Positions 1 to 64,000 of a stretch of DNA of 64,000 nucleotides are shown piece by piece (position 1 is the first letter of the stretch; each line of letters begins with the position of its first letter). The stretch is from Fusobacterium varium (lineage in GTDB: Bacteria; Fusobacteriota; Fusobacteriia; Fusobacteriales; Fusobacteriaceae): assembly GCA_002356455.1 (NCBI GenBank), contig AP017968.1, positions 434,001 through 498,000 of the forward strand. Reading direction: 5' to 3'. Made by a program: the position numbers and the translations under genes. The notes below the pieces were generated by a model. That model saw only the letters and a program-made list of their open reading frames with translations, did not search any database and was not told where the DNA came from.

Positions 1-61
1 TATAGATTTAGGTTTATACTCAAATCTATAAAAAAGATTTAAAAACGAGGAGGAAGTAAGG

Positions 62-208
62 ATGGTTGTAATACTAAGCATAATATTTGTCATATATACA
101 CTGCTCATATATAAAAAAAATTATATACAAATATTTATGTTAGGAAAAGTTGCAGCATTATTTCATGAACTTCTTGTTGTAAAAAATATATTTAATTCAT
201 TTGAGTAA
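62..208 (+). CDS. Small hydrophobic protein, 48 aa, unknown function
   Basis: Short open frame starting MVVILSIIFVIYTLLIYKKN and ending at TAA. A strong Shine-Dalgarno (GAGGAGGAAG) lies about 8 bases before the ATG, which is why it is called despite its length. Residues 1-17 are a continuous hydrophobic stretch that would form one membrane helix, followed by a basic KKN and a less hydrophobic tail. It is the first gene seen in the window, and an intrinsic terminator lies about 60 bases after it. No family is recognised; a short ORF with a chance SD cannot be excluded. Confidence 0.45.
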   Translation: MVVILSIIFVIYTLLIYKKNYIQIFMLGKVAALFHELLVVKNIFNSFE

Positions 209-270
209 ATTCTTATAATGAACAATAATATTTTTAATAATATTGGAGATATTTTGATAATAGTGATATA

Positions 271-296
271 AACAGCCTGACTGGCTGTTTTTTTTA
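271..296 (+). terminator. Intrinsic terminator after the small protein gene
   Basis: Perfect 7-bp stem AACAGCC/GGCTGTT with a 5-base loop, followed directly by a run of T. It separates the short ORF from ilvE. Confidence 0.85.
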
Positions 297-347
297 TACA
301 TAATTTTAAAGTTAAAGAAAATAATATATATTTTTAAGGGGGAAAAT

Positions 348-1421
348 ATGAAAGTAAAAGTAGAAAAAACAGAAAATTTAAAAGTAAAACCAGATCAAAA
401 TAATCTTGGGTTTGGAAAATATTTTACTGATTATATGTTCGTTATGGATTATGATAAAGGCCAGGGATGGCATGATGCGAGAATAGTTCCATTTGGGCCA
501 ATTGCTATGAGTCCAGCGTCTATGGTTCTTCACTATGCACAGGAAACTTTTGAAGGATTGAAAGCATACTATACCCCAGATGAACGTATACTTCTATTTC
601 GTCCAGAAATGAACGCAAAGAGAATGAAAAATTCTAATAAAAGACTTTGTATGGCAGAAATCCCAGAAGATGTGTTTATTGAAGCAGTAGAAGCAATTGT
701 ATCTCATGAAAAAGAATGGATTCCACATTTAGAAGGAACATCTTTGTATATCAGACCATTTATGTTTGCTACTGAAGTTGCTGTAGGAGTACATCCAGCA
801 ATTTCATATAAGTTTATTATTATTCTTTCACCAGTAGGAAATTATTATCCAGAAGGAGTAAATCCTGTAAAAATTTATGTAGAAGATGAATATGTTCGTG
901 CAACTAAAGGAGGAACAGGATTTACAAAATGCGGAGGAAATTATGCTTCTAGTATTGCTGCTCAAGAAAAAGCAAGAAAGCTTGGATATACTCAAGTACT
1001 ATGGCTGGATGGAGTAGAAAGAAAATATGTAGAAGAAGTTGGTACTATGAATGTAATGTTTAAAATAGATAACGAAATATACACAGCTCCTATTGATGGA
1101 ACAGTTCTTCCAGGAGTAACTCGTGATTCTTGTATAATTCTTTTAAAAGAATGGGGATATAAAGTCCATGAAGATCATTTTACTATTGATTTTTTGATGA
1201 CAGCAGCAAGAGAAGGAAAATTAGAGGAGGCTTTTGGAACTGGAACAGCAGCTGTTATTTCACCAGTAGGGGAATTAAATTATAAGGGAGAAATAGCAAT
1301 AATTAATGATTTTAAAACAGGAGAACTTACTCAAAGACTTTATGATACTTTGACAAATATACAATGGGGAAAAATAGAAGACAAATTTAATTGGACCCAT
1401 GAAATAAAAAGAGATAAATAA
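348..1421 (+). CDS. ilvE: Branched-chain amino acid aminotransferase
   Basis: PLP-dependent fold-type IV aminotransferase that interconverts leucine, isoleucine and valine with their 2-oxo acids, using 2-oxoglutarate/glutamate. At 357 aa it matches the longer, mitochondrial-like BCAT subgroup. The PLP lysine is K194 in FTKCGGNYA. The EEVGTMN motif (about 229-235) and GTVLPGVTRDS (about 251-261) are typical of BCATs, and a GTGTAAVISPVG motif lies near 297-308. An AAGGGGG Shine-Dalgarno precedes the ATG. It stands alone between two terminator-like structures and has no biosynthetic ilv/leu neighbours. It could therefore serve amino acid fermentation as well as synthesis; that is inference. Confidence 0.93.
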   Translation: MKVKVEKTENLKVKPDQNNLGFGKYFTDYMFVMDYDKGQGWHDARIVPFGPIAMSPASMVLHYAQETFEGLKAYYTPDERILLFRPEMNAKRMKNSNKRLCMAEIPEDVFIEAVEAIVSHEKEWIPHLEGTSLYIRPFMFATEVAVGVHPAISYKFIIILSPVGNYYPEGVNPVKIYVEDEYVRATKGGTGFTKCGGNYASSIAAQEKARKLGYTQVLWLDGVERKYVEEVGTMNVMFKIDNEIYTAPIDGTVLPGVTRDSCIILLKEWGYKVHEDHFTIDFLMTAAREGKLEEAFGTGTAAVISPVGELNYKGEIAIINDFKTGELTQRLYDTLTNIQWGKIEDKFNWTHEIKRDK

Positions 1422-1443
1422 ATTATGCTTATGGTAATAAGAG

Positions 1444-1466
1444 AATACTTTAATAAAGTATCTTTA
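1444..1466 (+). terminator. Possible weak terminator hairpin after ilvE
   Basis: AATACTTT/AAAGTATC with a 3-base loop, then only TTT before AAG. The stem is good but the U-tract is poor, so it may be only a 3' end stabiliser. Confidence 0.35.
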
Positions 1467-1617
1467 AGAAGTAAAAAAATTTTTATTTCAATATAATTGT
1501 TATAATATTTGGAAAAAATAGAAATATAATAAAATAAGAAAAAAATACTCTGATTATATTCTTTTTATTTTTCTTATTAAAATTAGTATCTGAAAATATA
1601 TATTTTATAAATTTTTC

Positions 1618-1646
1618 TTGAAATTTATAAAAAACTAAGATAAACT
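1618..1646 (+). promoter_or_regulatory. Putative promoter of the AEC transporter gene
   Basis: TTGAAA, a 17-base spacer, then TAAACT, ending about 30 bases before the ATG. The match is reasonable, but the surrounding DNA is very A+T-rich and chance matches are common. Confidence 0.4.
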
Positions 1647-1678
1647 TATTTGAATATAAAAAAGTAAGAGGGAATGGC

Positions 1679-2734
1679 ATGGAAATAGGAAAAATACTTG
1701 AAAGTATAATGAGAAATAATAATATAGTGGGAACAATATCTTCTGTCATAGTTATAATAGGAGCAGGATTTTTTTTCACTAAGAAAAAAGTAATTCCATC
1801 TAATTGTGCTGGAAGTTTGAGCAGGGTTATTTTAAATCTGGCAATTCCTACTTTATCATATAATGCATTTATGCAAGACATAGACAGTAAAAAATTAGAG
1901 CAAAGTTTAAGTATACTTGTATGGGGAATTATTATTCATTTAGTACTTATAGCCTTTACTAAAATATTTTATAAAGGTTATTATGGAGATAGAAATGATG
2001 TATTGAGAATGATGACGATTTTTGGTTCCACTACTGTTTTTGGTATTCCCGTTATACAAGCTGTATATGGTGATACTGGGGCAATGTATGCTTCAGTCTT
2101 TAATATTCCTTACAGAGCTCTTCTATATACTTATGGATATATGACAATTGCAGGAGTAAAATTAAGAAAAGAAAATATGGGTAAAATAATAAGTAATCCT
2201 ATAATAGTAGCAACATTTTTAGGAATGTTTGTATGGATGTTTCAAAATTATTTTCCTCAGGTATCAGTTGCTGATGGAGATACAATAAAAAAATATGCTT
2301 TTTTAAGAATAGATAAAACTGCATATTGGCTTTTTAAACCAATGCAGTATTTGGCTTCATTAAATGCACCATTATCATGGCTCTCTATTGGAATTACTTT
2401 AGCAGGAGTATCTTTTAACGATATATTAAAATCAAAAATATCATGGGGATATAGTGTGATAAAGGTAATTATAATTCCAATATTTCTAGTGATTTTATAT
2501 ACTGTAATGAATATGACAGGAATACTTATGACTTCATATATAGCATTAGCAACTATTGTATTAATGATGGCAACACCAGCAGCTACAGTAATTGCAACCT
2601 ATACCATACATTTTAATAAAGAACCAGTTCTTACATCAAGCTGTTCATTAATGTCATCAATATTTAGTGTAGTGATGATACCATTGCTTATAATAACTAT
2701 TGAGATATTAAAAAGTATAGGAATTTTTTCATAA
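1679..2734 (+). CDS. AEC-family (auxin efflux carrier-like) transporter
   Basis: Integral membrane protein of 351 aa with about ten hydrophobic segments arranged as two halves, typical of the auxin efflux carrier/malate permease family (Pfam Mem_trans). Conserved features include VIPSNCAGSLSRVILNLAIP near residues 37-56 (the family's short helix-breaking N-terminal motif) and a glycine/proline-rich second half (MMATPAATVIATY, about 300-312). Bacterial members are usually annotated as malate or other organic-acid permeases, but substrate cannot be read from sequence. An AGAGGGA ribosome site precedes the ATG. The next gene follows after 14 bases, so the two may be co-transcribed. Confidence 0.85.
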   Translation: MEIGKILESIMRNNNIVGTISSVIVIIGAGFFFTKKKVIPSNCAGSLSRVILNLAIPTLSYNAFMQDIDSKKLEQSLSILVWGIIIHLVLIAFTKIFYKGYYGDRNDVLRMMTIFGSTTVFGIPVIQAVYGDTGAMYASVFNIPYRALLYTYGYMTIAGVKLRKENMGKIISNPIIVATFLGMFVWMFQNYFPQVSVADGDTIKKYAFLRIDKTAYWLFKPMQYLASLNAPLSWLSIGITLAGVSFNDILKSKISWGYSVIKVIIIPIFLVILYTVMNMTGILMTSYIALATIVLMMATPAATVIATYTIHFNKEPVLTSSCSLMSSIFSVVMIPLLIITIEILKSIGIFS

Positions 2735-2748
2735 ATTAGGAGGATGAT

Positions 2749-3258
2749 ATGAAAAACTTGATTTTTATAAATGGAACTATGGGTTCTGGAAAAACAACAG
2801 TAAGTCAGAAACTTAAAATTCTTTTAAGTAAAAGTATTTTTCTTGATGGAGATTGGTGTTGGGACATGGTTCCTTTTATTGTAAATATTGAAACTAAAGA
2901 AATGGTACTAGAAAATATAGCTTTTCTTTTAAATAATTTTTTAAAATGCAGTGAGTATGAAAATGTAATTTTCTGTTGGGTAATGCATGAAGAGGGTATC
3001 ATAAAGGATATATTGAAAAGATTGGAATCAAATAATTATAAATTATATAAATTTTCTTTAATATGCTCAAAAGAAGAATTGAAAAAAAGAATAATGAAAG
3101 ATATAGAAAATGGAATAAGAGATGAAAGTGTTTTAGAAAGAAGTTATATAAAGATGGATAATTATAAAATGATGGATACTATAAAAATGAATACAGACAA
3201 AATATCAGCTAGAGAAATTGCTACTCAAATAGAAAAAATAATAAAAAAAACTGACTAA
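2749..3258 (+). CDS. P-loop nucleotide kinase-like protein
   Basis: Protein of 169 aa with a clear Walker A motif GTMGSGKTT (residues 9-17) right after an N-terminal beta strand, as in shikimate kinase, gluconate kinase and chloramphenicol phosphotransferase-like proteins. A lid-like basic segment occurs around EELKKRIMKDIENGIRDES (about 107-125). An ATP-dependent small-molecule or nucleotide kinase is plausible; the phosphate acceptor is not identifiable. The gene has a good AGGAGG site, follows the AEC transporter closely and ends inside a terminator shared with the convergent gene. Confidence 0.65.
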   Translation: MKNLIFINGTMGSGKTTVSQKLKILLSKSIFLDGDWCWDMVPFIVNIETKEMVLENIAFLLNNFLKCSEYENVIFCWVMHEEGIIKDILKRLESNNYKLYKFSLICSKEELKKRIMKDIENGIRDESVLERSYIKMDNYKMMDTIKMNTDKISAREIATQIEKIIKKTD

Positions 3259-3284
3259 AAAATCATGATTTTAGTCAGCTTTTT
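3251..3284. terminator. Bidirectional terminator between convergent genes
   Basis: Ten-base-pair perfect stem CTGACTAAAA/TTTTAGTCAG, with T-rich sequence to the right and an A-run to the left, so it can end transcription from both directions. The left arm overlaps the last codons of the kinase-like gene. Confidence 0.85.
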
Positions 3285-3288
3285 AATT

Positions 3289-3783
3289 TTATTCTTTTGT
3301 AGCATCTACATATTCAATAATGAGATTAGAATCTATCATTTTTCCAAGTTCATCAATAGTATCAACGCCCTTGTAGTAGACTGATGTTGAAATATTAGGA
3401 ACAAATTTTAAGGAATTACCTTTAAGAGTAAGACCATTAAATTTTTGTTCAATAGGATTTTTAGAAATAGGTTTTCCCATTTTTTGCACAAGATCATCAT
3501 AAATTTGTTTGATTTCATTTCTTCCAACAGTTTCTTTGTTAAAAAGAACTTCTATTTTAAAAAGCCTACCATTAGTAAAATAGAAAGTATATTTACTGAC
3601 ATTATCATTTGGTTTTTCAAAAGTATATATTTTCATATCAGGGTAAAGAGAAGGTTCTTCCTTTAATTTTGGAAAAATAAGATCAAGATTACTTTTACTA
3701 TCTCCCCAATTAACCTCATTAAAATCAACAATTCCAAAAGCCAGACTGTATAAACATAGAAATAAAAATATTATTTTTTTCAT
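3289..3783 (-). CDS. Secreted/periplasmic protein of unknown function
   Basis: 164 aa beginning MKKIIFLFLCLYSLAFGIV, a typical Sec signal peptide: two lysines, about 14 hydrophobic residues and a likely cleavage after LAFG. The mature part is soluble, with alternating beta-strand-like segments (KYTFYFTNGRLFKIEVLF near 64-81) and no recognisable catalytic motif. The cysteine inside the signal is not in a lipobox. AGGAGG precedes the start on the minus strand. Function unknown. Confidence 0.7.
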   Translation of the reverse strand: MKKIIFLFLCLYSLAFGIVDFNEVNWGDSKSNLDLIFPKLKEEPSLYPDMKIYTFEKPNDNVSKYTFYFTNGRLFKIEVLFNKETVGRNEIKQIYDDLVQKMGKPISKNPIEQKFNGLTLKGNSLKFVPNISTSVYYKGVDTIDELGKMIDSNLIIEYVDATKE

Positions 3784-3861
3784 AAAATAGCCTCCTAGTA
3801 ATGTACTTATAAATTATTTTACTTTAAATTTTCTAATATAACAAATAAAATTTTGAAAAAA

Positions 3862-3891
3862 TTGAAAAATTCAAAGCAGGTGTGATATATT
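3862..3891 (+). promoter_or_regulatory. Putative promoter of the dCMP deaminase gene
   Basis: TTGAAA, 18 bases, then TATATT, about 38 bases before the chosen ATG. Confidence 0.4.
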
Positions 3892-3928
3892 GGTATATAT
3901 AATAAAAAATATTTTCAAAGGAGAAATT

Positions 3929-4420
3929 ATGAAGAGAGAAGATTATATAGAATGGGATGAATATTTTATGGGAGTAGCTCTTCTTTCAGCAAAAAGGAGC
4001 AAAGATCCAAATACTCAAGTTGGAGCTTGTATTGTGAATGAAGAAAGAAGGATAATTGGAGTTGGATATAATGGACTGCCTAAAGGATGTAGTGATGACG
4101 AATTTCCTTGGGAGCGAGAAGGAGAATTTCTTGATACAAAATATCCATTTGTTTGTCATGCAGAATTAAATGCAATATTGAACAGTACAAAGACATTGAA
4201 AAATTGTACATTATATGTGGCACTTTTTCCATGTCATGAATGTAGTAAGGCAATTATACAAAGTGGAATAAGAGAACTTGTTTATCTTTCCGATAAATAT
4301 TGCGGAACAAAATCTGATATGGCATCTAAAAGAATGTTAGATGCCGCAGGAGTAAAATATAGAAAACTTGAGTCAAAATTGGAAAAACTAGAATTATCAT
4401 TCAAGGCTTCAGATTATTAA
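3929..4420 (+). CDS. Deoxycytidylate (dCMP) deaminase family protein
   Basis: Zinc-dependent deaminase of the cytidine/deoxycytidylate family that converts dCMP to dUMP for thymidylate synthesis. From the chosen start it is 163 aa. The zinc and catalytic residues are clear: HAE at 77-79 and PCHEC at 101-105 (C102, C105). DPNTQVGACIV near 26-36 and the NG of GYNGLP (48-49) are also typical of dCMP deaminases. I chose the ATG at 3929, preceded by AAAGGAG, rather than an in-frame ATG 39 bases upstream, because the extra residues match nothing in the family and the upstream ATG has no ribosome site. Confidence 0.9.
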   Translation: MKREDYIEWDEYFMGVALLSAKRSKDPNTQVGACIVNEERRIIGVGYNGLPKGCSDDEFPWEREGEFLDTKYPFVCHAELNAILNSTKTLKNCTLYVALFPCHECSKAIIQSGIRELVYLSDKYCGTKSDMASKRMLDAAGVKYRKLESKLEKLELSFKASDY

Positions 4421-4453
4421 AAATAATATAAATAATTAAATGGGGGAGAGCAA

Positions 4454-5821
4454 ATGGAACAAATTAAAAAAAATGATCTGGGGAAAGATAGTATTGGAAA
4501 ATTAATAGTCAATCTGACTATTCCAGCGATTACAGCTCAATTAATAAATGCTTTATACAATATAGTTGATAGAATATACATTGGAAGAATACCAGAAGTA
4601 GGAGGAGCAGCTCTTACAGGAGTGGGAGTAACATTTCCAATTGTAATGCTTATATCTGCTTTTGGAGCCCTCTTAGGAATGGGAGGAGCACCAAAAGCCG
4701 CTATCAAAATGGGAGAAAAAAATAATGATGCAGCAGAGGAAATATTAGGAAATTGCTTTACTGGAATGATAATAATGGCAATAGTTCTTACAATTTTCTT
4801 TTTAGTGTTTCAGGAACCTCTTTTGATGATGTTTGGTGCCAGTGAAAGAACAATTAGTTATGGATTAAAGTATCTTAATATATATGTATGCGGAACAATA
4901 TTTGTTCAAGCTACATTAGTTCTTAATAGTTTTATAACTGCTCAGGGGTTTGCAAGAACAGGAATGCTGACAGTGCTTATAGGGGCAGTATTAAACATAG
5001 TTCTTGATCCTATTTTGATTTTTTATTTTAAAATGGGAGTGCAGGGGGCAGCAATTGCAACTGTTATATCACAAGCTGTATCAGCAATATGGGTAATAAA
5101 ATTTTTAATAGGAAAGAATACAAAAATAAAGATCAAAAAAGAATATTTTAAAATAAAAAAATCAGTTATTATTCCAATAATAGGACTTGGACTTTCACCT
5201 TTTGTAATGCAGAGTACAAACAGTGTGGTAAATGTAGTGCTTAATTCGTCACTTCAAAAATTTGGAGGAGATTTAGGTGTAGGAGCTATGACTATATGCG
5301 GAAGTGTTATTCAGGTACTTCAAATGCCGGTTTTTGGACTTGCTCAAGGAGTTCAGCCAATAGTAAGTTATAATTATGGAGCAAGAAATATAGATAGGGT
5401 AAAAAAAGCATATAAAATACTTTTGTTTATGAGTATGGGGTATTGTGGAGTAGCATGGCTTATAGAAATTCTGTTTCCAGCCATGTTTGTGACTATGTTT
5501 ACAGAAGATAAAGAACTTATAAGATTTACAGTATGGGCATTGAATATATATGGAGCAGGGCTTTTTATGATGGGAGTTCAAGTTCCATGTCAGCAGACAT
5601 TTGTTGCTTTAGGAGAAGCCAAAGTTTCTCTTATACTTTCATTACTGAAAAAAATAATACTTTTAGTACCATTTGCTTTGATATTTCCATTTTTCTTTGA
5701 AAATAAAGTATTTGCAGTGTTCTTGGCAGAACCAGTAGCAGGGATACTGGCAGCATCAATAACAGCTACAGTATTTAGTATTAGATTTCCTAAATTATTA
5801 AAAAGAAGGGCAATAGGATAA
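4454..5821 (+). CDS. MATE-family multidrug/cation antiporter
   Basis: 455-aa polytopic membrane protein with about 12 hydrophobic segments in two homologous halves. Typical MATE sequence features are the N-terminal NLTIPAITAQLINALYNIVD (about 20-39), the GMGGAPKAAIKMGE loop (about 76-89) and QGVQPIVSYNYGARN (about 300-314). It resembles the MepA-like subgroup that exports drugs or metabolites by Na+ or H+ antiport. A GGGGGAG ribosome site precedes the ATG. The following kinase-like gene starts 5 bases after the stop, implying a two-gene operon. Confidence 0.9.
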   Translation: MEQIKKNDLGKDSIGKLIVNLTIPAITAQLINALYNIVDRIYIGRIPEVGGAALTGVGVTFPIVMLISAFGALLGMGGAPKAAIKMGEKNNDAAEEILGNCFTGMIIMAIVLTIFFLVFQEPLLMMFGASERTISYGLKYLNIYVCGTIFVQATLVLNSFITAQGFARTGMLTVLIGAVLNIVLDPILIFYFKMGVQGAAIATVISQAVSAIWVIKFLIGKNTKIKIKKEYFKIKKSVIIPIIGLGLSPFVMQSTNSVVNVVLNSSLQKFGGDLGVGAMTICGSVIQVLQMPVFGLAQGVQPIVSYNYGARNIDRVKKAYKILLFMSMGYCGVAWLIEILFPAMFVTMFTEDKELIRFTVWALNIYGAGLFMMGVQVPCQQTFVALGEAKVSLILSLLKKIILLVPFALIFPFFFENKVFAVFLAEPVAGILAASITATVFSIRFPKLLKRRAIG

Positions 5822-5826
5822 AGAGA

Positions 5827-6759
5827 GTGGAAAATAAGTGGGAAAGGTTTGCAAAGTTAAATAAAGTAAGCATAGGAGAAGTAGCAGATATTATGAAAGG
5901 AGTGGATAACAATATAAGAATAACTGATTGTAAGTTAGTAACAAAGGGATTAAGAAATACTAACTATGTTATTAATACTTCAATAGAAAAATTTTTTCTC
6001 AGAATATGTACTGATGAAAAAATGAGTAAAAATGAAGAAATTGCTTTTAGAATACTAAAAGAAAAAATTATAATGCCAAGACTTATTTTAGCTTTTTCTC
6101 ATATGGTGAAGAATGAAAAAAAGAGAATAATGATATATGAGTATATAGAGTCTGTAACTTTAGATGAATATTTGGAAAAAAATAGTAAATTTTCAGAAAA
6201 GATATTGAAAAATATAGCTTTTATTCTATCAGAGCTGCATAATATAAGAGATTTAAATTTAAAAGAATTGAGTATTCTTCCGAATTTAAAAGAATGTTTT
6301 AAAATGATAATAGAAAATCCTGTTTTTATAAAAAGAATAGGGATGGATTTAATGAACAAAGTAAATCTGATAATTGAAAAATATAAAGAAGAAATAAATA
6401 AAAAAACAGATGATTTTCTTATCCATTGTGATTTTAAAAGTTCTAATCTTTTGGTAACGCAAGATGAAAAAGTATATATTACAGATTGGGAATATTTAGG
6501 ATACGGAAATAGATACTTTGATATAGGATTGTTTTTTAGATATAAAAAATTTTTTACTCAAAAAGATATCAAAATATTCTTTGATGAATATAATAAAAAT
6601 ACAAAAATTCAACTTGATAAAAACTGGATTGAAATAGGAACTTTATGTAATATTATAAGTTTAATGGAGATGTTAGGCAGAGAAGAAGAAGCTCTTGAAA
6701 AGAATAATGAAATAAAAATCTTGATAGAAAAAGAAATAAATTTTTTAATTGAAAAATAA
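5827..6759 (+). CDS. Phosphotransferase-fold kinase (choline kinase/APH-like)
   Basis: 310-aa protein with the choline/ethanolamine kinase and aminoglycoside phosphotransferase fold. The catalytic loop is HCDFKSSN (H200, D202, N207) and the metal-binding DWE is at 220-222; RITDCKLVTKGLRNTNYVI at 31-49 looks like the N-terminal nucleotide-binding lobe. Substrate is not determined; LicA-type choline kinases share this architecture. It starts with GTG after only a weak purine-rich site, 5 bases after the MATE gene, suggesting translational coupling. Its 3' end runs into a long bidirectional terminator. Confidence 0.75.
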   Translation: MENKWERFAKLNKVSIGEVADIMKGVDNNIRITDCKLVTKGLRNTNYVINTSIEKFFLRICTDEKMSKNEEIAFRILKEKIIMPRLILAFSHMVKNEKKRIMIYEYIESVTLDEYLEKNSKFSEKILKNIAFILSELHNIRDLNLKELSILPNLKECFKMIIENPVFIKRIGMDLMNKVNLIIEKYKEEINKKTDDFLIHCDFKSSNLLVTQDEKVYITDWEYLGYGNRYFDIGLFFRYKKFFTQKDIKIFFDEYNKNTKIQLDKNWIEIGTLCNIISLMEMLGREEEALEKNNEIKILIEKEINFLIEK

Positions 6760-6762
6760 AAG

Positions 6763-6817
6763 ACTGATCAAAAGAATTAAGAATAAAATTATTTTAACTT
6801 TTTTGATCAGCCTGTTT
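6763..6817. terminator. Bidirectional terminator
   Basis: Stem CTGATCAAAAG pairing with CTTTTTTGATCAG around an A+T-rich loop, with GCCTGTTTTT on the right and an A-run on the left. It lies between convergent genes. Confidence 0.75.
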
Positions 6818-6820
6818 TTA

Positions 6821-7174
6821 TCATTTTTTTCTTTTAAAAAAATCTTTAAATGATTTTTTTGGAGTGACATCTTTCATTTCTTCCTGTTGTTTTCTGTAAT
6901 TTGACCAGTTAGGATCATTTTTCATATTTTTTTTTAATTGGCTCATATATTTATAGGTAGCTTTTGTATCATTATATTTTTTTGTTATATTATATTTGAT
7001 ATCTTTTATTGTAGAAACAAAACCAATACCTACATCTTTTATACTATAGATAAGTTTTTTATCAAGAGTATATTTATATATATTTCCACAATGTGGACAT
7101 TTATATTTAGCTGTTTTATCTGATATCTTCATTTTTTTCTGACAAGAAGGACAGACAATAACTATTTTTTTCAT
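6821..7174 (-). CDS. Zinc-ribbon protein, unknown function
   Basis: 117 aa. The N-terminus carries two CxxC pairs (CPSC at 8-11 and CPHC at 26-29), a classic zinc ribbon of the MJ0042/zinc-finger type. The rest is basic and hydrophilic, ending in KSFKDFFKRKK, which could bind nucleic acid. I chose the ATG at 7174, preceded by AGGGAGA; a longer in-frame reading to 7240 lacks a ribosome site and would add 22 residues with no zinc-ribbon similarity. Function cannot be assigned. Confidence 0.65.
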   Translation of the reverse strand: MKKIVIVCPSCQKKMKISDKTAKYKCPHCGNIYKYTLDKKLIYSIKDVGIGFVSTIKDIKYNITKKYNDTKATYKYMSQLKKNMKNDPNWSNYRKQQEEMKDVTPKKSFKDFFKRKK

Positions 7175-7299
7175 ATTATATCTCCCTAAAATTAATTTAT
7201 TTGATGTAGTAATTTTAACAGAGAAATATAATGTTTTCAAGCTTAAAAATTATGATAAAATAAAAAATAGCAAAAATATATGGTTACTTAGGAGGCATA

Positions 7300-7971
7300 A
7301 TGGATTTAGATATAATAAAAAAACTAAAAAAAACTGAGTTATTTTTTGATATAGAAGAAAAAGATATAATAAAATATTTTACAGAAATAAAATATGAAAT
7401 AAAAAAATATTCTCAAGGTGAAAATATAGCTTTCAGAGGTGATGAAGTAAAAGGATTGCATATAAATTTGGAAGGAAAAGCTGCAACAGAAATGCTGAAA
7501 GAAAGTGGAGAAGTAAAAAGAATAGAAGAAATAAATAGTTTTTCTCTTTTGGCTACAGCGTTTATTTTTGGAAATAAAAATAGATTTCCTGTTGACTTGA
7601 ATGCTATAACTTCTACTTCCATATTTTATATAGAAAAAGATGAACTTATACAGTTATTAAAAAAAGATGATAGATTATTGAAAAGATTTTTAGATGAAAT
7701 AAGTTGTAAGGCTCAATTCCTATCAAATCATCTTTGGAATAATTTTACTAATAAAACTATAGGTGAAAAATTTAGTCAGTATATTTTGGAAAATCAAAGA
7801 GACGGTTTTTTTCAAATGAAAATATCTGTAAAAGATTTAGCAGAATATTTTGATGTGAGCCGACCATCACTTTCAAGAGTGATAAAAATTTTTTTAGAAG
7901 AGAATATTTTAGAAAAAATTGAGAAGGGAAGATATAAAATAATTGATATGGATAGATTGAGAGCTCAGTAA
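7300..7971 (+). CDS. Crp/Fnr-family transcription regulator
   Basis: 223 aa. Residues about 12-125 form a cyclic-nucleotide-binding-type beta barrel (YSQGENIAFRGDEVKGLHI near 33-51). Residues about 150-215 hold a winged helix, with the HTH in VKDLAEYFDVSRPSLSRVIK. The clustered cysteines needed for an FNR iron-sulfur cluster are absent, so oxygen sensing of that type is unlikely. It resembles Crp-like regulators of Firmicutes and Fusobacteria that respond to unknown effectors. An AGGAGG site precedes the ATG. The rRNA operon begins just downstream, with no obvious terminator between. Confidence 0.85.
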   Translation: MDLDIIKKLKKTELFFDIEEKDIIKYFTEIKYEIKKYSQGENIAFRGDEVKGLHINLEGKAATEMLKESGEVKRIEEINSFSLLATAFIFGNKNRFPVDLNAITSTSIFYIEKDELIQLLKKDDRLLKRFLDEISCKAQFLSNHLWNNFTNKTIGEKFSQYILENQRDGFFQMKISVKDLAEYFDVSRPSLSRVIKIFLEENILEKIEKGRYKIIDMDRLRAQ

Positions 7972-8026
7972 AATAAAGGGCTCTTTAATATATAAAAAAT
8001 ATTTTTAAAATATTTTAAAAAAATTG

Positions 8027-8058
8027 TTGACGGAAAGTATTATTTATGATATTATAAT
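8027..8058 (+). promoter_or_regulatory. rRNA operon promoter
   Basis: TTGACG, 17 bases, TATTAT, with an overlapping TATAAT three bases further on. A CCGC/GCGG hairpin occurs within the first transcribed bases. It lies about 145 bases before mature 16S. Confidence 0.65.
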
Positions 8059-8123
8059 CAATGTGCCGCAGGAAAGCGGTGTGAAACACAAAACAAATCA
8101 AGCAATGAAAATAAGGACATTAA

Positions 8124-9745
<1,622 letters not shown>

Positions 9746-9788
9746 ATAATGTTCTTACAGCGTATAAGCGCTGGATAACTTATCAAAT

Positions 9789-12842
<3,054 letters not shown>

Positions 12843-12862
12843 ATTAGAAATGATAAACACAC

Positions 12863-12982
12863 AGCTTGGTAAGAATAGCTGCGGGGGTACACCTAGTCCC
12901 ATTCCGAACCCAGAAGTTAAGCCCGTAAACGCTGAAAGTACTTGGAGGGAAGCCTCCTGGGAGGATAGGAACTTGCCAAGCT
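12863..12982 (+). rRNA. rrf: 5S ribosomal RNA, first copy
   Basis: 120 bases. The ends pair (AGCTTGGTAAG with CTTGCCAAGCT) to form helix I, and the core has TCCCATTCCGAACCCAGAAG and AAGTACTTGGAGGGAAGCCT. The closing T-run may help transcription pause. Confidence 0.93.
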
Positions 12983-13010
12983 TTTTAACTGAAAGTAAAT
13001 AATTTACATA

Positions 13011-13130
13011 TGCTTAGTGAAGATAGCTATGGAGGTACACCTGGTCCCATTCCGAACCCAGAAGTTAAGCCCATAAACGCTGAAAGTACTTGGAGGGAAG
13101 CCTCCCGGGAGGATAGGAATTCGCTAAGCT
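13011..13130 (+). rRNA. rrf: 5S ribosomal RNA, second copy
   Basis: 120 bases with the same core as the copy just upstream. Helix I is formed by TGCTTAGTGAA and TTCGCTAAGC. It differs from copy 1 at several positions, mainly in the terminal helix and the first loop, where compensating changes keep the pairing. It is followed by TTTTTTAATTT. Confidence 0.93.
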
Positions 13131-13230
13131 TTTTTAATTTATTATATATATATAATATAGTGATTATTATGAAATGATATGATTTTTAATGAAATATGTA
13201 AAAAGTTAGTAAAATTAATCAATAAATGAA

Positions 13231-13268
13231 AAAAAGAATTCCATTTTACTGGAATTTTTTTATTTTTT
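13231..13268 (+). terminator. rRNA operon terminator
   Basis: AATTCCA/TGGAATT stem with 6-base loop, preceded by an A-run and followed by a run of eight T. It lies about 100 bases after the last 5S. Confidence 0.85.
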
Positions 13269-13377
13269 GAAAACTGTTTTTCATTCTTTAAATATGATGA
13301 GAAGAATAATATTAATGAAACTATTTTAATTCTTTAAACATTAAAAATATGTATCATTCATTAATAAAAAAAGTATT

Positions 13378-13407
13378 TAGTTTTAATAGTTTCTATGTTA
13401 TTATAAT
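13378..13407 (+). promoter_or_regulatory. Putative promoter of the hydrogenase operon
   Basis: A good TATAAT at 13402-13407 with a poor -35 (TAGTTT, 18-base spacer). The stretch from 13131 to 13455 otherwise holds only the rRNA terminator and very A+T-rich DNA; no small gene was seen in it. Confidence 0.35.
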
Positions 13408-13455
13408 ATAAATAGAATTAAAATCTTACATAATTAAATGAGGAGGGGTCAAAAA

Positions 13456-13950
13456 ATGATATGTAAAGATAATATTGGGTTTAAAGAACTAAAGAGTTAT
13501 ATATCAACATTTGAAGATAAAAAAAGTGCTCTTATTATAGTTTTACACAAAGCCCAAGAAGTTTTTGGATATATTCCAGCAGAAGTTCAGGAGTTTATAG
13601 CTGAAGAGTTGGAAATTCCAGTGGCAAAAGTATATGGGGTAGTAAGTTTCTATAACTTCTTCTCTATGGAACCAAAAGGAAAATATCAAATATCAGTATG
13701 TACAGGAACAGCATGCTATGTTAGAGGAGCAGGTAAAGTTCTGGAAAACCTTGAAAAAGAGCTTAACATAGAAGTAGGAGGAGTTACTAAAGATGGGCTT
13801 TTCTCTCTTGATTGTTTAAGATGTGTAGGAGCATGTGGATTAGCTCCAGTAGTTATTGTTGGTAAAGAAGTTCATGGAAAGGTAAAACCAACTGATATAA
13901 AAAAATTAATTGAAACTTATATGGAAAAGGAAAGACAAGAGAACGCTTAA
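13456..13950 (+). CDS. hydC: [FeFe] hydrogenase NuoE-like [2Fe-2S] subunit
   Basis: 164-aa thioredoxin-fold [2Fe-2S] protein, the NuoE/HydC/HndA family. An N-terminal helical part precedes the cluster cysteines in CTGTACYVRGAG and CLRCVGACG. It passes electrons within the soluble NAD(P)-linked hydrogenase formed with the next two genes. I chose the ATG at 13456: the upstream ATG at 13438 lies directly in front of the ribosome site AGGAGGGG (13441-13448), so that site must serve the later ATG. It is first in a three-gene operon whose order (E-like, F-like, catalytic) matches Thermotoga HydCBA and Desulfovibrio HndACD, except that no separate HndB gene is present. Confidence 0.92.
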   Translation: MICKDNIGFKELKSYISTFEDKKSALIIVLHKAQEVFGYIPAEVQEFIAEELEIPVAKVYGVVSFYNFFSMEPKGKYQISVCTGTACYVRGAGKVLENLEKELNIEVGGVTKDGLFSLDCLRCVGACGLAPVVIVGKEVHGKVKPTDIKKLIETYMEKERQENA

Positions 13951-13987
13951 ATTTGGGGAAATACAAGTAATTATTCAGGAGGGACTA

Positions 13988-15772
13988 ATGAACTGCAATA
14001 AGAAAATTTTGATATGTGGCGGAACAGGTTGCTTATCATCTAAAAGTGATGAGATAAAGATAAACTTAGAAAAATATATAGCTGAATATAATGTGAAAGA
14101 TGTAGAAGTAGTTCTTACAGGATGTTTTGGTTTTTGTGAAAAAGGGCCAATAGTAAAAATAATACCTGAAAATACATTCTATATAGAAGTGAAACCAGAA
14201 GATGCAGAAGAAATAATTAAGGTTGATATAGTAGATGGGGAAAAAATAGAAAGATTGCTTTATATAGACCCTAAAACTGAAGAGCGTATCCATGACTCTA
14301 AAGATATGGAATTTTATCAAAAACAAGAAAGAAGAGCTCTAAAAAATTGTGGAGTTATTGACCCTGAAAATATAGATGATTTCTTGAAAAATGATGGATA
14401 TAAAGGAATAGAAAAAGTTTTAAAAACTATGAGTAATAGAGATGTAATAAAAGAGATATTTGCTTCTGGACTTAGAGGAAGAGGAGGAGGAGGATTCCTT
14501 ACTGGTATTAAATGGGAGATTGCCTCTAACATAGAAGATGAGCAAAAATATATTGTATGTAATGCTGATGAGGGAGACCCAGGAGCATTTATGGATAGAT
14601 CTATACTGGAAGGAGACCCTCATTCAGTAATAGAAGGAATGATGATAGCTGGATATGCTATTGGTGCAACACAAGGGTTAGTATATATTAGAGCTGAGTA
14701 TCCTTTAGCTATTCACAGATTATCAGTTGCTATAGAATCAGCAAGAAAAAAAGGATTTTTAGGAAAAAATATATTAGGAAGCGATTTTGAATTTGATATT
14801 GAATTAAAATTTGGAGCAGGAGCATTTGTATGTGGAGAAGAAACTGCCCTTATTCACTCAATGGAAGGAAGAAGAGGAGAACCTACTTCTAAACCTCCAT
14901 ATCCAGCAGAAAAAGGATTTTGGAATAGACCTACAGTAGTAAATAATGTTGAAACTTTGGTAAATGTGCCAGGAATACTTTTACATGGAAAGGAATGGTT
15001 CAGAGAAGTTGGAACTGAAAAATCTCCAGGAACAAAAGTATTTGCTTTAGCAGGAAAAATTAATAATGTAGGACTTGTTGAAGTTCCTATGGGAATAACT
15101 CTAAGAGAAATAATATTTGAAATTGGTGGAGGAATTAAGGATAACAAAAAATTCAAGGCAGTACAAACAGGAGGACCATCTGGAGGATGTCTGACTGAAA
15201 AAGACCTTGATACTCCAATAGATTTTGATACTTTAAGTAAAAAGGGTTCTATCATGGGATCTGGAGGAATGGTAGTAATGGATGAAGATGATTGTATGGT
15301 TGCCATTGCAAAATTTTTCCTAGAATTTACTCTTGATGAATCTTGTGGAAAATGTACACCTTGCAGAGTCGGAAATACAAGACTTTATGAAATGCTTGAT
15401 AAAATAACTCAAGGAAGAGGAACATTGGAAGATCTTCATCTTTTACAAGAGTTATCTGAAGGTATAAAAGCAACTTCTCTATGTGGATTAGGGCAAACAT
15501 CTGCTAATCCAGTTCTTTCTACATTAGCTCAATTTTATGATGAATATGTTGAGCATGTGGTGGATAAGAGATGTGCTGCTGGAGCATGTCAAAAACTTAT
15601 TACATATTCTATCACAGATAAATGTATTGGATGTACAGCTTGTGCAAGAGTATGTCCAATAGATGCTATTACAGGTACTGTAAAACACAGACATGAAATA
15701 AATAATGAAATCTGTATAAAATGTGGAGCTTGCTATGAGACTTGTAAATTCGGTGCAATTGTAAAACTATAA
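13988..15772 (+). CDS. hydB: [FeFe] hydrogenase NuoF-like NAD(P)/FMN subunit
   Basis: 594 aa, built as an N-terminal thioredoxin-like [2Fe-2S] domain (C10, C15 and the pair in GCFGFC), a NuoF domain with the FMN/NAD loop GRGGGGFLTGIKWEI, and a CGEETALI motif. A [4Fe-4S] site follows (CGKCTPC plus C in TSLCGLG), then a C-terminal two-cluster ferredoxin domain (CIGCTACARVCP, CIKCGACYETC). This domain order is that of HydB in electron-bifurcating hydrogenases that couple NADH and reduced ferredoxin to H2. The ATG at 13988 has AGGAGGG seven bases upstream; a longer frame overlapping hydC is not credible. Confidence 0.93.
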   Translation: MNCNKKILICGGTGCLSSKSDEIKINLEKYIAEYNVKDVEVVLTGCFGFCEKGPIVKIIPENTFYIEVKPEDAEEIIKVDIVDGEKIERLLYIDPKTEERIHDSKDMEFYQKQERRALKNCGVIDPENIDDFLKNDGYKGIEKVLKTMSNRDVIKEIFASGLRGRGGGGFLTGIKWEIASNIEDEQKYIVCNADEGDPGAFMDRSILEGDPHSVIEGMMIAGYAIGATQGLVYIRAEYPLAIHRLSVAIESARKKGFLGKNILGSDFEFDIELKFGAGAFVCGEETALIHSMEGRRGEPTSKPPYPAEKGFWNRPTVVNNVETLVNVPGILLHGKEWFREVGTEKSPGTKVFALAGKINNVGLVEVPMGITLREIIFEIGGGIKDNKKFKAVQTGGPSGGCLTEKDLDTPIDFDTLSKKGSIMGSGGMVVMDEDDCMVAIAKFFLEFTLDESCGKCTPCRVGNTRLYEMLDKITQGRGTLEDLHLLQELSEGIKATSLCGLGQTSANPVLSTLAQFYDEYVEHVVDKRCAAGACQKLITYSITDKCIGCTACARVCPIDAITGTVKHRHEINNEICIKCGACYETCKFGAIVKL

Positions 15773-15798
15773 TATTTCTGATGAGGTGAACGGATAAA

Positions 15799-17556
15799 AT
15801 GAGAATGATAAGACTTAAGATAGATGGTAAAATAGTACTGGCACCAGAAGGGACAACTATACTTAATGCAGCATTAAAAGCAGGTATACATATTCCTCAC
15901 TTGTGCTATATGCAAATGGATGATATTGGATATAAAAATAACTGTGCATCATGCAGAGTCTGTGTAGTAGAGGTAAAAGGGATGAACAGACTTCTTCCTT
16001 CTTGTACAACTCCAATAGTTGAAGGAATGGAAGTTGTAACTAACTCTCTTCAAGTAATGCAAAAAAGAAGAATGGTAGTAGAACTTATGCTTTCAGATCA
16101 TCCAAAAGATTGTTTAATATGTGGAAAAAATGGAGAATGTGAGCTTCAAAAACTTGCTATTTCTTTTGGATTAAGAGAGATGAGATTTGAAGGAAAAGAA
16201 GCAGTTCATGATAAACAACATTCTATTTCTATAACTAGAGATATTACAAAATGTATTATGTGCAGAAGATGTGAAACTATGTGTGGAGATATCCAAACTT
16301 GTGGAATTCTTACGGGAATAGACAGAGGATTTAATGTTGTAGTTAATACAGCTTTTAATAGAAATCTTATTGAAACTGACTGTACTTTCTGTGGACAATG
16401 TGTAGCTGTATGTCCAGTTGGAGCATTATATGAAACTGATAACAGCTTTAAATTATCTCGTGATCTTATAAATCCTAATAAGAAAGTTATAGTACAAGTT
16501 GCTCCAGCTGTGAGAGTAGCCATTGGAGAACTTTTTGGAATACCTGCTGGAACTGACTCAACTGGAAAAATGGTTACAGCTCTTAAAAAATTAGGATTTG
16601 ACGGTGTATTTGATACAAATTTTGCAGCAGATATAACTATAATGGAAGAAGCTACAGAATTAAAACATAGATTAGATGATTATTTAGCTGGAAATAAAGA
16701 TGTAAAACTTCCATTATTTACTTCTTGCTGTCCATCATGGGTAAGATTTGCAGAACTTAATTTTCCAGAAATATTAGATAATCTTTCAACTACGAGATCA
16801 CCACAACAGATATTTGGTTCTTTAGCTAAACATGTGTGGGCTGAAAAAATGGGAATAGATAAAAAAGATCTTGTATGTGTATCTATAATGCCTTGTATTT
16901 CTAAAAAATATGAAGCATCTAGAGAAGAATTTACAGTTGAGCAAAACCCAGATGTAGATTATTCATTAACTACAAGAGAGCTTGGAAGAATTTTAAAACA
17001 ATATAATATAGACTTCAATTCACTTCAAGAAAGCGAATTTGATTCACCTATGGGTAAATCTACAGGAGCTGCAGATATTTTCGGTAGAACTGGAGGAGTT
17101 ATGGAAGCTGCTTCAAGAACATTATATGAATGGGCTACTGGAACTAAATTGGAAGATGTAGATTTTGTTCCTATGAGAGGTTTTGAAGAATTGAGAATAG
17201 CAGAGGTAAAAGTTGGAGATGAAGTTCTTAGACTTGCTGTAGTTCATGGATTAGGAGCTGCCAGAAAAGTTGTAGAAAAAATAAAATCTGGAGAAGAAAA
17301 TTTTCATGCTGTAGAAGTAATGGCATGTAAAGGTGGATGTGTAGGTGGAGGAGGACAACCTTACCATCATGGAAACTTTGATATTGTTAAAACAAGAGCA
17401 GCAGCTATTCAAAATATAGATTATCATAAGGAGATAAGAACTTCTCATAATAATAGATATGTTATAGATCTTTATAGAGAATCATTAGGAAAACCTTATG
17501 GAGTTATGACACATAAACTTTTTCATACACACTATATAGATAGAAAAAATAAATAA
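15799..17556 (+). CDS. hydA: [FeFe] hydrogenase catalytic subunit
   Basis: 585 aa. The N-terminal [2Fe-2S] domain has C36, C49, C52 and C69, followed by the His-Cys3 [4Fe-4S] site H101, C105, C108, C114. Two [4Fe-4S] ferredoxin clusters use C152/155/158/162 and C195/198/201/205. The H-cluster ligands are C310 in TSCCPSW, C366 in MPCISKK, and C510/C514 in CKGGC. A small C-terminal HydA extension follows. It makes or consumes H2 in the cytoplasm with HydB and HydC. A GAGGTGAA site precedes the ATG. The accessory maturases HydE/F/G are not in the window. The IS element lies 8 bases after its stop. Confidence 0.96.
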   Translation: MRMIRLKIDGKIVLAPEGTTILNAALKAGIHIPHLCYMQMDDIGYKNNCASCRVCVVEVKGMNRLLPSCTTPIVEGMEVVTNSLQVMQKRRMVVELMLSDHPKDCLICGKNGECELQKLAISFGLREMRFEGKEAVHDKQHSISITRDITKCIMCRRCETMCGDIQTCGILTGIDRGFNVVVNTAFNRNLIETDCTFCGQCVAVCPVGALYETDNSFKLSRDLINPNKKVIVQVAPAVRVAIGELFGIPAGTDSTGKMVTALKKLGFDGVFDTNFAADITIMEEATELKHRLDDYLAGNKDVKLPLFTSCCPSWVRFAELNFPEILDNLSTTRSPQQIFGSLAKHVWAEKMGIDKKDLVCVSIMPCISKKYEASREEFTVEQNPDVDYSLTTRELGRILKQYNIDFNSLQESEFDSPMGKSTGAADIFGRTGGVMEAASRTLYEWATGTKLEDVDFVPMRGFEELRIAEVKVGDEVLRLAVVHGLGAARKVVEKIKSGEENFHAVEVMACKGGCVGGGGQPYHHGNFDIVKTRAAAIQNIDYHKEIRTSHNNRYVIDLYRESLGKPYGVMTHKLFHTHYIDRKNK

Positions 17557-17564
17557 TAAATAAA

Positions 17565-17614
17565 GGGGCTGTTGCAAATTAGTGATTGATAAACTAATTT
17601 GTGCAGCCTCTCTT
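17565..17614. terminator. Terminal hairpin of the IS, terminator-like
   Basis: The left IS end folds on itself: GGGGCTGTTGCAAATTAG pairs with CTAATTTGTGCAGCCTCT around a short loop and is followed by CTTATTTTTC. It can stop transcripts leaving hydA. Confidence 0.6.
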
Positions 17615-17719
17615 ATTTTTCATAAAAAAATAGAAATCTATTTTATAGATTTCTGCTAATTTATATTTTTATATTTATTTTTAAGTATCAAAAAAAGAAG
17701 TAGATGATTTTTTATTTAT

Positions 17720-19197
17720 CTAAGCTACTTTTAATGAGTGAAGTGTTGTTCCTAAGCGATTATTTATATTTCTGCTTAGATATCTGTTGAAGTTGTAAGC
17801 GATACAAAACAAACATATTTCTCTTAAAACACTTTTTTTACTTCGAACTTTTAATTTTCGCAATTTCATATCTTCTTTCAAAACTGCAAAAGCACCTTCT
17901 ACTTGAATACTTCTGTTCATTCTTAATTGTTTTCCATAATTGCTTGATACATTCTCTTTTGATTTATATGATAAAATTCTAAATCTTGCATTGTACTTAA
18001 TTTTTTTGTTAGTTTCAGGATTCCAAAAATATTGAACTGTATTATTTTTATTAGAGTATAGAAATACTAATTCTAATCCGTCTTTTCTAAATAGCTTATT
18101 TTCAGAATTATTATATATTAAATTTTCTACTCTGTTTAAATCATTTTTAAACTTTCTGGTTTTAGCTTTTTCAAAATATATTGGTTTTATATATGAAGTA
18201 TAGCTCATTTTTTCCAAATATTCATAATTTAAAATACTTTCATATCCTGCATCAGCTACAATATTTTTAACTTCTAAATTTTGAGATGAAATTTTCTCTA
18301 AAAATGGAATCAAAGTTTTAGAATCAGAAGGGTTAGAAAAAATTTCATATGAAGAAATATATTCACTAATCACTCCTATTTGTAGATTATATCCAGGTTT
18401 TAATTGACCATTTCTCATATGGTCATCTTTCATTCTCATAAAAGTAGCATCTATATCAGTTTTTGAATAGCTATTTCTACCATTAAGATTTTTAAAATGA
18501 TTAGAATATTTTTGATACTTTTCTAAGTATTCTGCGCATAATTCTAAATACTTTTGCTCTTTAGATTTTCTCTTTCCTCTACCTTTGACTATTTGAAAAT
18601 TCAAATTAGAAAGATATGAATATATTTCAAGGAAGTTGTCATATTGTAAGTTGAAATCATCATTAAAATTTGAAATTAATTCAAGAATTTTTTCATCTAA
18701 TCTAGTTCTATATTTCTCAATAGATTTTTTCCAAACAAATGTATATTTATTAGCATATGCTTCAATTTTAGTGCCATCAATATATATTGTTTCAGTGGAA
18801 ATATTTTCCATTTCAAAAATTTTTTCAACGAATTGTTCAAATAGATCTGGAAGAATATCTTCAGTTTTTACTAAGAATCTAGAAATAGTAGAGTGATCAG
18901 GAATTTTAGAATCTTGTAAAAGAAACCTAAATTTAATATTTTCATGGCAAGCCATTTCTATATCTCTAGTAGAAGTTAAATTGCGCGAATAGGCATAAAC
19001 AATGATAGAAAACATCTGATAGGATGTACCTTTGTTTTGTAAGAAAATACTTGCATTAAACTACTAAAATCTAATCCCTCCAATATTGAGCTAAGTTTTC
19101 TTACAGGATCATTATCAGAAATTTCATATTGTAAAAAGTTAAAAAGTTTAGGTTGATTTAATTGAAAAAAAATGTTATTATTAGTTGGTTTTTGCAT
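17720..19197 (-). pseudogene. IS1182-family transposase, frameshifted
   Basis: Two overlapping reading frames together make one DDE transposase. The first (19197 to 18976) encodes the N-terminal part (MQKPTNNNIFFQLNQPKLF to YKTKVHPIR). The second (19015 to 17720) continues with MFSIIVYAYSRNLTSTRDIE to the C-terminus. Typical members read straight from VHPIR into MFSI, so a single-base loss near 19015, where AGATG stands for an expected AGAATG, broke the gene. DDE residues are still visible in IYIDGTKIEAYANK, IVADAGYES and EGAFAVLKEDMK. It should be inactive unless frameshifting restores it. Confidence 0.85.
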
Positions 19198-19261
19198 AGG
19201 TATATTATATTAGAAATTTGAAAAAATTTTTAGTATTTTATACCTTTTTTTATTTTAAAAG

Positions 19262-19299
19262 AAAAAGCTGACAGGAAGAAAACTTCAAGTCAGCTTTTT
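19262..19299. terminator. Terminator inside the right end of the IS
   Basis: AAAAAGCTGAC/GTCAGCTTTTT, an 11-bp stem with T-tracts on both strands. It can act on transcription in either direction. Confidence 0.8.
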
Positions 19300-19339
19300 G
19301 GGTAATTGGGCTATTTTGAATTTGCAACAGCCTCATTTA

Positions 19340-20629
19340 TTATTTTTTATTATTAATTATATACATATAATCTTCAATAGTATCTATGTCTTTAAATTCT
19401 TTTTCAGAAGAAAATTTAACAAGATTAATGATTGGTGTTTTTTTAATAACACTTTTTCCACCAATATCTCCTTCTAATTTTAGTAATTCTTCTTTTTTAT
19501 CTTCTGGAAAAAATACAGGAGAAAATCTTTTTTCTTCAACTGCTGGAACAGTGATAAGATTAGTTTTCTGAAATTCATAATATAGATTTAAAATTGTATT
19601 TTCAGATAATAATGGCTGATCTCCAGGGAAAAAAGCTATTCCTTCACCTACAGAATTCTTTATTCCAAGTTTTATACTTTCACTTTGCCCCAAATCAGCA
19701 AAAGAATTATAATAATAATTAAAATTATATTTATAAGCAAGTTCTTCAATCCATTTTTCTCTTCCACAAATGATAACCTTATTGAAAGGAATATGAAAAA
19801 CTTTTTCTAAAGTTGATTCTAAAAGAGATTTTCCATTGTACAATAGTGAGAGTTTATTTTTTCCCATTCTTTTAGAAAATCCAGAAGCCATAATTACTGC
19901 ATCTAATTTTTTTAAAGAATATAAATTTTTTTCTTTAAGACTTCCCAGAAATACTTTTGGAAGAAAATTATTTTTATATAATTCATAGGCTATTTTTAGA
20001 GCTACATGAAATTTATCAAGATACTTTTCTCCATCAATTCCATTAAAGAATAGATACTTTTTTGAATTTATATTGGAATTTTTAAAATAGTCAGCAGATA
20101 AAATATATTTGGATAGAAAGTCAGAAGTTATTTTTTTGTTTATATCATCAGGAAATTTTTCTTTTAAAAGTTCAAGTCTATGAATATTTTTTTCAGTGAT
20201 AAAAAAATCAATTATATCCATATTGATTACCCCAATTATTTTTGTAGAAAAGTCAGGAATACAAGGTTCATAATCTTTCCATTCTTTTAATAATTTATTT
20301 TTTGCTCCATCTCCTTCAATTAAAATAAAATCATAATTTTTTTTAATACTTTTTATTTCCTCATAAGGTAAGGAATGAAGTTTTTTAGCTTCAATTTTAC
20401 TTCCAACTATAGTTATATTTTTATTTTTTCCAGAAAAAATGTTGTTTCCTATAATAAGAGTTTCATATTTTTCTTCAGGGGGGCAGTAAATTTTTGTAGT
20501 GGTAGTTACAAGGACTTTTCCAAATTTTGAAAGCTCTTCTGCAAGAAAATATAAAAGAGAAGTTTTTCCTCCAGCCCCAGTTATAGTTATTACATCATTT
20601 TTTATAATATTAAAATACTTAAAGATCAT
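19340..20629 (-). CDS. YqeC-MocA fusion, selenium/molybdenum cofactor maturation
   Basis: 429 aa with two domains. Residues 1 to about 235 are YqeC-like, with a P-loop GAGGKTS at 18-24, TTTTKIYCP at 42-50 and EGDGAKN at 105-111. Residues about 243-429 are a MocA/MobA-type nucleotidyltransferase with MASGFSKRMGKNKL at 247-260 and a FPGDQP motif near 340. MocA makes molybdopterin cytosine dinucleotide, and YqeC is a marker of selenium-dependent molybdenum hydroxylases such as xanthine dehydrogenase or purine hydroxylase. The gene stands alone here, reading toward the IS. GGAGG precedes the start. The domains are usually separate genes, so the fusion is worth noting. Confidence 0.85.
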   Translation of the reverse strand: MIFKYFNIIKNDVITITGAGGKTSLLYFLAEELSKFGKVLVTTTTKIYCPPEEKYETLIIGNNIFSGKNKNITIVGSKIEAKKLHSLPYEEIKSIKKNYDFILIEGDGAKNKLLKEWKDYEPCIPDFSTKIIGVINMDIIDFFITEKNIHRLELLKEKFPDDINKKITSDFLSKYILSADYFKNSNINSKKYLFFNGIDGEKYLDKFHVALKIAYELYKNNFLPKVFLGSLKEKNLYSLKKLDAVIMASGFSKRMGKNKLSLLYNGKSLLESTLEKVFHIPFNKVIICGREKWIEELAYKYNFNYYYNSFADLGQSESIKLGIKNSVGEGIAFFPGDQPLLSENTILNLYYEFQKTNLITVPAVEEKRFSPVFFPEDKKEELLKLEGDIGGKSVIKKTPIINLVKFSSEKEFKDIDTIEDYMYIINNKK

Positions 20630-20710
20630 AATTTCCTCCAGATTACTTAGCTTTATATAGTATTGTATATGAAATTTTTTTTTCAGTCTATAAAAATTTA
20701 AAAAAATGTA

Positions 20711-20739
20711 TTGACATAAATTGAAAAAAGTTATAATAT
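20711..20739 (+). promoter_or_regulatory. Promoter of the met operon
   Basis: TTGACA at 20711-20716, then overlapping -10 choices: TATAAT (15-base spacer) or TAATAT (17-base spacer). It lies 20 bases before the riboswitch. Confidence 0.65.
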
Positions 20740-20758
20740 ACTCCTAACAAATGAATCA

Positions 20759-20886
20759 ACCATCAAGAGAGACTGAGGGACTGGCCCTGTGATGTTTCAG
20801 CAACCTGCCATTATGGTGTGGTGCTAATTCCAGACAGATGGATAGACTAAGAAAATTAGTGTAATTTATCTCTATTGCTTGATGGT
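20759..20886 (+). promoter_or_regulatory. SAM-I riboswitch (S-box leader)
   Basis: The conserved S-box core is present: ATCAAGAGAG, GAGGGACTGGCCC, CAGCAACC and GGTGCTAATTCC, in order and spacing. P1 is formed by ACCATC at 20759-20764 and GATGGT at 20881-20886, and P2 by CTGAGGG with CCC and TTCAG. It precedes metN and should sense S-adenosylmethionine to control methionine uptake. P4 can be drawn with GATA/TATC around CTAAGAAAATTAG. Confidence 0.93.
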
Positions 20887-20904
20887 AGTAGAGATTTTTT
20901 TTTA
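20868..20904 (+). terminator. Intrinsic terminator of the riboswitch expression platform
   Basis: ATCTCTA at 20868-20874 pairs with TAGAGAT at 20889-20895, then nine T. The loop contains the 3' strand of the riboswitch P1 helix and the 5' arm overlaps the P4 side, so this hairpin and P1 cross. Confidence 0.6.
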
Positions 20905-20933
20905 CTTAAATATAGATATGGAGGAGCACAGGA

Positions 20934-21941
20934 ATGATCAAAATAGAAAAAATCAATAAAATATATTCTAATGGCTTTCATGCAGTAAAAGATGTCAGCC
21001 TTGAAGTGAAGAAAGGGGATATATTTGGAATAATAGGTTTGAGTGGAGCAGGAAAGTCATCACTTATCAGACTTCTAAACAGATTAGAAGAACCTACAAG
21101 TGGAAGCATAGTAATTGATGGGGTAGATATAACAAAGCTTTCAAAAAGAGAACTTCTAGAAAGAAGAAAGAAAATAGGAATGATATTTCAGCATTTTAAT
21201 CTTTTAGCATCAAGAACAGTAGGAGAAAATGTAGCATTTGCATTAGAAATAGCTGGATGGAATAAAGATAAAATAAAGGATAGAGTAAAGGAACTGCTAG
21301 AGGTAGTAGAGCTTTCAGATAAAATGAATTCATATCCAAGTCAATTAAGTGGAGGACAAAAACAGAGGGTAGCAATAGCTAGAGCATTGGCAAATAATCC
21401 AGATATACTTTTATCAGATGAAGCCACTTCAGCTCTTGATCCCAAAACTACAAATTCAATACTGGAACTTATAAAAAATATTCAGCAGAAATTTGGTCTT
21501 ACAGTGGTTATGATAACTCACCAGATGGAAGTTATCAGAGATATATGTAATAGAGTAGCAGTCATGTCAGATGGAGAGATAGTTGAAACAGGAGGGGTAC
21601 ATCATATTTTTTCCAATCCAAAAGCAGAGATAACAAAAGAACTTATTTCATATCTTCCAAGTACAGAGGAAAGAGGAGTGGAGATAATGAAAACTAAGGG
21701 GAAATACATAGTGAAGCTTAAATTTTTAGGAACTATAGCAGAAGAACCAATAATTTCACAGGCATTAAGGAAATTTGATATAGATTTTAGTATAATTGGA
21801 GGATCAATAGATCATTTATCTACAATGAAAGTAGGACATCTATTTATTGAATTGTCAGGAGACATAAAGCAGCAGCAGGAAGCAATAGAATGGTTTAATG
21901 AATCAGGAGTTATGGTAGAGGTGATTTATAATGGTATTTAG
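20934..21941 (+). CDS. metN: Methionine ABC transporter ATP-binding protein
   Basis: 335-aa ATPase of the MetNIQ importer. Walker A is GLSGAGKS (35-42), the signature LSGGQKQR lies near 139-146, Walker B and D-loop are in [13 protein letters not shown], and the H-loop is in MITHQMEV. Residues about 260-335 form the C-terminal NIL domain, which binds methionine and inhibits transport in the family. GGAGGA precedes the ATG. It is first of four genes behind the SAM riboswitch and overlaps metI by 11 bases. Confidence 0.96.
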
Positions 21942-22578
21942 TATGATTTTAGATTCAACGTTGGAGACATTATACATGGTATTTTTTTCAACTTTATTTT
22001 CGTTGATAATAGGATTTCCAATAGGGATATTATTAGTGATAACTAAAGAGGGAAATATTTTAGAAAAACCAAAGTTAAATAAAGTTCTTGAAATGATAAT
22101 TAATACTTTAAGATCATTTCCTTTCATTATTTTAATGATTTGTCTGTTTCCGCTTTCAAGAATAATAGTAGGAACAACAATAGGAAGTACAGCAGCGATA
22201 GTTCCTTTATCAATATCAGCAGCACCATTTGTTGCCAGAATGATAGAGGGTGCATTGAATGAAGTTGACAGAGGACTTATAGAAGCTAGTTCAAGCATGG
22301 GAGCAAGCAATTCCACAATAATATTAAAAGTAATGATCCCTGAAACTATGCCACATATAATACATGGAATAACAGTAACTGTAATAAGCCTGATAGGGTT
22401 TTCAGCAATGGCAGGAACTATTGGTGCAGGAGGACTTGGAGACCTTGCAATAAGATTTGGATATCAGAGGTTTAAAACAGATATAATGATATACTCTGTA
22501 ATTGTTATAATTCTTCTAGTACAAATATTACAGTCATTTGGTAATTATCTTGTATATAGAGCTAAGAGAAATCGATAA
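21931..22578 (+). CDS. metI: Methionine ABC transporter permease
   Basis: 215 aa with five hydrophobic segments and the ABC permease EAA-like loop ([16 protein letters not shown], about 111-126). The usual MetI length is about 215-220 aa. It starts inside the end of metN with the ribosome site GAGGTGAT, so translation is probably coupled. Confidence 0.95.
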
Positions 22579-22610
22579 ACAAAATTAAACTATAAAAGGA
22601 GTGAACACTT

Positions 22611-23393
22611 ATGAAAAAATCATTGAAAACATTATTAGCAGCAGCATTTGTATTAGCAGGAACAACAATATTTGCAGGGGAATTAAAAGTTGGAGCTACA
22701 CCTGTACCTCATGCAGAACTTTTAAATCTAGTAAAAGATGATCTGAAAGCTGAAGGAGTAGAACTTAAAATCATTGAATTTACAGATTATGTAACTCCTA
22801 ACTTAGCACTGGCAGAAGGAGAAATAGATGCTAACTTCTTTCAACATTATCCTTATCTTGAAAAGTTTATAACTGAAAGAGGATTAAAACTTGCTTCAGC
22901 AGCAAAAATTCATGTTGAACCTCTTGGAGTTTTCTCAAAAAAATATAAAGAAATAGGACAGTTGCCTGATAAAGCAACAATAGCTATTCCAAGTGATCCA
23001 TCAAATGGAGGAAGAGCTCTTATTCTTTTACACAATAATGGAATAATTACTTTAAATGATCCTTCAAATCTGTATGTTACAGAATTTGATATAGTTAAAA
23101 ATCCTAAAAAATTAAAATTTAAACCAATTGAAGCAGCACAACTTCCTAGAGTTCTTCCTGATGTAGATGCAGCTGTAATTAATGGAAATTATGCTTTAGA
23201 AGCTGGATTTTCTCCAGTTGATGATTCACTTTTGTTAGAAGGAAAAGAATCTCCTTATGCAAATATTATAGCTGTAAAAGCAGGAGATGAAAATAAAGAG
23301 GATATAGTAAAACTTATAAAAGCACTTCAAAGTAAAAAAGTAAGTGACTATATTTTAAGTAACTATAAAGGTGGAGTAGTACCTACATTCTAA
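22611..23393 (+). CDS. metQ: Methionine-binding protein, MetQ/NlpA family (copy 1)
   Basis: 260 aa of the NlpA/MetQ family that binds methionine for the MetNI importer. Diagnostic stretches are ELKVGATPVPHAELL (about 24-38), DANFFQHYPYLEKF and ALILLHNNGII. The N-terminus is a signal peptide (MKKSLKTLLAAAFVLAGTTI then FAGE) with an AxA-like cleavage site and no cysteine, so no lipid anchor is predicted, unlike most MetQ proteins. A strong AAAGGAG precedes the ATG. It is followed by a paralogue. Confidence 0.92.
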   Translation: MKKSLKTLLAAAFVLAGTTIFAGELKVGATPVPHAELLNLVKDDLKAEGVELKIIEFTDYVTPNLALAEGEIDANFFQHYPYLEKFITERGLKLASAAKIHVEPLGVFSKKYKEIGQLPDKATIAIPSDPSNGGRALILLHNNGIITLNDPSNLYVTEFDIVKNPKKLKFKPIEAAQLPRVLPDVDAAVINGNYALEAGFSPVDDSLLLEGKESPYANIIAVKAGDENKEDIVKLIKALQSKKVSDYILSNYKGGVVPTF

Positions 23394-23426
23394 TGAAAAT
23401 ACATAAATAATAAGGGGAGCTGAAAG

Positions 23427-24194
23427 ATGAAAAAAATATTTATACTTTTTATATTATTAACAACATTGTGTTTTGGAAAAACTTTAAAAATAGGAACTAC
23501 TTCTTATCCAGGGGCAGAAATTATGGAGCTCATAAAAGATGATTTAAAAGCTGAAGGAATAGAATTGCAGATAGTAGAGATGAATGATTATGTAACACCA
23601 AATATAGCACTGGCAGAAGGAGATATTGACTTAAATTCTTTTCAGCATCTTCCATATTTAGAGCAATTTAAAAAAGATAGAAAGCTTAATCTTGTTTCAG
23701 CAGGAGCAACATATATAGCACCTCTAGGACTATATTCTAAAAAATTTAAATCAATAGAGGAACTTCCTGATAAAGCTACAATAGCCATACCAAATGACCC
23801 TACAAACAGTGGAAGAGCACTTCTTCTTTTTCATAGAATAGGACTAATAAAGCTTAAAGACCCTACAGACCTTCATGCTACAGCATTTGATATTGTAGAA
23901 AATCCAAAGAAAATAAAATTTAAACAATTAGAAGCAGCTCAGCTTCCTAGAGTAATAGATGATGTAGATGCAGCTATTATCAATGGAGGATATGCTCTTA
24001 ATGCAGGATTTTATCCTACTAGAGACAGCATACTTCTTGAGGATAAAGATTCTCCATACATCAATATTATAGCTGTAAGAGCAGGAGATGAAAACAGAGA
24101 AGATATAAAAACTTTTGTAAAACATTTTCAGAGTGAAAAAGTAAGAAACTATATCAATGAAACTTTTAAGGGTGGATTTGTACCAGTATTCTAA
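23427..24194 (+). CDS. Methionine-binding protein, MetQ/NlpA family (copy 2)
   Basis: 255-aa paralogue of the preceding protein, clearly alignable along its whole length (for example TLKIGTTSYPGAEIMELIKD, LNSFQHLPYLEQF, GGYALNAGF). The signal peptide MKKIFILFILLTTLCFGKTL contains a cysteine, but it lacks the Gly/Ala normally before it in a lipobox (TTLC), so lipidation is doubtful. Tandem binding proteins may widen substrate range (D-methionine, dipeptides, other amino acids); this is inference. It is the last gene of the operon, with a strong terminator after it. Confidence 0.9.
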   Translation: MKKIFILFILLTTLCFGKTLKIGTTSYPGAEIMELIKDDLKAEGIELQIVEMNDYVTPNIALAEGDIDLNSFQHLPYLEQFKKDRKLNLVSAGATYIAPLGLYSKKFKSIEELPDKATIAIPNDPTNSGRALLLFHRIGLIKLKDPTDLHATAFDIVENPKKIKFKQLEAAQLPRVIDDVDAAIINGGYALNAGFYPTRDSILLEDKDSPYINIIAVRAGDENREDIKTFVKHFQSEKVRNYINETFKGGFVPVF

Positions 24195-24204
24195 TAATAA
24201 ATAT

Positions 24205-24254
24205 AAATACCTTTCTAATATAAGAAATACCTTATGTTAGGGAGGTATTTTTTT
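24205..24254 (+). terminator. Terminator of the met operon
   Basis: Long 20-bp stem AAATACCTTTCTAATATAAG/CTTATGTTAGGGAGGTATTT (three G-U pairs) followed by seven T. Confidence 0.9.
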
Positions 24255-24302
24255 ATTTCTTAAAAATGTGTAAAAAACTAAATTTTGAATGAAAAAACAA
24301 AT

Positions 24303-24342
24303 AAAATTTTCAAAAAATGAAAATTTTTATTTTGAAAATTTT
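24303..24342 (+). promoter_or_regulatory. Putative operator in front of malH
   Basis: AAAATTTTCAAAA at 24303-24315 and its exact reverse complement TTTTGAAAATTTT at 24330-24342, with a third TGAAAATTTT in the middle. A possible -10 (TATACT, 24350-24355) lies just after. It may be the target of the RpiR regulator encoded downstream. Confidence 0.4.
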
Positions 24343-24398
24343 AATATGCTATACTTTGCTTGTAATAAAGATATTTTATTTTAAAAAGGAGAAAAAAG

Positions 24399-25742
24399 AT
24401 GAAAAAGAATACAGTTGTAATAGCAGGAGCTGGAAGTACTCATACTCCAGGAATAATTCAAAGTTTAATTCAAAAGAAAGATACACTTCCTTTGAAAAAA
24501 TTAATTTTATTTGAGATAGATGAAGAAAGATTAAATAGAGTAAAAGCTGTAATGACTCAATTCATAAAAGATAATTATGATAAAGAATTAGAAGTTATAG
24601 CTACATTAGATTATGCTGAGGCTTTTACAGGAGTAGATTTTGTTTTTGCTCAAATAAGACAAGGGGGACTTGAAATGAGAAGGTATGATGAAAAAATACC
24701 TTTAAAATATGGCGTTATAGGTCAGGAAACTTGTGGACCTGGAGGTTCAATTTCATATGGAATAAGATCAATTCCTGGAGTTATAAAAATAATAGAGGAG
24801 GCTAAAAAGTATTCACCTGACTGCTGGATACTTAATTATTCAAACCCAGCTGCTGTAGTAGCAGAAGCAACAAGAAGAAAATTTAATAATGAAAGAATAT
24901 TAAATATATGTGATATGCCAGTAGCAATACTTCTTTCTTACAGTAAAATGCTGGGATTGAGTGATTGGACAGAATTAGATCCAGAATATTTTGGACTAAA
25001 TCATTTCGGATGGTTTACAGCATTATATGACCAAACAGGAAAAGATAGATTGCCAGAATTGAGAGAAAAAATAATATCAACAGGAATGGAAGCTTGCAGT
25101 GATAGACATCATAAAGATAAAGATTGGCAAAAAACTTGGAAACAATATGCTGAAATTGTAAAAGATTATCCAGAATATCTTCCTAACAGTTACTTACAAT
25201 ATTATCTATATTCATCAGATGTAGTAAAAAAAATGGACTTAACTCATACTAGAGCAGATATGATAATAGAAGGAAGAGAAAAAGAACTAAAAGAAGAATA
25301 CAATAAATTTTTAGCAGACCCTGATAATTATAAAAGCCCTGTACAAGAATTTACTGTATTTGGAGACTTTATAGTAGATGCAGCAGCTTCAATAGCATAT
25401 AATAAAGGATACAGATATTTAGTTATTGTAGAAAATAATGGAGCTATTCCTAATCTTCCAGCAGATGCAATGGTAGAAGTTCCAGCATATTTAAGAAGCT
25501 GGGGTCCTGAGCCAGTAGCTAGAAAACCTATTTCATCATTTTATAAAGGGTTGATAGAAAATCAATTATCATCAGAAAAGTTAGCTGTAGATGCTTATTT
25601 TGAAAATTCATATGATAAAGCTCTTCAAGCTATAGCAGTGAATAAGACAGTTTCATCAACTTCAATAGCGAAAGCTATCTTAGATGATTTAATAGAAGCA
25701 AATGGAGAATATTGGCCAAAATTAGAAAAGAAATCTTATTAG
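24399..25742 (+). CDS. malH: 6-phospho-alpha-glucosidase (GH4)
   Basis: 447-aa glycosidase of family GH4, which hydrolyses maltose-6'-phosphate and related alpha-linked disaccharide phosphates using NAD+ and a divalent metal. The NAD-binding loop is GAGSTHTPG (10-18) and the family QETCGPGG is at 109-116. The metal-binding cysteine and histidine are C171 in CDMP and H202 in LNHFGW. CDMP is the signature reported for alpha-specific members; beta-specific ones have CN-x-P. Fusobacterium mortiferum MalH is the experimentally studied relative. The gene heads a set with a PTS transporter and an RpiR regulator. AAAAGGAG precedes the ATG. Confidence 0.92.
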   Translation: MKKNTVVIAGAGSTHTPGIIQSLIQKKDTLPLKKLILFEIDEERLNRVKAVMTQFIKDNYDKELEVIATLDYAEAFTGVDFVFAQIRQGGLEMRRYDEKIPLKYGVIGQETCGPGGSISYGIRSIPGVIKIIEEAKKYSPDCWILNYSNPAAVVAEATRRKFNNERILNICDMPVAILLSYSKMLGLSDWTELDPEYFGLNHFGWFTALYDQTGKDRLPELREKIISTGMEACSDRHHKDKDWQKTWKQYAEIVKDYPEYLPNSYLQYYLYSSDVVKKMDLTHTRADMIIEGREKELKEEYNKFLADPDNYKSPVQEFTVFGDFIVDAAASIAYNKGYRYLVIVENNGAIPNLPADAMVEVPAYLRSWGPEPVARKPISSFYKGLIENQLSSEKLAVDAYFENSYDKALQAIAVNKTVSSTSIAKAILDDLIEANGEYWPKLEKKSY

Positions 25743-25761
25743 AAATATTTGGGGAGGAATA

Positions 25762-27321
25762 ATGGATAAAAACAGAGTATTTAGTGAGTTTCAAAAGTTG
25801 GGAAAAGTATTGATGGCTCCAGTTCTTATATTGCCCATTGCAGGAATATTAGTTGGAGTTGGGAGTGGATTTACTAACCCAAGAATAACAGAGATATTTC
25901 CATTTTTAAAGCATCTTGGATTACTGTTTAATATTTTAAAAGATGCAGGAAATGTTGTGAATAATAATATTCCAGTAATATTCGCAATCTGTATAGCATA
26001 TGGATTTGTAAAAAGTGAGAAGGCAACAGCAGCATTAAGTGGGTTTTTAGGTTATATGACTATGAATACTATTTTAGGAAGTTTTTTAATATACACTCAT
26101 AAACTTAACCCTGCAAGTCTTTTAATAGGGCAGAAACAAGTGTTAGGGGTATTAACTTTAGATACAGGAGTTTTTGGAGGTATATTAGTAGGATTTTTAG
26201 TAGCAGCTATACATAATAAATTTTATAAGATACAGCTTCCACCAATTTTATCAATTTTTAATGGAACAAGATCTATACCAGCACTAACAATAATTTTTTC
26301 AAGTCTTCTCGGAATAGTATTAGCCTTTATTTTTCCACCTGTTCAGGGGTTGTTGATAAAATCATCAGAGATTATTAATTCAACAGGGGCATCTGGAGCT
26401 TTTCTTTATGGACTTTCAGAGAGGTTATTACTTCCATTTGGACTTCATCACTTTATTTATCTTCCTTTCTTTTTTACTCAGCTAGGTGGACTTGTAGAGA
26501 TTGATGGAAAAATGGTAGAAGGTGCAGTAAATATATATAATACTATGTTAAGTTCACCAACAGCAGTTTTTGATGTGAATATAACAAGATTTGTAATGAA
26601 TGGAAAGGTACTTTTTGCAATGTTTGGGCTGCCAGGAGCAGCATTGGCTATATATAAAACAGCATTGCCTAAAAATAAAAAGAAAGTAGCAGCTTTAATG
26701 ATGGCAGCTGTTCTTCCTTGTGCGTTGATGGGTATTACTGAACCACTGGAATTTTCATTTTTATTTATTTCACCAATATTATTTTGTTTACATGCACTTT
26801 TAGCAGGGATAGCTTATGTTATAACATATATATTACAGATAAATATTCCAGGACCATCAAGTTTTGGAGGACCATTTCTTTCTTTTATTTTTAATGGAAT
26901 TTTAAACTCAAATAAAGGTTCTCACTGGTATAATTTACTTTTTGTAGGACCTGTATATTTTGTAATTTACTATTATATGTTTAAATTGTATATTGAAAGA
27001 AGAAATCTTAAAACTCCTGGAAGAGAAGAAGATGAATATGAAGATACAGAAATAGTATCGACTAAAACTATTTCTAATGATATACTTGAAAAGATAGTAG
27101 AAAATGTTGGGGGAAGTTCTAACATTTTAAAAGTTGATGCTTGTTTTACAAGATTAAGACTTACATTAAAGGATAATTCTAAAATAATAGATCAAAAAAT
27201 ATTTGAAAAACAACTGGGGGCAAGTGGAGCTATAATTGTTGACAATGGAATTCAGATAATATATGGTAATAAGGCTAATTTATTTAAAATAGAACTTAGA
27301 GAATTTTTAAAACATGAATAA
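25762..27321 (+). CDS. malB: PTS alpha-glucoside-specific IICB component
   Basis: 519-aa PTS permease of the glucose/maltose superfamily. Residues about 1-410 are the multi-span IIC domain (including GITEPLEFSF near 333-342), and residues about 436-519 are a IIB domain with the phosphorylated cysteine C461 in DACFTRLRL. It imports and phosphorylates alpha-glucosides; the IIA donor is not encoded next to it. It follows malH by 19 bases, so the product, a disaccharide phosphate, is the substrate of the neighbour enzyme. The gene order is malH-malB. Confidence 0.9.
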   Translation: MDKNRVFSEFQKLGKVLMAPVLILPIAGILVGVGSGFTNPRITEIFPFLKHLGLLFNILKDAGNVVNNNIPVIFAICIAYGFVKSEKATAALSGFLGYMTMNTILGSFLIYTHKLNPASLLIGQKQVLGVLTLDTGVFGGILVGFLVAAIHNKFYKIQLPPILSIFNGTRSIPALTIIFSSLLGIVLAFIFPPVQGLLIKSSEIINSTGASGAFLYGLSERLLLPFGLHHFIYLPFFFTQLGGLVEIDGKMVEGAVNIYNTMLSSPTAVFDVNITRFVMNGKVLFAMFGLPGAALAIYKTALPKNKKKVAALMMAAVLPCALMGITEPLEFSFLFISPILFCLHALLAGIAYVITYILQINIPGPSSFGGPFLSFIFNGILNSNKGSHWYNLLFVGPVYFVIYYYMFKLYIERRNLKTPGREEDEYEDTEIVSTKTISNDILEKIVENVGGSSNILKVDACFTRLRLTLKDNSKIIDQKIFEKQLGASGAIIVDNGIQIIYGNKANLFKIELREFLKHE

Positions 27322-27344
27322 ATAAACTACAGAGGTGTGTTGAG

Positions 27345-28118
27345 ATGTATTCATTTTTTTCAAATCTAAAAAAATGTAGAGATAACAGTGATTTGTATCC
27401 AAGTGTAGAAGTTGTAATTGCTAATTACATATTAGAAAATCATGACTTTATCCCAGAGATATCTATAAAAGAGTTTGCTAAAAAATGTAATACCTCAATA
27501 TCTACTGTATCAAGATTTTGTCGAAGAATAAATGACAGTGATTTTAAAACATTAAAGGAAGAATGTAGAATATACAATAGTTTTCTTAAAGAAAAAGAAG
27601 TTCATAGAAAAAATGAAAAAAAGAATTATTTTATAGATCTTAATGATTCATTATTAGAAACTGAAAAATTAAATAATGAAGAAATATATAACCAGGCAAT
27701 AAAATTGATTAAAGAATCTAAAAAAATATATTTCTTTGGCACTTCATTTTCGAATATATTGGCTCAAAATGCTAGTGAAAAGTTTATGAGATTAGGGAAA
27801 AATACTATATGCCCTCTTGCAGCTTCTTCACAAAATATTGAGGTCAAAAAAATAAAAGAAGATGATTTGGCATTTATAATAAGTTTTTCAAATAATAACT
27901 TTCAAATGAATAGAATAAAAAAATATTTAAGAGAGAAAAGAATAAACACTATATTTATAACCTCTAAAAAAGATTCTAAAAATATAAATGAGATATTTTT
28001 AATGGTATCTTCAAAAGTGTATAAAGAATTTGAATCTCCTTTGATACAAGAGATAGCAACAAATTATATAATAAATAATCTTTATCTGAAATATGTGGAA
28101 GATTCAGATAAAAAATAG
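27345..28118 (+). CDS. MurR/RpiR-family transcription regulator
   Basis: 257 aa. The N-terminal HTH domain (about 1-77) contains EISIKEFAKKCNTSISTVSR, and a SIS sugar-phosphate-binding domain lies at about 105-235 (KIYFFGTSFSNILAQNASEK, DLAFIISFSNNN). RpiR regulators sense sugar phosphates, so control of malHB by maltose-6'-phosphate or a related ligand is likely. It starts 23 bases after the PTS gene and is probably in the same transcript, which would make it autoregulatory. Confidence 0.88.
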   Translation: MYSFFSNLKKCRDNSDLYPSVEVVIANYILENHDFIPEISIKEFAKKCNTSISTVSRFCRRINDSDFKTLKEECRIYNSFLKEKEVHRKNEKKNYFIDLNDSLLETEKLNNEEIYNQAIKLIKESKKIYFFGTSFSNILAQNASEKFMRLGKNTICPLAASSQNIEVKKIKEDDLAFIISFSNNNFQMNRIKKYLREKRINTIFITSKKDSKNINEIFLMVSSKVYKEFESPLIQEIATNYIINNLYLKYVEDSDKK

Positions 28119-28199
28119 ATGAATTCTAAAAAATTATGATATACTATATGGAAATAATTTGGCCTTTTGTAAAGTATTTTTAATTTTTTAGGAGGAAAA

Positions 28200-28721
28200 A
28201 TGAAAAAAACAGTATTACTAATAGTGGATGTTCAGACGGCTTTGATTTTATATGGGATGCATGATGCTGAAAGAGTAACAGATAATATCAATTCTCTTAT
28301 TAAAAGATGTAGAACAAAAGAGATAGAAGTCATATTTGTGAGACATGATAGTGGAAAAGGCAGTGAACTTGAATATGGGACTTCTGGATGGGAAATCTAC
28401 AGTAAACTCCAACCTGCTGAAAATGAAAAAATATTTGATAAAATTTACAACAGTGCTTTAAGAAAAACAGGATTGAAAGAGTATCTTGAAAGTAAGAATA
28501 TTGAAAGAATTATATTGACTGGAATGCAGACAGAATATTGTATAGATACTACTTGTAAGGCAGCTTTTGAATATGGCTATGAATTGATTATCCCTAGAGA
28601 TACAGTAACTACTTGTGATAATGGAAAATTTAGTGCTATGGATTTGAATGATTTTTATATGAATAATATTTGGAAAAATCGTTTTGCACAAGTAATAGAT
28701 ATAGAAGATATAGAATTTTAA
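28200..28721 (+). CDS. Isochorismatase-family cysteine hydrolase
   Basis: 173 aa with the family's triad: D10 in LLIVDVQ, K81 in FDKIYNSAL, and C114 in TEYCIDTT, within the usual fold and length. Members hydrolyse amides such as nicotinamide, N-carbamoyl compounds or peroxyureidoacrylate; the substrate is not deducible. AGGAGG precedes the ATG. The gene is monocistronic and shares its terminator with the convergent zinc-ribbon gene. Confidence 0.88.
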   Translation: MKKTVLLIVDVQTALILYGMHDAERVTDNINSLIKRCRTKEIEVIFVRHDSGKGSELEYGTSGWEIYSKLQPAENEKIFDKIYNSALRKTGLKEYLESKNIERIILTGMQTEYCIDTTCKAAFEYGYELIIPRDTVTTCDNGKFSAMDLNDFYMNNIWKNRFAQVIDIEDIEF

Positions 28722-28724
28722 TTA

Positions 28725-28770
28725 AAAATAGGTGGCTAAAAACTAACAAAAGTTTTAGTCACCCATTTAA
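28725..28770. terminator. Bidirectional terminator
   Basis: GGTGGCTAAAA/TTTTAGTCACC with an 11-base loop, an A-run to the left and a T-rich run to the right. It lies between convergent genes. Confidence 0.8.
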
Positions 28771-28774
28771 TTTT

Positions 28775-29041
28775 CTAGTCTTTTTTCCAACGCTTTAGAT
28801 GAGGAAAAAATTTCTTCATCATCTGTCTTGCTTTTTCTTCAGTCATTTCAGGATGAACTTCAACCATATGAGGAACACAAAGTTCAACCATTTCGTCCAT
28901 TGTCATTTCACTTGTAAACTTTCCACTATCAAAACAATAACTGCAGTAATCATTATTCTTTTTACCATCAGCATTAGTTCCATAAAGTTCATCAGTATTT
29001 CCCATAGGCATTCCACAGCTTTGACAATATTTTTCTTCCAT
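28775..29041 (-). CDS. Putative zinc-ribbon domain protein
   Basis: 88 aa with CQSC (C6, C9) and YCSYC (C33, C36), the pattern of the small 'putative zinc ribbon' family (MEEKYCQSCGMPMG start). Residues about 37-88 are helical, with a PEMTEEKARQMMKKFFPHLK segment. Function unknown. GGAGGGA precedes the ATG, and a TATAAT is visible upstream on the same strand (29079-29074). The adjacent WYL regulator reads in the same direction and ends 69 bases before it. Confidence 0.82.
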   Translation of the reverse strand: MEEKYCQSCGMPMGNTDELYGTNADGKKNNDYCSYCFDSGKFTSEMTMDEMVELCVPHMVEVHPEMTEEKARQMMKKFFPHLKRWKKD

Positions 29042-29091
29042 TATTTATCCCTCCTATATACTTTAGATATTTCATTATAACATTTGAAACC

Positions 29092-29107
29092 TGACAACTG
29101 CATGTCA
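29092..29107. promoter_or_regulatory. Palindrome at the zinc-ribbon gene promoter
   Basis: TGACA, six bases, TGTCA, with AC..GT symmetry continuing outward. It lies where the -35 element would be for the TATAAT at 29079-29074 on the minus strand. It could be an operator for the neighbouring WYL regulator. Confidence 0.45.
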
Positions 29108-29109
29108 TG

Positions 29110-30021
29110 TTACTCTTTATAAACTTTTTCTATTTTTTCTATTTCGTTTAAAAGATTTTTTCTTATTTCTTCTGGTTCTAAAACTTTCACATCTGAACCA
29201 AAAGAGAGAAGAAAGCTATATACCCATTTATCATGTGGAAAAGATGTATTTACTATATAATTTCCATCTTTTGTTTTTTCTATTTCTTCTGGAGAAAAGT
29301 TGTCATAAACTCTGTAACCTAAATGAGAAGGAAATTCTAATTTTAAGTTCATAAGCGAGGGGCAAGCTTCTTTTTTTACTTCTAATGATGGAGGCAAAGG
29401 AAGTTCAGTAGTATCAAATATTTCAGGATTTGTCTTTAAAGAAGACATTCTGGTGATTTTAAATGTTCTGTATTCTTTTTTATCAAGACAAAATCCCTGT
29501 AGATACCAAGAAGAAGATTTGAAGAAAAGTTTTACAGGACAAATTTTTCTTAAAGTAACTTCTCCATATGAACTGATATATGCAAAGGAAATTATAGTAT
29601 GTCCAATGATGGAATTCTTGATGAGGATATAATTCTGATTATCGTAATCACTGTCACCCCATCTGGAAAAATCTATTTCTATCCAGTTGAGATAATTTTT
29701 TTTAAAGAGCCCAGATAATTTAGATATGAGCTTTGAATTATCAATGTCATTTAATGAAGGAATACTTTGAAGAGATGTTATTATTTTTTCTTGTTCCTCA
29801 TCAGTGAGAGCAGAATTATTTAAAATATAGCTTTTTTCTATGAATATTCCACCACCACTTCCTTGAGAAGTATATACAGGAATACCAGCAGAACATAGGA
29901 TATCAATATCTCGGTAGATAGTTCGTACAGATACTTCAAAATGTAAAGACAATTCTTTGGCAGTTATATGTTTTTTATTAATTAATATGTAGAGTATTTC
30001 AAATAATCTGTTAATCTGCAT
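29110..30021 (-). CDS. WYL-domain transcription regulator (YafY type)
   Basis: 303 aa. The N-terminal HTH (about 3-55, with TAKELSLHFEVSVRTIYRDI) is followed by a WYL domain around residues 120-200 (IIGHTIISFAYISSYGEVTL, SSWYLQGFCLDKKEYRTFKI) and a C-terminal extension. I chose the ATG at 30021, preceded by AGAGG; longer readings overlap the upstream gene and lack a ribosome site. It starts one base after the YdcF-family gene, so the pair is probably co-transcribed. Ligand unknown. Confidence 0.85.
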   Translation of the reverse strand: MQINRLFEILYILINKKHITAKELSLHFEVSVRTIYRDIDILCSAGIPVYTSQGSGGGIFIEKSYILNNSALTDEEQEKIITSLQSIPSLNDIDNSKLISKLSGLFKKNYLNWIEIDFSRWGDSDYDNQNYILIKNSIIGHTIISFAYISSYGEVTLRKICPVKLFFKSSSWYLQGFCLDKKEYRTFKITRMSSLKTNPEIFDTTELPLPPSLEVKKEACPSLMNLKLEFPSHLGYRVYDNFSPEEIEKTKDGNYIVNTSFPHDKWVYSFLLSFGSDVKVLEPEEIRKNLLNEIEKIEKVYKE

Positions 30022-30022
30022 A

Positions 30023-30757
30023 TTATACCTCTTTTTTTCTATATTCATTGAAGAAAGCAAAATATTCTCTAAGCATATAGTTAGGAAAGACAATTGCTGG
30101 AGTTTCTGCATAAACAGTTTTTAAAGGAAAATTTAATTTTTTAGATATTAGTTTGACTCTATACATATGAAAGTTGTTAGACATAACACCAATATCTCCA
30201 GTTATACCTTTTTCTTTAATTATTTTATCAGAAAATTTTAGATTTTCATATGTTGAAGTAGATTTATCTTCTTTGATGATATTTTTTAAAGGAACTCCTT
30301 TTTTAAAGAGATATATATTCATAGCTTCTGCTTCAGATATCCACTCATCTTTTCCTTGACCTCCAGAAACAATAAAAATTGTATCTGGATTTTTTTTATA
30401 GTATTCTACAGCTTTATTCAATCTATATTTTAATACTTCTGATGGAATATCCCCTTTTAGTCCAGCTCCCAGAACAATAAGATATTTTACTTTAGGACTA
30501 TTATTTCTGTTGACTAAGATATCTTTTAAGATTATTCCCTCTACAATAATAAAAGAAAAGAAAAATAAGCAGTATCCAAGTTTGCAGATTTTTTTTAAAA
30601 ATTTAAAGAATTTATTTTTATCAGTTTTGAGTGCTATATTTTTATAAATTATTAAAGAGGCGTAAAATAAAAAGAGGAATCTAAATCCGAAAGACGATTT
30701 AACCAACAGGCTGCATATAAAAAGAAAAATAAGTATAATAAAATCCAGTTTTTTCAT
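30023..30757 (-). CDS. YdcF/DUF218-family membrane protein
   Basis: 244 aa with two or three hydrophobic helices in the first 80 residues (IILIFLFICSLLV and CLFFFSFIIVEGIIL), then the DUF218 domain: YLIVLGAGLKG, IFIVSGGQGKDE and DIGVMSNNFHMYR. The family includes SanA, ElyC and YdcF, linked to envelope integrity and lipid-carrier metabolism in other bacteria. The exact activity here is unknown. It is first of a two-gene unit with the WYL regulator. Confidence 0.85.
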   Translation of the reverse strand: MKKLDFIILIFLFICSLLVKSSFGFRFLFLFYASLIIYKNIALKTDKNKFFKFLKKICKLGYCLFFFSFIIVEGIILKDILVNRNNSPKVKYLIVLGAGLKGDIPSEVLKYRLNKAVEYYKKNPDTIFIVSGGQGKDEWISEAEAMNIYLFKKGVPLKNIIKEDKSTSTYENLKFSDKIIKEKGITGDIGVMSNNFHMYRVKLISKKLNFPLKTVYAETPAIVFPNYMLREYFAFFNEYRKKEV

Positions 30758-30799
30758 TGTTTACCCCTTTGTATTTTTGCTATATTCTATCATAGAAAT

Positions 30800-30853
30800 G
30801 TAAAATAAAACAAGAGGAATCCCTTGAAAGTTTAGGACTTTCAGAGATTCCTC
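30800..30853 (-). terminator. Terminator of the glutamine synthetase gene
   Basis: Stem GAGGAATC...CTTGAAAGT / ACTTTCA..GATTCCTC. On the minus strand the T-rich TTGTTTTATTTT follows. Confidence 0.75.
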
Positions 30854-30873
30854 AGAATTATAGAAGTATATTT

Positions 30874-32985
30874 TTATAGTCTGAATAATAAATCATAATA
30901 AGTAGGTATTGGCCAGACAGATTTTTCTATCAATAATTCAAGTGCGTCCACAATAGTCCTCATACGAGTAAGTACAGGTATAAGTTCATTGTTATAGTAA
31001 CATGCTCTCTCATATTCGTCAGGAATAGCAACAGCTGTTTTTAATCCTTCATTTAATTCAGTGATAGTATCTTTAAGTTGATTTTTATATCCTATTACTT
31101 TAATTAAGTGTTCTTTGTCATATTGAATGAACTGTTCTTCACCAAGAGCTTCTCTTACACTATTTATCATTTGAGAAATATTAGTTATATATCTTGAAAT
31201 ACATGGATATATCTCATTTCTTGCCATTCTTATAGCAGTAGAAATTTCTATATTTGTTTGTTTATTATATCTTTCACTATAAACTTTAAATCTTGAATAA
31301 AGTTCATTTCTAGATAAAACTTCATTTCTTTCAAAAAGTTCAATAGTTTCTTCTCTTATAAATACTGGAATTCCTTCTATAGTATTTTTTAAGTTTGAAA
31401 GCCCAAGCTCTTTTGCTTTTTCAATCCAAGTATTTTCATATCCATTTCCATTAAATATGATTCTTTTATGTTTAGGATATCTGTCTTTAATAAGTTTTAT
31501 TATATATTTATTTATATGTTTTGTAGGGTCAGTTTTTTCAAGATAATCTGCATATTCTTTTAAGATATCTGCAACAATAGTATTAATCATAAATACTGGA
31601 GTAGAAGCAGAAGCACTTGATCCAGGCATTCTAAATTCAAATTTGTTTCCTGTGAATGCAAATGGAGAAGTTCTGTTTCTGTCTGAAAGATCTTTTGCAA
31701 TTTTAGGTATATGAACTCCTATATCAAGAGTACCTCCGTCAGCAGACTCATTAAATTCAGTATTACCAATATTTTCTAAAAGCTCCTGCAGTTGCTCTCC
31801 AAGGAATATTGAAATTACAGCTGGTGGGGCTTCATGTCCTCCAAGTCTATGATCATTTCCAGGAGTGGCAGTACATGCTCTAAGAATATCAGCATATCTA
31901 TCTATACCTTCAACTACAGCCATTATATAAAGAAGGAATTGTAAATTATCTTTTGATAAATTATCAGGATTGAAAAGATTTATTCCTGTATCAGTTGCAA
32001 GTGACCAGTTACAATGTTTTCCAGAACCATTTACTCCTTGAAAAGGTTTTTCATGAAGAAGAGCAGCAAGATGATGTCTGTTTGCTACTTTTTTGATAAT
32101 ATCCATAGTAAGATGATTTTGGTCTACAGCTACATTAGCAGAAGTAAACATAAGGGCAAGCTCAAACTGATTGGGAGCAACTTCGTTATGCTTAGTTTTT
32201 GCCATAACTCCAACTTTCCAAAGTTCAGCATCAAGTTCAGCCATGAAACAACCTACTCTTTCTTTAATTGTTCCATAGTAGTGATCATTCATTTCCTGAC
32301 CTTTTGGAGGGAGGTTACCAAAAAGAGTTCTTCCAGCAAGAGCAAGGTCTAGACGTTTATCCCAGAATTCTTTTTCAACTAGAAAGTATTCTTGTTCAGC
32401 ACCTAGTGTAACATCAATATGTCTAGTTTTATCATCTCCAAGAAGTCTTTGAATTCTTAGAGCCTGAGCTTCAACAGATTTTATAGATTTTAAAAGAGGC
32501 ACTTTTTTATCAAGAGCTTCTCCATTGTATCCAACAAAGGCAGTAGGAATATATAATGATTTAGATAAACCTTCACCTTTTAAAAACATTGGAGAACTTG
32601 TATCCCAAGCAGTATATCCACGTGCTTCAAAAGTAGATCTGAGTCCACCATTTGGGAATGAAGAAGTATCAGCTTCCCCCTTTATAAGATCTTTTCCAGA
32701 AAATTGAGACATAATAGACCCATCAGAAGTGATAGAGATGAATGATTCGTGCTTTTCAGCAGTCAGTTCAGTAAGTGGTTGGAACCAGTGTGTGAAGTGA
32801 GTGGCACCTTTTTCAGTGGCCCAGCTTTTTACGGCGCTGGCAATAATATCTGCTACTTCTAAAGACATTTCTGCCTCACCAAGTTGAACAGATTTAAACT
32901 TCTTGAAAATAGAACTAGGAACTCTGCTCTTTAATTCAAGTTCGGAAAAATAGTGGATACCAAATACTTCTAGCATAGTGTTCAT
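30874..32985 (-). CDS. glnN: Type III glutamine synthetase
   Basis: 703 aa, the length and sequence of GSIII rather than the roughly 450-aa GSI. It makes glutamine from glutamate, ammonia and ATP in the cytoplasm. Diagnostic stretches are FTHWFQPLTE (about 63-72), the catalytic-domain LGAEQEYFLV near 195-204, NQFELALMFTSANVAVDQN, GVNGSGKHCNWS and GHEAPPAVISIFLGEQL. GSIII occurs in Bacteroidetes, cyanobacteria, some Firmicutes and Fusobacteria. GGGGAGG precedes the ATG. It is monocistronic and divergent from ptsI across a 275-base A+T-rich gap in which I saw no clear promoter for this strand. Confidence 0.96.
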   Translation of the reverse strand: MNTMLEVFGIHYFSELELKSRVPSSIFKKFKSVQLGEAEMSLEVADIIASAVKSWATEKGATHFTHWFQPLTELTAEKHESFISITSDGSIMSQFSGKDLIKGEADTSSFPNGGLRSTFEARGYTAWDTSSPMFLKGEGLSKSLYIPTAFVGYNGEALDKKVPLLKSIKSVEAQALRIQRLLGDDKTRHIDVTLGAEQEYFLVEKEFWDKRLDLALAGRTLFGNLPPKGQEMNDHYYGTIKERVGCFMAELDAELWKVGVMAKTKHNEVAPNQFELALMFTSANVAVDQNHLTMDIIKKVANRHHLAALLHEKPFQGVNGSGKHCNWSLATDTGINLFNPDNLSKDNLQFLLYIMAVVEGIDRYADILRACTATPGNDHRLGGHEAPPAVISIFLGEQLQELLENIGNTEFNESADGGTLDIGVHIPKIAKDLSDRNRTSPFAFTGNKFEFRMPGSSASASTPVFMINTIVADILKEYADYLEKTDPTKHINKYIIKLIKDRYPKHKRIIFNGNGYENTWIEKAKELGLSNLKNTIEGIPVFIREETIELFERNEVLSRNELYSRFKVYSERYNKQTNIEISTAIRMARNEIYPCISRYITNISQMINSVREALGEEQFIQYDKEHLIKVIGYKNQLKDTITELNEGLKTAVAIPDEYERACYYNNELIPVLTRMRTIVDALELLIEKSVWPIPTYYDLLFRL

Positions 32986-33191
32986 TTTTATAACGCCTCC
33001 CCTTTAAAAAAAGATAAAAATATTTTCTATAAATATGTGTTTGCTACACAATTATATATGTTGTATATATAGAATCAAATTTATATGGAGTATAAAATTT
33101 ATTATATTAATTTTTATTTTATGATTGTAGCACAAGTGAACATGATAATCAATAAAATTTTTAAAAAATTTTTTTTAAAAAAGTAAATAAA

Positions 33192-33220
33192 TTGAAAAAT
33201 GAATTAAAATGAGATATAAT
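33192..33220 (+). promoter_or_regulatory. Promoter of ptsI
   Basis: TTGAAA, exactly 17 bases, TATAAT, about 40 bases before the start. It is among the best promoter matches in the window. Confidence 0.7.
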
Positions 33221-33260
33221 TTAATATAGTCCACTAAAGAATAACAAGGGGTGGTATAAA

Positions 33261-34985
33261 GTGGAAATTTTAAAGGGAACTTTTGCTTTTGAAGGAATTG
33301 TAATAGGAAGAGTGTTTTTAGATAGGAAAGAATTGTCTAACAATGGAATAACTACACTTTTAGATGAAAGAGAAATAGATACTGAAATTGAAAGATTCAG
33401 AGATGGCTTAGAAATGTCAAAAGAATCTTTAGAACGTTTAAAAACAAGTCTTGCTGGAAAAATAGGAGAGAAAGACTTAGAAATAATAACAGCTCACCTT
33501 ATGATTCTTGACGATCCAGTATATATTTCTGATATTGAAAAATATATACAGAAAAATAGAACAAAGGCTGAAGATTCTGTTAAAATAGTTACAGATAAAT
33601 ATGTTTCTTTATTCAGTAAGCTAGAAAATCCTATATACAGACAAAAAGTACTAGATATAAAAGACGTGGAAAAGAGAATAATCAGTAATTTAAACTCAAG
33701 AAAAAATGAATGGGTTGATTTAAATGGAAAAATACTTATAACAGAGGAAATATTTCCAACTGAATTATTAAATATGTATCATGAAAATATAAAGTTAAAA
33801 GGAATAATCATGGAATATGGAGGAGAAACTTCTCATCTTGCAATTTTAGCAAAAGCCTTGGAGATTCCTACTTTAATGGGAATAAAAAATATTTTCAGTT
33901 ACAATTGGAAAAAAGATGTAATTTTAGATACTACTGAACAGAATTCTTATGTTATAATAGAACCAGATGAAAAAATTTTAGAAGAATATAAGAATAAAAT
34001 AGAAAAGTTTAATCATAAAAAAGAAGAAATGGAAAAGGCTGCTTTTCTTCCAGCAGTGACATTAGATGGAATGGAGGTTTCACTGAATCTTAATATCAGT
34101 GGAAAAACTACAAAAGGAGAAATAGAAGCTGTTGCACCAGATGGAATAGGATTATTGAGAACAGAGCTTCTTTATATGAAAAGCAGTAGTTTTCCTGATG
34201 AAGAAGAACAGCTTGCTTCATATAATGATATAATTAAAAATTTTGATGAAAAAAGTTCTATTGTTATAAGAACATTAGATATAGGAGCAGATAAACAGCT
34301 TCCATATTTTCAAATGAAAACTGAAATGAATTCATTTCTAGGCTTAAGAGGTATAAGGTTTTCGTTAAGTGAAAAAAAAATATTTAAAATACAATTGAGG
34401 GCAATCCTAAGAGCAGCATATAATAGAAATGTAAAACTTATGTATCCAATGATAACTAATGTAAATGAAATAAGAGAAGCAAACATACTCTTAGAAGAAG
34501 TAAAAGCAGAATTAAGACAAGAAGGTAAAAATTTTAAAGAAAATATAGAAGTAGGGATAATGATTGAGGTACCTTCAGCAGTAATGATGGCAGATATTTT
34601 TGCTCAAGAAGTAGATTTTTTCAGTATAGGAACCAATGACTTAACACAATATATATTAGCTGCTGATCGTCTATCTGAAACTGTTTCGGAGATGTATGAC
34701 AGTTATAATCCAGCTGTATTACGTGCTGTATCTCAAATAAAAGAAGCTGCTGATAAATATGGAAAATCAGTATCAATTTGTGGAGAAATGGCAGGACAAC
34801 AGAAAGCTATAGTAGCATTTTTAAGCATGGGAATTACAAATTTGAGTATGGTAGGTGGTTCAATGCTTCCAGCCAGAGCTTTGATCAGAAATCTTGATTA
34901 TAATTCGTTAAAACCTTTAAGAACACAAATTCTCCAGTGTCATGATTCAAATGAAGTGAAAGAAATTTTAAAAAAATATATATAG
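33261..34985 (+). CDS. ptsI: PTS enzyme I
   Basis: 574-aa phosphoenolpyruvate-protein phosphotransferase, normal length for EI. It transfers phosphate from PEP to HPr. The active histidine is H192 in GGETSHLAILAKA. The C-terminal PEP-binding domain has GLLRTELLYM, IRTLDIGADKQLP, FSIGTNDLTQY and the cysteine in SICGEMA. A GTG start at 33261 follows AAGGGGTGG. It is first of the run ptsI-ptsH-ispH-rpsA and feeds PTS permeases such as the one in the mal cluster. Confidence 0.96.
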   Translation: MEILKGTFAFEGIVIGRVFLDRKELSNNGITTLLDEREIDTEIERFRDGLEMSKESLERLKTSLAGKIGEKDLEIITAHLMILDDPVYISDIEKYIQKNRTKAEDSVKIVTDKYVSLFSKLENPIYRQKVLDIKDVEKRIISNLNSRKNEWVDLNGKILITEEIFPTELLNMYHENIKLKGIIMEYGGETSHLAILAKALEIPTLMGIKNIFSYNWKKDVILDTTEQNSYVIIEPDEKILEEYKNKIEKFNHKKEEMEKAAFLPAVTLDGMEVSLNLNISGKTTKGEIEAVAPDGIGLLRTELLYMKSSSFPDEEEQLASYNDIIKNFDEKSSIVIRTLDIGADKQLPYFQMKTEMNSFLGLRGIRFSLSEKKIFKIQLRAILRAAYNRNVKLMYPMITNVNEIREANILLEEVKAELRQEGKNFKENIEVGIMIEVPSAVMMADIFAQEVDFFSIGTNDLTQYILAADRLSETVSEMYDSYNPAVLRAVSQIKEAADKYGKSVSICGEMAGQQKAIVAFLSMGITNLSMVGGSMLPARALIRNLDYNSLKPLRTQILQCHDSNEVKEILKKYI

Positions 34986-35011
34986 AACAAGATAAGGAAA
35001 GTGATATTTTT

Positions 35012-35281
35012 ATGAAAAGCAGGAAAGTTCAAATAAAAAATAAAGCGGGACTCCATGCAAGACCATCATCATTATTTGTACAGTTAGTAACAGGATATGA
35101 TTCAGATATAATAGTTAAATGTGATGATGAAGAGATAAATGGGAAAAGTATAATGGGACTTATGCTTTTGGCAGCTGAACAAGGAAGAACATTGGAATTA
35201 ATTGCTGATGGTCCAGATGAAGATGAAATGTTGGATGCATTGGTAAATCTAATAGAAGTTAAAAAATTTAATGAGGAATAA
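35012..35281 (+). CDS. ptsH: HPr phosphocarrier protein
   Basis: 89 aa with the phosphorylated H15 in AGLHARPSS and a Ser at 46 in GKSIMGLM, the site used by HPr kinase in bacteria that have it. Standard length and fold. It lies 26 bases after ptsI and 2 bases before ispH. Confidence 0.96.
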   Translation: MKSRKVQIKNKAGLHARPSSLFVQLVTGYDSDIIVKCDDEEINGKSIMGLMLLAAEQGRTLELIADGPDEDEMLDALVNLIEVKKFNEE

Positions 35282-35283
35282 AT

Positions 35284-36159
35284 ATGGAAATAATAAGAGC
35301 TAAACATATGGGGTTCTGTTTTGGAGTATCAGGAGCTATTGAAACATGCTATAATGTACTAAAAGAACCTGAGAACTTAGGAAAAAAAATATATATACTT
35401 GGAATGCTTGTTCATAATGAATATGTAGTAAAAAAACTTGAAAAAGAAGGCTTTGAAACAATAGAGGAAAATGATATTTTAGAGAAAAGAGATAAATTAA
35501 AAAATGGGGATATAGTCATAATAAGAGCCCATGGAACATCTGAGAAAGTATACAATATATTGAAAGAAAAAAATATAAAAATATATGATGCAACTTGTAT
35601 TTTTGTAACTCAAATAAGAAAAACTCTTATAGAAATGGAAGCTAAGGGATATGAGATTTTATTTGTAGGAGATAAAGAACATCCAGAAGTAAAAGGAATA
35701 ATTTCTTTTGGAAAAAATATTAGAGTTTTTAAAAATCTTGAAGAAATTATAAATGCAGAAATAGAGAGGGATAAAAAATATTGCCTTTTGACACAAACAA
35801 CTTTAAATAAAAAAATTTTAGAAAAAATAAAAAGTTTCTTGGAAAATAACTATTCAAATGTTAAGATATCAGATAAGGTGTGTGGAGCGACACAAGTAAG
35901 ACAACAAGCAGTAGAAGAATTATCAAAGGATGTAGATATATTATTAGTTATTGGAGGTAAAAACAGCTCTAATACTAAAAAACTTTATGATATATCAAAA
36001 GCTATAAATGAATCCACTTATTTAATACAGGATGAGAGTGAAATAAAAAAAGAGTGGTTCAGAGGCTGTAAAAAGATAGGTATTACAGCCGGAGCATCAA
36101 CACCAGAAGAAATAGTAATTAATATAGAAAATAAAATAAGGGGGATCTTTAATGTCTAA
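35284..36159 (+). CDS. ispH: 4-hydroxy-3-methylbut-2-enyl diphosphate reductase
   Basis: 291-aa iron-sulfur enzyme, the last step of the MEP isoprenoid pathway, giving IPP and DMAPP. The three cluster cysteines are C12 (GFCFGV), C105 (ATCIFV) and C200 (KVCGAT); H44 and H83 are the conserved substrate histidines. It overlaps the next gene, ribosomal protein S1, by 8 bases, an arrangement seen in other Fusobacteria and in Clostridia, where the two may be fused. dxs, the first MEP gene, is also in this window. Confidence 0.96.
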   Translation: MEIIRAKHMGFCFGVSGAIETCYNVLKEPENLGKKIYILGMLVHNEYVVKKLEKEGFETIEENDILEKRDKLKNGDIVIIRAHGTSEKVYNILKEKNIKIYDATCIFVTQIRKTLIEMEAKGYEILFVGDKEHPEVKGIISFGKNIRVFKNLEEIINAEIERDKKYCLLTQTTLNKKILEKIKSFLENNYSNVKISDKVCGATQVRQQAVEELSKDVDILLVIGGKNSSNTKKLYDISKAINESTYLIQDESEIKKEWFRGCKKIGITAGASTPEEIVINIENKIRGIFNV

Positions 36160-37774
36160 TAACGAATATTATGAAGAATTTGAAGCTCTGTTGAACGAGT
36201 ATTTACCAACAGAGGAAAAATCAAAAGTAAGGGTAACAGGAGTATTATCTCAAGTGGATAGAAACTTTGCTTACTTAGATGTACCAGGACAACCAACAAG
36301 TGTAAGAGTGAGAAGTGAAGAACTAGCAAACTATAATATAGGAGATGAAGTAGAAGTACTTCTTATTGGAGAAACTGATGAGGGAGAATTCATAATCGGT
36401 TCTAGAAAAAGAATAGATATGGAAGATAACTGGAAAAAACTAGAGGAAGCTTTCGAAAATAAAGAAACTGTAACTGGAAAAATAGTAAAAAGAGTAAAAG
36501 GTGGATATATGGTTGAAGCTATGTTCCATCAAGGGTTTCTTCCTAATTCTTTATCTGAAATTTCTATGAAAGATGGAGATAAAGTAGTCGGAGAAGATAT
36601 TACAGTAATGATAAAAGATATCAAACCTGACAAAGACAAAAAAGGTAAAAAAATAACTTTCTCTAAAAAAGATATTACTCTTCAAAAAGAAGAAAAGGAA
36701 TTTGCTGAATTAAAAGTAGGAGATGTAGTAGAAGCTGAAGTTGCAGATGTATTGGATTTTGGACTTTCTTTAAGATTAAAACATTTAAGAGGATTTGTTC
36801 ATATTTCAGAAGTATCTTGGAAAAAGTTAGATAAACTTATTGATAAATATAAAAAAGGAGATAAGGTAGAGGCTAAAATAATATCTTTAGAACCTGAAAA
36901 GAAAAATGTTAAGTTATCTATAAAAGTTCTTACAAGAAATCCTTGGGAAGTAGCAGCTGAACAATATGCAGTAGATTCAGTAGTAGAAGGAAAAGTGACT
37001 AAGATACTTCCATATGGAGTGTTTGTAGAAATAGCTGATGGAGTAGAAGGACTTGTACATATGTCAGATTTTACTTGGAATAAAAAAAGAGTGAGCTTAA
37101 ATGAATTTGTTCAATTAGGAGATATTGTAAAAATTAAAATAATTGAATTCCAACCAGCTGAAAGAAAGTTAAAACTTGGAATAAAACAATTAAGTGCAAA
37201 TCCTTGGGATAGTGCAGCTGAAAGATATGCAGTTGGAACTGAGCTAAAAGGAAAAGTTCTTGAAGTAAAACCTTTTGGAATTTTTGCTGAAGTAGAACCA
37301 GGAGTTGATGTATTTATTCATCAATCTGATTTTAACTGGCAAGGAGAAGAAAATAAAAAATTTGCTATTGGAGATATAGTAGAATTTAAAGTTATTGAGC
37401 TTAATACTGAAGAAAATAAAATTAAAGGAAGTATTAAAGCATTAAGAAAAAGTCCTTGGGAAATAGCTCTTGAAACTTATAAAATAGGTGAGACTGTAGA
37501 AAAAGAAATAAAAAATATTATGGATTTTGGATTATTTATTAATCTAAGCAAAGGAATAGATGGATTTGTACCTGCTCAAATGGCTTCTAAAGATTTTGTA
37601 AAAAATCTTAAAGATAAATTTACAGTAGGACAAATAGTAAAAGCTCAAATTGTTGAGATAGATAAAGAAAAACAAAGAATTAAACTATCTATTAAAAAAA
37701 TAGAAATTGAAGAAGAAAGAAGAGAAAATCAGGAACTTCTTTCTAAATATGGAACTTCAGGAGAAGAAAACTAA
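36152..37774 (+). CDS. rpsA: 30S ribosomal protein S1
   Basis: 540 aa with six S1 RNA-binding repeats. The first two are divergent (about 25-90 and 105-175). The last four are canonical (about 187-258, 272-346, 360-430, 445-515), each with the G(L/F/V)xxx(L/I) and H(I/M/Q)S-type core. It binds mRNA on the small subunit. GGGGGG precedes the ATG inside ispH. A strong terminator follows. Confidence 0.95.
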   Translation: MSNNEYYEEFEALLNEYLPTEEKSKVRVTGVLSQVDRNFAYLDVPGQPTSVRVRSEELANYNIGDEVEVLLIGETDEGEFIIGSRKRIDMEDNWKKLEEAFENKETVTGKIVKRVKGGYMVEAMFHQGFLPNSLSEISMKDGDKVVGEDITVMIKDIKPDKDKKGKKITFSKKDITLQKEEKEFAELKVGDVVEAEVADVLDFGLSLRLKHLRGFVHISEVSWKKLDKLIDKYKKGDKVEAKIISLEPEKKNVKLSIKVLTRNPWEVAAEQYAVDSVVEGKVTKILPYGVFVEIADGVEGLVHMSDFTWNKKRVSLNEFVQLGDIVKIKIIEFQPAERKLKLGIKQLSANPWDSAAERYAVGTELKGKVLEVKPFGIFAEVEPGVDVFIHQSDFNWQGEENKKFAIGDIVEFKVIELNTEENKIKGSIKALRKSPWEIALETYKIGETVEKEIKNIMDFGLFINLSKGIDGFVPAQMASKDFVKNLKDKFTVGQIVKAQIVEIDKEKQRIKLSIKKIEIEEERRENQELLSKYGTSGEEN

Positions 37775-37776
37775 AA

Positions 37777-37816
37777 CATTAAAAAACAGTTTGAGAAATC
37801 AAACTGTTTTTTAATA
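37777..37816 (+). terminator. Terminator after rpsA
   Basis: A 16-bp near-perfect A/T-flanked stem, TTAAAAAACAGTTTGA/TCAAACTGTTTTTTAA, with a 4-base loop. Confidence 0.92.
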
Positions 37817-37929
37817 TTAATAATTATAGTTTATTGAAAAAAGATAATGAATTTTTTATTTTTTAAAGAAAAACTTAAGCATATTTAATTTTTTATTTTG
37901 GATGAAGATAATAAAAGAGAATGCTTGTA

Positions 37930-37958
37930 TTGACAATTTTCTATATTCATCATAAAAT
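37930..37958 (+). promoter_or_regulatory. Strong promoter-like sequence in the rpsA-DUF445 gap
   Basis: TTGACA, 17 bases, TAAAAT. No ORF follows for about 240 bases, but a terminator-like hairpin does. Confidence 0.55.
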
Positions 37959-37964
37959 GATATT

Positions 37965-38066
37965 AGTGTATTACAAAAAACAGTAAAAAAATAAAAATAT
38001 ACTTAGGGGATGGCACAAAAGTAAAAATTTTGTTTTTAAATTTTTTGAGGCATCTTCTTTTTATTT
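37965..38066 (+). ncRNA. Candidate small RNA
   Basis: A region of about 100 bases runs from the expected start of the 37930 promoter to a hairpin at 38009-38054. The hairpin is GATGGCACAAAA..AAATTT with AAATT..TTTTGAGGCATC, followed by TTCTTTTTATTT. No ORF with a ribosome site lies inside. It could instead be a remnant of an IS end. The rest of the 386-base gap (37816-38201) is featureless A+T-rich DNA. Confidence 0.35.
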
Positions 38067-38201
38067 CTGAACATAAAACATAAAAAAGTGATGATGATTG
38101 TAATGTTTATGGTTATAATAATTGAAAAAATACAATATTTATGATAAAATAGTTTACTAGAGAAGTAATGAAATTTTAATAAAATTTGAAGGTGAAATAC
38201 A

Positions 38202-38822
38202 ATGACAGAATTAAATACTATGTTAATAAAATTAGCTCTTATAGTAGGTATAGGAGCAATGATTGGATGGATAACTAACTATGTAGCTATCAAAATGCTT
38301 TTTAGACCATACAAAGAAATAAATTTTGGATTGTTTAAGATACAGGGACTCATTCCCAAAAGAAAACATGAAATAGCTATAAGCATAGCAGACACAGTAC
38401 AAAAAGAACTTATATCTTTAAAAGATGTGACAAGTACTTTGGACGGAGAAGAATTAGAAGCAAGAATGGGTGATATGATTGATAAAATTCTTGATGAAAA
38501 ATTAGAGGGAGAACTAACTAAAAAGTTTCCTATGCTTGCAATGTTCATGAGTGAAGATATGCTTAAAAAAATTAAAAATATGATAAAAACTTCTATTCTT
38601 GAAAATAAGGATACTATCATAGAAATGTTTTCTAATTATTTAGAAGAAAAGGTAAATTTCAGAGAAATAATTATAACTAATGTAGATGGATTTTCTCTTG
38701 AGAAATTAGAAGATATAACATATTCACTTGCTAAAAAAGAATTAAAACATATAGAAGTGGTAGGAGCCGTATTAGGAGGAATAATAGGTTTTTTTCAGTT
38801 TGGAGTAAGTTTGTTTATATAA
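38202..38822 (+). CDS. DUF445-family membrane protein
   Basis: 206 aa with a hydrophobic helix at the N-terminus ([20 protein letters not shown]) and another at the C-terminus ([21 protein letters not shown]). Between them is a charged helical part and the family motif [15 protein letters not shown] (26-40). DUF445/YheB proteins are of unknown function; one relative has been linked to spore or membrane roles in Bacillus, which does not apply here. AAGGTGA precedes the ATG. It starts the long operon and ruvB follows after 10 bases. Confidence 0.88.
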
Positions 38823-38832
38823 GGAGAAGAAA

Positions 38833-39855
38833 GTGGATAGAGTAGTTACAACTTCAGAAATGGAGAATGATATAGAAATTCAAAAAACTCTCAGACCGAG
38901 ATGTTTTAAAGATTATATAGGACAGGTTTCTTTGAAGGAAAAGATGTCAATATCTATAGAAGCTGCTAAAAAAAGAGGAAGCTCTATTGACCATATTCTT
39001 TTATACGGTCCTCCAGGTTTAGGTAAAACCACTCTTGCAGGAGTTATAGCTACTGAAATGGGAGCTAATTTAAAAATAACTTCAGGACCTGTATTGGAAA
39101 GAGCTGGAGATCTTGCAGCTATACTGACTTCACTGGAAGAAAATGATATACTCTTTATAGATGAAATTCACAGGTTAAACAATACAGTTGAAGAGATATT
39201 GTATCCTGCTATGGAAGATAAAGAACTGGATATAATTATAGGGAAAGGCCCTTCTGCGCGATCTATAAGAATAGAACTTCCAAATTTTACTTTAATAGGA
39301 GCAACAACAAGAGCAGGACTTTTAAGTTCTCCATTAAGAGATAGATTTGGAGTCACTCATAGAATGGAGTATTACAGTGAAGAAGAGATAACAGATATTA
39401 TCCTCAGAGGAGGGAATATACTGGGAGTAAAAATAGAAATGGATGGTGCAAAAGAACTTGCAAGCCGAAGCAGAGGAACTCCGAGAATAGCCAATCGTCT
39501 TTTAAAAAGAGTAAGAGATTTTTGTGAAATAAGAGGTAATGGAACAATAGACAGAGAAATTTCTTTAAAAGCATTGGATATATTAGGGATAGATTCAGCA
39601 GGATTGGATGATTTAGATAGAGATATTGTAAATGCCATCATAGATAATTATGGTGGTGGTCCTGTAGGAATAGATACTCTTTCTCTTATGCTAGGAGAGG
39701 ACAAAAGGACTTTAGAAGAGGTTTATGAACCTTATCTGGTAAAAATTGGTTACTTAAAAAGAACTAACAGAGGGAGAATGGTAACTGAAAGAGCATATGA
39801 ACATTTTAAAGGTGTTAAGGAGCTGGGAGAAAATGAAGATAAGCACAAAAGTTAG
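38833..39855 (+). CDS. ruvB: Holliday junction branch-migration helicase RuvB
   Basis: 340-aa AAA+ motor. Walker A is GPPGLGKTT (about 59-67) and Walker B DEIH (about 111-114). Further motifs are [11 protein letters not shown] and the sensor region [19 protein letters not shown], with a C-terminal winged helix near residues 270-330. A GTG start at 38833 is preceded by AAGGAGA. It overlaps the next gene by 23 bases. ruvA and ruvC are not adjacent. Confidence 0.97.
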
Positions 39856-40255
39856 ATATGGACTAAGAGCTTTAGCATATATAGCTGAAAAAAGTGGTGA
39901 AGAAAAATTAGTAAGAATAAAAGAAATTGCAGATGATCAAAATATTTCTGTACAATATTTGGAACAGATTCTATTTAAATTAAAAAACGAAAATATAATA
40001 GAAGGTAAAAGAGGACCTAATGGTGGATACAGATTGGCAAAGGAACCAACTGAAATAACACTGCATCAGTTATATAAAATACTTGACGAAGAGGACAAAG
40101 TCATTGATTGTAATGAAAGTGAAGAGCATAAGGCTACATGCAGCGAACAAACTTGTGGTACTACTTGCATATGGAGTAAACTTGACAGTGCTATGACAAA
40201 AATATTAAAAGAAACTACTTTAAATGAATTTATAAAAAATAAAGATATGATATAG
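39833..40255 (+). CDS. Rrf2-family transcription regulator (IscR-like)
   Basis: 140 aa. The winged-helix N-terminus [18 protein letters not shown] continues through [20 protein letters not shown] and [10 protein letters not shown], classical for Rrf2. Cysteines C93, C103, C108 and C112 sit where IscR-type members bind an iron-sulfur cluster, so redox or Fe-S sensing is likely. I chose the ATG at 39833, inside the end of ruvB, because a good purine-rich site lies upstream; an earlier in-frame ATG would add 12 unrelated residues. Confidence 0.9.
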
Positions 40256-40264
40256 GAGTTTAGA

Positions 40265-40978
40265 GTGATAAGTGTTATAATAACAAGTGAGAATATTGGC
40301 GGAAACAGGATTACAATTAATGAAAAAGGCGATATAAATCATTTGAAAAATGTTTTTAGAATAAAACTAAATGAAGAAATAAGAGCTGTAGATGGTGAAA
40401 AAGAATACTTCTGTAAAGTTGTTTCTATAGATAAAAAAGAGATAATTCTAGAAATAGAACAAATATTTGAAGACAGATATTCTCATAAAGTAAAAATAGA
40501 TGCTGCACTAGGGATATTAAAAAATGATAAAATGGATCTTGCTATTCAAAAACTCACAGAAATTGGAGTTAATAAGATAATACCTTTAGCTATTAAAAGA
40601 GGTGTTGTTAAGATAACAGAAAAAAAAGATAAATGGGATCTTATAGTAAGAGAAACTTTAAAACAATGTCAAGCAGTTAAAGCTACTGAAATAGATGAAG
40701 TAAAAAAGCTTGAAGAGATAGAGTTTGAAAAATATGATCTTGTAATTGTTCCTTATGAGTGTGAGGAAGAATATACATTAAAAAATTTATTGAGAAACAA
40801 AGAAAAACTTCCAACAAAAATTCTATATATAATAGGTTCAGAAGGTGGATTTGATTCAGAAGAAATAGAATTTTTAAAAGAGAAAAAAGCAGAGATAGTT
40901 ACTCTGGGAAGAAGGATACTAAGAGCGGAAACAGCCTCTATTGTAGTGGGAGGAATATTAATAAATGAGTTTCAATAA
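40265..40978 (+). CDS. rsmE: 16S rRNA (uracil1498-N3)-methyltransferase
   Basis: 237-aa SPOUT methyltransferase of the RsmE family. An N-terminal PUA-like domain (HLKNVFRIKLNEEIRAVDG) precedes the SAM-binding knot near the end (IIGSEGGFDSEEIEFL, LGRRILRAETASI). A GTG start at 40265 follows AGGAG. It overlaps mtaB by 14 bases. Confidence 0.94.
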   Translation: MISVIITSENIGGNRITINEKGDINHLKNVFRIKLNEEIRAVDGEKEYFCKVVSIDKKEIILEIEQIFEDRYSHKVKIDAALGILKNDKMDLAIQKLTEIGVNKIIPLAIKRGVVKITEKKDKWDLIVRETLKQCQAVKATEIDEVKKLEEIEFEKYDLVIVPYECEEEYTLKNLLRNKEKLPTKILYIIGSEGGFDSEEIEFLKEKKAEIVTLGRRILRAETASIVVGGILINEFQ

Positions 40979-42263
40979 AAGAGTTGCCTTTTATACTTTA
41001 GGATGTAAAGTAAATCAATATGAAACTGAAAGTATAAAAAATCAATTACTGAAAAAAGGGTATACAGAAACAGCTTTTGAAGAAGAAGCTGAAGTTTATA
41101 TAGTAAATTCATGTACTGTTACCAGTGTAGCAGACAGAAAAACAAGAAATATGCTGAGAAGAGCAAAAAAAATAAATCCAAGAGGTATAGTAATAGTTAC
41201 TGGGTGTTATGCCCAAACTAACAGCAAAGAACTTCTAGAAATGAAAGAGATAGATTATGTAATAGGAAATACTGATAAAAATGCTATAGTTAACTTTATA
41301 GAAGATATAGAAAACAGAACTATGGAAAAAGTAAAAAATCACAATATATTTTTAGATAATGAATATACTGAATATGAGTTTGCAACATTAAGAGAAATGT
41401 CTAGAGCCTATGTTAAGATTCAAGATGGATGTAATAATTTCTGTTCCTACTGTAAAATTCCTTTTGCAAGAGGAAAAAGCAGGTCAAGAAAGAAAGATAA
41501 TATAATTAAAGAAACAGAAAAATTGGTGAAAGAAGGATTTAAAGAGATTATCCTTATAGGAATAAATTTAGGAGCCTATGGTGAAGATCTTGATGAAGGA
41601 GAAAATTTTGAATCACTTTTAAAAGCTATATTAAAGGTGAATGGATTACAAAGAGTAAGAATAGGATCAGTTTATCCAGATAAAATTTCTGATGAATTTA
41701 TGGATATGTTCAAAGATGAAAAACTTATGCCTCATCTTCATATTTCACTGCAATCTTGTGATGATGAAGTATTGGAAAGAATGAAAAGAAAATATGGGGG
41801 TTCTCTTATTGAAGAAAGACTCTTAAAGTTAAAAGAAAAAGTAAAAAATATGGAATATACAGCTGATGTGATAGTGGGATTTCCAGGTGAAACTGAAAAA
41901 ATGTTCCAAAATTCCTATAATCTTATAAAAAAAATAGGTTTTTCAGGAATTCATATATTTCAGTATTCTGATAGAGAAAATACTCTTGCAAGCAGTTTTA
42001 CAGATAAAATAGATGCAAAGATAAAGAAAGAAAGAGCTGATAGATTAGAAGTTCTTAAAACAGAGATGGCATTAAAAGAAAGAAAAAAATACATAGGGAA
42101 ACATTTGAGTGTTCTTTTGGAAGAAAAAATAGATGGATATCTATATGGTTATAGTGAAAATTATCTTAGAGTGAAAATTAAGGATAATGGAATAGAGCTC
42201 AACAGTGTTATTGATATAAAAATAAATTCTTTAGAAAAGGAGATGTTGATAGCTGATGAATAA
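40965..42263 (+). CDS. mtaB: tRNA t6A37 methylthiotransferase MtaB
   Basis: 432-aa radical-SAM methylthiotransferase that converts t6A37 to ms2t6A37 in tRNAs reading ANN codons. The N-terminal cluster uses C14, C50 and C81; the radical-SAM cluster is C156, C160 and C163 in CNNFCSYC. A C-terminal TRAM domain spans about 370-432. The TLGCKVNQYE start is typical of MtaB rather than MiaB or RimO. It overlaps both flanking genes. Confidence 0.95.
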   Translation: MSFNKRVAFYTLGCKVNQYETESIKNQLLKKGYTETAFEEEAEVYIVNSCTVTSVADRKTRNMLRRAKKINPRGIVIVTGCYAQTNSKELLEMKEIDYVIGNTDKNAIVNFIEDIENRTMEKVKNHNIFLDNEYTEYEFATLREMSRAYVKIQDGCNNFCSYCKIPFARGKSRSRKKDNIIKETEKLVKEGFKEIILIGINLGAYGEDLDEGENFESLLKAILKVNGLQRVRIGSVYPDKISDEFMDMFKDEKLMPHLHISLQSCDDEVLERMKRKYGGSLIEERLLKLKEKVKNMEYTADVIVGFPGETEKMFQNSYNLIKKIGFSGIHIFQYSDRENTLASSFTDKIDAKIKKERADRLEVLKTEMALKERKKYIGKHLSVLLEEKIDGYLYGYSENYLRVKIKDNGIELNSVIDIKINSLEKEMLIADE

Positions 42264-43230
42264 AGGACTAGGAAAACTAAAACTAATAATATTTGTAATA
42301 GGAATAATAGTAGCTTTAACAGTTTTTTTGTTTATAAATATGAATGATGGAAATAGAGATCTGGATAAAAACAGCAGGTACCTTATAATTGGCAAAAGCA
42401 ACCTTATAGCTGTTTATGAAGATAAACTTGCTGTGAAAATACCTTATGAAATAAGCATCAGCAAAGATGAAACAGTTGAGGAGCTTGTAAAAAATAAAAA
42501 TAAAGAAGAAATAATGGCAGCAATAAATAAAATTCTTCCCGAAAAAGTTGATAACTATAAAGTTATAAAATTCGGAGATATAAAATTAAATGTAAAAAAT
42601 GCTAAAAATATACCAGAAACAAATATAGCAGACAAAAGATATATACTTACTTCAAGTTTATATTCTATGTTTGATTCTTTATATACAGATTCTAACAGAG
42701 CTAATGAAGTGAATGAAAATATAATAGTGGATATATTAAATGCGAATGGAAGAGCTGGATATGCAAGAAAAACAGGAGAAACTTTAAAGAAAAATCTTTC
42801 TATGAAATATAATGCTGCTAACTATGAAACATTTCTTGAAGAAAGTTATGTAATAATGAATGATATTTCTAAAGAAAAAACACAGGAAATTTTAATGCAG
42901 TTAGATGAAAAATATTTTAAAATTAAGGATGTTCCTTCTATTCCTACACTAGCCAATGTGGTTGTTATTTTAGGGAAAGAACAAAATATGGACTTTAATC
43001 TAGAAGTGATTGGAACTACTGATACAGCAGATGAAATGGGAAAAGAACTTAAAAAGTTAGGATATAAAAATATTAAAAATATTAAAAATGATTCAAAGGT
43101 TGAAAATTCAGTAATAGAATATAACTCTGAAGATTACTTTATTGCATACAAGATAGCTCAAAAGCTTGATATAAAAGATATGATAGAAAAGGATAGTCTG
43201 AAGAATAAAATAATGATATTTGCTAAATAG
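42256..43230 (+). CDS. Membrane-anchored LytR_C-domain protein
   Basis: 324 aa with one N-terminal helix (LKLIIFVIGIIVALTVFLFI, about 8-27) and an outside soluble part. Residues about 154-235 match the LytR C-terminal domain pattern (VDILNANGRAGYARKTGETL), and a second similar beta-alpha unit follows near 235-320. The LytR-CpsA-Psr catalytic domain is missing, so this is not a glycan ligase. It lies directly upstream of an MreD-like protein and PBP2, suggesting a cell-wall role; the function is not known. Confidence 0.7.
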   Translation: MNKGLGKLKLIIFVIGIIVALTVFLFINMNDGNRDLDKNSRYLIIGKSNLIAVYEDKLAVKIPYEISISKDETVEELVKNKNKEEIMAAINKILPEKVDNYKVIKFGDIKLNVKNAKNIPETNIADKRYILTSSLYSMFDSLYTDSNRANEVNENIIVDILNANGRAGYARKTGETLKKNLSMKYNAANYETFLEESYVIMNDISKEKTQEILMQLDEKYFKIKDVPSIPTLANVVVILGKEQNMDFNLEVIGTTDTADEMGKELKKLGYKNIKNIKNDSKVENSVIEYNSEDYFIAYKIAQKLDIKDMIEKDSLKNKIMIFAK

Positions 43231-43241
43231 AGGATGGACTG

Positions 43242-43655
43242 ATGATTTATATATTGTCTTTTTTAGGAATAATAATAGAAGCAAGCTTACCATTTAATAG
43301 CCCAGTATTAATAATAGCAATTCCGTTTTTTACATACCTTGTAACTTTAAAAAGGATTCGTTCAGTGAGTTGTATATTTTTGATGACTGTAATTCTTTCA
43401 TTGCAGACACATGATTTTGTAAGGTTATTTTTAATAATGGCAGTATTTTATTATCTGTTCAATTTTATATTTTTAAATTTTGTATATAGCAGAGAAAATA
43501 TTTTAAGTATTTCTATAGTGCAGCTTGGAATGTATTTTATAATGGTATATAAAAATTATAATCTTCATTATTTGATATTTAATTTTATTGGGTTTGTAAT
43601 ATTTAATTACTTGTATGTGGCAGTTATGCGGAAAAAGAAGAATACTAGAGGATAA
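43242..43655 (+). CDS. MreD-like small membrane protein
   Basis: 137 aa, almost entirely hydrophobic with four or five helices and a basic tail (RKKKNTRG). Sequence alone is too simple for a firm assignment. The position directly in front of mrdA (PBP2), as in mreBCD-mrdAB arrangements, and the size suggest MreD of the rod elongation machinery. No mreB or mreC is present nearby. AGAGGA precedes the ATG. Confidence 0.5.
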   Translation: MIYILSFLGIIIEASLPFNSPVLIIAIPFFTYLVTLKRIRSVSCIFLMTVILSLQTHDFVRLFLIMAVFYYLFNFIFLNFVYSRENILSISIVQLGMYFIMVYKNYNLHYLIFNFIGFVIFNYLYVAVMRKKKNTRG

Positions 43656-43660
43656 TAACT

Positions 43661-45502
43661 ATGAAAAATGGAAAAATTCAAATAAAATTAGGTTCAGATA
43701 ATAGTAAAAGAGATGTTGTATTTAAAGTTTTTATTTTACTTGTATTTTTAGGACTTGGAACAAGAATGATGTATCTTCAGCTTGTAAGAGGAGAAAGATA
43801 TGCATATCTTTCTGAAAAAAACAGATTTAAGTTAAAGAAGATAGAATCTCCAAGAGGAAAAATATATGATCGAGAAGGAAGATTGGTAGTAACAAATGGT
43901 GCAGGGTATAGACTTGTATACTTAAAAGAGAGAGACAGTGATCCTGAAATAGTTAGAGAAATCAGTGAAGTAACAGGTTATGATGAAGAATACATAAAAA
44001 GAAGAATAAGAAATGGAGAAATATTTCCTTATACCAGAGAAAATGTTTTGGTAGAAAGCTTAGATGAAGAAACTGCTCATAGATTAATGGAGAAGATAGT
44101 GGATTATCCATATTTGCAAGTACAGACTTATTCTAAAAGACGATACCTTTATGATTCAGTAGCTTCTCATAGTATAGGTTATGTAAAAAAAATATCAGAA
44201 AAAGAATATGAAAAATTGAAAGATGAAGGATATTCACCAAGAGATATAATAGGTAAAGATGGAATAGAAAGAGCTTATGACAAAAAACTTCAAGGTGAAG
44301 ATGGATATGAGTATATAGAAGTAAATGCTTTTAATAAAGTTCAAAGAAGGGTAGCAGAAGAAAAAGATCCAATACCTGGAAAAGATCTTTATATGACATT
44401 GAATATGGAACTTCAAGAATATATGGAGGAACAATTCAAAGAAGATGAAAGAGTTGGTGCATTTATTGCTATGGACCCTAAAACTGGAGAAATAATTACT
44501 ATGGTAAGTTATCCTACATATTCTTTAAATATGTTTAGTTCTCAAATTTTGAATGAAGATTGGCAAAAGATAATAACTGATCCAGGAAGACCACTGACTA
44601 ATAAGACAATAGCAGGAGAGTATCCACCAGGATCAGTATTTAAAGTAGTGTCAGCAATGGCATTTCTTGATAGCGGAATTGATCCTAAAGAAAAATATCT
44701 AGATAGAAATGGGTATTATGAAATAGGAAAATGGAGATGGAGAGCTTGGAAAGTTGGAGGACATGGATATGTAGATATGAAAAAATCTATTGTTGAATCA
44801 GCCAATCCATACTACTATAGATTATCTGACCAAATAGGTCATAAAGCAATAGTAGATACAGCTCGTTTGTTTGGATTTAATGAAAGAACAGGAATAGACA
44901 TTCCTGGAGAAAAAAGAGGACTGCTTCCAGATGCTGAATGGAAAAAAAAGGCAATGGGAAGCGGATGGTACAAGGGAGACACAATACTTTTATCAATTGG
45001 GCAGGGGTATCTTACAGTAACTCCTCTACAGATAGCTGTTCTTTATGCTACAATTGCAAATAAAGGATATGTGTATTCTCCTCATTTAGTAAAAGAATTA
45101 GTAGATTTTAGTGGGAAGGATGTAACTCCAATAATAGGAGAAAAACATCAGATAACAAAATTTCCTAAAAAATATTATGATGAATTAAATGAAGCTTTGA
45201 TAGCAACAGTTGCACAGGATAATGGAACAACAAAAGTTCTTAGAACCCCTGGAATGAAAGTTGCAGCAAAAAGTGGTTCTGCTCAGAATCCTCATTCTAA
45301 AACTACACATGCATGGGTGGCAGGATATTTCCCTGCAGATAATCCTGAGATAGTCTTTTCAGTTATATTGGAAGGAGCTGGAGGAGGAGGAGCCATGGGT
45401 GGAGGAATGGCTAGAAAATTTATAGATAAATATTTAGAGATAAAAAACAGGGAAAAAGGAATCAATGAAAATTCAGCTAATAATGAGGAGAAAGTTAATT
45501 AG
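43661..45502 (+). CDS. mrdA: Penicillin-binding protein 2 (elongation transpeptidase)
   Basis: 613-aa class B PBP. It has one N-terminal membrane helix (VFKVFILLVFLGLGTRMMYL, about 21-40), a PBP dimer domain containing SPRGKIYDREG at 63-73, and a transpeptidase domain. The active motifs are S325-x-x-K (GSVFK), SAN at 380-382 and KSG in AAKSGSAQN near 537. It crosslinks peptidoglycan during side-wall synthesis with the RodA polymerase, which is not in the window. It is 5 bases after the MreD-like gene. Confidence 0.95.
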   Translation: MKNGKIQIKLGSDNSKRDVVFKVFILLVFLGLGTRMMYLQLVRGERYAYLSEKNRFKLKKIESPRGKIYDREGRLVVTNGAGYRLVYLKERDSDPEIVREISEVTGYDEEYIKRRIRNGEIFPYTRENVLVESLDEETAHRLMEKIVDYPYLQVQTYSKRRYLYDSVASHSIGYVKKISEKEYEKLKDEGYSPRDIIGKDGIERAYDKKLQGEDGYEYIEVNAFNKVQRRVAEEKDPIPGKDLYMTLNMELQEYMEEQFKEDERVGAFIAMDPKTGEIITMVSYPTYSLNMFSSQILNEDWQKIITDPGRPLTNKTIAGEYPPGSVFKVVSAMAFLDSGIDPKEKYLDRNGYYEIGKWRWRAWKVGGHGYVDMKKSIVESANPYYYRLSDQIGHKAIVDTARLFGFNERTGIDIPGEKRGLLPDAEWKKKAMGSGWYKGDTILLSIGQGYLTVTPLQIAVLYATIANKGYVYSPHLVKELVDFSGKDVTPIIGEKHQITKFPKKYYDELNEALIATVAQDNGTTKVLRTPGMKVAAKSGSAQNPHSKTTHAWVAGYFPADNPEIVFSVILEGAGGGGAMGGGMARKFIDKYLEIKNREKGINENSANNEEKVN

Positions 45503-45575
45503 GTATATTTTAGTGTTATAGTAATTTCGAAGTAGTGGAGGTACAGAAAAAATACTATTAGAATAAGGAGAACAG

Positions 45576-47450
45576 ATGATAAAAAGAAACAAGGATACAG
45601 AGAGAGAATATTCGAAAAAGAAAAAAATAGAAACTAGTGGAATAAAAGAGGTAAAAGATATAAAAGAAAAAATAAAAGCGATAAAAGCTGGTATAAAAGA
45701 ATTAAAAGGAGATAGAGAAGAAAATAAAATAGAAGTTAAAGCAGAAAGAACTGCTGAAACAAAAGAAACAAAAAGTATAAAAGAAGAAAAAATGTATGTC
45801 ATTCCTTTAGGTGGACTTGAAGAAGTTGGAAAAAATATGACAGTCATTCAATATAGAGATGAAATAATAATAATAGATTCAGGAGTGACTTTTCCAGATG
45901 ATAATCTGTTAGGAATAGATTTAGTGATCCCCGATTTTTCATTTATAGAAAATAATAAAGATAAAGTGAAAGGACTCTTTGTAACTCATGGTCATGAAGA
46001 TCATATAGGTTCAATTCCATATCTTTATCAAAAAATAGATAAAAATATCCCAATGTTTGGAGGAAAACTTACATTAGCTTTAGCTAAATCAAAATTTGAT
46101 AATCCTGGATTTTCGAAAGAGCTTCCTAAGATGAAAGAAGTAAAAGGAAGAAGTAAAGTAAAAGTTGGGAAATATTTTACAGTTGAATTTATAAAAGTAA
46201 CTCATTCTATAACTGATGCTTATTCATTAGCAATAACATCACCAGCAGGAGTTGTATTTCATACAGGAGATTTTAAAATAGATCTTACTCCAGTAGACAG
46301 CGAAGGAGTAGACTTTGCAAGACTTTCTCAGATAGGAGAGCAGGGAGTAGATTTAATGCTTTCTGATTCAACAAATTCAGAAGTGGAAGGATTTACACCA
46401 TCAGAAAGAAGTGTAGGAGAAGCATTTAAACAAGAATTTTCAAAAGCTAAGGGAAGAATAATTGTAGCAGCTTTTGCTTCACATGTACATAGATTACAGC
46501 AGATAATAAATACAGCAGAAGAATATGGAAGAAGAATAGCTATTGATGGAAGAAGTTTAGTAAAAGTATTTGAAATAGCATCTAATTTGGGATATCTTAG
46601 AATTCCAGAAGGAATGATGGTAGCTTTATCTGAAGTAGATGGACTTAAAGATAATAAAGTAGTTATCTTATGCACAGGAACTCAAGGAGAGCCAATGGCT
46701 GCTTTATCCAGAATAGCTAAGAATATGCATAAACATATAAAAATAAAAGAAGGAGATACAGTAATAATTTCTGCAACTCCAATACCAGGAAATGAGAAAG
46801 CTGTTTCTAATAATATAAATAATCTTCTTAAATATGATGCTGAGGTTGTATTCAAAAAAATAGCAGGAATACATGTTTCAGGACATGGAAGTAAAGATGA
46901 ACAAAAACTTATGCTTAATCTTATAAAACCTAGATATTTTATGCCAGTACATGGAGAACATAAAATGCTTAAAGCTCATAAAGATACTGCGATTGAAACA
47001 GGAGTGCCAAAAAATAATGTTATAATTGCTCAAAATGGAAGCAAAGTTGAAGTAACAAAATCAGCAGTAAAAATTAAAGGAAAAGTAAATGCTGGTTCTA
47101 CACTTGTAGACGGATTGGGTGTAGGAGATATAGGAAATATAGTTTTAAAAGATAGACAGCAGCTGTCACAAGATGGAGTAGTAGTAATTGTTTTTACAAT
47201 TAGTAAAGAAACTGGTAAAATAATAGCAGGACCTGATATTGTAACAAGAGGATTTGTATATTCTAAAGAATCTGATGATATAATAAAAGAGGCAATTGAA
47301 GCGATAAAAGCTAAATTAAGTAATATAGAGGGACACTCAACAAAAGACTGGAATACATTTAAAAACACTACTAGAGATATAGCATCAAAATATTTTTATA
47401 ATAAAACTAAAAGAAATCCGGTAATATTACCGATAATCATGGAGATATAA
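45576..47450 (+). CDS. rnj: Ribonuclease J
   Basis: 624-aa metallo-beta-lactamase/beta-CASP RNase that degrades and matures RNA (5'-3' exo and endo activity in the family). The zinc motif is HGHEDH (H138, H140, D142, H143), and later catalytic and RNA-binding motifs include SDSTNSEVEGFT, HVSGHGS and MPVHGEH. The first 72 residues form a very charged, low-complexity Lys/Glu extension before the usual beginning (MYVIPLGGLEEVGKN). The upstream AAGGAG supports the long start; a start at M73 is possible but has a poorer ribosome site. Confidence 0.94.
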   Translation: MIKRNKDTEREYSKKKKIETSGIKEVKDIKEKIKAIKAGIKELKGDREENKIEVKAERTAETKETKSIKEEKMYVIPLGGLEEVGKNMTVIQYRDEIIIIDSGVTFPDDNLLGIDLVIPDFSFIENNKDKVKGLFVTHGHEDHIGSIPYLYQKIDKNIPMFGGKLTLALAKSKFDNPGFSKELPKMKEVKGRSKVKVGKYFTVEFIKVTHSITDAYSLAITSPAGVVFHTGDFKIDLTPVDSEGVDFARLSQIGEQGVDLMLSDSTNSEVEGFTPSERSVGEAFKQEFSKAKGRIIVAAFASHVHRLQQIINTAEEYGRRIAIDGRSLVKVFEIASNLGYLRIPEGMMVALSEVDGLKDNKVVILCTGTQGEPMAALSRIAKNMHKHIKIKEGDTVIISATPIPGNEKAVSNNINNLLKYDAEVVFKKIAGIHVSGHGSKDEQKLMLNLIKPRYFMPVHGEHKMLKAHKDTAIETGVPKNNVIIAQNGSKVEVTKSAVKIKGKVNAGSTLVDGLGVGDIGNIVLKDRQQLSQDGVVVIVFTISKETGKIIAGPDIVTRGFVYSKESDDIIKEAIEAIKAKLSNIEGHSTKDWNTFKNTTRDIASKYFYNKTKRNPVILPIIMEI

Positions 47451-47463
47451 AAGGAGAAAAAAT

Positions 47464-47772
47464 ATGGCATTAACAAGTAAACAAAGAGCATTTCTAAAGA
47501 AAAAGGCTCATGAATTAAATCCTCTAGTAAGAATTGGAAAAGATGGAGTAACTGACAGCCTTATTCAAAGTATATTAGAAGCTATAGATTCTAGAGAGTT
47601 ATTAAAGGTAAAAATACTTCAAAATTGTGAAAAAGAAAAAGAGGAAGTTTTAGAAGAATTTTCTAAATGCAGTGAATTTGAAGTTGTAGGAATAATTGGA
47701 AGAACTATTATATTATTTAGAGAAAATAAAGATAAACCAGCTATTTCATTGGAACTGAAAAGTATTAGGTAG
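47464..47772 (+). CDS. yhbY: YhbY/CRM-domain RNA-binding protein
   Basis: 102 aa, a complete CRM domain: LTSKQRAFLKKKAHELNPLV and IGKDGVTDSLIQSI, with a GxxG-like loop in VGIIGRTIILFR. In E. coli and others YhbY associates with pre-50S particles. It follows RNase J by 13 bases, with AAAAGGAG before the ATG. Confidence 0.92.
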   Translation: MALTSKQRAFLKKKAHELNPLVRIGKDGVTDSLIQSILEAIDSRELLKVKILQNCEKEKEEVLEEFSKCSEFEVVGIIGRTIILFRENKDKPAISLELKSIR

Positions 47773-47795
47773 AAAATGTATTTAGGAGGGAAGTT

Positions 47796-48281
47796 ATGAG
47801 TCCCGGAATAATTTTTAATAATCGAGTGTTGGATGTAGTATTTATAGCATGGTTTATAGCACAATTCTATAAAGTACTAACACCTATATTTAAAAGAAGA
47901 AAATTTGATATAACAAGATTGTGGGATACTGGTGGAATGCCAAGTTCTCACAGTTCTACAGTATCATGTCTGACTACATGTATAGCAATACGATATGGAA
48001 TAAACAGTGATATTTTTGCAATAACTATTATTTTTGCTGGAATAGTTATGTATGATTCTGCTGGGATAAGAAGAGCAGCAGGAAAACAAGCAGGAGTAAT
48101 CAACTCTCTTATAGAAAAGATACCACTATTTATTGGAAGAGCTCAGTATAATAAACATTTTAGCAAGGAAAAAGAAGCAAAACTAAAAGAACTCCTAGGA
48201 CATACACCTGTTGAGGTAGTAGTAGGATGTGCCCTTGGAATAATAATTGGATTGATATTTAAAGTATATCTACAAGGGTAA
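47796..48281 (+). CDS. Divergent PAP2-family membrane protein
   Basis: 161 aa with three or four membrane helices. It carries the DTGGMPSSHSSTVSCL motif (about 47-62) and the downstream YDSAGIRRAAGKQA (about 88-101) of the divergent PAP2/YuiD family, and ends with another helix. Typical phosphatase motifs are only partly kept, and family activity is not established. AGGAGG precedes the ATG. It lies between yhbY and dxs, 9 bases before the latter. Confidence 0.9.
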   Translation: MSPGIIFNNRVLDVVFIAWFIAQFYKVLTPIFKRRKFDITRLWDTGGMPSSHSSTVSCLTTCIAIRYGINSDIFAITIIFAGIVMYDSAGIRRAAGKQAGVINSLIEKIPLFIGRAQYNKHFSKEKEAKLKELLGHTPVEVVVGCALGIIIGLIFKVYLQG

Positions 48282-48290
48282 GGAAGGAAT

Positions 48291-50114
48291 ATGGAAAATT
48301 TAAAAGATGCAAGTGTAGATGAAATTAAAGAAAGAGCTGAAAAGATAAGAAAAATATTAATAGAAACTGTGAGTAAAAATGGAGGACATCTTGGCCCAAA
48401 TCTTGGAGTAGTAGAACTTACTTTATGTCTGCATAAAGTTTTTGATTTTTCTAAAGATAAATTACTTTTTGATGTAGGACATCAGTCATATATACATAAA
48501 ATATTGACAGGAAGAGAGGAAAGGTTTTCTACCTTAAGACAAAGAAATGGAATTGGGCCATTTATGGATCCTAAAGAAAGTCCCTGTGACCCATTTATAT
48601 CTGGTCATGCAGGAACAGCTCTTTCAGCAGCAGCAGGAATTGCATTAGCTGATCCTGATAAAAAAGTAATAGTAGTTATTGGAGATGCTTCTATCTCTAA
48701 TGGACACTCTCTAGAGGCTTTGAACAACATTGGTGCTAAATTGAAAAACCTCATCATTATATTAAATGATAATGAGATGTCTATTGGAAAAAATGTAGGA
48801 TCTCTTTCTAGGTTTTTTGGAAAGCTGATGGTAAGTGAAAAATATATGAATTTCAGAGATGATGTAAAAGCTATTATAAATAAAATAAGAATAGTAAACA
48901 GAGTATCTAATACACTTGAAAGAATGGAATTTTCTATAAAGAATTTTTTTCTTCCATTGAGTATTCTTGAAAGTCTTGGATTAAAATTTCTGGGAGTTAT
49001 AGATGGACACAATATAGAAGAATTAACTAACACTTTTAATAAAGTAAAGGATATGGAAGGACCAATTTTTATACATATAAAAACTCAAAAAGGCAAGGGA
49101 TATTCATTTGCTGAGAAGGATCAGGAAAAATTTCATGGTATATCACCATTTGATATGAAGACGGGTTCTACTCCATGTAAAACTAAAACTTATTCTAGCA
49201 TTCTGGGAGAAGAAATGGTAAAACTTGGAGAGAAAGATGAAAATGTTTATGCTATTTCAGCTGGAATGGTAAAAGGAACAGGATTAGGAGAATTTTTTGA
49301 AAAGTTTCCTAAGAGAGCTGTAGATGTAGGAATAGCAGAAGGACATGCTGTAACTTTTGCAGGTGGACTTGCTTCTATGGGAAAAAAACCATATGTAGCA
49401 ATTTATTCAACTTTTATGCAAAGAGGTTTCAGTCAACTTATTCATGATATTTCTATTCAAAAATTACCAGTTCGTTTTATAATAGATAGAGCAGGTATTG
49501 TAGGAGAGGATGGAAAAACTCATAATGGACTTTATGATATTTCTATGTTCACTACTATACCAAACTATATGGTCATTGCTCCTACTACTTGTGATGAGCT
49601 TATAGAGGCTCTAGAGATATCAAAGGATTTTGATGATGGACCTATGGTAATAAGAATACCAAGAGAAATTTCTTTTTCATTGGAAAATGATGAAAAATTT
49701 CAAATAGGTAAATGGAAAGAAATAAAAAAAGGGGAAAAAATTCTCTTTATAGCAACAGGAAGTATGCTAAAAGAGATTTTAAGTATAGATGAACAGTTAA
49801 AATCAAAAAAAATTAATGGAACAATAGTAAGTGCAGCTTCAATAAAACCTCTTGATGAAAAATACATATTGGACAATCTGGATAAATATGATAATATTTT
49901 TGTTATGGAAGAAGCTTATGAAAAAAATTCATTTGGAAGCAGTATCTTAGATTTTATTAATGGAATGGGGAAGAGAAAAATTATAAATAAAATAGCAATA
50001 GAGAATGGAATCGTGCCACATGGAAAGCGGGGAGAACTTTTGGAAGAATTTGGTTTAAAAGGAGAAAATTTAATTAAAAGAATTGAGGAAAAAATAGATG
50101 CAGGAAAAAAATAA
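48291..50114 (+). CDS. dxs: 1-deoxy-D-xylulose-5-phosphate synthase
   Basis: 607-aa thiamine-diphosphate enzyme joining pyruvate and glyceraldehyde-3-phosphate, the first step of the MEP pathway. TPP-binding features are GDASISNGHSLEALNNIG and, in the middle, FISGHAGTALSAAAG. The pyrimidine domain (about 300-460) contains AEGHAVTFAGGLASMG and RFIIDRAGIVGEDGKTHNG, and a C-terminal transketolase domain follows. AGGAAGG precedes the ATG. It overlaps the next gene by 17 bases. ispH is also in the window, but not adjacent. Confidence 0.97.
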   Translation: MENLKDASVDEIKERAEKIRKILIETVSKNGGHLGPNLGVVELTLCLHKVFDFSKDKLLFDVGHQSYIHKILTGREERFSTLRQRNGIGPFMDPKESPCDPFISGHAGTALSAAAGIALADPDKKVIVVIGDASISNGHSLEALNNIGAKLKNLIIILNDNEMSIGKNVGSLSRFFGKLMVSEKYMNFRDDVKAIINKIRIVNRVSNTLERMEFSIKNFFLPLSILESLGLKFLGVIDGHNIEELTNTFNKVKDMEGPIFIHIKTQKGKGYSFAEKDQEKFHGISPFDMKTGSTPCKTKTYSSILGEEMVKLGEKDENVYAISAGMVKGTGLGEFFEKFPKRAVDVGIAEGHAVTFAGGLASMGKKPYVAIYSTFMQRGFSQLIHDISIQKLPVRFIIDRAGIVGEDGKTHNGLYDISMFTTIPNYMVIAPTTCDELIEALEISKDFDDGPMVIRIPREISFSLENDEKFQIGKWKEIKKGEKILFIATGSMLKEILSIDEQLKSKKINGTIVSAASIKPLDEKYILDNLDKYDNIFVMEEAYEKNSFGSSILDFINGMGKRKIINKIAIENGIVPHGKRGELLEEFGLKGENLIKRIEEKIDAGKK

Positions 50115-50934
50115 AAAAGCATTGGAATTCATAGAAAATCTTTTAGAATTAGAAATGGTAAAAGATTTGGAACTTTTTGATGACCAAGGTGTGAAAGTAT
50201 CAACTCATACCTATGATGTCTTGAAGATATCTATCGATGAACTCAAAAGAGATTATAAAAATTTTTCTGAAGCTAGGCAGAGAGTAGATTTTTTTGCTAT
50301 GACAGTAGGAATAATAATCCATGATCTCAGCAAAGGAAGCATTAGAAAAACAGAGGAAAAATTTTCACATTCACAAATGATGCTTAAGAAGCCTGAATAT
50401 ATAACCAGAGAAGCAGATAAAGTATTGAAAGATGTAGAAGAAGCTATTGGAGCAGAACTTAATGATGCCATAAGAAAAAATATAATTCATATAGTGTTAT
50501 CCCATCATGGCAAATGGGGAAAGATACAGCCTAATACAAAAGAAGCTCACATAGTTCATAGAGCAGATATGTATTCAGCAAAGTATCACAGAATAAATCC
50601 AATAGGTGCCGATAAAATACTTGAACTTATGGCTCAAGGTGCTCAACTTGAAGAAATAGCAGAAAAATTGAATTGTACTCAAGGAGTAGTAAAAGACAGA
50701 TTAAAAAGAGCTAAGCAGGAACTTAATCTAAAAAATACAAAACAGCTTATAAATTACTATAAGAAAAATAAAAAAATTCCAATTGGAGATAATTTTTTTA
50801 TTCAAAGAGTGAGAGAAACAGAAAAATTAAAAAGAATGGTAGATAGAAAAGGATTTAAAAATATAATGCTTGAAAGTCCACTACTTCCATATTTTAATGA
50901 TGATGTTATTTTTAAAAAAGATGAAGATAAATAG
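50098..50934 (+). CDS. HD-domain protein with C-terminal HTH
   Basis: 278 aa with a metal-dependent HD phosphohydrolase pattern: H37, H75-D76 (IIIHDLSKGS), H136/H137 (LSHHGKWG) and D157 (HRADMYSAKYH). Residues about 181-207 (AQLEEIAEKLNCTQGVVKDR) look like a sigma-70 region 4 helix-turn-helix. The pairing suggests a nucleic-acid-linked phosphodiesterase or phosphatase, possibly acting on a nucleotide; no substrate is known. It starts within the end of dxs, with GAGGAAAA upstream, and is probably translationally coupled. Confidence 0.78.
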   Translation: MQEKNKKALEFIENLLELEMVKDLELFDDQGVKVSTHTYDVLKISIDELKRDYKNFSEARQRVDFFAMTVGIIIHDLSKGSIRKTEEKFSHSQMMLKKPEYITREADKVLKDVEEAIGAELNDAIRKNIIHIVLSHHGKWGKIQPNTKEAHIVHRADMYSAKYHRINPIGADKILELMAQGAQLEEIAEKLNCTQGVVKDRLKRAKQELNLKNTKQLINYYKKNKKIPIGDNFFIQRVRETEKLKRMVDRKGFKNIMLESPLLPYFNDDVIFKKDEDK

Positions 50935-50956
50935 ATGATAATTTTAGAGGTGGAAA

Positions 50957-51766
50957 ATGAAAGAGAGATTAGACATTCTCTTAGTAAAAAATGGTTTTTT
51001 TGAAAGTAAGGAGAAAGCTCAAAGAGCTATAATGGCTGGTTTAGTAATAGTAGATGATAAAAAAATAGACAAGAGCGGAACTCTCATAAAGCTAGATAAA
51101 GATCCGGTTATAAGAATAAAAGGAGAAATGTCTAAATATGTGAGCAGGGGTGGATTGAAACTTGAAAAAGCCTTAAAAATATTTGGAATGGAACTTACTG
51201 GAAAAGTAGTTCTTGATGTAGGGGCTTCAACAGGGGGCTTTACGGATTGCTCACTTCAAAATGGAGCTGAATTTGTGTATGCAATAGATGTAGGAACTAA
51301 TCAACTTGATTGGAAACTTCGCAATCATAATAGAGTAAAATCTATAGAGAACACTCATATAAAAGATTTAACGGAAAATGATTTAGATAATAAAAAAATG
51401 GATTATATAGTAATGGATGTTTCTTTTATATCTATAACAAAGGTATTGGAACATTTGATAAAATTCTGTCAGCCAGAGACTAGACTTATGGCTCTAATCA
51501 AGCCTCAATTTGAGACAGACAGAGAATATATAGAAAAAGGTGGAATAGTAAAAGATAGTATGCAGCATATGGAAGCTGTAAAAAGAGTTATTGCAGAAGG
51601 AGAAAAGAATGGATTCTATATTGAAGGATTAGATTTTTCTCCAATAACAGGTACCAAAGGAAATGTAGAGTATATATCAATATTTGGACTTAAAGTTGAA
51701 AATAAAAAAAATATAGATATAGATGGGATTGTCAAAAATGGTAGGAATTTAGGAGGAGCTGTATGA
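50957..51766 (+). CDS. tlyA: TlyA-family rRNA 2'-O-methyltransferase
   Basis: 269 aa. The N-terminal S4 RNA-binding domain (MKERLDILLVKNGFF to about 60) is followed by an FtsJ/Rossmann domain with VLDVGASTGGFTDCSL as the SAM-binding loop. Later motifs are YAIDVGTNQL, YIVMDVSFIS and LIKPQFE (the catalytic lysine is in this segment). TlyA modifies 16S and/or 23S rRNA and is called haemolysin A in older annotation. It overlaps the next gene by 4 bases. Confidence 0.94.
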   Translation: MKERLDILLVKNGFFESKEKAQRAIMAGLVIVDDKKIDKSGTLIKLDKDPVIRIKGEMSKYVSRGGLKLEKALKIFGMELTGKVVLDVGASTGGFTDCSLQNGAEFVYAIDVGTNQLDWKLRNHNRVKSIENTHIKDLTENDLDNKKMDYIVMDVSFISITKVLEHLIKFCQPETRLMALIKPQFETDREYIEKGGIVKDSMQHMEAVKRVIAEGEKNGFYIEGLDFSPITGTKGNVEYISIFGLKVENKKNIDIDGIVKNGRNLGGAV

Positions 51767-53049
51767 AAAAGTTGTTTAAGAACAAAGTAATAGTGCTGTT
51801 ATTTTCAATGATTGTTTTTTCTAATTGTTTTTCAGCAAATGAAGATAAAAGTGGATTTCTTTCAAATATAAGAGAGTTAAAAGAACTTTCTGATATTATG
51901 GATATACTTAATGAAAATTATGTAGGTGAAAAGAAAATAGATAAAAAAATCCTCCTTCAAGGTGCAGTGAAAGGAATGTTAGAATCTTTAGATGATCCTC
52001 ATTCAAATTATTTTACTAAAGCTGAATTAGAAAGTTTTAAAGAAGACTTAAAAGGAACTTATGTAGGGGTTGGAATGGTAGTGCAAAAAAGAGTTAATGA
52101 ACCTCTTACAGTGGTATCTCCTATAGAAGATGGACCAGCTTTTAAAGTTGGAGTAAAACCAAAAGATAAAATAATAGCTATTGATGGTGAGGCTACATAT
52201 AAACTTACAAGTGAAGAAAGTGTGAAAAAGCTTAAAGGTGAACCTAATACAAAAGTAAAAGTGACAGTATACAGAGAATCTACAAAAGAAACAAAAGATA
52301 TAGAAATAGAAAGAGCTATTGTTGAACTTAAATATGTAAAACATAGAATGCTTGATGATAAAATTGGATATTTAAGACTTACTCAATTTGGAGAAAATGT
52401 ATATCCAGATGTAAAAAAAGCTATGGAAGATCTGCAAAAAAATAATATGAAGGCTCTTGTATTTGACTTGAGAAGTAACCCAGGAGGGGCATTAGATCAA
52501 GCCATAAAAATATCTTCTATGTTTTTAAAAGAAGGAAGAGTAGTAAGTGTAAAATCTAAAGAAGGAACAGAACAGGTATCTAATAGAGAAGGTAAATATT
52601 ATGGAGATTTCCCACTTGTTATTCTTATAAATGGAGGAAGTGCTTCTGCATCTGAGATTGTATCTGGAGCAATAAAAGATAATAAAAGAGGTATTCTTGT
52701 AGGAGAAAAATCTTTTGGAAAGGGAAGTGTTCAAACTCTTATTCCATTGCCAGATGGAGATGGAATGAAACTTACTATTGCTAAATATTATACTCCAAGC
52801 GGAATATCTATTCATGGAAAAGGAATAGAGCCAGATGTAGTAGTAGAAGAAAAAGAGGGTTATATGCTTTTTGACAGTATGGTAACTAATATAGATGAAA
52901 CTGAAACAAAAGAAAATAAAAAAGAGATAATAAAAGAAATTAAAGGTGAAGAAGCAGCAGAAAAATATGCTCAACATAAAGATGTGCAATTGGATACAGC
53001 TGTAGGAATACTTAAAGGACTTCTTCTAAATAAAGAAAATAGTAAGTAG
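51763..53049 (+). CDS. C-terminal processing protease (S41)
   Basis: 428-aa periplasmic serine protease. A signal peptide (MKKLFKNKVIVLLFSMIVFS, likely cut near FSA) is followed by a PDZ domain at about 90-175 (YVGVGMVV, IAIDGEATYKL). The S41 catalytic domain has its serine in GGSASASEIVSGAI and its lysine in GEKSFGKGSVQTL. It resembles CtpA/Prc proteases that trim envelope proteins. Target unknown. The start overlaps the tlyA stop by four bases (ATGA). Confidence 0.93.
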   Translation: MKKLFKNKVIVLLFSMIVFSNCFSANEDKSGFLSNIRELKELSDIMDILNENYVGEKKIDKKILLQGAVKGMLESLDDPHSNYFTKAELESFKEDLKGTYVGVGMVVQKRVNEPLTVVSPIEDGPAFKVGVKPKDKIIAIDGEATYKLTSEESVKKLKGEPNTKVKVTVYRESTKETKDIEIERAIVELKYVKHRMLDDKIGYLRLTQFGENVYPDVKKAMEDLQKNNMKALVFDLRSNPGGALDQAIKISSMFLKEGRVVSVKSKEGTEQVSNREGKYYGDFPLVILINGGSASASEIVSGAIKDNKRGILVGEKSFGKGSVQTLIPLPDGDGMKLTIAKYYTPSGISIHGKGIEPDVVVEEKEGYMLFDSMVTNIDETETKENKKEIIKEIKGEEAAEKYAQHKDVQLDTAVGILKGLLLNKENSK

Positions 53050-53063
53050 AAAGGTGAAAAAAT

Positions 53064-53729
53064 ATGCTTTATATAGTAGCAACTCCAATAGGCAATCTTG
53101 AGGATATGACTTTCAGGGCAATTCGTACTTTAAAAGAGGTAAATTATATCTTTGCTGAAGATACAAGAGTTACAAGAAAGCTTTTAAATCATTATGAAAT
53201 AGAAAATACAGTGTATAGATATGATGAACATACAAAAATGCATCAAATTGCAAATATAATAAATCTTTTAAAAGAGGGAAAAGAGATTGCACTGGTAACA
53301 GATGCAGGAACACCATGTATATCAGATCCTGGCTATGAGTTAGTAGATGCAGCTCATAATGAAGGAATAAAAGTTGTACCAATTCCTGGAGCAAGTGCTC
53401 TGACAGCAGCAGCTTCAGCAGCTGGAATAACTATGAGAAGATTTTGTTTCGAAGGATTTCTTCCCAAGAAAAAAGGAAGACAGACACTTTTAAAAGCTTT
53501 GTCAGAAGAAGAGAGAACAATAGTAATATATGAATCACCTTTTAGAATAGAAAAAACTTTAAGAGATATAGAACAGTTTATGGGTGTGAAAGAAGTAGTA
53601 ATTATAAGAGAGATCACAAAAATATATGAAGAAATATTGAGAGGAACAACTACAGAGCTTATAGAGAAACTTGCCAAAAATCCAATAAAAGGTGAGATAG
53701 TTCTTCTTATCAAGGGGCGAGAAGATTAA
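53064..53729 (+). CDS. rsmI: 16S rRNA (cytidine1402-2'-O)-methyltransferase
   Basis: 221-aa tetrapyrrole-methylase-fold enzyme. The start YIVATPIGNLEDMTFRAI and the later LVTDAGTPCISDPGYELV and PIPGASALTAAASAAG are diagnostic of RsmI. It methylates the 2'-hydroxyl of C1402 in the decoding centre. The protein is a little shorter than the 275-290 aa common in other phyla, lacking a C-terminal extension. Confidence 0.93.
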   Translation: MLYIVATPIGNLEDMTFRAIRTLKEVNYIFAEDTRVTRKLLNHYEIENTVYRYDEHTKMHQIANIINLLKEGKEIALVTDAGTPCISDPGYELVDAAHNEGIKVVPIPGASALTAAASAAGITMRRFCFEGFLPKKKGRQTLLKALSEEERTIVIYESPFRIEKTLRDIEQFMGVKEVVIIREITKIYEEILRGTTTELIEKLAKNPIKGEIVLLIKGRED

Positions 53730-53750
53730 TTTAAGGGAGTAGTGTAAATC

Positions 53751-54614
53751 ATGTCAATGACAAAAATAAATTGGTATCCAGGTCATATGAAAAAAACAAA
53801 AGACCTGATAAAAGAAAATATGCAGCTGATAGATATAGTTCTAGAGGTAGTAGATGCAAGAATACCTTTATCCAGTAAGAACCCAGATATTTCTATTTTT
53901 GCTAAGAATAAAAAAAGAGTTATAGTTTTAAATAAATCGGATCTTGTAGAGAAATCAGAAATACTGTATTGGAAAAAATATTTTAAAGAAAATAATATGG
54001 CTGATGAAGTTCTCGAAATCAGTGCAGAAACTGGTTTTAATATAAAGGCACTTTATTCTATTATAGATAAAGTATCAGCTGAAAAAAAAGAAAAAATGAA
54101 AGCTAAAGGATTAAGAAAAGTAAACACAAGATTGATGGTAGTAGGTATACCAAATGTAGGAAAATCTAGGCTTATTAATAGGATTGTGGGAAAAAGCAGT
54201 GCTGGAGTAGGAAATAAACCTGGATTTACTCGAGGAAAACAATGGGTAAGAATAAAAGAAGGATTAGAATTATTGGACACTCCAGGTATTTTATGGCCTA
54301 AATTTGAAAGTGATGAAGTTGGACAAAATCTAGCAATAACTGGAGCAATAAGAGATGAAATATTGCCTATAGAAGATATTTCTTGTATTTTAATTTCAAA
54401 AATGATTAAATATGGATTATGGGATGTCCTCAAAGAAAGATATAAACTTTTAGATGAGGATAAAAGTGAAATTATGGGAGAAATTCTTGAAAAAATAGCT
54501 CTTAGAAATAAAATGTTCAATAAAGGAGAAAGCCTTAATATCCAGCAAGCGGCATATACAGTCCTTAGAGACTACAGAAATTGCAGATTAAGCAAATTTG
54601 GTTTGGACAAGTAA
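53751..54614 (+). CDS. rbgA: Ribosome biogenesis GTPase (RbgA/YlqF)
   Basis: 287-aa circularly permuted GTPase for 50S assembly. Its G motifs occur in permuted order: NKSDLV (G4) comes first, then the SAETG G5-like stretch, then [10 protein letters not shown] (G1) and DTPGI (G3). The start [10 protein letters not shown] is typical of RbgA. The AAGGGAG site lies somewhat far from the ATG; the second ATG six bases on would be farther still. nadE follows after 10 bases. Confidence 0.95.
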
Positions 54615-54624
54615 TGGAGGAGCA

Positions 54625-55446
54625 ATGGAAAAACTAAATATAGACTTAAATGTTTTAGAAGAAACACTAGTAAATTTTTTAAAAGAAGAAGTAGGAAAAG
54701 TAGGATTTAATAAAGTAGTACTAGGATTATCAGGAGGAATAGATTCAGCTCTTGTAGCATTTCTTGCAGCCAAAGCGTTTGGTTCTGAAAATGTTTTAGG
54801 AATAATGATGCCATATAGAACTTCAAGCAAGGAAAGTGTTGAACATGCAGAACTTGTAATAAAAGCTTCAGGGATAAAAAGTAAAAAAATAGAGATAACA
54901 CCAATGGTAGAAGCGTATTTTAACTTAGAGCCAGATATGAATAGCCTTAGAAAAGGTAATAAAATGGCAAGAGAAAGGATGTCAATACTTTTTGACCATT
55001 CAGCTAAAGAAAAGGCTTTAGTACTTGGAACATCTAACAAAACTGAAATAATGTTAGGATACAGTACTCAATTTGGAGATTCAGCTTCAGCGATTAATCC
55101 AATAGGTGATTTATATAAAACACATGTATGGAATTTATCAAGGCATATGGGTGTGCCAAAAGAACTTATTGAAAAAAAACCAAGTGCTGATTTATGGGAA
55201 GGACAAACTGATGAACAGGAACTTGGATTTTCATATAAGATGGCAGATGAAATATTATACAGACTTATAGATGAAAGAATGACTTCTGAAGAAATAATCA
55301 GAGAAGGATTTTCTAAAGATACTGTAGAAAAAATAATCAAAAAAATAAAACTTTCACAATATAAAAGAAAACTACCAACAATAGCTAAGATATTAAAAAG
55401 AACTATGGGAATGGAATTTAGGTATCCTAGAGATTGGGGAGTATAG
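54625..55446 (+). CDS. nadE: NAD+ synthetase (ammonia-dependent)
   Basis: 273 aa. The ATP-pyrophosphatase loop is [19 protein letters not shown] (about 31-49), with [13 protein letters not shown] and the DLWEGQTDE segment later. It lacks an amidase domain, so ammonia is the likely nitrogen donor. I chose the ATG at 54625, with GGAGG just before it; a TTG further upstream overlaps rbgA and has no ribosome site. Confidence 0.94.
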
Positions 55447-55479
55447 CAAATTATCTTATATACAGAGGGAGTGATTTTA

Positions 55480-55911
55480 TTGCCAAAAAGAGAAGCACAA
55501 TTAAAAGAAGAATTAGATGAATTTCAGAAGGAAAAAGAAAGAATCAGAAGTATTGTTGGACAGATTGGGGGAACAAATAATTCACAGCATAAGATAATAA
55601 ATCTTTTGTTTGTTGTATTAATAATAGCTCTTCTTATCTTAGGAGTAGTACTTCAAAAGATAACATTATTTTTAACTTTAGAAGTAGCTGTACTTTTGGG
55701 AATATTCAAACTTATATGGATGTTTTATGAAGCACAAAGAGCAAGTCATTTTCAATTTTGGATATTGAATTCATTGGAATACAGAATCAATGAAGTAGAC
55801 AGAAGAGTAAAAAAAATAGAAAAGCTTTTGACTAAAGATAAAGAGCATAAAAAGGATGTTGAAGAAAGAGATACTGAAAATACAGATGTAGAACAACAAA
55901 AAGCTGAATAG
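55480..55911 (+). CDS. Coiled-coil membrane protein, unknown function
   Basis: 143 aa. Residues 1-40 are a charged coiled-coil-like helix (REAQLKEELDEFQKEKERIR). Two hydrophobic helices follow (LLFVVLIIALLILGVVLQ and LFLTLEVAVLLGIFKLIWMF), then a second charged helix and an acidic Glu/Lys tail. I prefer the TTG at 55480, about 9 bases after GAGGGA; the GTG at 55471 abuts the ribosome site. It lies 11 bases before nfeD, so it may act with it at the membrane. Confidence 0.7.
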   Translation: MPKREAQLKEELDEFQKEKERIRSIVGQIGGTNNSQHKIINLLFVVLIIALLILGVVLQKITLFLTLEVAVLLGIFKLIWMFYEAQRASHFQFWILNSLEYRINEVDRRVKKIEKLLTKDKEHKKDVEERDTENTDVEQQKAE

Positions 55912-55922
55912 GGGGGATATGT

Positions 55923-56348
55923 ATGGCGGTATACTGGCTGGCAGGAGCAGTATTTTTTGCAGTGGTGGAACTTATAGTTCCTGGACTTATTTCTATTTGG
56001 TTTGCTTTGGCAGCAGCTATTACTATTTTCTTTTCTATGGCAGTAGATAGTGGATTATATCAAGGATATTTTTTTGTGATATTATCAGCTATACTTCTTG
56101 CATCAACTAGAAAATTTTCTAAGAAAATGCTTGAAAAAAAAGATGGCAGTGTAGATCGTATAACTGGAAGTATTGTTGAAATAAAAGGCATTGCTTCAAA
56201 TGGTAATTATGAAATTTATTTTGATGGAAAACATTGGATAGGAAAATCTGATGAAGAATTAGCAATTGGTGATAAAGTAAAAATTTTAAGAATAGAAGGG
56301 ATAAAACTCGTTCTTGAAAAAGTTGAATGGAAAACTGATATTGATTAA
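55923..56348 (+). CDS. NfeD-family membrane protein
   Basis: 141 aa with an N-terminal pair of helices (YWLAGAVFFAVVELIVPGLI and FALAAAITIFFSMAV), a third helix, and a C-terminal OB-fold beta barrel (GSIVEIKGIASNGNYEIYFD, GDKVKILRIEGIKLVLEKVE). The short NfeD form usually partners SPFH/flotillin-like proteins; none is seen here, but the preceding coiled-coil membrane protein may fill a related role. GGGGGGA precedes the ATG. It is the last gene of the long operon. Confidence 0.88.
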   Translation: MAVYWLAGAVFFAVVELIVPGLISIWFALAAAITIFFSMAVDSGLYQGYFFVILSAILLASTRKFSKKMLEKKDGSVDRITGSIVEIKGIASNGNYEIYFDGKHWIGKSDEELAIGDKVKILRIEGIKLVLEKVEWKTDID

Positions 56349-56351
56349 AAA

Positions 56352-56406
56352 ATGAGAGAGGCAATAGTAGGATTTATACCTATGAAAGCACTCTCCTTTT
56401 TATTTA
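56352..56406 (+). terminator. Terminator of the long core operon
   Basis: GAGAG/CTCTC closing an inner ATAGTAGG...CCTAT hairpin, followed by CTTTTTATTT. Confidence 0.5.
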
Positions 56407-56535
56407 TAAATAACTTTTAAAATCCTAATAAGATACTTACAATAAGTTCATATCATATATAAAAAAATATTTTTTAATACGAAAAAAGATTTTTATGAAT
56501 AAAAATAGTTCAGATAAATATTTTTAAAAACACTA

Positions 56536-56564
56536 TTTACAAAAAAATAAAAAGGTAGTATAAT
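56536..56564 (+). promoter_or_regulatory. Promoter of the racemase-TRAP operon
   Basis: TTTACA, 17 bases, TATAAT, 55 bases before the ATG. Confidence 0.65.
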
Positions 56565-56572
56565 ACAATCAA

Positions 56573-56591
56573 TATAACATCCTACGTTATA
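56573..56591. promoter_or_regulatory. Putative GntR (FadR-type) operator
   Basis: TATAACATCCTACGTTATA, a 19-base palindrome right after the -10, covering the likely transcription start. A related palindrome precedes the gntR gene (60169-60187). Confidence 0.5.
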
Positions 56592-56619
56592 CAAAGGATG
56601 AAAAAAATAGGGGGTTAAT

Positions 56620-57291
56620 ATGAAAGTAGCTTTAGTTTATACAAGTACTACACCAGAATTAATAGAATTAGTTGAAGAAGAAGTGGGGAAAGTTCTGCCG
56701 GAAGGAACAGAAATTTTATCATATCAAGATCCAAGTATACTAGCAGATGTAAGAACAGCTGGATATGTAACTCCAGCACCTGCAGCTCGTTTGATAGCAA
56801 TGTATATGAAGGCTGTAAGTGCAGGTGCTGATGCAATCTTAAATATTTGTTCTTCAGTGGGAGAAGTAGCTGATTCTGCACAAAATATTGCTAAGTATAC
56901 AGGAATTCCAATTGTAAGAATAGATGAAGAAATGTGTAGAGATGCAGTTAGAAATGGAAACAAGATTGTAGTTATGGCAACACTTCCAACAACACTTGAG
57001 CCAACAAAAAATACTATAAAACGTGTAGCTAGAGAAATAAATAAGCATGTTGAGTTAATAGATTGTCTTATAGATGGAGCATTTGGGTTAGACCAAGAGC
57101 AATTTAAAGCATTAATGATAGAATATGCAGGAAAAGTGGCTAATGAAGCAGATGTTATATTATTTGCTCAAGGGTCTATGGCATATTGTGAAGAGATAAT
57201 TAGAGAAAAATATGGGAAAATGGTTGCTTCAAGTCCCAGATATGGAGCATTGGCTTTAAAAGAGGCATTAACAGCAAAAGGAATGATATAA
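56620..57291 (+). CDS. Asp/Glu racemase-like protein
   Basis: 223 aa of the aspartate/glutamate/hydantoin racemase superfamily. The first catalytic cysteine is C77 in LNICSSVGEV and the nearby GADAILN context is typical. In the second half, where two-cysteine racemases have a catalytic cysteine, this protein reads FAQGSMAYCEE, with S186 at the expected place and C190 four residues on. It may therefore be a one-base epimerase, a maleate-isomerase-like enzyme or a lyase rather than a standard racemase. AGGGGG precedes the ATG. It heads the TRAP cluster. Confidence 0.75.
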   Translation: MKVALVYTSTTPELIELVEEEVGKVLPEGTEILSYQDPSILADVRTAGYVTPAPAARLIAMYMKAVSAGADAILNICSSVGEVADSAQNIAKYTGIPIVRIDEEMCRDAVRNGNKIVVMATLPTTLEPTKNTIKRVAREINKHVELIDCLIDGAFGLDQEQFKALMIEYAGKVANEADVILFAQGSMAYCEEIIREKYGKMVASSPRYGALALKEALTAKGMI

Positions 57292-57324
57292 TAGAGGAAT
57301 AAATAAAACTAGGAGGAAATAAAA

Positions 57325-58338
57325 ATGTTTAAAGAAAAATTAACAAAGATTTTCTCAATAGCAACAGCAATGATAATATTTTTTTCCTTAATGGGATGTG
57401 AGGACAACTCTAAGGATGGAAAAATAATTATTCGTATGACTCATACACAACAACCAGAGTCTATTAGTGATTTAACAGCAAAGGAATTTAAAAAATATGT
57501 GGATGAAAAATCAGATGGAAGAATTCGTATTGAAATTTATCAGAACTGTGGGCTTTCTGGTGGAGATTTGACAAAAGCAATTGAACTAGTACAGGCAGGA
57601 AATATAGATATCCATGTATGTGCTCCAGCAAATATTGCAAACTATAACCCAAAATTTTATGCTTTCTGGCTTCCATTTTTATTTGATTCAACTGAAGATT
57701 TAGTTAGATTTGTAAACAGTGAAAGAGCTAAAACTGAAATTAACAAATGGTGTAATGATTTGGAAATGACTATGCTTGGAATAAATAATGCTGGTTCTAG
57801 ACAAATTTCAAGTAATAAAGAAATACATTCACCTGAAGATTTAAGAGGAATGAATATACGTGTTCCAGGAGCAAATGTATTTATAGATTTATATAGAGAT
57901 TATTTTAAAGCAAATCCAACAGCTATGGATTTTTCAGAAGTGTATACTTCACTTCAGCAAAAAACTATTGATGGGCAGGAAAATCCAATAGCAGTTTTTA
58001 ATTCATCAAAATTCGCAGAAGTTCAATCAAATGTTTTACTATGGGATGGAGTTCGTGATACAAATATATGGGTAATAAGCAATAAAACATTAGAAAAATT
58101 GTCACCAGAAGATGCAAAAATTATTCAGGAAAGTGCAGCAGAAGCCCTTCAATGGGGAAATGATTATCTTGCAGCAAATGAATCTTCAATTATAGAAAAA
58201 CTTGAAAAGAATGGAACAAAATTTGCAAGATTAACAGATGAAGAGAGAGAGAAATTTAAAGAGGCTTGTGCAGGAATTTTTGTTAAATATGTGAATGTAG
58301 TGGGACAAGATGTTATTGATTTGTTCCAGGGCAAATAA
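57325..58338 (+). CDS. TRAP transporter substrate-binding protein (DctP family)
   Basis: 337-aa lipoprotein. The signal peptide ends in the lipobox LMGC (C25), so the mature protein is membrane-anchored. The DctP fold is shown by MTHTQQPES, VQAGNIDIHVCAPANIANY, GMNIRVPGANVFIDLY and the conserved arginine region near SLQQKTIDGQENPI. These binding proteins recognise organic acids through an arginine-carboxylate contact, so the ligand should carry a carboxylate. AGGAGG precedes the ATG. DctQ and DctM follow. Confidence 0.93.
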   Translation: MFKEKLTKIFSIATAMIIFFSLMGCEDNSKDGKIIIRMTHTQQPESISDLTAKEFKKYVDEKSDGRIRIEIYQNCGLSGGDLTKAIELVQAGNIDIHVCAPANIANYNPKFYAFWLPFLFDSTEDLVRFVNSERAKTEINKWCNDLEMTMLGINNAGSRQISSNKEIHSPEDLRGMNIRVPGANVFIDLYRDYFKANPTAMDFSEVYTSLQQKTIDGQENPIAVFNSSKFAEVQSNVLLWDGVRDTNIWVISNKTLEKLSPEDAKIIQESAAEALQWGNDYLAANESSIIEKLEKNGTKFARLTDEEREKFKEACAGIFVKYVNVVGQDVIDLFQGK

Positions 58339-58356
58339 TAAAAGGAGGATATTGTT

Positions 58357-58866
58357 ATGGATAAATCACAAGGCTTCTTTAAAGAATTTTGGGATAATTT
58401 CGAAGAATATTTATGTTCCATAGCTCTGGTAATTATGGCAGTGGTAACATTTATGAATGTATTTTCACGTAAAATTACTTGGTTTAATATGTCATTCAGT
58501 CAAGAATTAGTAACAACAATGTTTGTATGGGTATGTTGTTTGGCAGCAGCAAGTGCATTCAAAACAGATTCTCATATGGGATTTGCTTATGTAACTGATA
58601 AATTTAGAGGAAATACAAGAGTAATACATGCATGGTTCCGTTTGCTTATATGTTGTGCAAACTATGGAATTTGGGTCATTTGGGGAACGGTTATGGTGTA
58701 CAGACAATATAAATATGGATTGCTTACAGGGGTTTTGGAGATGCCAAGCTGGCTTATAGGACTGGCAATTCCATTATCAGCAGTATTTTCTATAATTAGA
58801 ATGATTCAATATGAATCAGCTATAAATAAAGATCCTGAAGAACAGGCTAAAAGAAAGGGGGAATAA
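58357..58866 (+). CDS. TRAP transporter small permease (DctQ)
   Basis: 169 aa with four membrane helices (LCSIALVIMAVVTFMNVF near 24-41, and ELVTTMFVWVCCLAAASAF, for example). It is the standard length for the small TRAP membrane subunit. AAAGGAGG precedes the ATG. It lies between the binding protein and the large permease with gaps of 18 and 4 bases. Confidence 0.93.
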   Translation: MDKSQGFFKEFWDNFEEYLCSIALVIMAVVTFMNVFSRKITWFNMSFSQELVTTMFVWVCCLAAASAFKTDSHMGFAYVTDKFRGNTRVIHAWFRLLICCANYGIWVIWGTVMVYRQYKYGLLTGVLEMPSWLIGLAIPLSAVFSIIRMIQYESAINKDPEEQAKRKGE

Positions 58867-58870
58867 TTAA

Positions 58871-60136
58871 ATGGCAGCAGCAATATTATTTATATCATTG
58901 GCAGTTTTTATACTTTTAAACATTCCTATTTCTATTTCTTTAGGACTATCAAGTGCTTTGACTTTGATGGCTACAGGATCACCATTGGGAGTAATTCCTT
59001 CAATGATGCAGGCAACTGTACAGAAGTTTTCACTATTAACTATTCCACTATTTGTATTAGCAGGAGTATTAATGGATAAAGGGGGGATTTCAAAAAGACT
59101 TATAAATCTTGCAGACAGTATGATGGGACCAATTCATGGAGGTTTGGGGTATGTAGCAGTTATAAGTGCTTTATTTTTTGCAGCAATATCTGGATCGGGG
59201 ACAGCTACAGTAGCAGCAATGGGATCAATTTTAATACCAGCGATGATAAAGCAAGGATATGATAAAGGGTTTTCAAGTGCACTATCTGCAATATCAGGTT
59301 CACTAGGAACAGTAATACCTCCAAGCATAACATTTATTATTTATGGAATGATAACAGGAGAATCTATTAGCGATTTGTTTCTTTCAGGAATTGTTCCAGG
59401 AATAATATTTGCAGCTATGCTTTGCTTAACTGTATTTATTTATTCGAAAAAAAATGGCTGGAAAGGAGATAAACCAAAAGCAAGCAGAAAAGAAATTATG
59501 AAAATTTTCTGGGGAACACTTCCAGGGTTCTTGAGTCCAGTTATTGTACTGGGAGGAATTTATTCAGGATTCTTTACACCAACAGAAGCAGCAGCAGTGG
59601 CTGTAATATATAGTTTTATTGTAGGAAAATTTGTTTATAAAGAACTAAATTTTGAAGCATTAAGAGAAACATTGTTTAGTACAGCAAAAACTACAGGAAT
59701 TATTTTATTAATTATTATGAATGCAGGTATATTTTCATGGATTTTAACACAACAGGGAATTGCAACTCAATTAACAGAACTTGCAATTGGATTTACTACA
59801 AATAAATATATAATGCTGTTAATAATTAATATTGTATTCTTAATGGCAGGTTGTGTTATGGATAATACAAGTGCACTTTATATAATTGTACCAATAATTC
59901 TTCCAATAGCAAAAGCATTAGATATTAACTTAGTACATTTAGGAGTAATTTTAGTATTAAATTTATCAATTGGGCAAGTTACACCACCAGTAGGACCAAA
60001 TCTTTATGTCGCGGCTGATATAGGTAAGGTTAAATTTGAAGTAATTTGTCGTAAAATGGTTCCATTATTGCTAATGTCTTTAGTAGCACTTCTGATTATT
60101 ACATTTGTTCCTTGGTTAACAACATGTTTAATATAA
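58871..60136 (+). CDS. TRAP transporter large permease (DctM)
   Basis: 421 aa with about 12 membrane helices and the DctM core motifs ISGSGTATVAAMGSILIPAM, GSLGTVIPPSITFIIYG, GFFTPTEAAAVAVIYS and NLSIGQVTPPVGPNLYV. It performs Na+-coupled uptake together with DctP and DctQ. Regular length for DctM. Confidence 0.96.
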   Translation: MAAAILFISLAVFILLNIPISISLGLSSALTLMATGSPLGVIPSMMQATVQKFSLLTIPLFVLAGVLMDKGGISKRLINLADSMMGPIHGGLGYVAVISALFFAAISGSGTATVAAMGSILIPAMIKQGYDKGFSSALSAISGSLGTVIPPSITFIIYGMITGESISDLFLSGIVPGIIFAAMLCLTVFIYSKKNGWKGDKPKASRKEIMKIFWGTLPGFLSPVIVLGGIYSGFFTPTEAAAVAVIYSFIVGKFVYKELNFEALRETLFSTAKTTGIILLIIMNAGIFSWILTQQGIATQLTELAIGFTTNKYIMLLIINIVFLMAGCVMDNTSALYIIVPIILPIAKALDINLVHLGVILVLNLSIGQVTPPVGPNLYVAADIGKVKFEVICRKMVPLLLMSLVALLIITFVPWLTTCLI

Positions 60137-60168
60137 TAATTGCACAAAATTTCAGTTTGTTATATACT

Positions 60169-60187
60169 TAACTATAGGTATGTTATA
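60169..60187. promoter_or_regulatory. Putative GntR operator upstream of its own gene
   Basis: TAACTATAGGTATGTTATA. Read in the same sense, the operator at 56573-56591 gives TATAACGTAGGATGTTATA, so both carry TAGG(T)ATGTTATA. A further GTTATATA half-site lies just upstream (60159). Confidence 0.45.
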
Positions 60188-60205
60188 TAGAAGGGGTAAT
60201 AATTA

Positions 60206-60916
60206 ATGAAAGAGAATAAATTTATGTCAGTTTCATTAGCTAATAAATCAGTAGTGGAACGAATAACAGATCAAATTACAAATGCAATTATTAATGGAGA
60301 ATTAAAACCAGGAGATAAAATTCCAACTGAAGTAGAATTATGTGAATCATTTGGTGTAGGAAGAAATTCAGTACGTGAAGCAATAAAAATTTTAGAAGCT
60401 TATGGAGTACTGGAAATCAGACGTGCAGATGGGACATATATACGTCAAGAATATGATGACAAAATGCTGTATCCAATCTTATATGGAATTATTTTGCAAA
60501 AAGATTCTAAAGAACAGATAGTAGAATTGAGAAAAGTAATTGATGTAGGAATTTTTCAGGAAGCAATGAAAAGGATGACAAAAGAAGACTTTAAGAAATT
60601 AGAAGAAGAATTGTCTAAAATGGTGGAAAAAATTAATAAGGAAACTCCATCACCACAAGAAATGTTTGAAGCAGATGTAAAATTTCATACTGTCATTGTA
60701 GAAATTTTAGATAATCGTCTTTTAGAAAGTATTGGATATTATGTAGATAAAATTACAAAATCTAGTCGTATAATTGCAAATGAGTATATTTTAAAGCATG
60801 GGCATCAGGAAGATTTTATAACACTTCATAGAGAAATAATTGAAATGTTTAGAGAAAAACAATCAGGAAGAATTCATGAAATAGTAGAAAAACATTACAA
60901 ATATTGGGAAAAATAG
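60206..60916 (+). CDS. FadR-type GntR transcription regulator
   Basis: 236 aa. The winged-helix N-terminus (ITDQITNAIINGELKPGDKI and GVGRNSVREAIKILEAYGVL, about 18-75) is followed by an FCD effector domain at about 100-225. That domain has the metal/ligand residues D and H in EADVKFHTVIVE and a His-rich KHGHQEDFITLHREI. FCD domains bind carboxylates and acid sugars. AAGGGG precedes the ATG. It sits between the transporter and enzyme genes and is a likely regulator of both. Confidence 0.92.
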   Translation: MKENKFMSVSLANKSVVERITDQITNAIINGELKPGDKIPTEVELCESFGVGRNSVREAIKILEAYGVLEIRRADGTYIRQEYDDKMLYPILYGIILQKDSKEQIVELRKVIDVGIFQEAMKRMTKEDFKKLEEELSKMVEKINKETPSPQEMFEADVKFHTVIVEILDNRLLESIGYYVDKITKSSRIIANEYILKHGHQEDFITLHREIIEMFREKQSGRIHEIVEKHYKYWEK

Positions 60917-60921
60917 AAATA

Positions 60922-60989
60922 GCCGCGAAAATAATGCGGCCTGGAAAACGGGCTTTAATTTAAAGTCCGTTTTTATTTTTAAATTAAAG
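60922..60989 (+). promoter_or_regulatory. Hairpin, terminator and SD-overlapping alternative pairing
   Basis: A GCCGC/GCGGC hairpin (60922-60940) is followed by a terminator stem ACGG.CTTTAA/TTAAAG.CCGT with TTTTT (60948-60975). Segment 60953-60964 (CTTTAATTTAAA) is also exactly complementary to 60978-60989 (TTTAAATTAAAG), which runs into the cupin gene's AAAGGAGG. The two pairings exclude each other. Confidence 0.5.
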
Positions 60990-60999
60990 GAGGATAATA

Positions 61000-61353
61000 A
61001 TGATTTATAAAAAAGCAAAAGAGATAGAATCTATTCCAATAGAACATTGTATGGGGGGAGAAGGATTCGTAATGATGGAAAAACTTTTAAATGCTCCAGA
61101 AGAAATGTTAGGGAAAGGTCGTGCCTATGTTCGTCATACACTTAAACAAGGGGTAAGTATTGGAATGCATACCCATAAAAAAGAAATGGAAACAATGGTA
61201 GTAATAGCAGGAAAAGCAGTACATACTATCAATGGAGAAATGCAATATTTAGAAGTTGGGGATATTATTGGAGCAATGCCAGGGGATACTCATAGTATAG
61301 CTTGTGAGGGAGAAGAACCATTAGTAGTAATAGCTCAAGTATTATATGAATAA
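61000..61353 (+). CDS. Small cupin-domain protein
   Basis: 117-aa single-domain cupin. Metal ligands are visible as H57 and H59 in GMHTHKKEME, E62/E64, and H98 in PGDTHSI. The second motif GDIIGAMPGDTHSI is standard. Small cupins in sugar-acid clusters can be isomerases or lyases (for example KdgF on unsaturated uronates) or regulators; this one is not assignable. A good AAAGGAGG precedes the ATG. The BKACE gene follows after 20 bases. Confidence 0.8.
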   Translation: MIYKKAKEIESIPIEHCMGGEGFVMMEKLLNAPEEMLGKGRAYVRHTLKQGVSIGMHTHKKEMETMVVIAGKAVHTINGEMQYLEVGDIIGAMPGDTHSIACEGEEPLVVIAQVLYE

Positions 61354-61373
61354 AAATTGATCAGGAGGAAAAA

Positions 61374-62171
61374 ATGACAAATAAAGTATTAATTTCTGTG
61401 GCACCAGTTTCTGCTGCAGATAAACATATAGATCCAAAAAAAATAGCAAAAGATGTAATTGAATGTGCAAAGGCAGGAGCAGCAATGGTTCACCTTCATG
61501 TACGTGAGAAAGATGGAAGTTTGACACCTGATCTTACTGTATTGAAAGAGACAGTAGAATTAATAAGAGCTGAATCAGATATTATTATTCAAGCATCAAC
61601 TGGTGGAATATCTAATCTCACTATAGAGGAACGTTGCGCCCCTTTATATTATGATAAAGTTGAAGCTTGTTCTTTAAATGTAGGATCTACAAATCTTGGA
61701 AATGCAGTTTACTGTAACCCTATTCCAGAGGTAAAATATTGTATAGAAGAAATTATAAAAACAGGTAAAACACCAGAGATAGAAGTATTTGAGATAGGAC
61801 ATACACATCAAACAACAGAGCTTTGCAAAGAATATAATATGAAAATGCCGCTTTTATTCAGTGTTGTACTTGGTCATCCTGGGGAAGCTCCAGGAACACC
61901 AGAAGCTTTAATGGCAATGGTAAATTTTATTCCTAAGGATGCAATATGGGGAATTACACATGCTCATAGAAAAGATTTTGGAATTATAGCAGGGGCTCTT
62001 GGACTGGGAGCTAAGACAGTACGTATTGGTTTTGAAGACAGCGACTATTTAGATCCAGAAGCTAGAGTAGATACTAATGTTCCATTGGTAGAAAAAGTAG
62101 TGAAACTTCTTCATGCAATGGATAAGGAAGCAATGACACCAGATGAAGCAAGAAAAATGCTGAATATGTAG
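61374..62171 (+). CDS. BKACE-family beta-keto acid cleavage enzyme (DUF849)
   Basis: 265-aa TIM-barrel zinc enzyme of the family typified by Kce, which cleaves a beta-keto acid with acetyl-CoA to acetoacetate and a new acyl-CoA. Zinc ligands are H40 and H42 in VHLHVREKDG and probably E221 in RIGFEDSDYL. Other markers are QASTGGIS, FEIGHTHQT and GITHAHRKD. The substrate varies across the family, and a slightly short length and the local sugar-acid genes point to a novel subfamily rather than lysine fermentation. AGGAGG precedes the ATG. Confidence 0.88.
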   Translation: MTNKVLISVAPVSAADKHIDPKKIAKDVIECAKAGAAMVHLHVREKDGSLTPDLTVLKETVELIRAESDIIIQASTGGISNLTIEERCAPLYYDKVEACSLNVGSTNLGNAVYCNPIPEVKYCIEEIIKTGKTPEIEVFEIGHTHQTTELCKEYNMKMPLLFSVVLGHPGEAPGTPEALMAMVNFIPKDAIWGITHAHRKDFGIIAGALGLGAKTVRIGFEDSDYLDPEARVDTNVPLVEKVVKLLHAMDKEAMTPDEARKMLNM

Positions 62172-62182
62172 GGGGAAAAAGA

Positions 62183-63619
62183 ATGAAAGAGATTGCACTG
62201 GAGATTGAAATATTAGACTCATACAAATCAATGAATGAAGAAGAACTAAATAAACAGCTTTTAGAATGCGTAGAAAAAAATGAGAAAAAAATCATTGTTT
62301 TAGATGATGACCCTACTGGAGTACAGACAGTGCATGATGTGTCTGTATATACAGACTGGTCAGAAGAGAGTATTCGTGAAGGATTTAATGAGACTGGAAA
62401 ACTGTTCTATATATTAACTAATTCCAGAGGATTTACTGTGGAGCAGACTACAAAATGTCATACAGAGATAATTCAGAATGTAAATAAGATTTCTAAAGAA
62501 ACTAAGAAAGAATATATGATTATAAGTAGAGGAGACTCCACTTTAAGAGGACATTATCCTTTAGAAACAGAACTGCTTCGTAAAGGGTTTGAAGCCGATG
62601 GGGCAAAACATGTAGATGGTGAGATTATGTGTCCGTTTTTTAAAGAGGGAGGAAGATTTACCATAGGAAATATTCACTATGTTAAAAATGAAAATCTTTT
62701 AGTACCAGCAGGGCAGACAGAATTTGCTAAGGATAAAACATTTGGATATACATCTTCAAATTTATGTGAATATATTGAGGAAAAAACAGAAGGAAAGTAT
62801 CAGGCTGATGGAGTAACTTGTATTTCTTTGGAAGAACTTCGTGGAATTAAAATTGATGAAATAACAGAAAAGCTATTAAAAGTGGAAAATTTTGGAAAAG
62901 TGGTAGTTAATGCAGTGGACTACTGTGACTTGAAAGTCTTTGTAATAGCTTTGTATAAAGCAATGGAACAAGGTAAGAATTTCATGTTCCGTGTAGCAGC
63001 AGCGATTGTTAAAGTTATTGGTGGAATTTCTGATCAACCTCTTCTTACAAGAAAAGATATGGTAGTTAAAGAAACAAAAAATGGCGGAATAATTGTAGTT
63101 GGTTCACATACTCAAAAAACAACAAATCAGGTAGAGGAATTGAAAAAATTGAAGGATCTTATTTTTATGGAATTTGATTCTGATCTGGTACTTGATGAAG
63201 CAGATTTTCAAAAAGAGATAGAGAATACACTAAAAACTGAGGAAGAGCTGATATCTTCTGGAAAAACAGTTGTAGTATATACAAAAAGAAAATTGCTTGT
63301 TGTGGAAAATGACACTAAGGAAGATGCTCTTATACGTTCTGTAAAAATTTCTGATGCAGTGCAGTCTTTAGTTGGAAAACTTAAAGTAACTCCAGCTTTT
63401 GTAATAGCAAAAGGGGGAATAACTTCCAGTGATGTTGGAACAAAAGCATTAAAAGTAAAAAAAGCAAATGTACTGGGACAAATTCGTCCAGGAATACCAG
63501 TATGGCAGACAGGAGCAGAGAGTAAATTTCCAATGATACCATATATTATTTTTCCTGGAAATGTAGGAGAAGTGGAAACATTAAGAGAGGCTGCAGAGAT
63601 TTTATTAGATAATGAATAG
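62183..63619 (+). CDS. Four-carbon acid sugar kinase family protein (DUF1537)
   Basis: 478 aa of the DUF1537 kinase family (OtnK, DtnK and LtnK relatives). The N-terminal acid-sugar-binding domain has VLDDDPTGVQTVHDVSVYTD (about 36-55) and SRGDSTLRGHYPLE (about 113-126). The C-terminal ATP-binding domain has GSHTQKTTNQ, FVIAKGGITSSDVGTKAL and PGNVGE. Known members phosphorylate D-threonate, L-threonate, D-erythronate or 3-oxo-tetronate, so an acid sugar or keto-acid sugar is the expected substrate. The class II aldolase follows after 8 bases. Confidence 0.9.
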   Translation: MKEIALEIEILDSYKSMNEEELNKQLLECVEKNEKKIIVLDDDPTGVQTVHDVSVYTDWSEESIREGFNETGKLFYILTNSRGFTVEQTTKCHTEIIQNVNKISKETKKEYMIISRGDSTLRGHYPLETELLRKGFEADGAKHVDGEIMCPFFKEGGRFTIGNIHYVKNENLLVPAGQTEFAKDKTFGYTSSNLCEYIEEKTEGKYQADGVTCISLEELRGIKIDEITEKLLKVENFGKVVVNAVDYCDLKVFVIALYKAMEQGKNFMFRVAAAIVKVIGGISDQPLLTRKDMVVKETKNGGIIVVGSHTQKTTNQVEELKKLKDLIFMEFDSDLVLDEADFQKEIENTLKTEEELISSGKTVVVYTKRKLLVVENDTKEDALIRSVKISDAVQSLVGKLKVTPAFVIAKGGITSSDVGTKALKVKKANVLGQIRPGIPVWQTGAESKFPMIPYIIFPGNVGEVETLREAAEILLDNE

Positions 63620-63627
63620 GAGGAAAA

Positions 63628-64000
63628 ATGTCTTATAATTATAGGGAACTAGGGCTGGTAAACACTAGAGAGATGTTTAAGAAAGCTAATGAAAATGGAT
63701 ATGCAGTTCCAGCTTTCAATTTTAATAATTTGGAACAGGCTTTGGCAATAATAGAAGCTTGTGCAGAAACAGGGTCGCCAGTGATACTTCAATGTTCAAA
63801 AGAGGTTATAGAATATATAGGAGCAACAATGATACCCTTGATAGCAAAAGGGGCAGTGGACTATGTAAAAGCATCAGGGTCAGAGATTCCAGTAGCATTG
63901 CATTTAGATCATGGTTCAAACTTTGAAATGACTAAAAAATGTATAGATATTGGTTTTTCATCTGTAATGTTTGACGGATCTCATTATCCCTTTGATGAAA
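63628..64000 (+). CDS. Class II fructose-bisphosphate-type aldolase, 5' part
   Basis: First 124 codons of a zinc-dependent class II aldolase; it continues beyond the window. YAVPAFNFNNLEQALAIIEA, SPVILQCSKE, ALHLDHGSNFEMTKKCIDIG (catalytic D and zinc H in HLDHG) and VMFDGSHYPFDE are diagnostic. FBA, tagatose-bisphosphate and other ketose-phosphate aldolases share these, so the true substrate may be an acid sugar phosphate made by the preceding kinase. AGGAGG precedes the ATG. Confidence 0.9.
   Translation, partial: MSYNYRELGLVNTREMFKKANENGYAVPAFNFNNLEQALAIIEACAETGSPVILQCSKEVIEYIGATMIPLIAKGAVDYVKASGSEIPVALHLDHGSNFEMTKKCIDIGFSSVMFDGSHYPFDE

Follow-up and report, generated by a model that had tools for sequence, protein, structure and literature searches.

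Nine genes of Fusobacterium varium, all on the + strand, make up one operon that is probably a pathway for food use, undescribed but testable, and three of its enzymes, namely a racemase-fold protein, a BKACE and a DUF1537 kinase, constitute a core without a redox enzyme in genomes of three phyla. More specifically, we tentatively regard it as a catabolic operon fed by a TRAP importer and without a dehydrogenase of its own, which would serve to break down a hydroxylated keto or sugar acid taken up from outside.

A nine-gene operon without a dehydrogenase

The window, by which we mean the whole stretch of 64,000 nucleotides that was analysed, holds the genes as follows.

56620..57291, + strand: racemase-fold protein (PF01177, 52.4 bits, cut-off 31)
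57325..58338, + strand: DctP solute-binding protein of the TRAP importer (PF03480)
58357..58866, + strand: DctQ small permease (PF04290)
58871..60136, + strand: DctM large permease (PF06808)
60206..60916, + strand: GntR-family regulator with FCD domain (PF00392 and PF07729)
61000..61353, + strand: small Cupin_2 protein (PF07883)
61374..62171, + strand: divergent BKACE (PF05853, 215.2 bits, cut-off 24.8)
62183..63619, + strand: DUF1537 acid-sugar kinase, SBD_N and NBD_C (PF07005 and PF17042)
63628..64611, + strand: FBA-type class II aldolase (PF01116, 320.9 bits for the whole protein)

The original prediction had placed these genes on one strand with a full TRAP importer, and both points are borne out, as DctP, DctQ and DctM are all encoded and all match their families; its class II aldolase is also present, but is of the FBA type (PF01116) and not of the OtnC/AraD type. 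The gaps between the genes measure 4-33 bases, except for 69 bases upstream and 83 downstream of gntR. A continuation of the cluster past position 64000 had been expected as well, yet only the aldolase runs on: its first 124 residues lie within the window (63628..64000), the whole protein has 327 residues (L006:9628-10611), and with its stop at 64611 the operon ends. No dehydrogenase ORF was found from 56349 to 64611 or just beyond. IS91-type pieces lie downstream, and the sister genomes show the same end. A shortening of the operon by insertion was rejected on the aldolase's neighbours in these genomes, which are an RpiR-type regulator in one (G028) and a symporter-like ORF followed by the same regulator in two (G026, G027); the window's genome, too, has this regulator, beyond its IS pieces, and by eye a terminator-like hairpin is seen 3' of the aldolase in G026 and G027. 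As to the importer, the 13 solved sequences nearest to DctP are all sialic-acid-binding proteins (best E 6.5e-38), a broad group from which sialic acid was not adopted as the ligand.

Candidate signals for transcription

Besides the genes, four signals deserve attention.

56536..56564, + strand: sigma-70-like promoter, TTTACA-17-TATAAT (11 of 12 matches)
56577..56600, + strand: candidate operator, inverted repeat CATCC..GGATG, directly 3' of the -10 box
60922..60940, + strand: small conserved hairpin, GCCGCGAAAATAATGCGGC
60944..60974, + strand: terminator-like hairpin in the gntR/cupin gap (14 pairs, loop of 3)

The promoter ranks first of 43 promoter-like matches in the region, matches which as such mean little because shuffles give 45.3 on average; by eye, all three sister genomes have it at the matching position. 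The candidate operator, ACATCCTACGTTATAC(A/G)AAGGATG, is likewise seen by eye in all four genomes of the genus, and at its spot the Spirochaetota relative has another palindrome, CATACTATGTAGTATG (by eye). The small hairpin is identical in three of the four genomes and has one base inserted in G028, while the terminator-like hairpin, one of four in the region where shuffles give 2.4, is kept in all four with one two-sided pair change from A-U to G-C (by eye), and is possibly an attenuator. No Rfam family reaches its gathering score in the gntR/cupin interval; the twenty weak matches (E 0.09-10, all below gathering) were taken as chance and a known RNA element was thus rejected. Nor has the interval an exact match in viral contigs.

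Conservation of the operon and of its core

The nine-gene grouping is not a matter of chance, because the order of all nine genes is shared by four genomes of the genus, this one included, which answers the search for a conserved neighbourhood that the original prediction had proposed. A contig scan yielded 3 loci out of 18 stretches. Beyond the genus, one Spirochaetota and one Bacteroidales genome hold the racemase-fold, BKACE and kinase genes together, lacking the cupin and, as it seems, the aldolase. In the former the order is racemase-fold, DctPQM, GntR, BKACE and kinase (L026), the rest of a kinase being found on a further locus (L069) followed by unrelated genes, and no cupin gene lies in the gntR/BKACE interval; in the latter the order is kinase-BKACE, MFS and racemase-fold (L012). 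The adjacency of BKACE and kinase thus recurs across phyla. Moreover, the racemase-fold protein, the kinase and a PF01116-type aldolase stand side by side, as here, in plasmid clusters of Deinococcus taeanensis (L049) and Rhodococcus antarcticus (L050), which differ in having an ABC sugar importer and an SDR oxidoreductase, and which show no BKACE among the genes listed in an incomplete gene table.

At 1e-50, BKACE matches came from 4 of 98 Fusobacteriota, members of a single genus; at 1e-40, from 1 of 296 Bacteroidota, 4 of 199 in one Bacteroidota family (G098 and G1062 falling in the branch described below), 3 of 247 Spirochaetota, one of them in the branch, and 1 of 301 Chloroflexota; at 1e-45, the family of G546 gave 1 in 29. 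The BKACE of G099 passes the looser cut-off and not the stricter one of the Spirochaetota search. Three genomes with branch members (G1062, G099 and G100), for which no completeness is given, have no racemase-fold gene at 1e-12, and G1062 and G100 have no DUF1537 kinase gene either; these missing genes speak against a linkage with the BKACE branch.

Proposed pathway

In the reading that we prefer, DctPQM would bring in the acid (step 1), and the GntR-FCD protein would sense it and repress the operon. The one-cysteine racemase-fold enzyme, acting as an isomerase or a one-base epimerase, would shift or invert the hydroxyl or keto centre beside the carboxylate to give a ketose-like acid (step 2), on whose terminal hydroxyl the DUF1537 kinase would put a phosphate (step 3). 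The FBA-derived enzyme would then cleave the product to DHAP and a small unphosphorylated, carboxylated partner (step 4). If this partner is a small beta-oxo acid, e.g. malonate semialdehyde, the zinc BKACE would condense acetyl-CoA with it, leaving acetoacetate and a short acyl-CoA, namely formyl-CoA for malonate semialdehyde (step 5), products that a butyrate fermenter could use with no redox step. The course from an imported acid through kinase and aldolase to a triose phosphate, already suggested in the original prediction, fits the families and their relatives; steps 2 and 5 are the weakest of the proposal.

As for step 2, epimerisation had been the default assumption, and it is not supported as such: the racemase-fold protein has its catalytic Cys77, but at the second catalytic position, where two-cysteine racemases carry the second cysteine of their two-base mechanism, it has Gln184, and both residues are found in 8 of 8 aligned proteins. 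A weak alignment (E 0.027) sets Gln184 opposite a cysteine of allantoin racemase 5lfd, and the top Foldseek matches are allantoin and hydantoin racemases. The homologues in Rhizobium and Sinorhizobium have FAD oxidoreductases, ABC transporters and partly an aminotransferase or amidohydrolase as neighbours, so that the family alone is no pointer to acid sugars.

As for step 4, the aldolase has an FBA-type paralogue in the same genome, L037, with which it shares 70.5% identity. The aldolase reads NVSTDGS in all four genomes, at a place where two of the three remaining PF01116 proteins of this genome, L037 and L039, have NVDTDGR. Asp255 and Arg259 in the numbering of Giardia FBA, which we take to be the distal-phosphate-binding residues, are both Ser in 4 of 4 genomes, and the distal (6-phosphate) site is not kept. 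The DHAP half-site looks intact and the distal phosphate site does not, because of which the enzyme should release DHAP and an unphosphorylated partner. A similar pair is known from the myo-inositol route IolC-IolJ, where a kinase and a PF01116 aldolase yield DHAP and malonate semialdehyde; there, however, IolC is a PfkB kinase and malonate semialdehyde goes to IolA instead of a BKACE. In the Spirochaetota and Bacteroidales loci, where the aldolase gene was not seen, a housekeeping FBA would do step 4; since these two phyla seem to have the core without the aldolase, it is questionable whether the step belonged to an ancestral route.

The beta-oxo acid meets evidence on both sides. The plasmid kinases nearest to the operon's (54-56%) adjoin a GarR-like protein, which we counted for the proposal: that of Priestia passes 2 of 3 NCBIfam models named for 2-hydroxy-3-oxopropionate (a beta-oxo acid) reductase, that of Ligilactobacillus passes 1 of 3, and Niallia has the same layout, two of these three contexts being classified only in part. 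Against step 5, a BKACE does not necessarily accept a beta-oxo acid that an aldolase releases. Moreover, the Arthrobacter kinase and PF01116 enzyme turn 2-oxo-threonate into DHAP and give off CO2 rather than an aldehyde acid (excerpt of PMC12540250), which counts against the release of an aldehyde acid in step 4.

Relation to tetronate pathways

The kinase matches PF07005 and PF17042 with 163.4 and 120.6 bits. It reaches 59.1 against a cut-off of 450 for D-threonate kinase (NF047819) and 33.9 against 350 for 3-oxo-tetronate kinase (NF043035), though the Deinococcus kinase also lies far under the former (77.3 against 450). With such scores and a cluster without a dehydrogenase, membership in a tetronate pathway was rejected. 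A kinase tree, in which good support was limited to 1 of 10 inner branches, was set aside, and no solved relative was found by sequence at 0.001, although DUF1537 structures exist. The four-step tetronate pathways, reportedly described by Zhang et al. 2016 with LtnD/DenD, OtnI, OtnK and OtnC, share the DUF1537 kinase and the acid-sugar setting, whereas the window operon has neither an OtnI-type isomerase nor a dehydrogenase. Their OtnC is an Aldolase_II protein and not PF01116 in the excerpt of PMC12540250.

The three-step L-threonate pathway of LtnD, 2-OtnK and 2-OtnC (Guo et al. 2024, via the excerpt of PMC12540250) comes closer. Somewhat doubtful as an explanation, it would make the kinase and the FBA-type enzyme the back half of an L-threonate/D-erythronate route in which 2-OtnK and the F_bP_aldolase-type 2-OtnC turn 2-oxo- or 3-oxo-tetronate into DHAP and CO2; the racemase-fold protein would be an isomerase or epimerase of the oxo acid, and the BKACE would prepare the oxo acid or handle a side product. 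In the same excerpt, 2-OtnK (DUF1537) and 2-OtnC (F_bP_aldolase) of Arthrobacter act after LtnD and such domains are fused in Arabidopsis LTD; a common feature is the pairing of a DUF1537 kinase with an F_bP_aldolase-type enzyme on the way to DHAP. The Arthrobacter cluster (L051) has an FCD-type regulator ORF as here (by eye), a kinase (30% to the window's), a permease-like ORF, a PF01116-type enzyme and an LtnD-like protein whose best model is L-threonate dehydrogenase (245.1 bits, below the cut-off of 350); in Deinococcus, the SDR precedes the racemase-kinase-aldolase genes. However, the window operon has no LtnD or other dehydrogenase, adds a racemase-fold enzyme, a BKACE, a cupin and a TRAP importer, leaves no clear job for the BKACE, and has an aldolase nearer to the organism's own L037 than to the Arthrobacter enzyme (29.9%), with the low kinase scores given above. 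By analogy, the kinase and PF01116 enzyme resemble the three-step route without its dehydrogenase. No described pathway with the exact gene set was met among the matches listed in the open-licence literature; to this extent the novelty claimed in the original prediction stands, but the pairing of DUF1537 with PF01116 is known from the L-threonate route, there with a dehydrogenase (excerpt of PMC12540250).

A separate branch of BKACE

The BKACE of our proposed pathway shares fold, zinc-site residues and catalytic Glu/Arg with Kce, BKACE15 (PDB 8RIO, 8RIP, 9HNF) and the deoxyribonate BKACE: it keeps HLH (His40, His42), Glu137, Arg217 and Glu221-Asp222, the choice of zinc-binding residues being our assumption. 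In the alignment with BKACE15, Glu171 and Arg254 are matched (drawing on an excerpt of PMC11961710). It differs in sitting on a separate branch from the canonical homologues compared, with support 100/100 in a small sample of 15 rows, a fragment (L014) and a truncated reading of Priestia (L015) having been left out. It also matches 4 NCBIfam activity models, none of whose cut-offs it reaches. At the end of strand 7 the branch carries His196, a position occupied by Gly, Ala or Ser in 9 canonical homologues and 5 solved proteins; this strand is unlike that of the canonical enzymes used for comparison. There is also a one-residue insertion ahead of the VRxG motif, and a shortened N-terminal loop in the Fusobacteriota and Spirochaetota members. 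A distant member (L013) lacks the catalytic Glu.

Judging by His196, the BKACE may not use CoA as other family members do. It is conceivable, if unlikely, that it acts independently of CoA, as a zinc enzyme decarboxylating (or isomerising) beta-keto acids: the racemase-fold enzyme would turn a 2-oxo into a 3-oxo acid, the kinase would phosphorylate it and the BKACE would decarboxylate it to a ketose phosphate, which would explain the three-enzyme core of the two phyla where the aldolase was not seen, the aldolase having been added later. The peculiarities of the branch favour this, as does another activity in the PF05853 family, cis-epoxysuccinate hydrolase (names of 5zmu/5zmy). However, the BKACE still has the catalytic Glu and Arg and the zinc-site residues known from CoA-dependent enzymes, the predicted structure (pLDDT 87.9) is nearest by VIA-align to 3lot, Kce and BKACE15 (tied, Z 30.1, 30.0 and 29.8) with the hydrolase a little further (28.0), and no beta-keto acid decarboxylase of PF05853 was met in the literature searched.

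Rather improbable is a route like deoxyribonate oxidation, in which the BKACE and acetyl-CoA would cleave a 3-keto-2-deoxy acid to acetoacetate and glyceryl- or tetronyl-CoA, and the DUF1537 kinase would phosphorylate the freed acid. Deoxyribonate use in P. simiae requires a BKACE and a glycerate kinase (excerpt of PMC6365646), but the 3-keto acid requires a dehydrogenase, of which the operon has none, and the PF01116 aldolase would be left without a role. Finally, a standard lysine-fermentation Kce, which had been named as an outcome that would overturn the original prediction, or a misplaced BKACE unlinked to its neighbours, is compatible with PF05853 membership but largely refuted, as the BKACE reaches 206.7 bits against the Kce model's cut-off of 382 (NF052387) while a separate protein of the genome (L001) attains 461.1, and as it repeatedly stands beside the kinase across phyla.

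Meaning of the finding

To sum up, the one-cysteine racemase-fold group, the BKACE branch and the DUF1537 group recur together in three phyla, and their joint substrate is testable via one solute-binding protein. If the preferred reading is true, a redox-free acid-sugar route would be something unusual for fermenters, while the BKACE branch would add to a family that serves in synthetic CO2 reduction.

Content and borders of the operon

As supposed by the original prediction, nine genes are found together in the window (G000:C1:434001-498000, in a genome of 4.12 Mb), encoding a racemase-fold protein, the three parts of a TRAP importer, a GntR-type regulator, a cupin, a BKACE enzyme, a DUF1537 kinase and an aldolase, and up to position 64611 no dehydrogenase is present among them.

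56620-64611, forward strand: the nine-gene operon
60917-60999: gap between the gntR and cupin genes
L006 10955-12163 (DNA reaching past the window end), minus strand: two ORFs with the IS91-type transposase domains Y2_Tnp and Zn_Tnp_IS91

The prediction had called for the genes past 64000 to be read, and there the aldolase (327 aa) stops at window-equivalent 64611, followed by the two IS91-type ORFs and then by an RpiR-type regulator and unrelated genes. A truncation of the operon by this insertion is rejected, since the aldolase is the last operon gene in three sister genomes of the genus as well: the RpiR gene lies immediately 3' of it in G028, and a symporter-like ORF, apparently broken in G027, separates the two in G026 and G027 (sister loci L027, L028 and L029). 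By tblastn the nine genes have the identical order in all three sisters, and this BKACE is present in 4 of the 98 genomes of the phylum. Separately, the cupin match in G026 (L027 8171-8523) falls in two frames with a break at residue 101, either by frameshift or by assembly error.

Upstream of the racemase-fold gene lies the best sigma-70-like site, and just after it comes a short inverted repeat that is preserved in four genomes; the Spirochaetota relative has its own, different palindrome at the matching spot. In the gntR-cupin gap a conserved small hairpin, AGCCGCGAAAATAATGCGGCCTGG, precedes a terminator-like hairpin whose pairing is kept in the four genomes, where one pair has changed on both sides (by eye), and no Rfam family is found in the gap at the gathering score. 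Just 25 bases separate the terminator-like hairpin from the cupin start codon, which leaves little space for a downstream promoter and so points to a partial terminator or attenuator. The gap is a candidate attenuator or 3' UTR RNA.

Conservation across phyla

In the Spirochaetota locus L026 the gene order is that of the window, the kinase start included, with the cupin missing, and the identities are 60% for the racemase-fold protein, 50% for DctP, 53% for DctQ, 74% for DctM, 48% for GntR and 56% for BKACE. The remaining part of a 52% identical kinase is found on a separate contig of that genome, with unrelated genes behind it; provided that the two pieces belong to a single gene, the operon there stops at the kinase, without an aldolase. 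In the Bacteroidales locus L012 the kinase (35%) lies immediately 5' of the BKACE (40%), and then come an MFS transporter on the opposite strand, for which the best model is a D-galactonate transporter (247.2 bits, below the cut-off of 395), and the racemase-fold gene (44%). From the gene sets of these two loci, the racemase-fold protein, BKACE and kinase form the common core, and the cupin and aldolase are extras, confined to fusobacteria among the loci seen. In the Spirochaetota genome G099 a BKACE is located at the end of contig L013 and a kinase end at the start of contig L070, followed by a GarR-like dehydrogenase; this could represent a fourth instance of the BKACE-kinase pairing, the two contigs not being joined. 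For the other members of the tree branch that holds the window BKACE, partner genes were not found in their genomes as far as searched. Among the literature matches listed, in a search covering mainly open-licence papers, neither this gene set nor a DUF1537-type kinase paired with a BKACE was found.

Kinase and aldolase

The kinase is certainly a DUF1537 protein, distant from the curated D-threonate and 3-oxo-tetronate kinases. As described in PMC12540250, a published three-step L-threonate route begins with a dehydrogenase, continues with a DUF1537 kinase and reaches DHAP through an F_bP_aldolase enzyme; the latter two enzyme types are common to that route and the operon, whereas the starting dehydrogenase is absent from the operon. 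A tetronate reading of the operon is considered rather unlikely, only slightly more so than the pathway proposed below.

Kinase relatives are found in 9 of 72,556 plasmid records at 1e-5, the closest of which (54-56%), in Priestia and Ligilactobacillus, are flanked by a GarR-like protein and a gluconate symporter, with the same layout in Niallia. Against the three NCBIfam models named 2-hydroxy-3-oxopropionate reductase (cut-offs 397, 340.75 and 451), the Priestia GarR-like protein passed the first two (486.3 and 378.8) and failed the third (240.3), while that of Ligilactobacillus passed the first (405.5), missed the second (339.8) and failed the third. A relative in Arthrobacter (30%) lies within an LtnD-like/kinase/PF01116-type cluster. 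In L058 (G027:C1:3108000-3124000), at 7448-12755, a second kinase (52%) stands beside a Tct-type tripartite importer (by eye), with an HpcH/HpaI-type aldolase scoring under the cut-offs of its models and no dehydrogenase adjoining the kinase; this is possibly a sister system of the operon. Another relative, at L059 7815-8798 in genome G043, is without about its first 140 residues and close to ORFs resembling mobile-element pieces, and is probably a decayed copy.

The operon aldolase shares 70.5% identity with L037, a PF01116 protein of the same genome, versus 29.9-35.7% with the Arthrobacter, Deinococcus and Rhodococcus enzymes, so that a local FBA is its probable origin by recruitment. Its motif is NVSTDGS in 4 of 4 genomes of the genus, where L037 and L039 have NVDTDGR and L036, the third other PF01116 protein of the genome, has NIATELK. 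In an alignment to the Giardia FBA the two altered positions correspond to Asp255 and Arg259, residues taken to bind the far half of FBP; the Arg280 position is Lys in the operon aldolase and likewise in L039. The products would be DHAP and an unphosphorylated partner. The Arg at the second changed place is kept in the Arthrobacter and Rhodococcus enzymes and not in that of Deinococcus, which cautions against over-reading this change.

Racemase-fold protein

The protein passes PF01177, and its AlphaFold model (pLDDT 89.6) matches allantoin and hydantoin racemases best and glutamate racemases next. A two-cysteine racemase mechanism does not fit it, because across eight such proteins from six phyla Cys77, the first cysteine (CSSxG), never varies and Gln (AQxSM) occupies the second catalytic position. 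We infer that it acts on an oxo acid as a one-base isomerase or epimerase. On plasmids of Caballeronia and Paraburkholderia its gene neighbours an oxidoreductase (an extended SDR in the sole protein scanned) and a sugar ABC importer, and in Deinococcus and Rhodococcus it lies immediately 5' of the genes for a DUF1537 kinase and an FBA-type class II aldolase.

The BKACE branch

Lysine fermentation, named by the original prediction as a possible standard pathway behind these genes, fails as an explanation: with 206.7 bits the window BKACE stays well short of the lysine Kce cut-off of 382, which L001, elsewhere in the genome, passes at 461.1, and it is rejected as a Kce. In a small tree of 15 sequences, the seven members of its branch (Fusobacteriota, Spirochaetota, Bacteroidota and Chloroflexota) separate from the eight canonical sequences at 100/100 support. 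The branch keeps the zinc-site residues and also Glu137 and Arg217, the equivalents of BKACE15 Glu171 and Arg254, except for Glu to Val in L013; Glu171 has been demonstrated as catalytic in PMC11961710. The residue at the end of strand 7 is Gly, Ala or Ser in nine canonical homologues and in five solved proteins, but His in the branch (Asn in G1062, the truncated L013 giving no reading there), and in the branch an extra residue precedes VRxG. By VIA-align the nearest folds are 3lot, Kce and BKACE15, which are tied (Z 30.1, 30.0 and 29.8), and cis-epoxysuccinate hydrolase is slightly lower (28.0). A BKACE working free of CoA is considered quite improbable.

Two branch loci are recorded in their own right. 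L013 1426-10549 holds a TRAP cluster terminating in the BKACE with Val for the catalytic Glu, and within it are a FabG-like SDR, ORFs that look like a transketolase in two parts (by eye) and a pair of ORFs with weak matches to sugar isomerase/epimerase models. In G100 (Chloroflexota) the BKACE is seemingly split over two contigs (L014 9419-9961 and L035 1-615), and upstream of it is a 180-aa cupin-like ORF (by eye) matching no NCBIfam family at 1e-6.

A possible pathway

With the BKACE using acetyl-CoA, the racemase-fold protein would yield a ketose-like acid, the kinase would phosphorylate it, the aldolase would split the product, releasing DHAP together with a small beta-oxo acid, which the BKACE would remove. 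Malonate semialdehyde is cleared in this way in vitro by more than 20 of 124 BKACEs, according to PMC11961710. This scheme, which we put forward tentatively and at low confidence, narrowly ahead of the tetronate reading and further ahead of a CoA-free BKACE, would give a task to every enzyme of the operon except the cupin.
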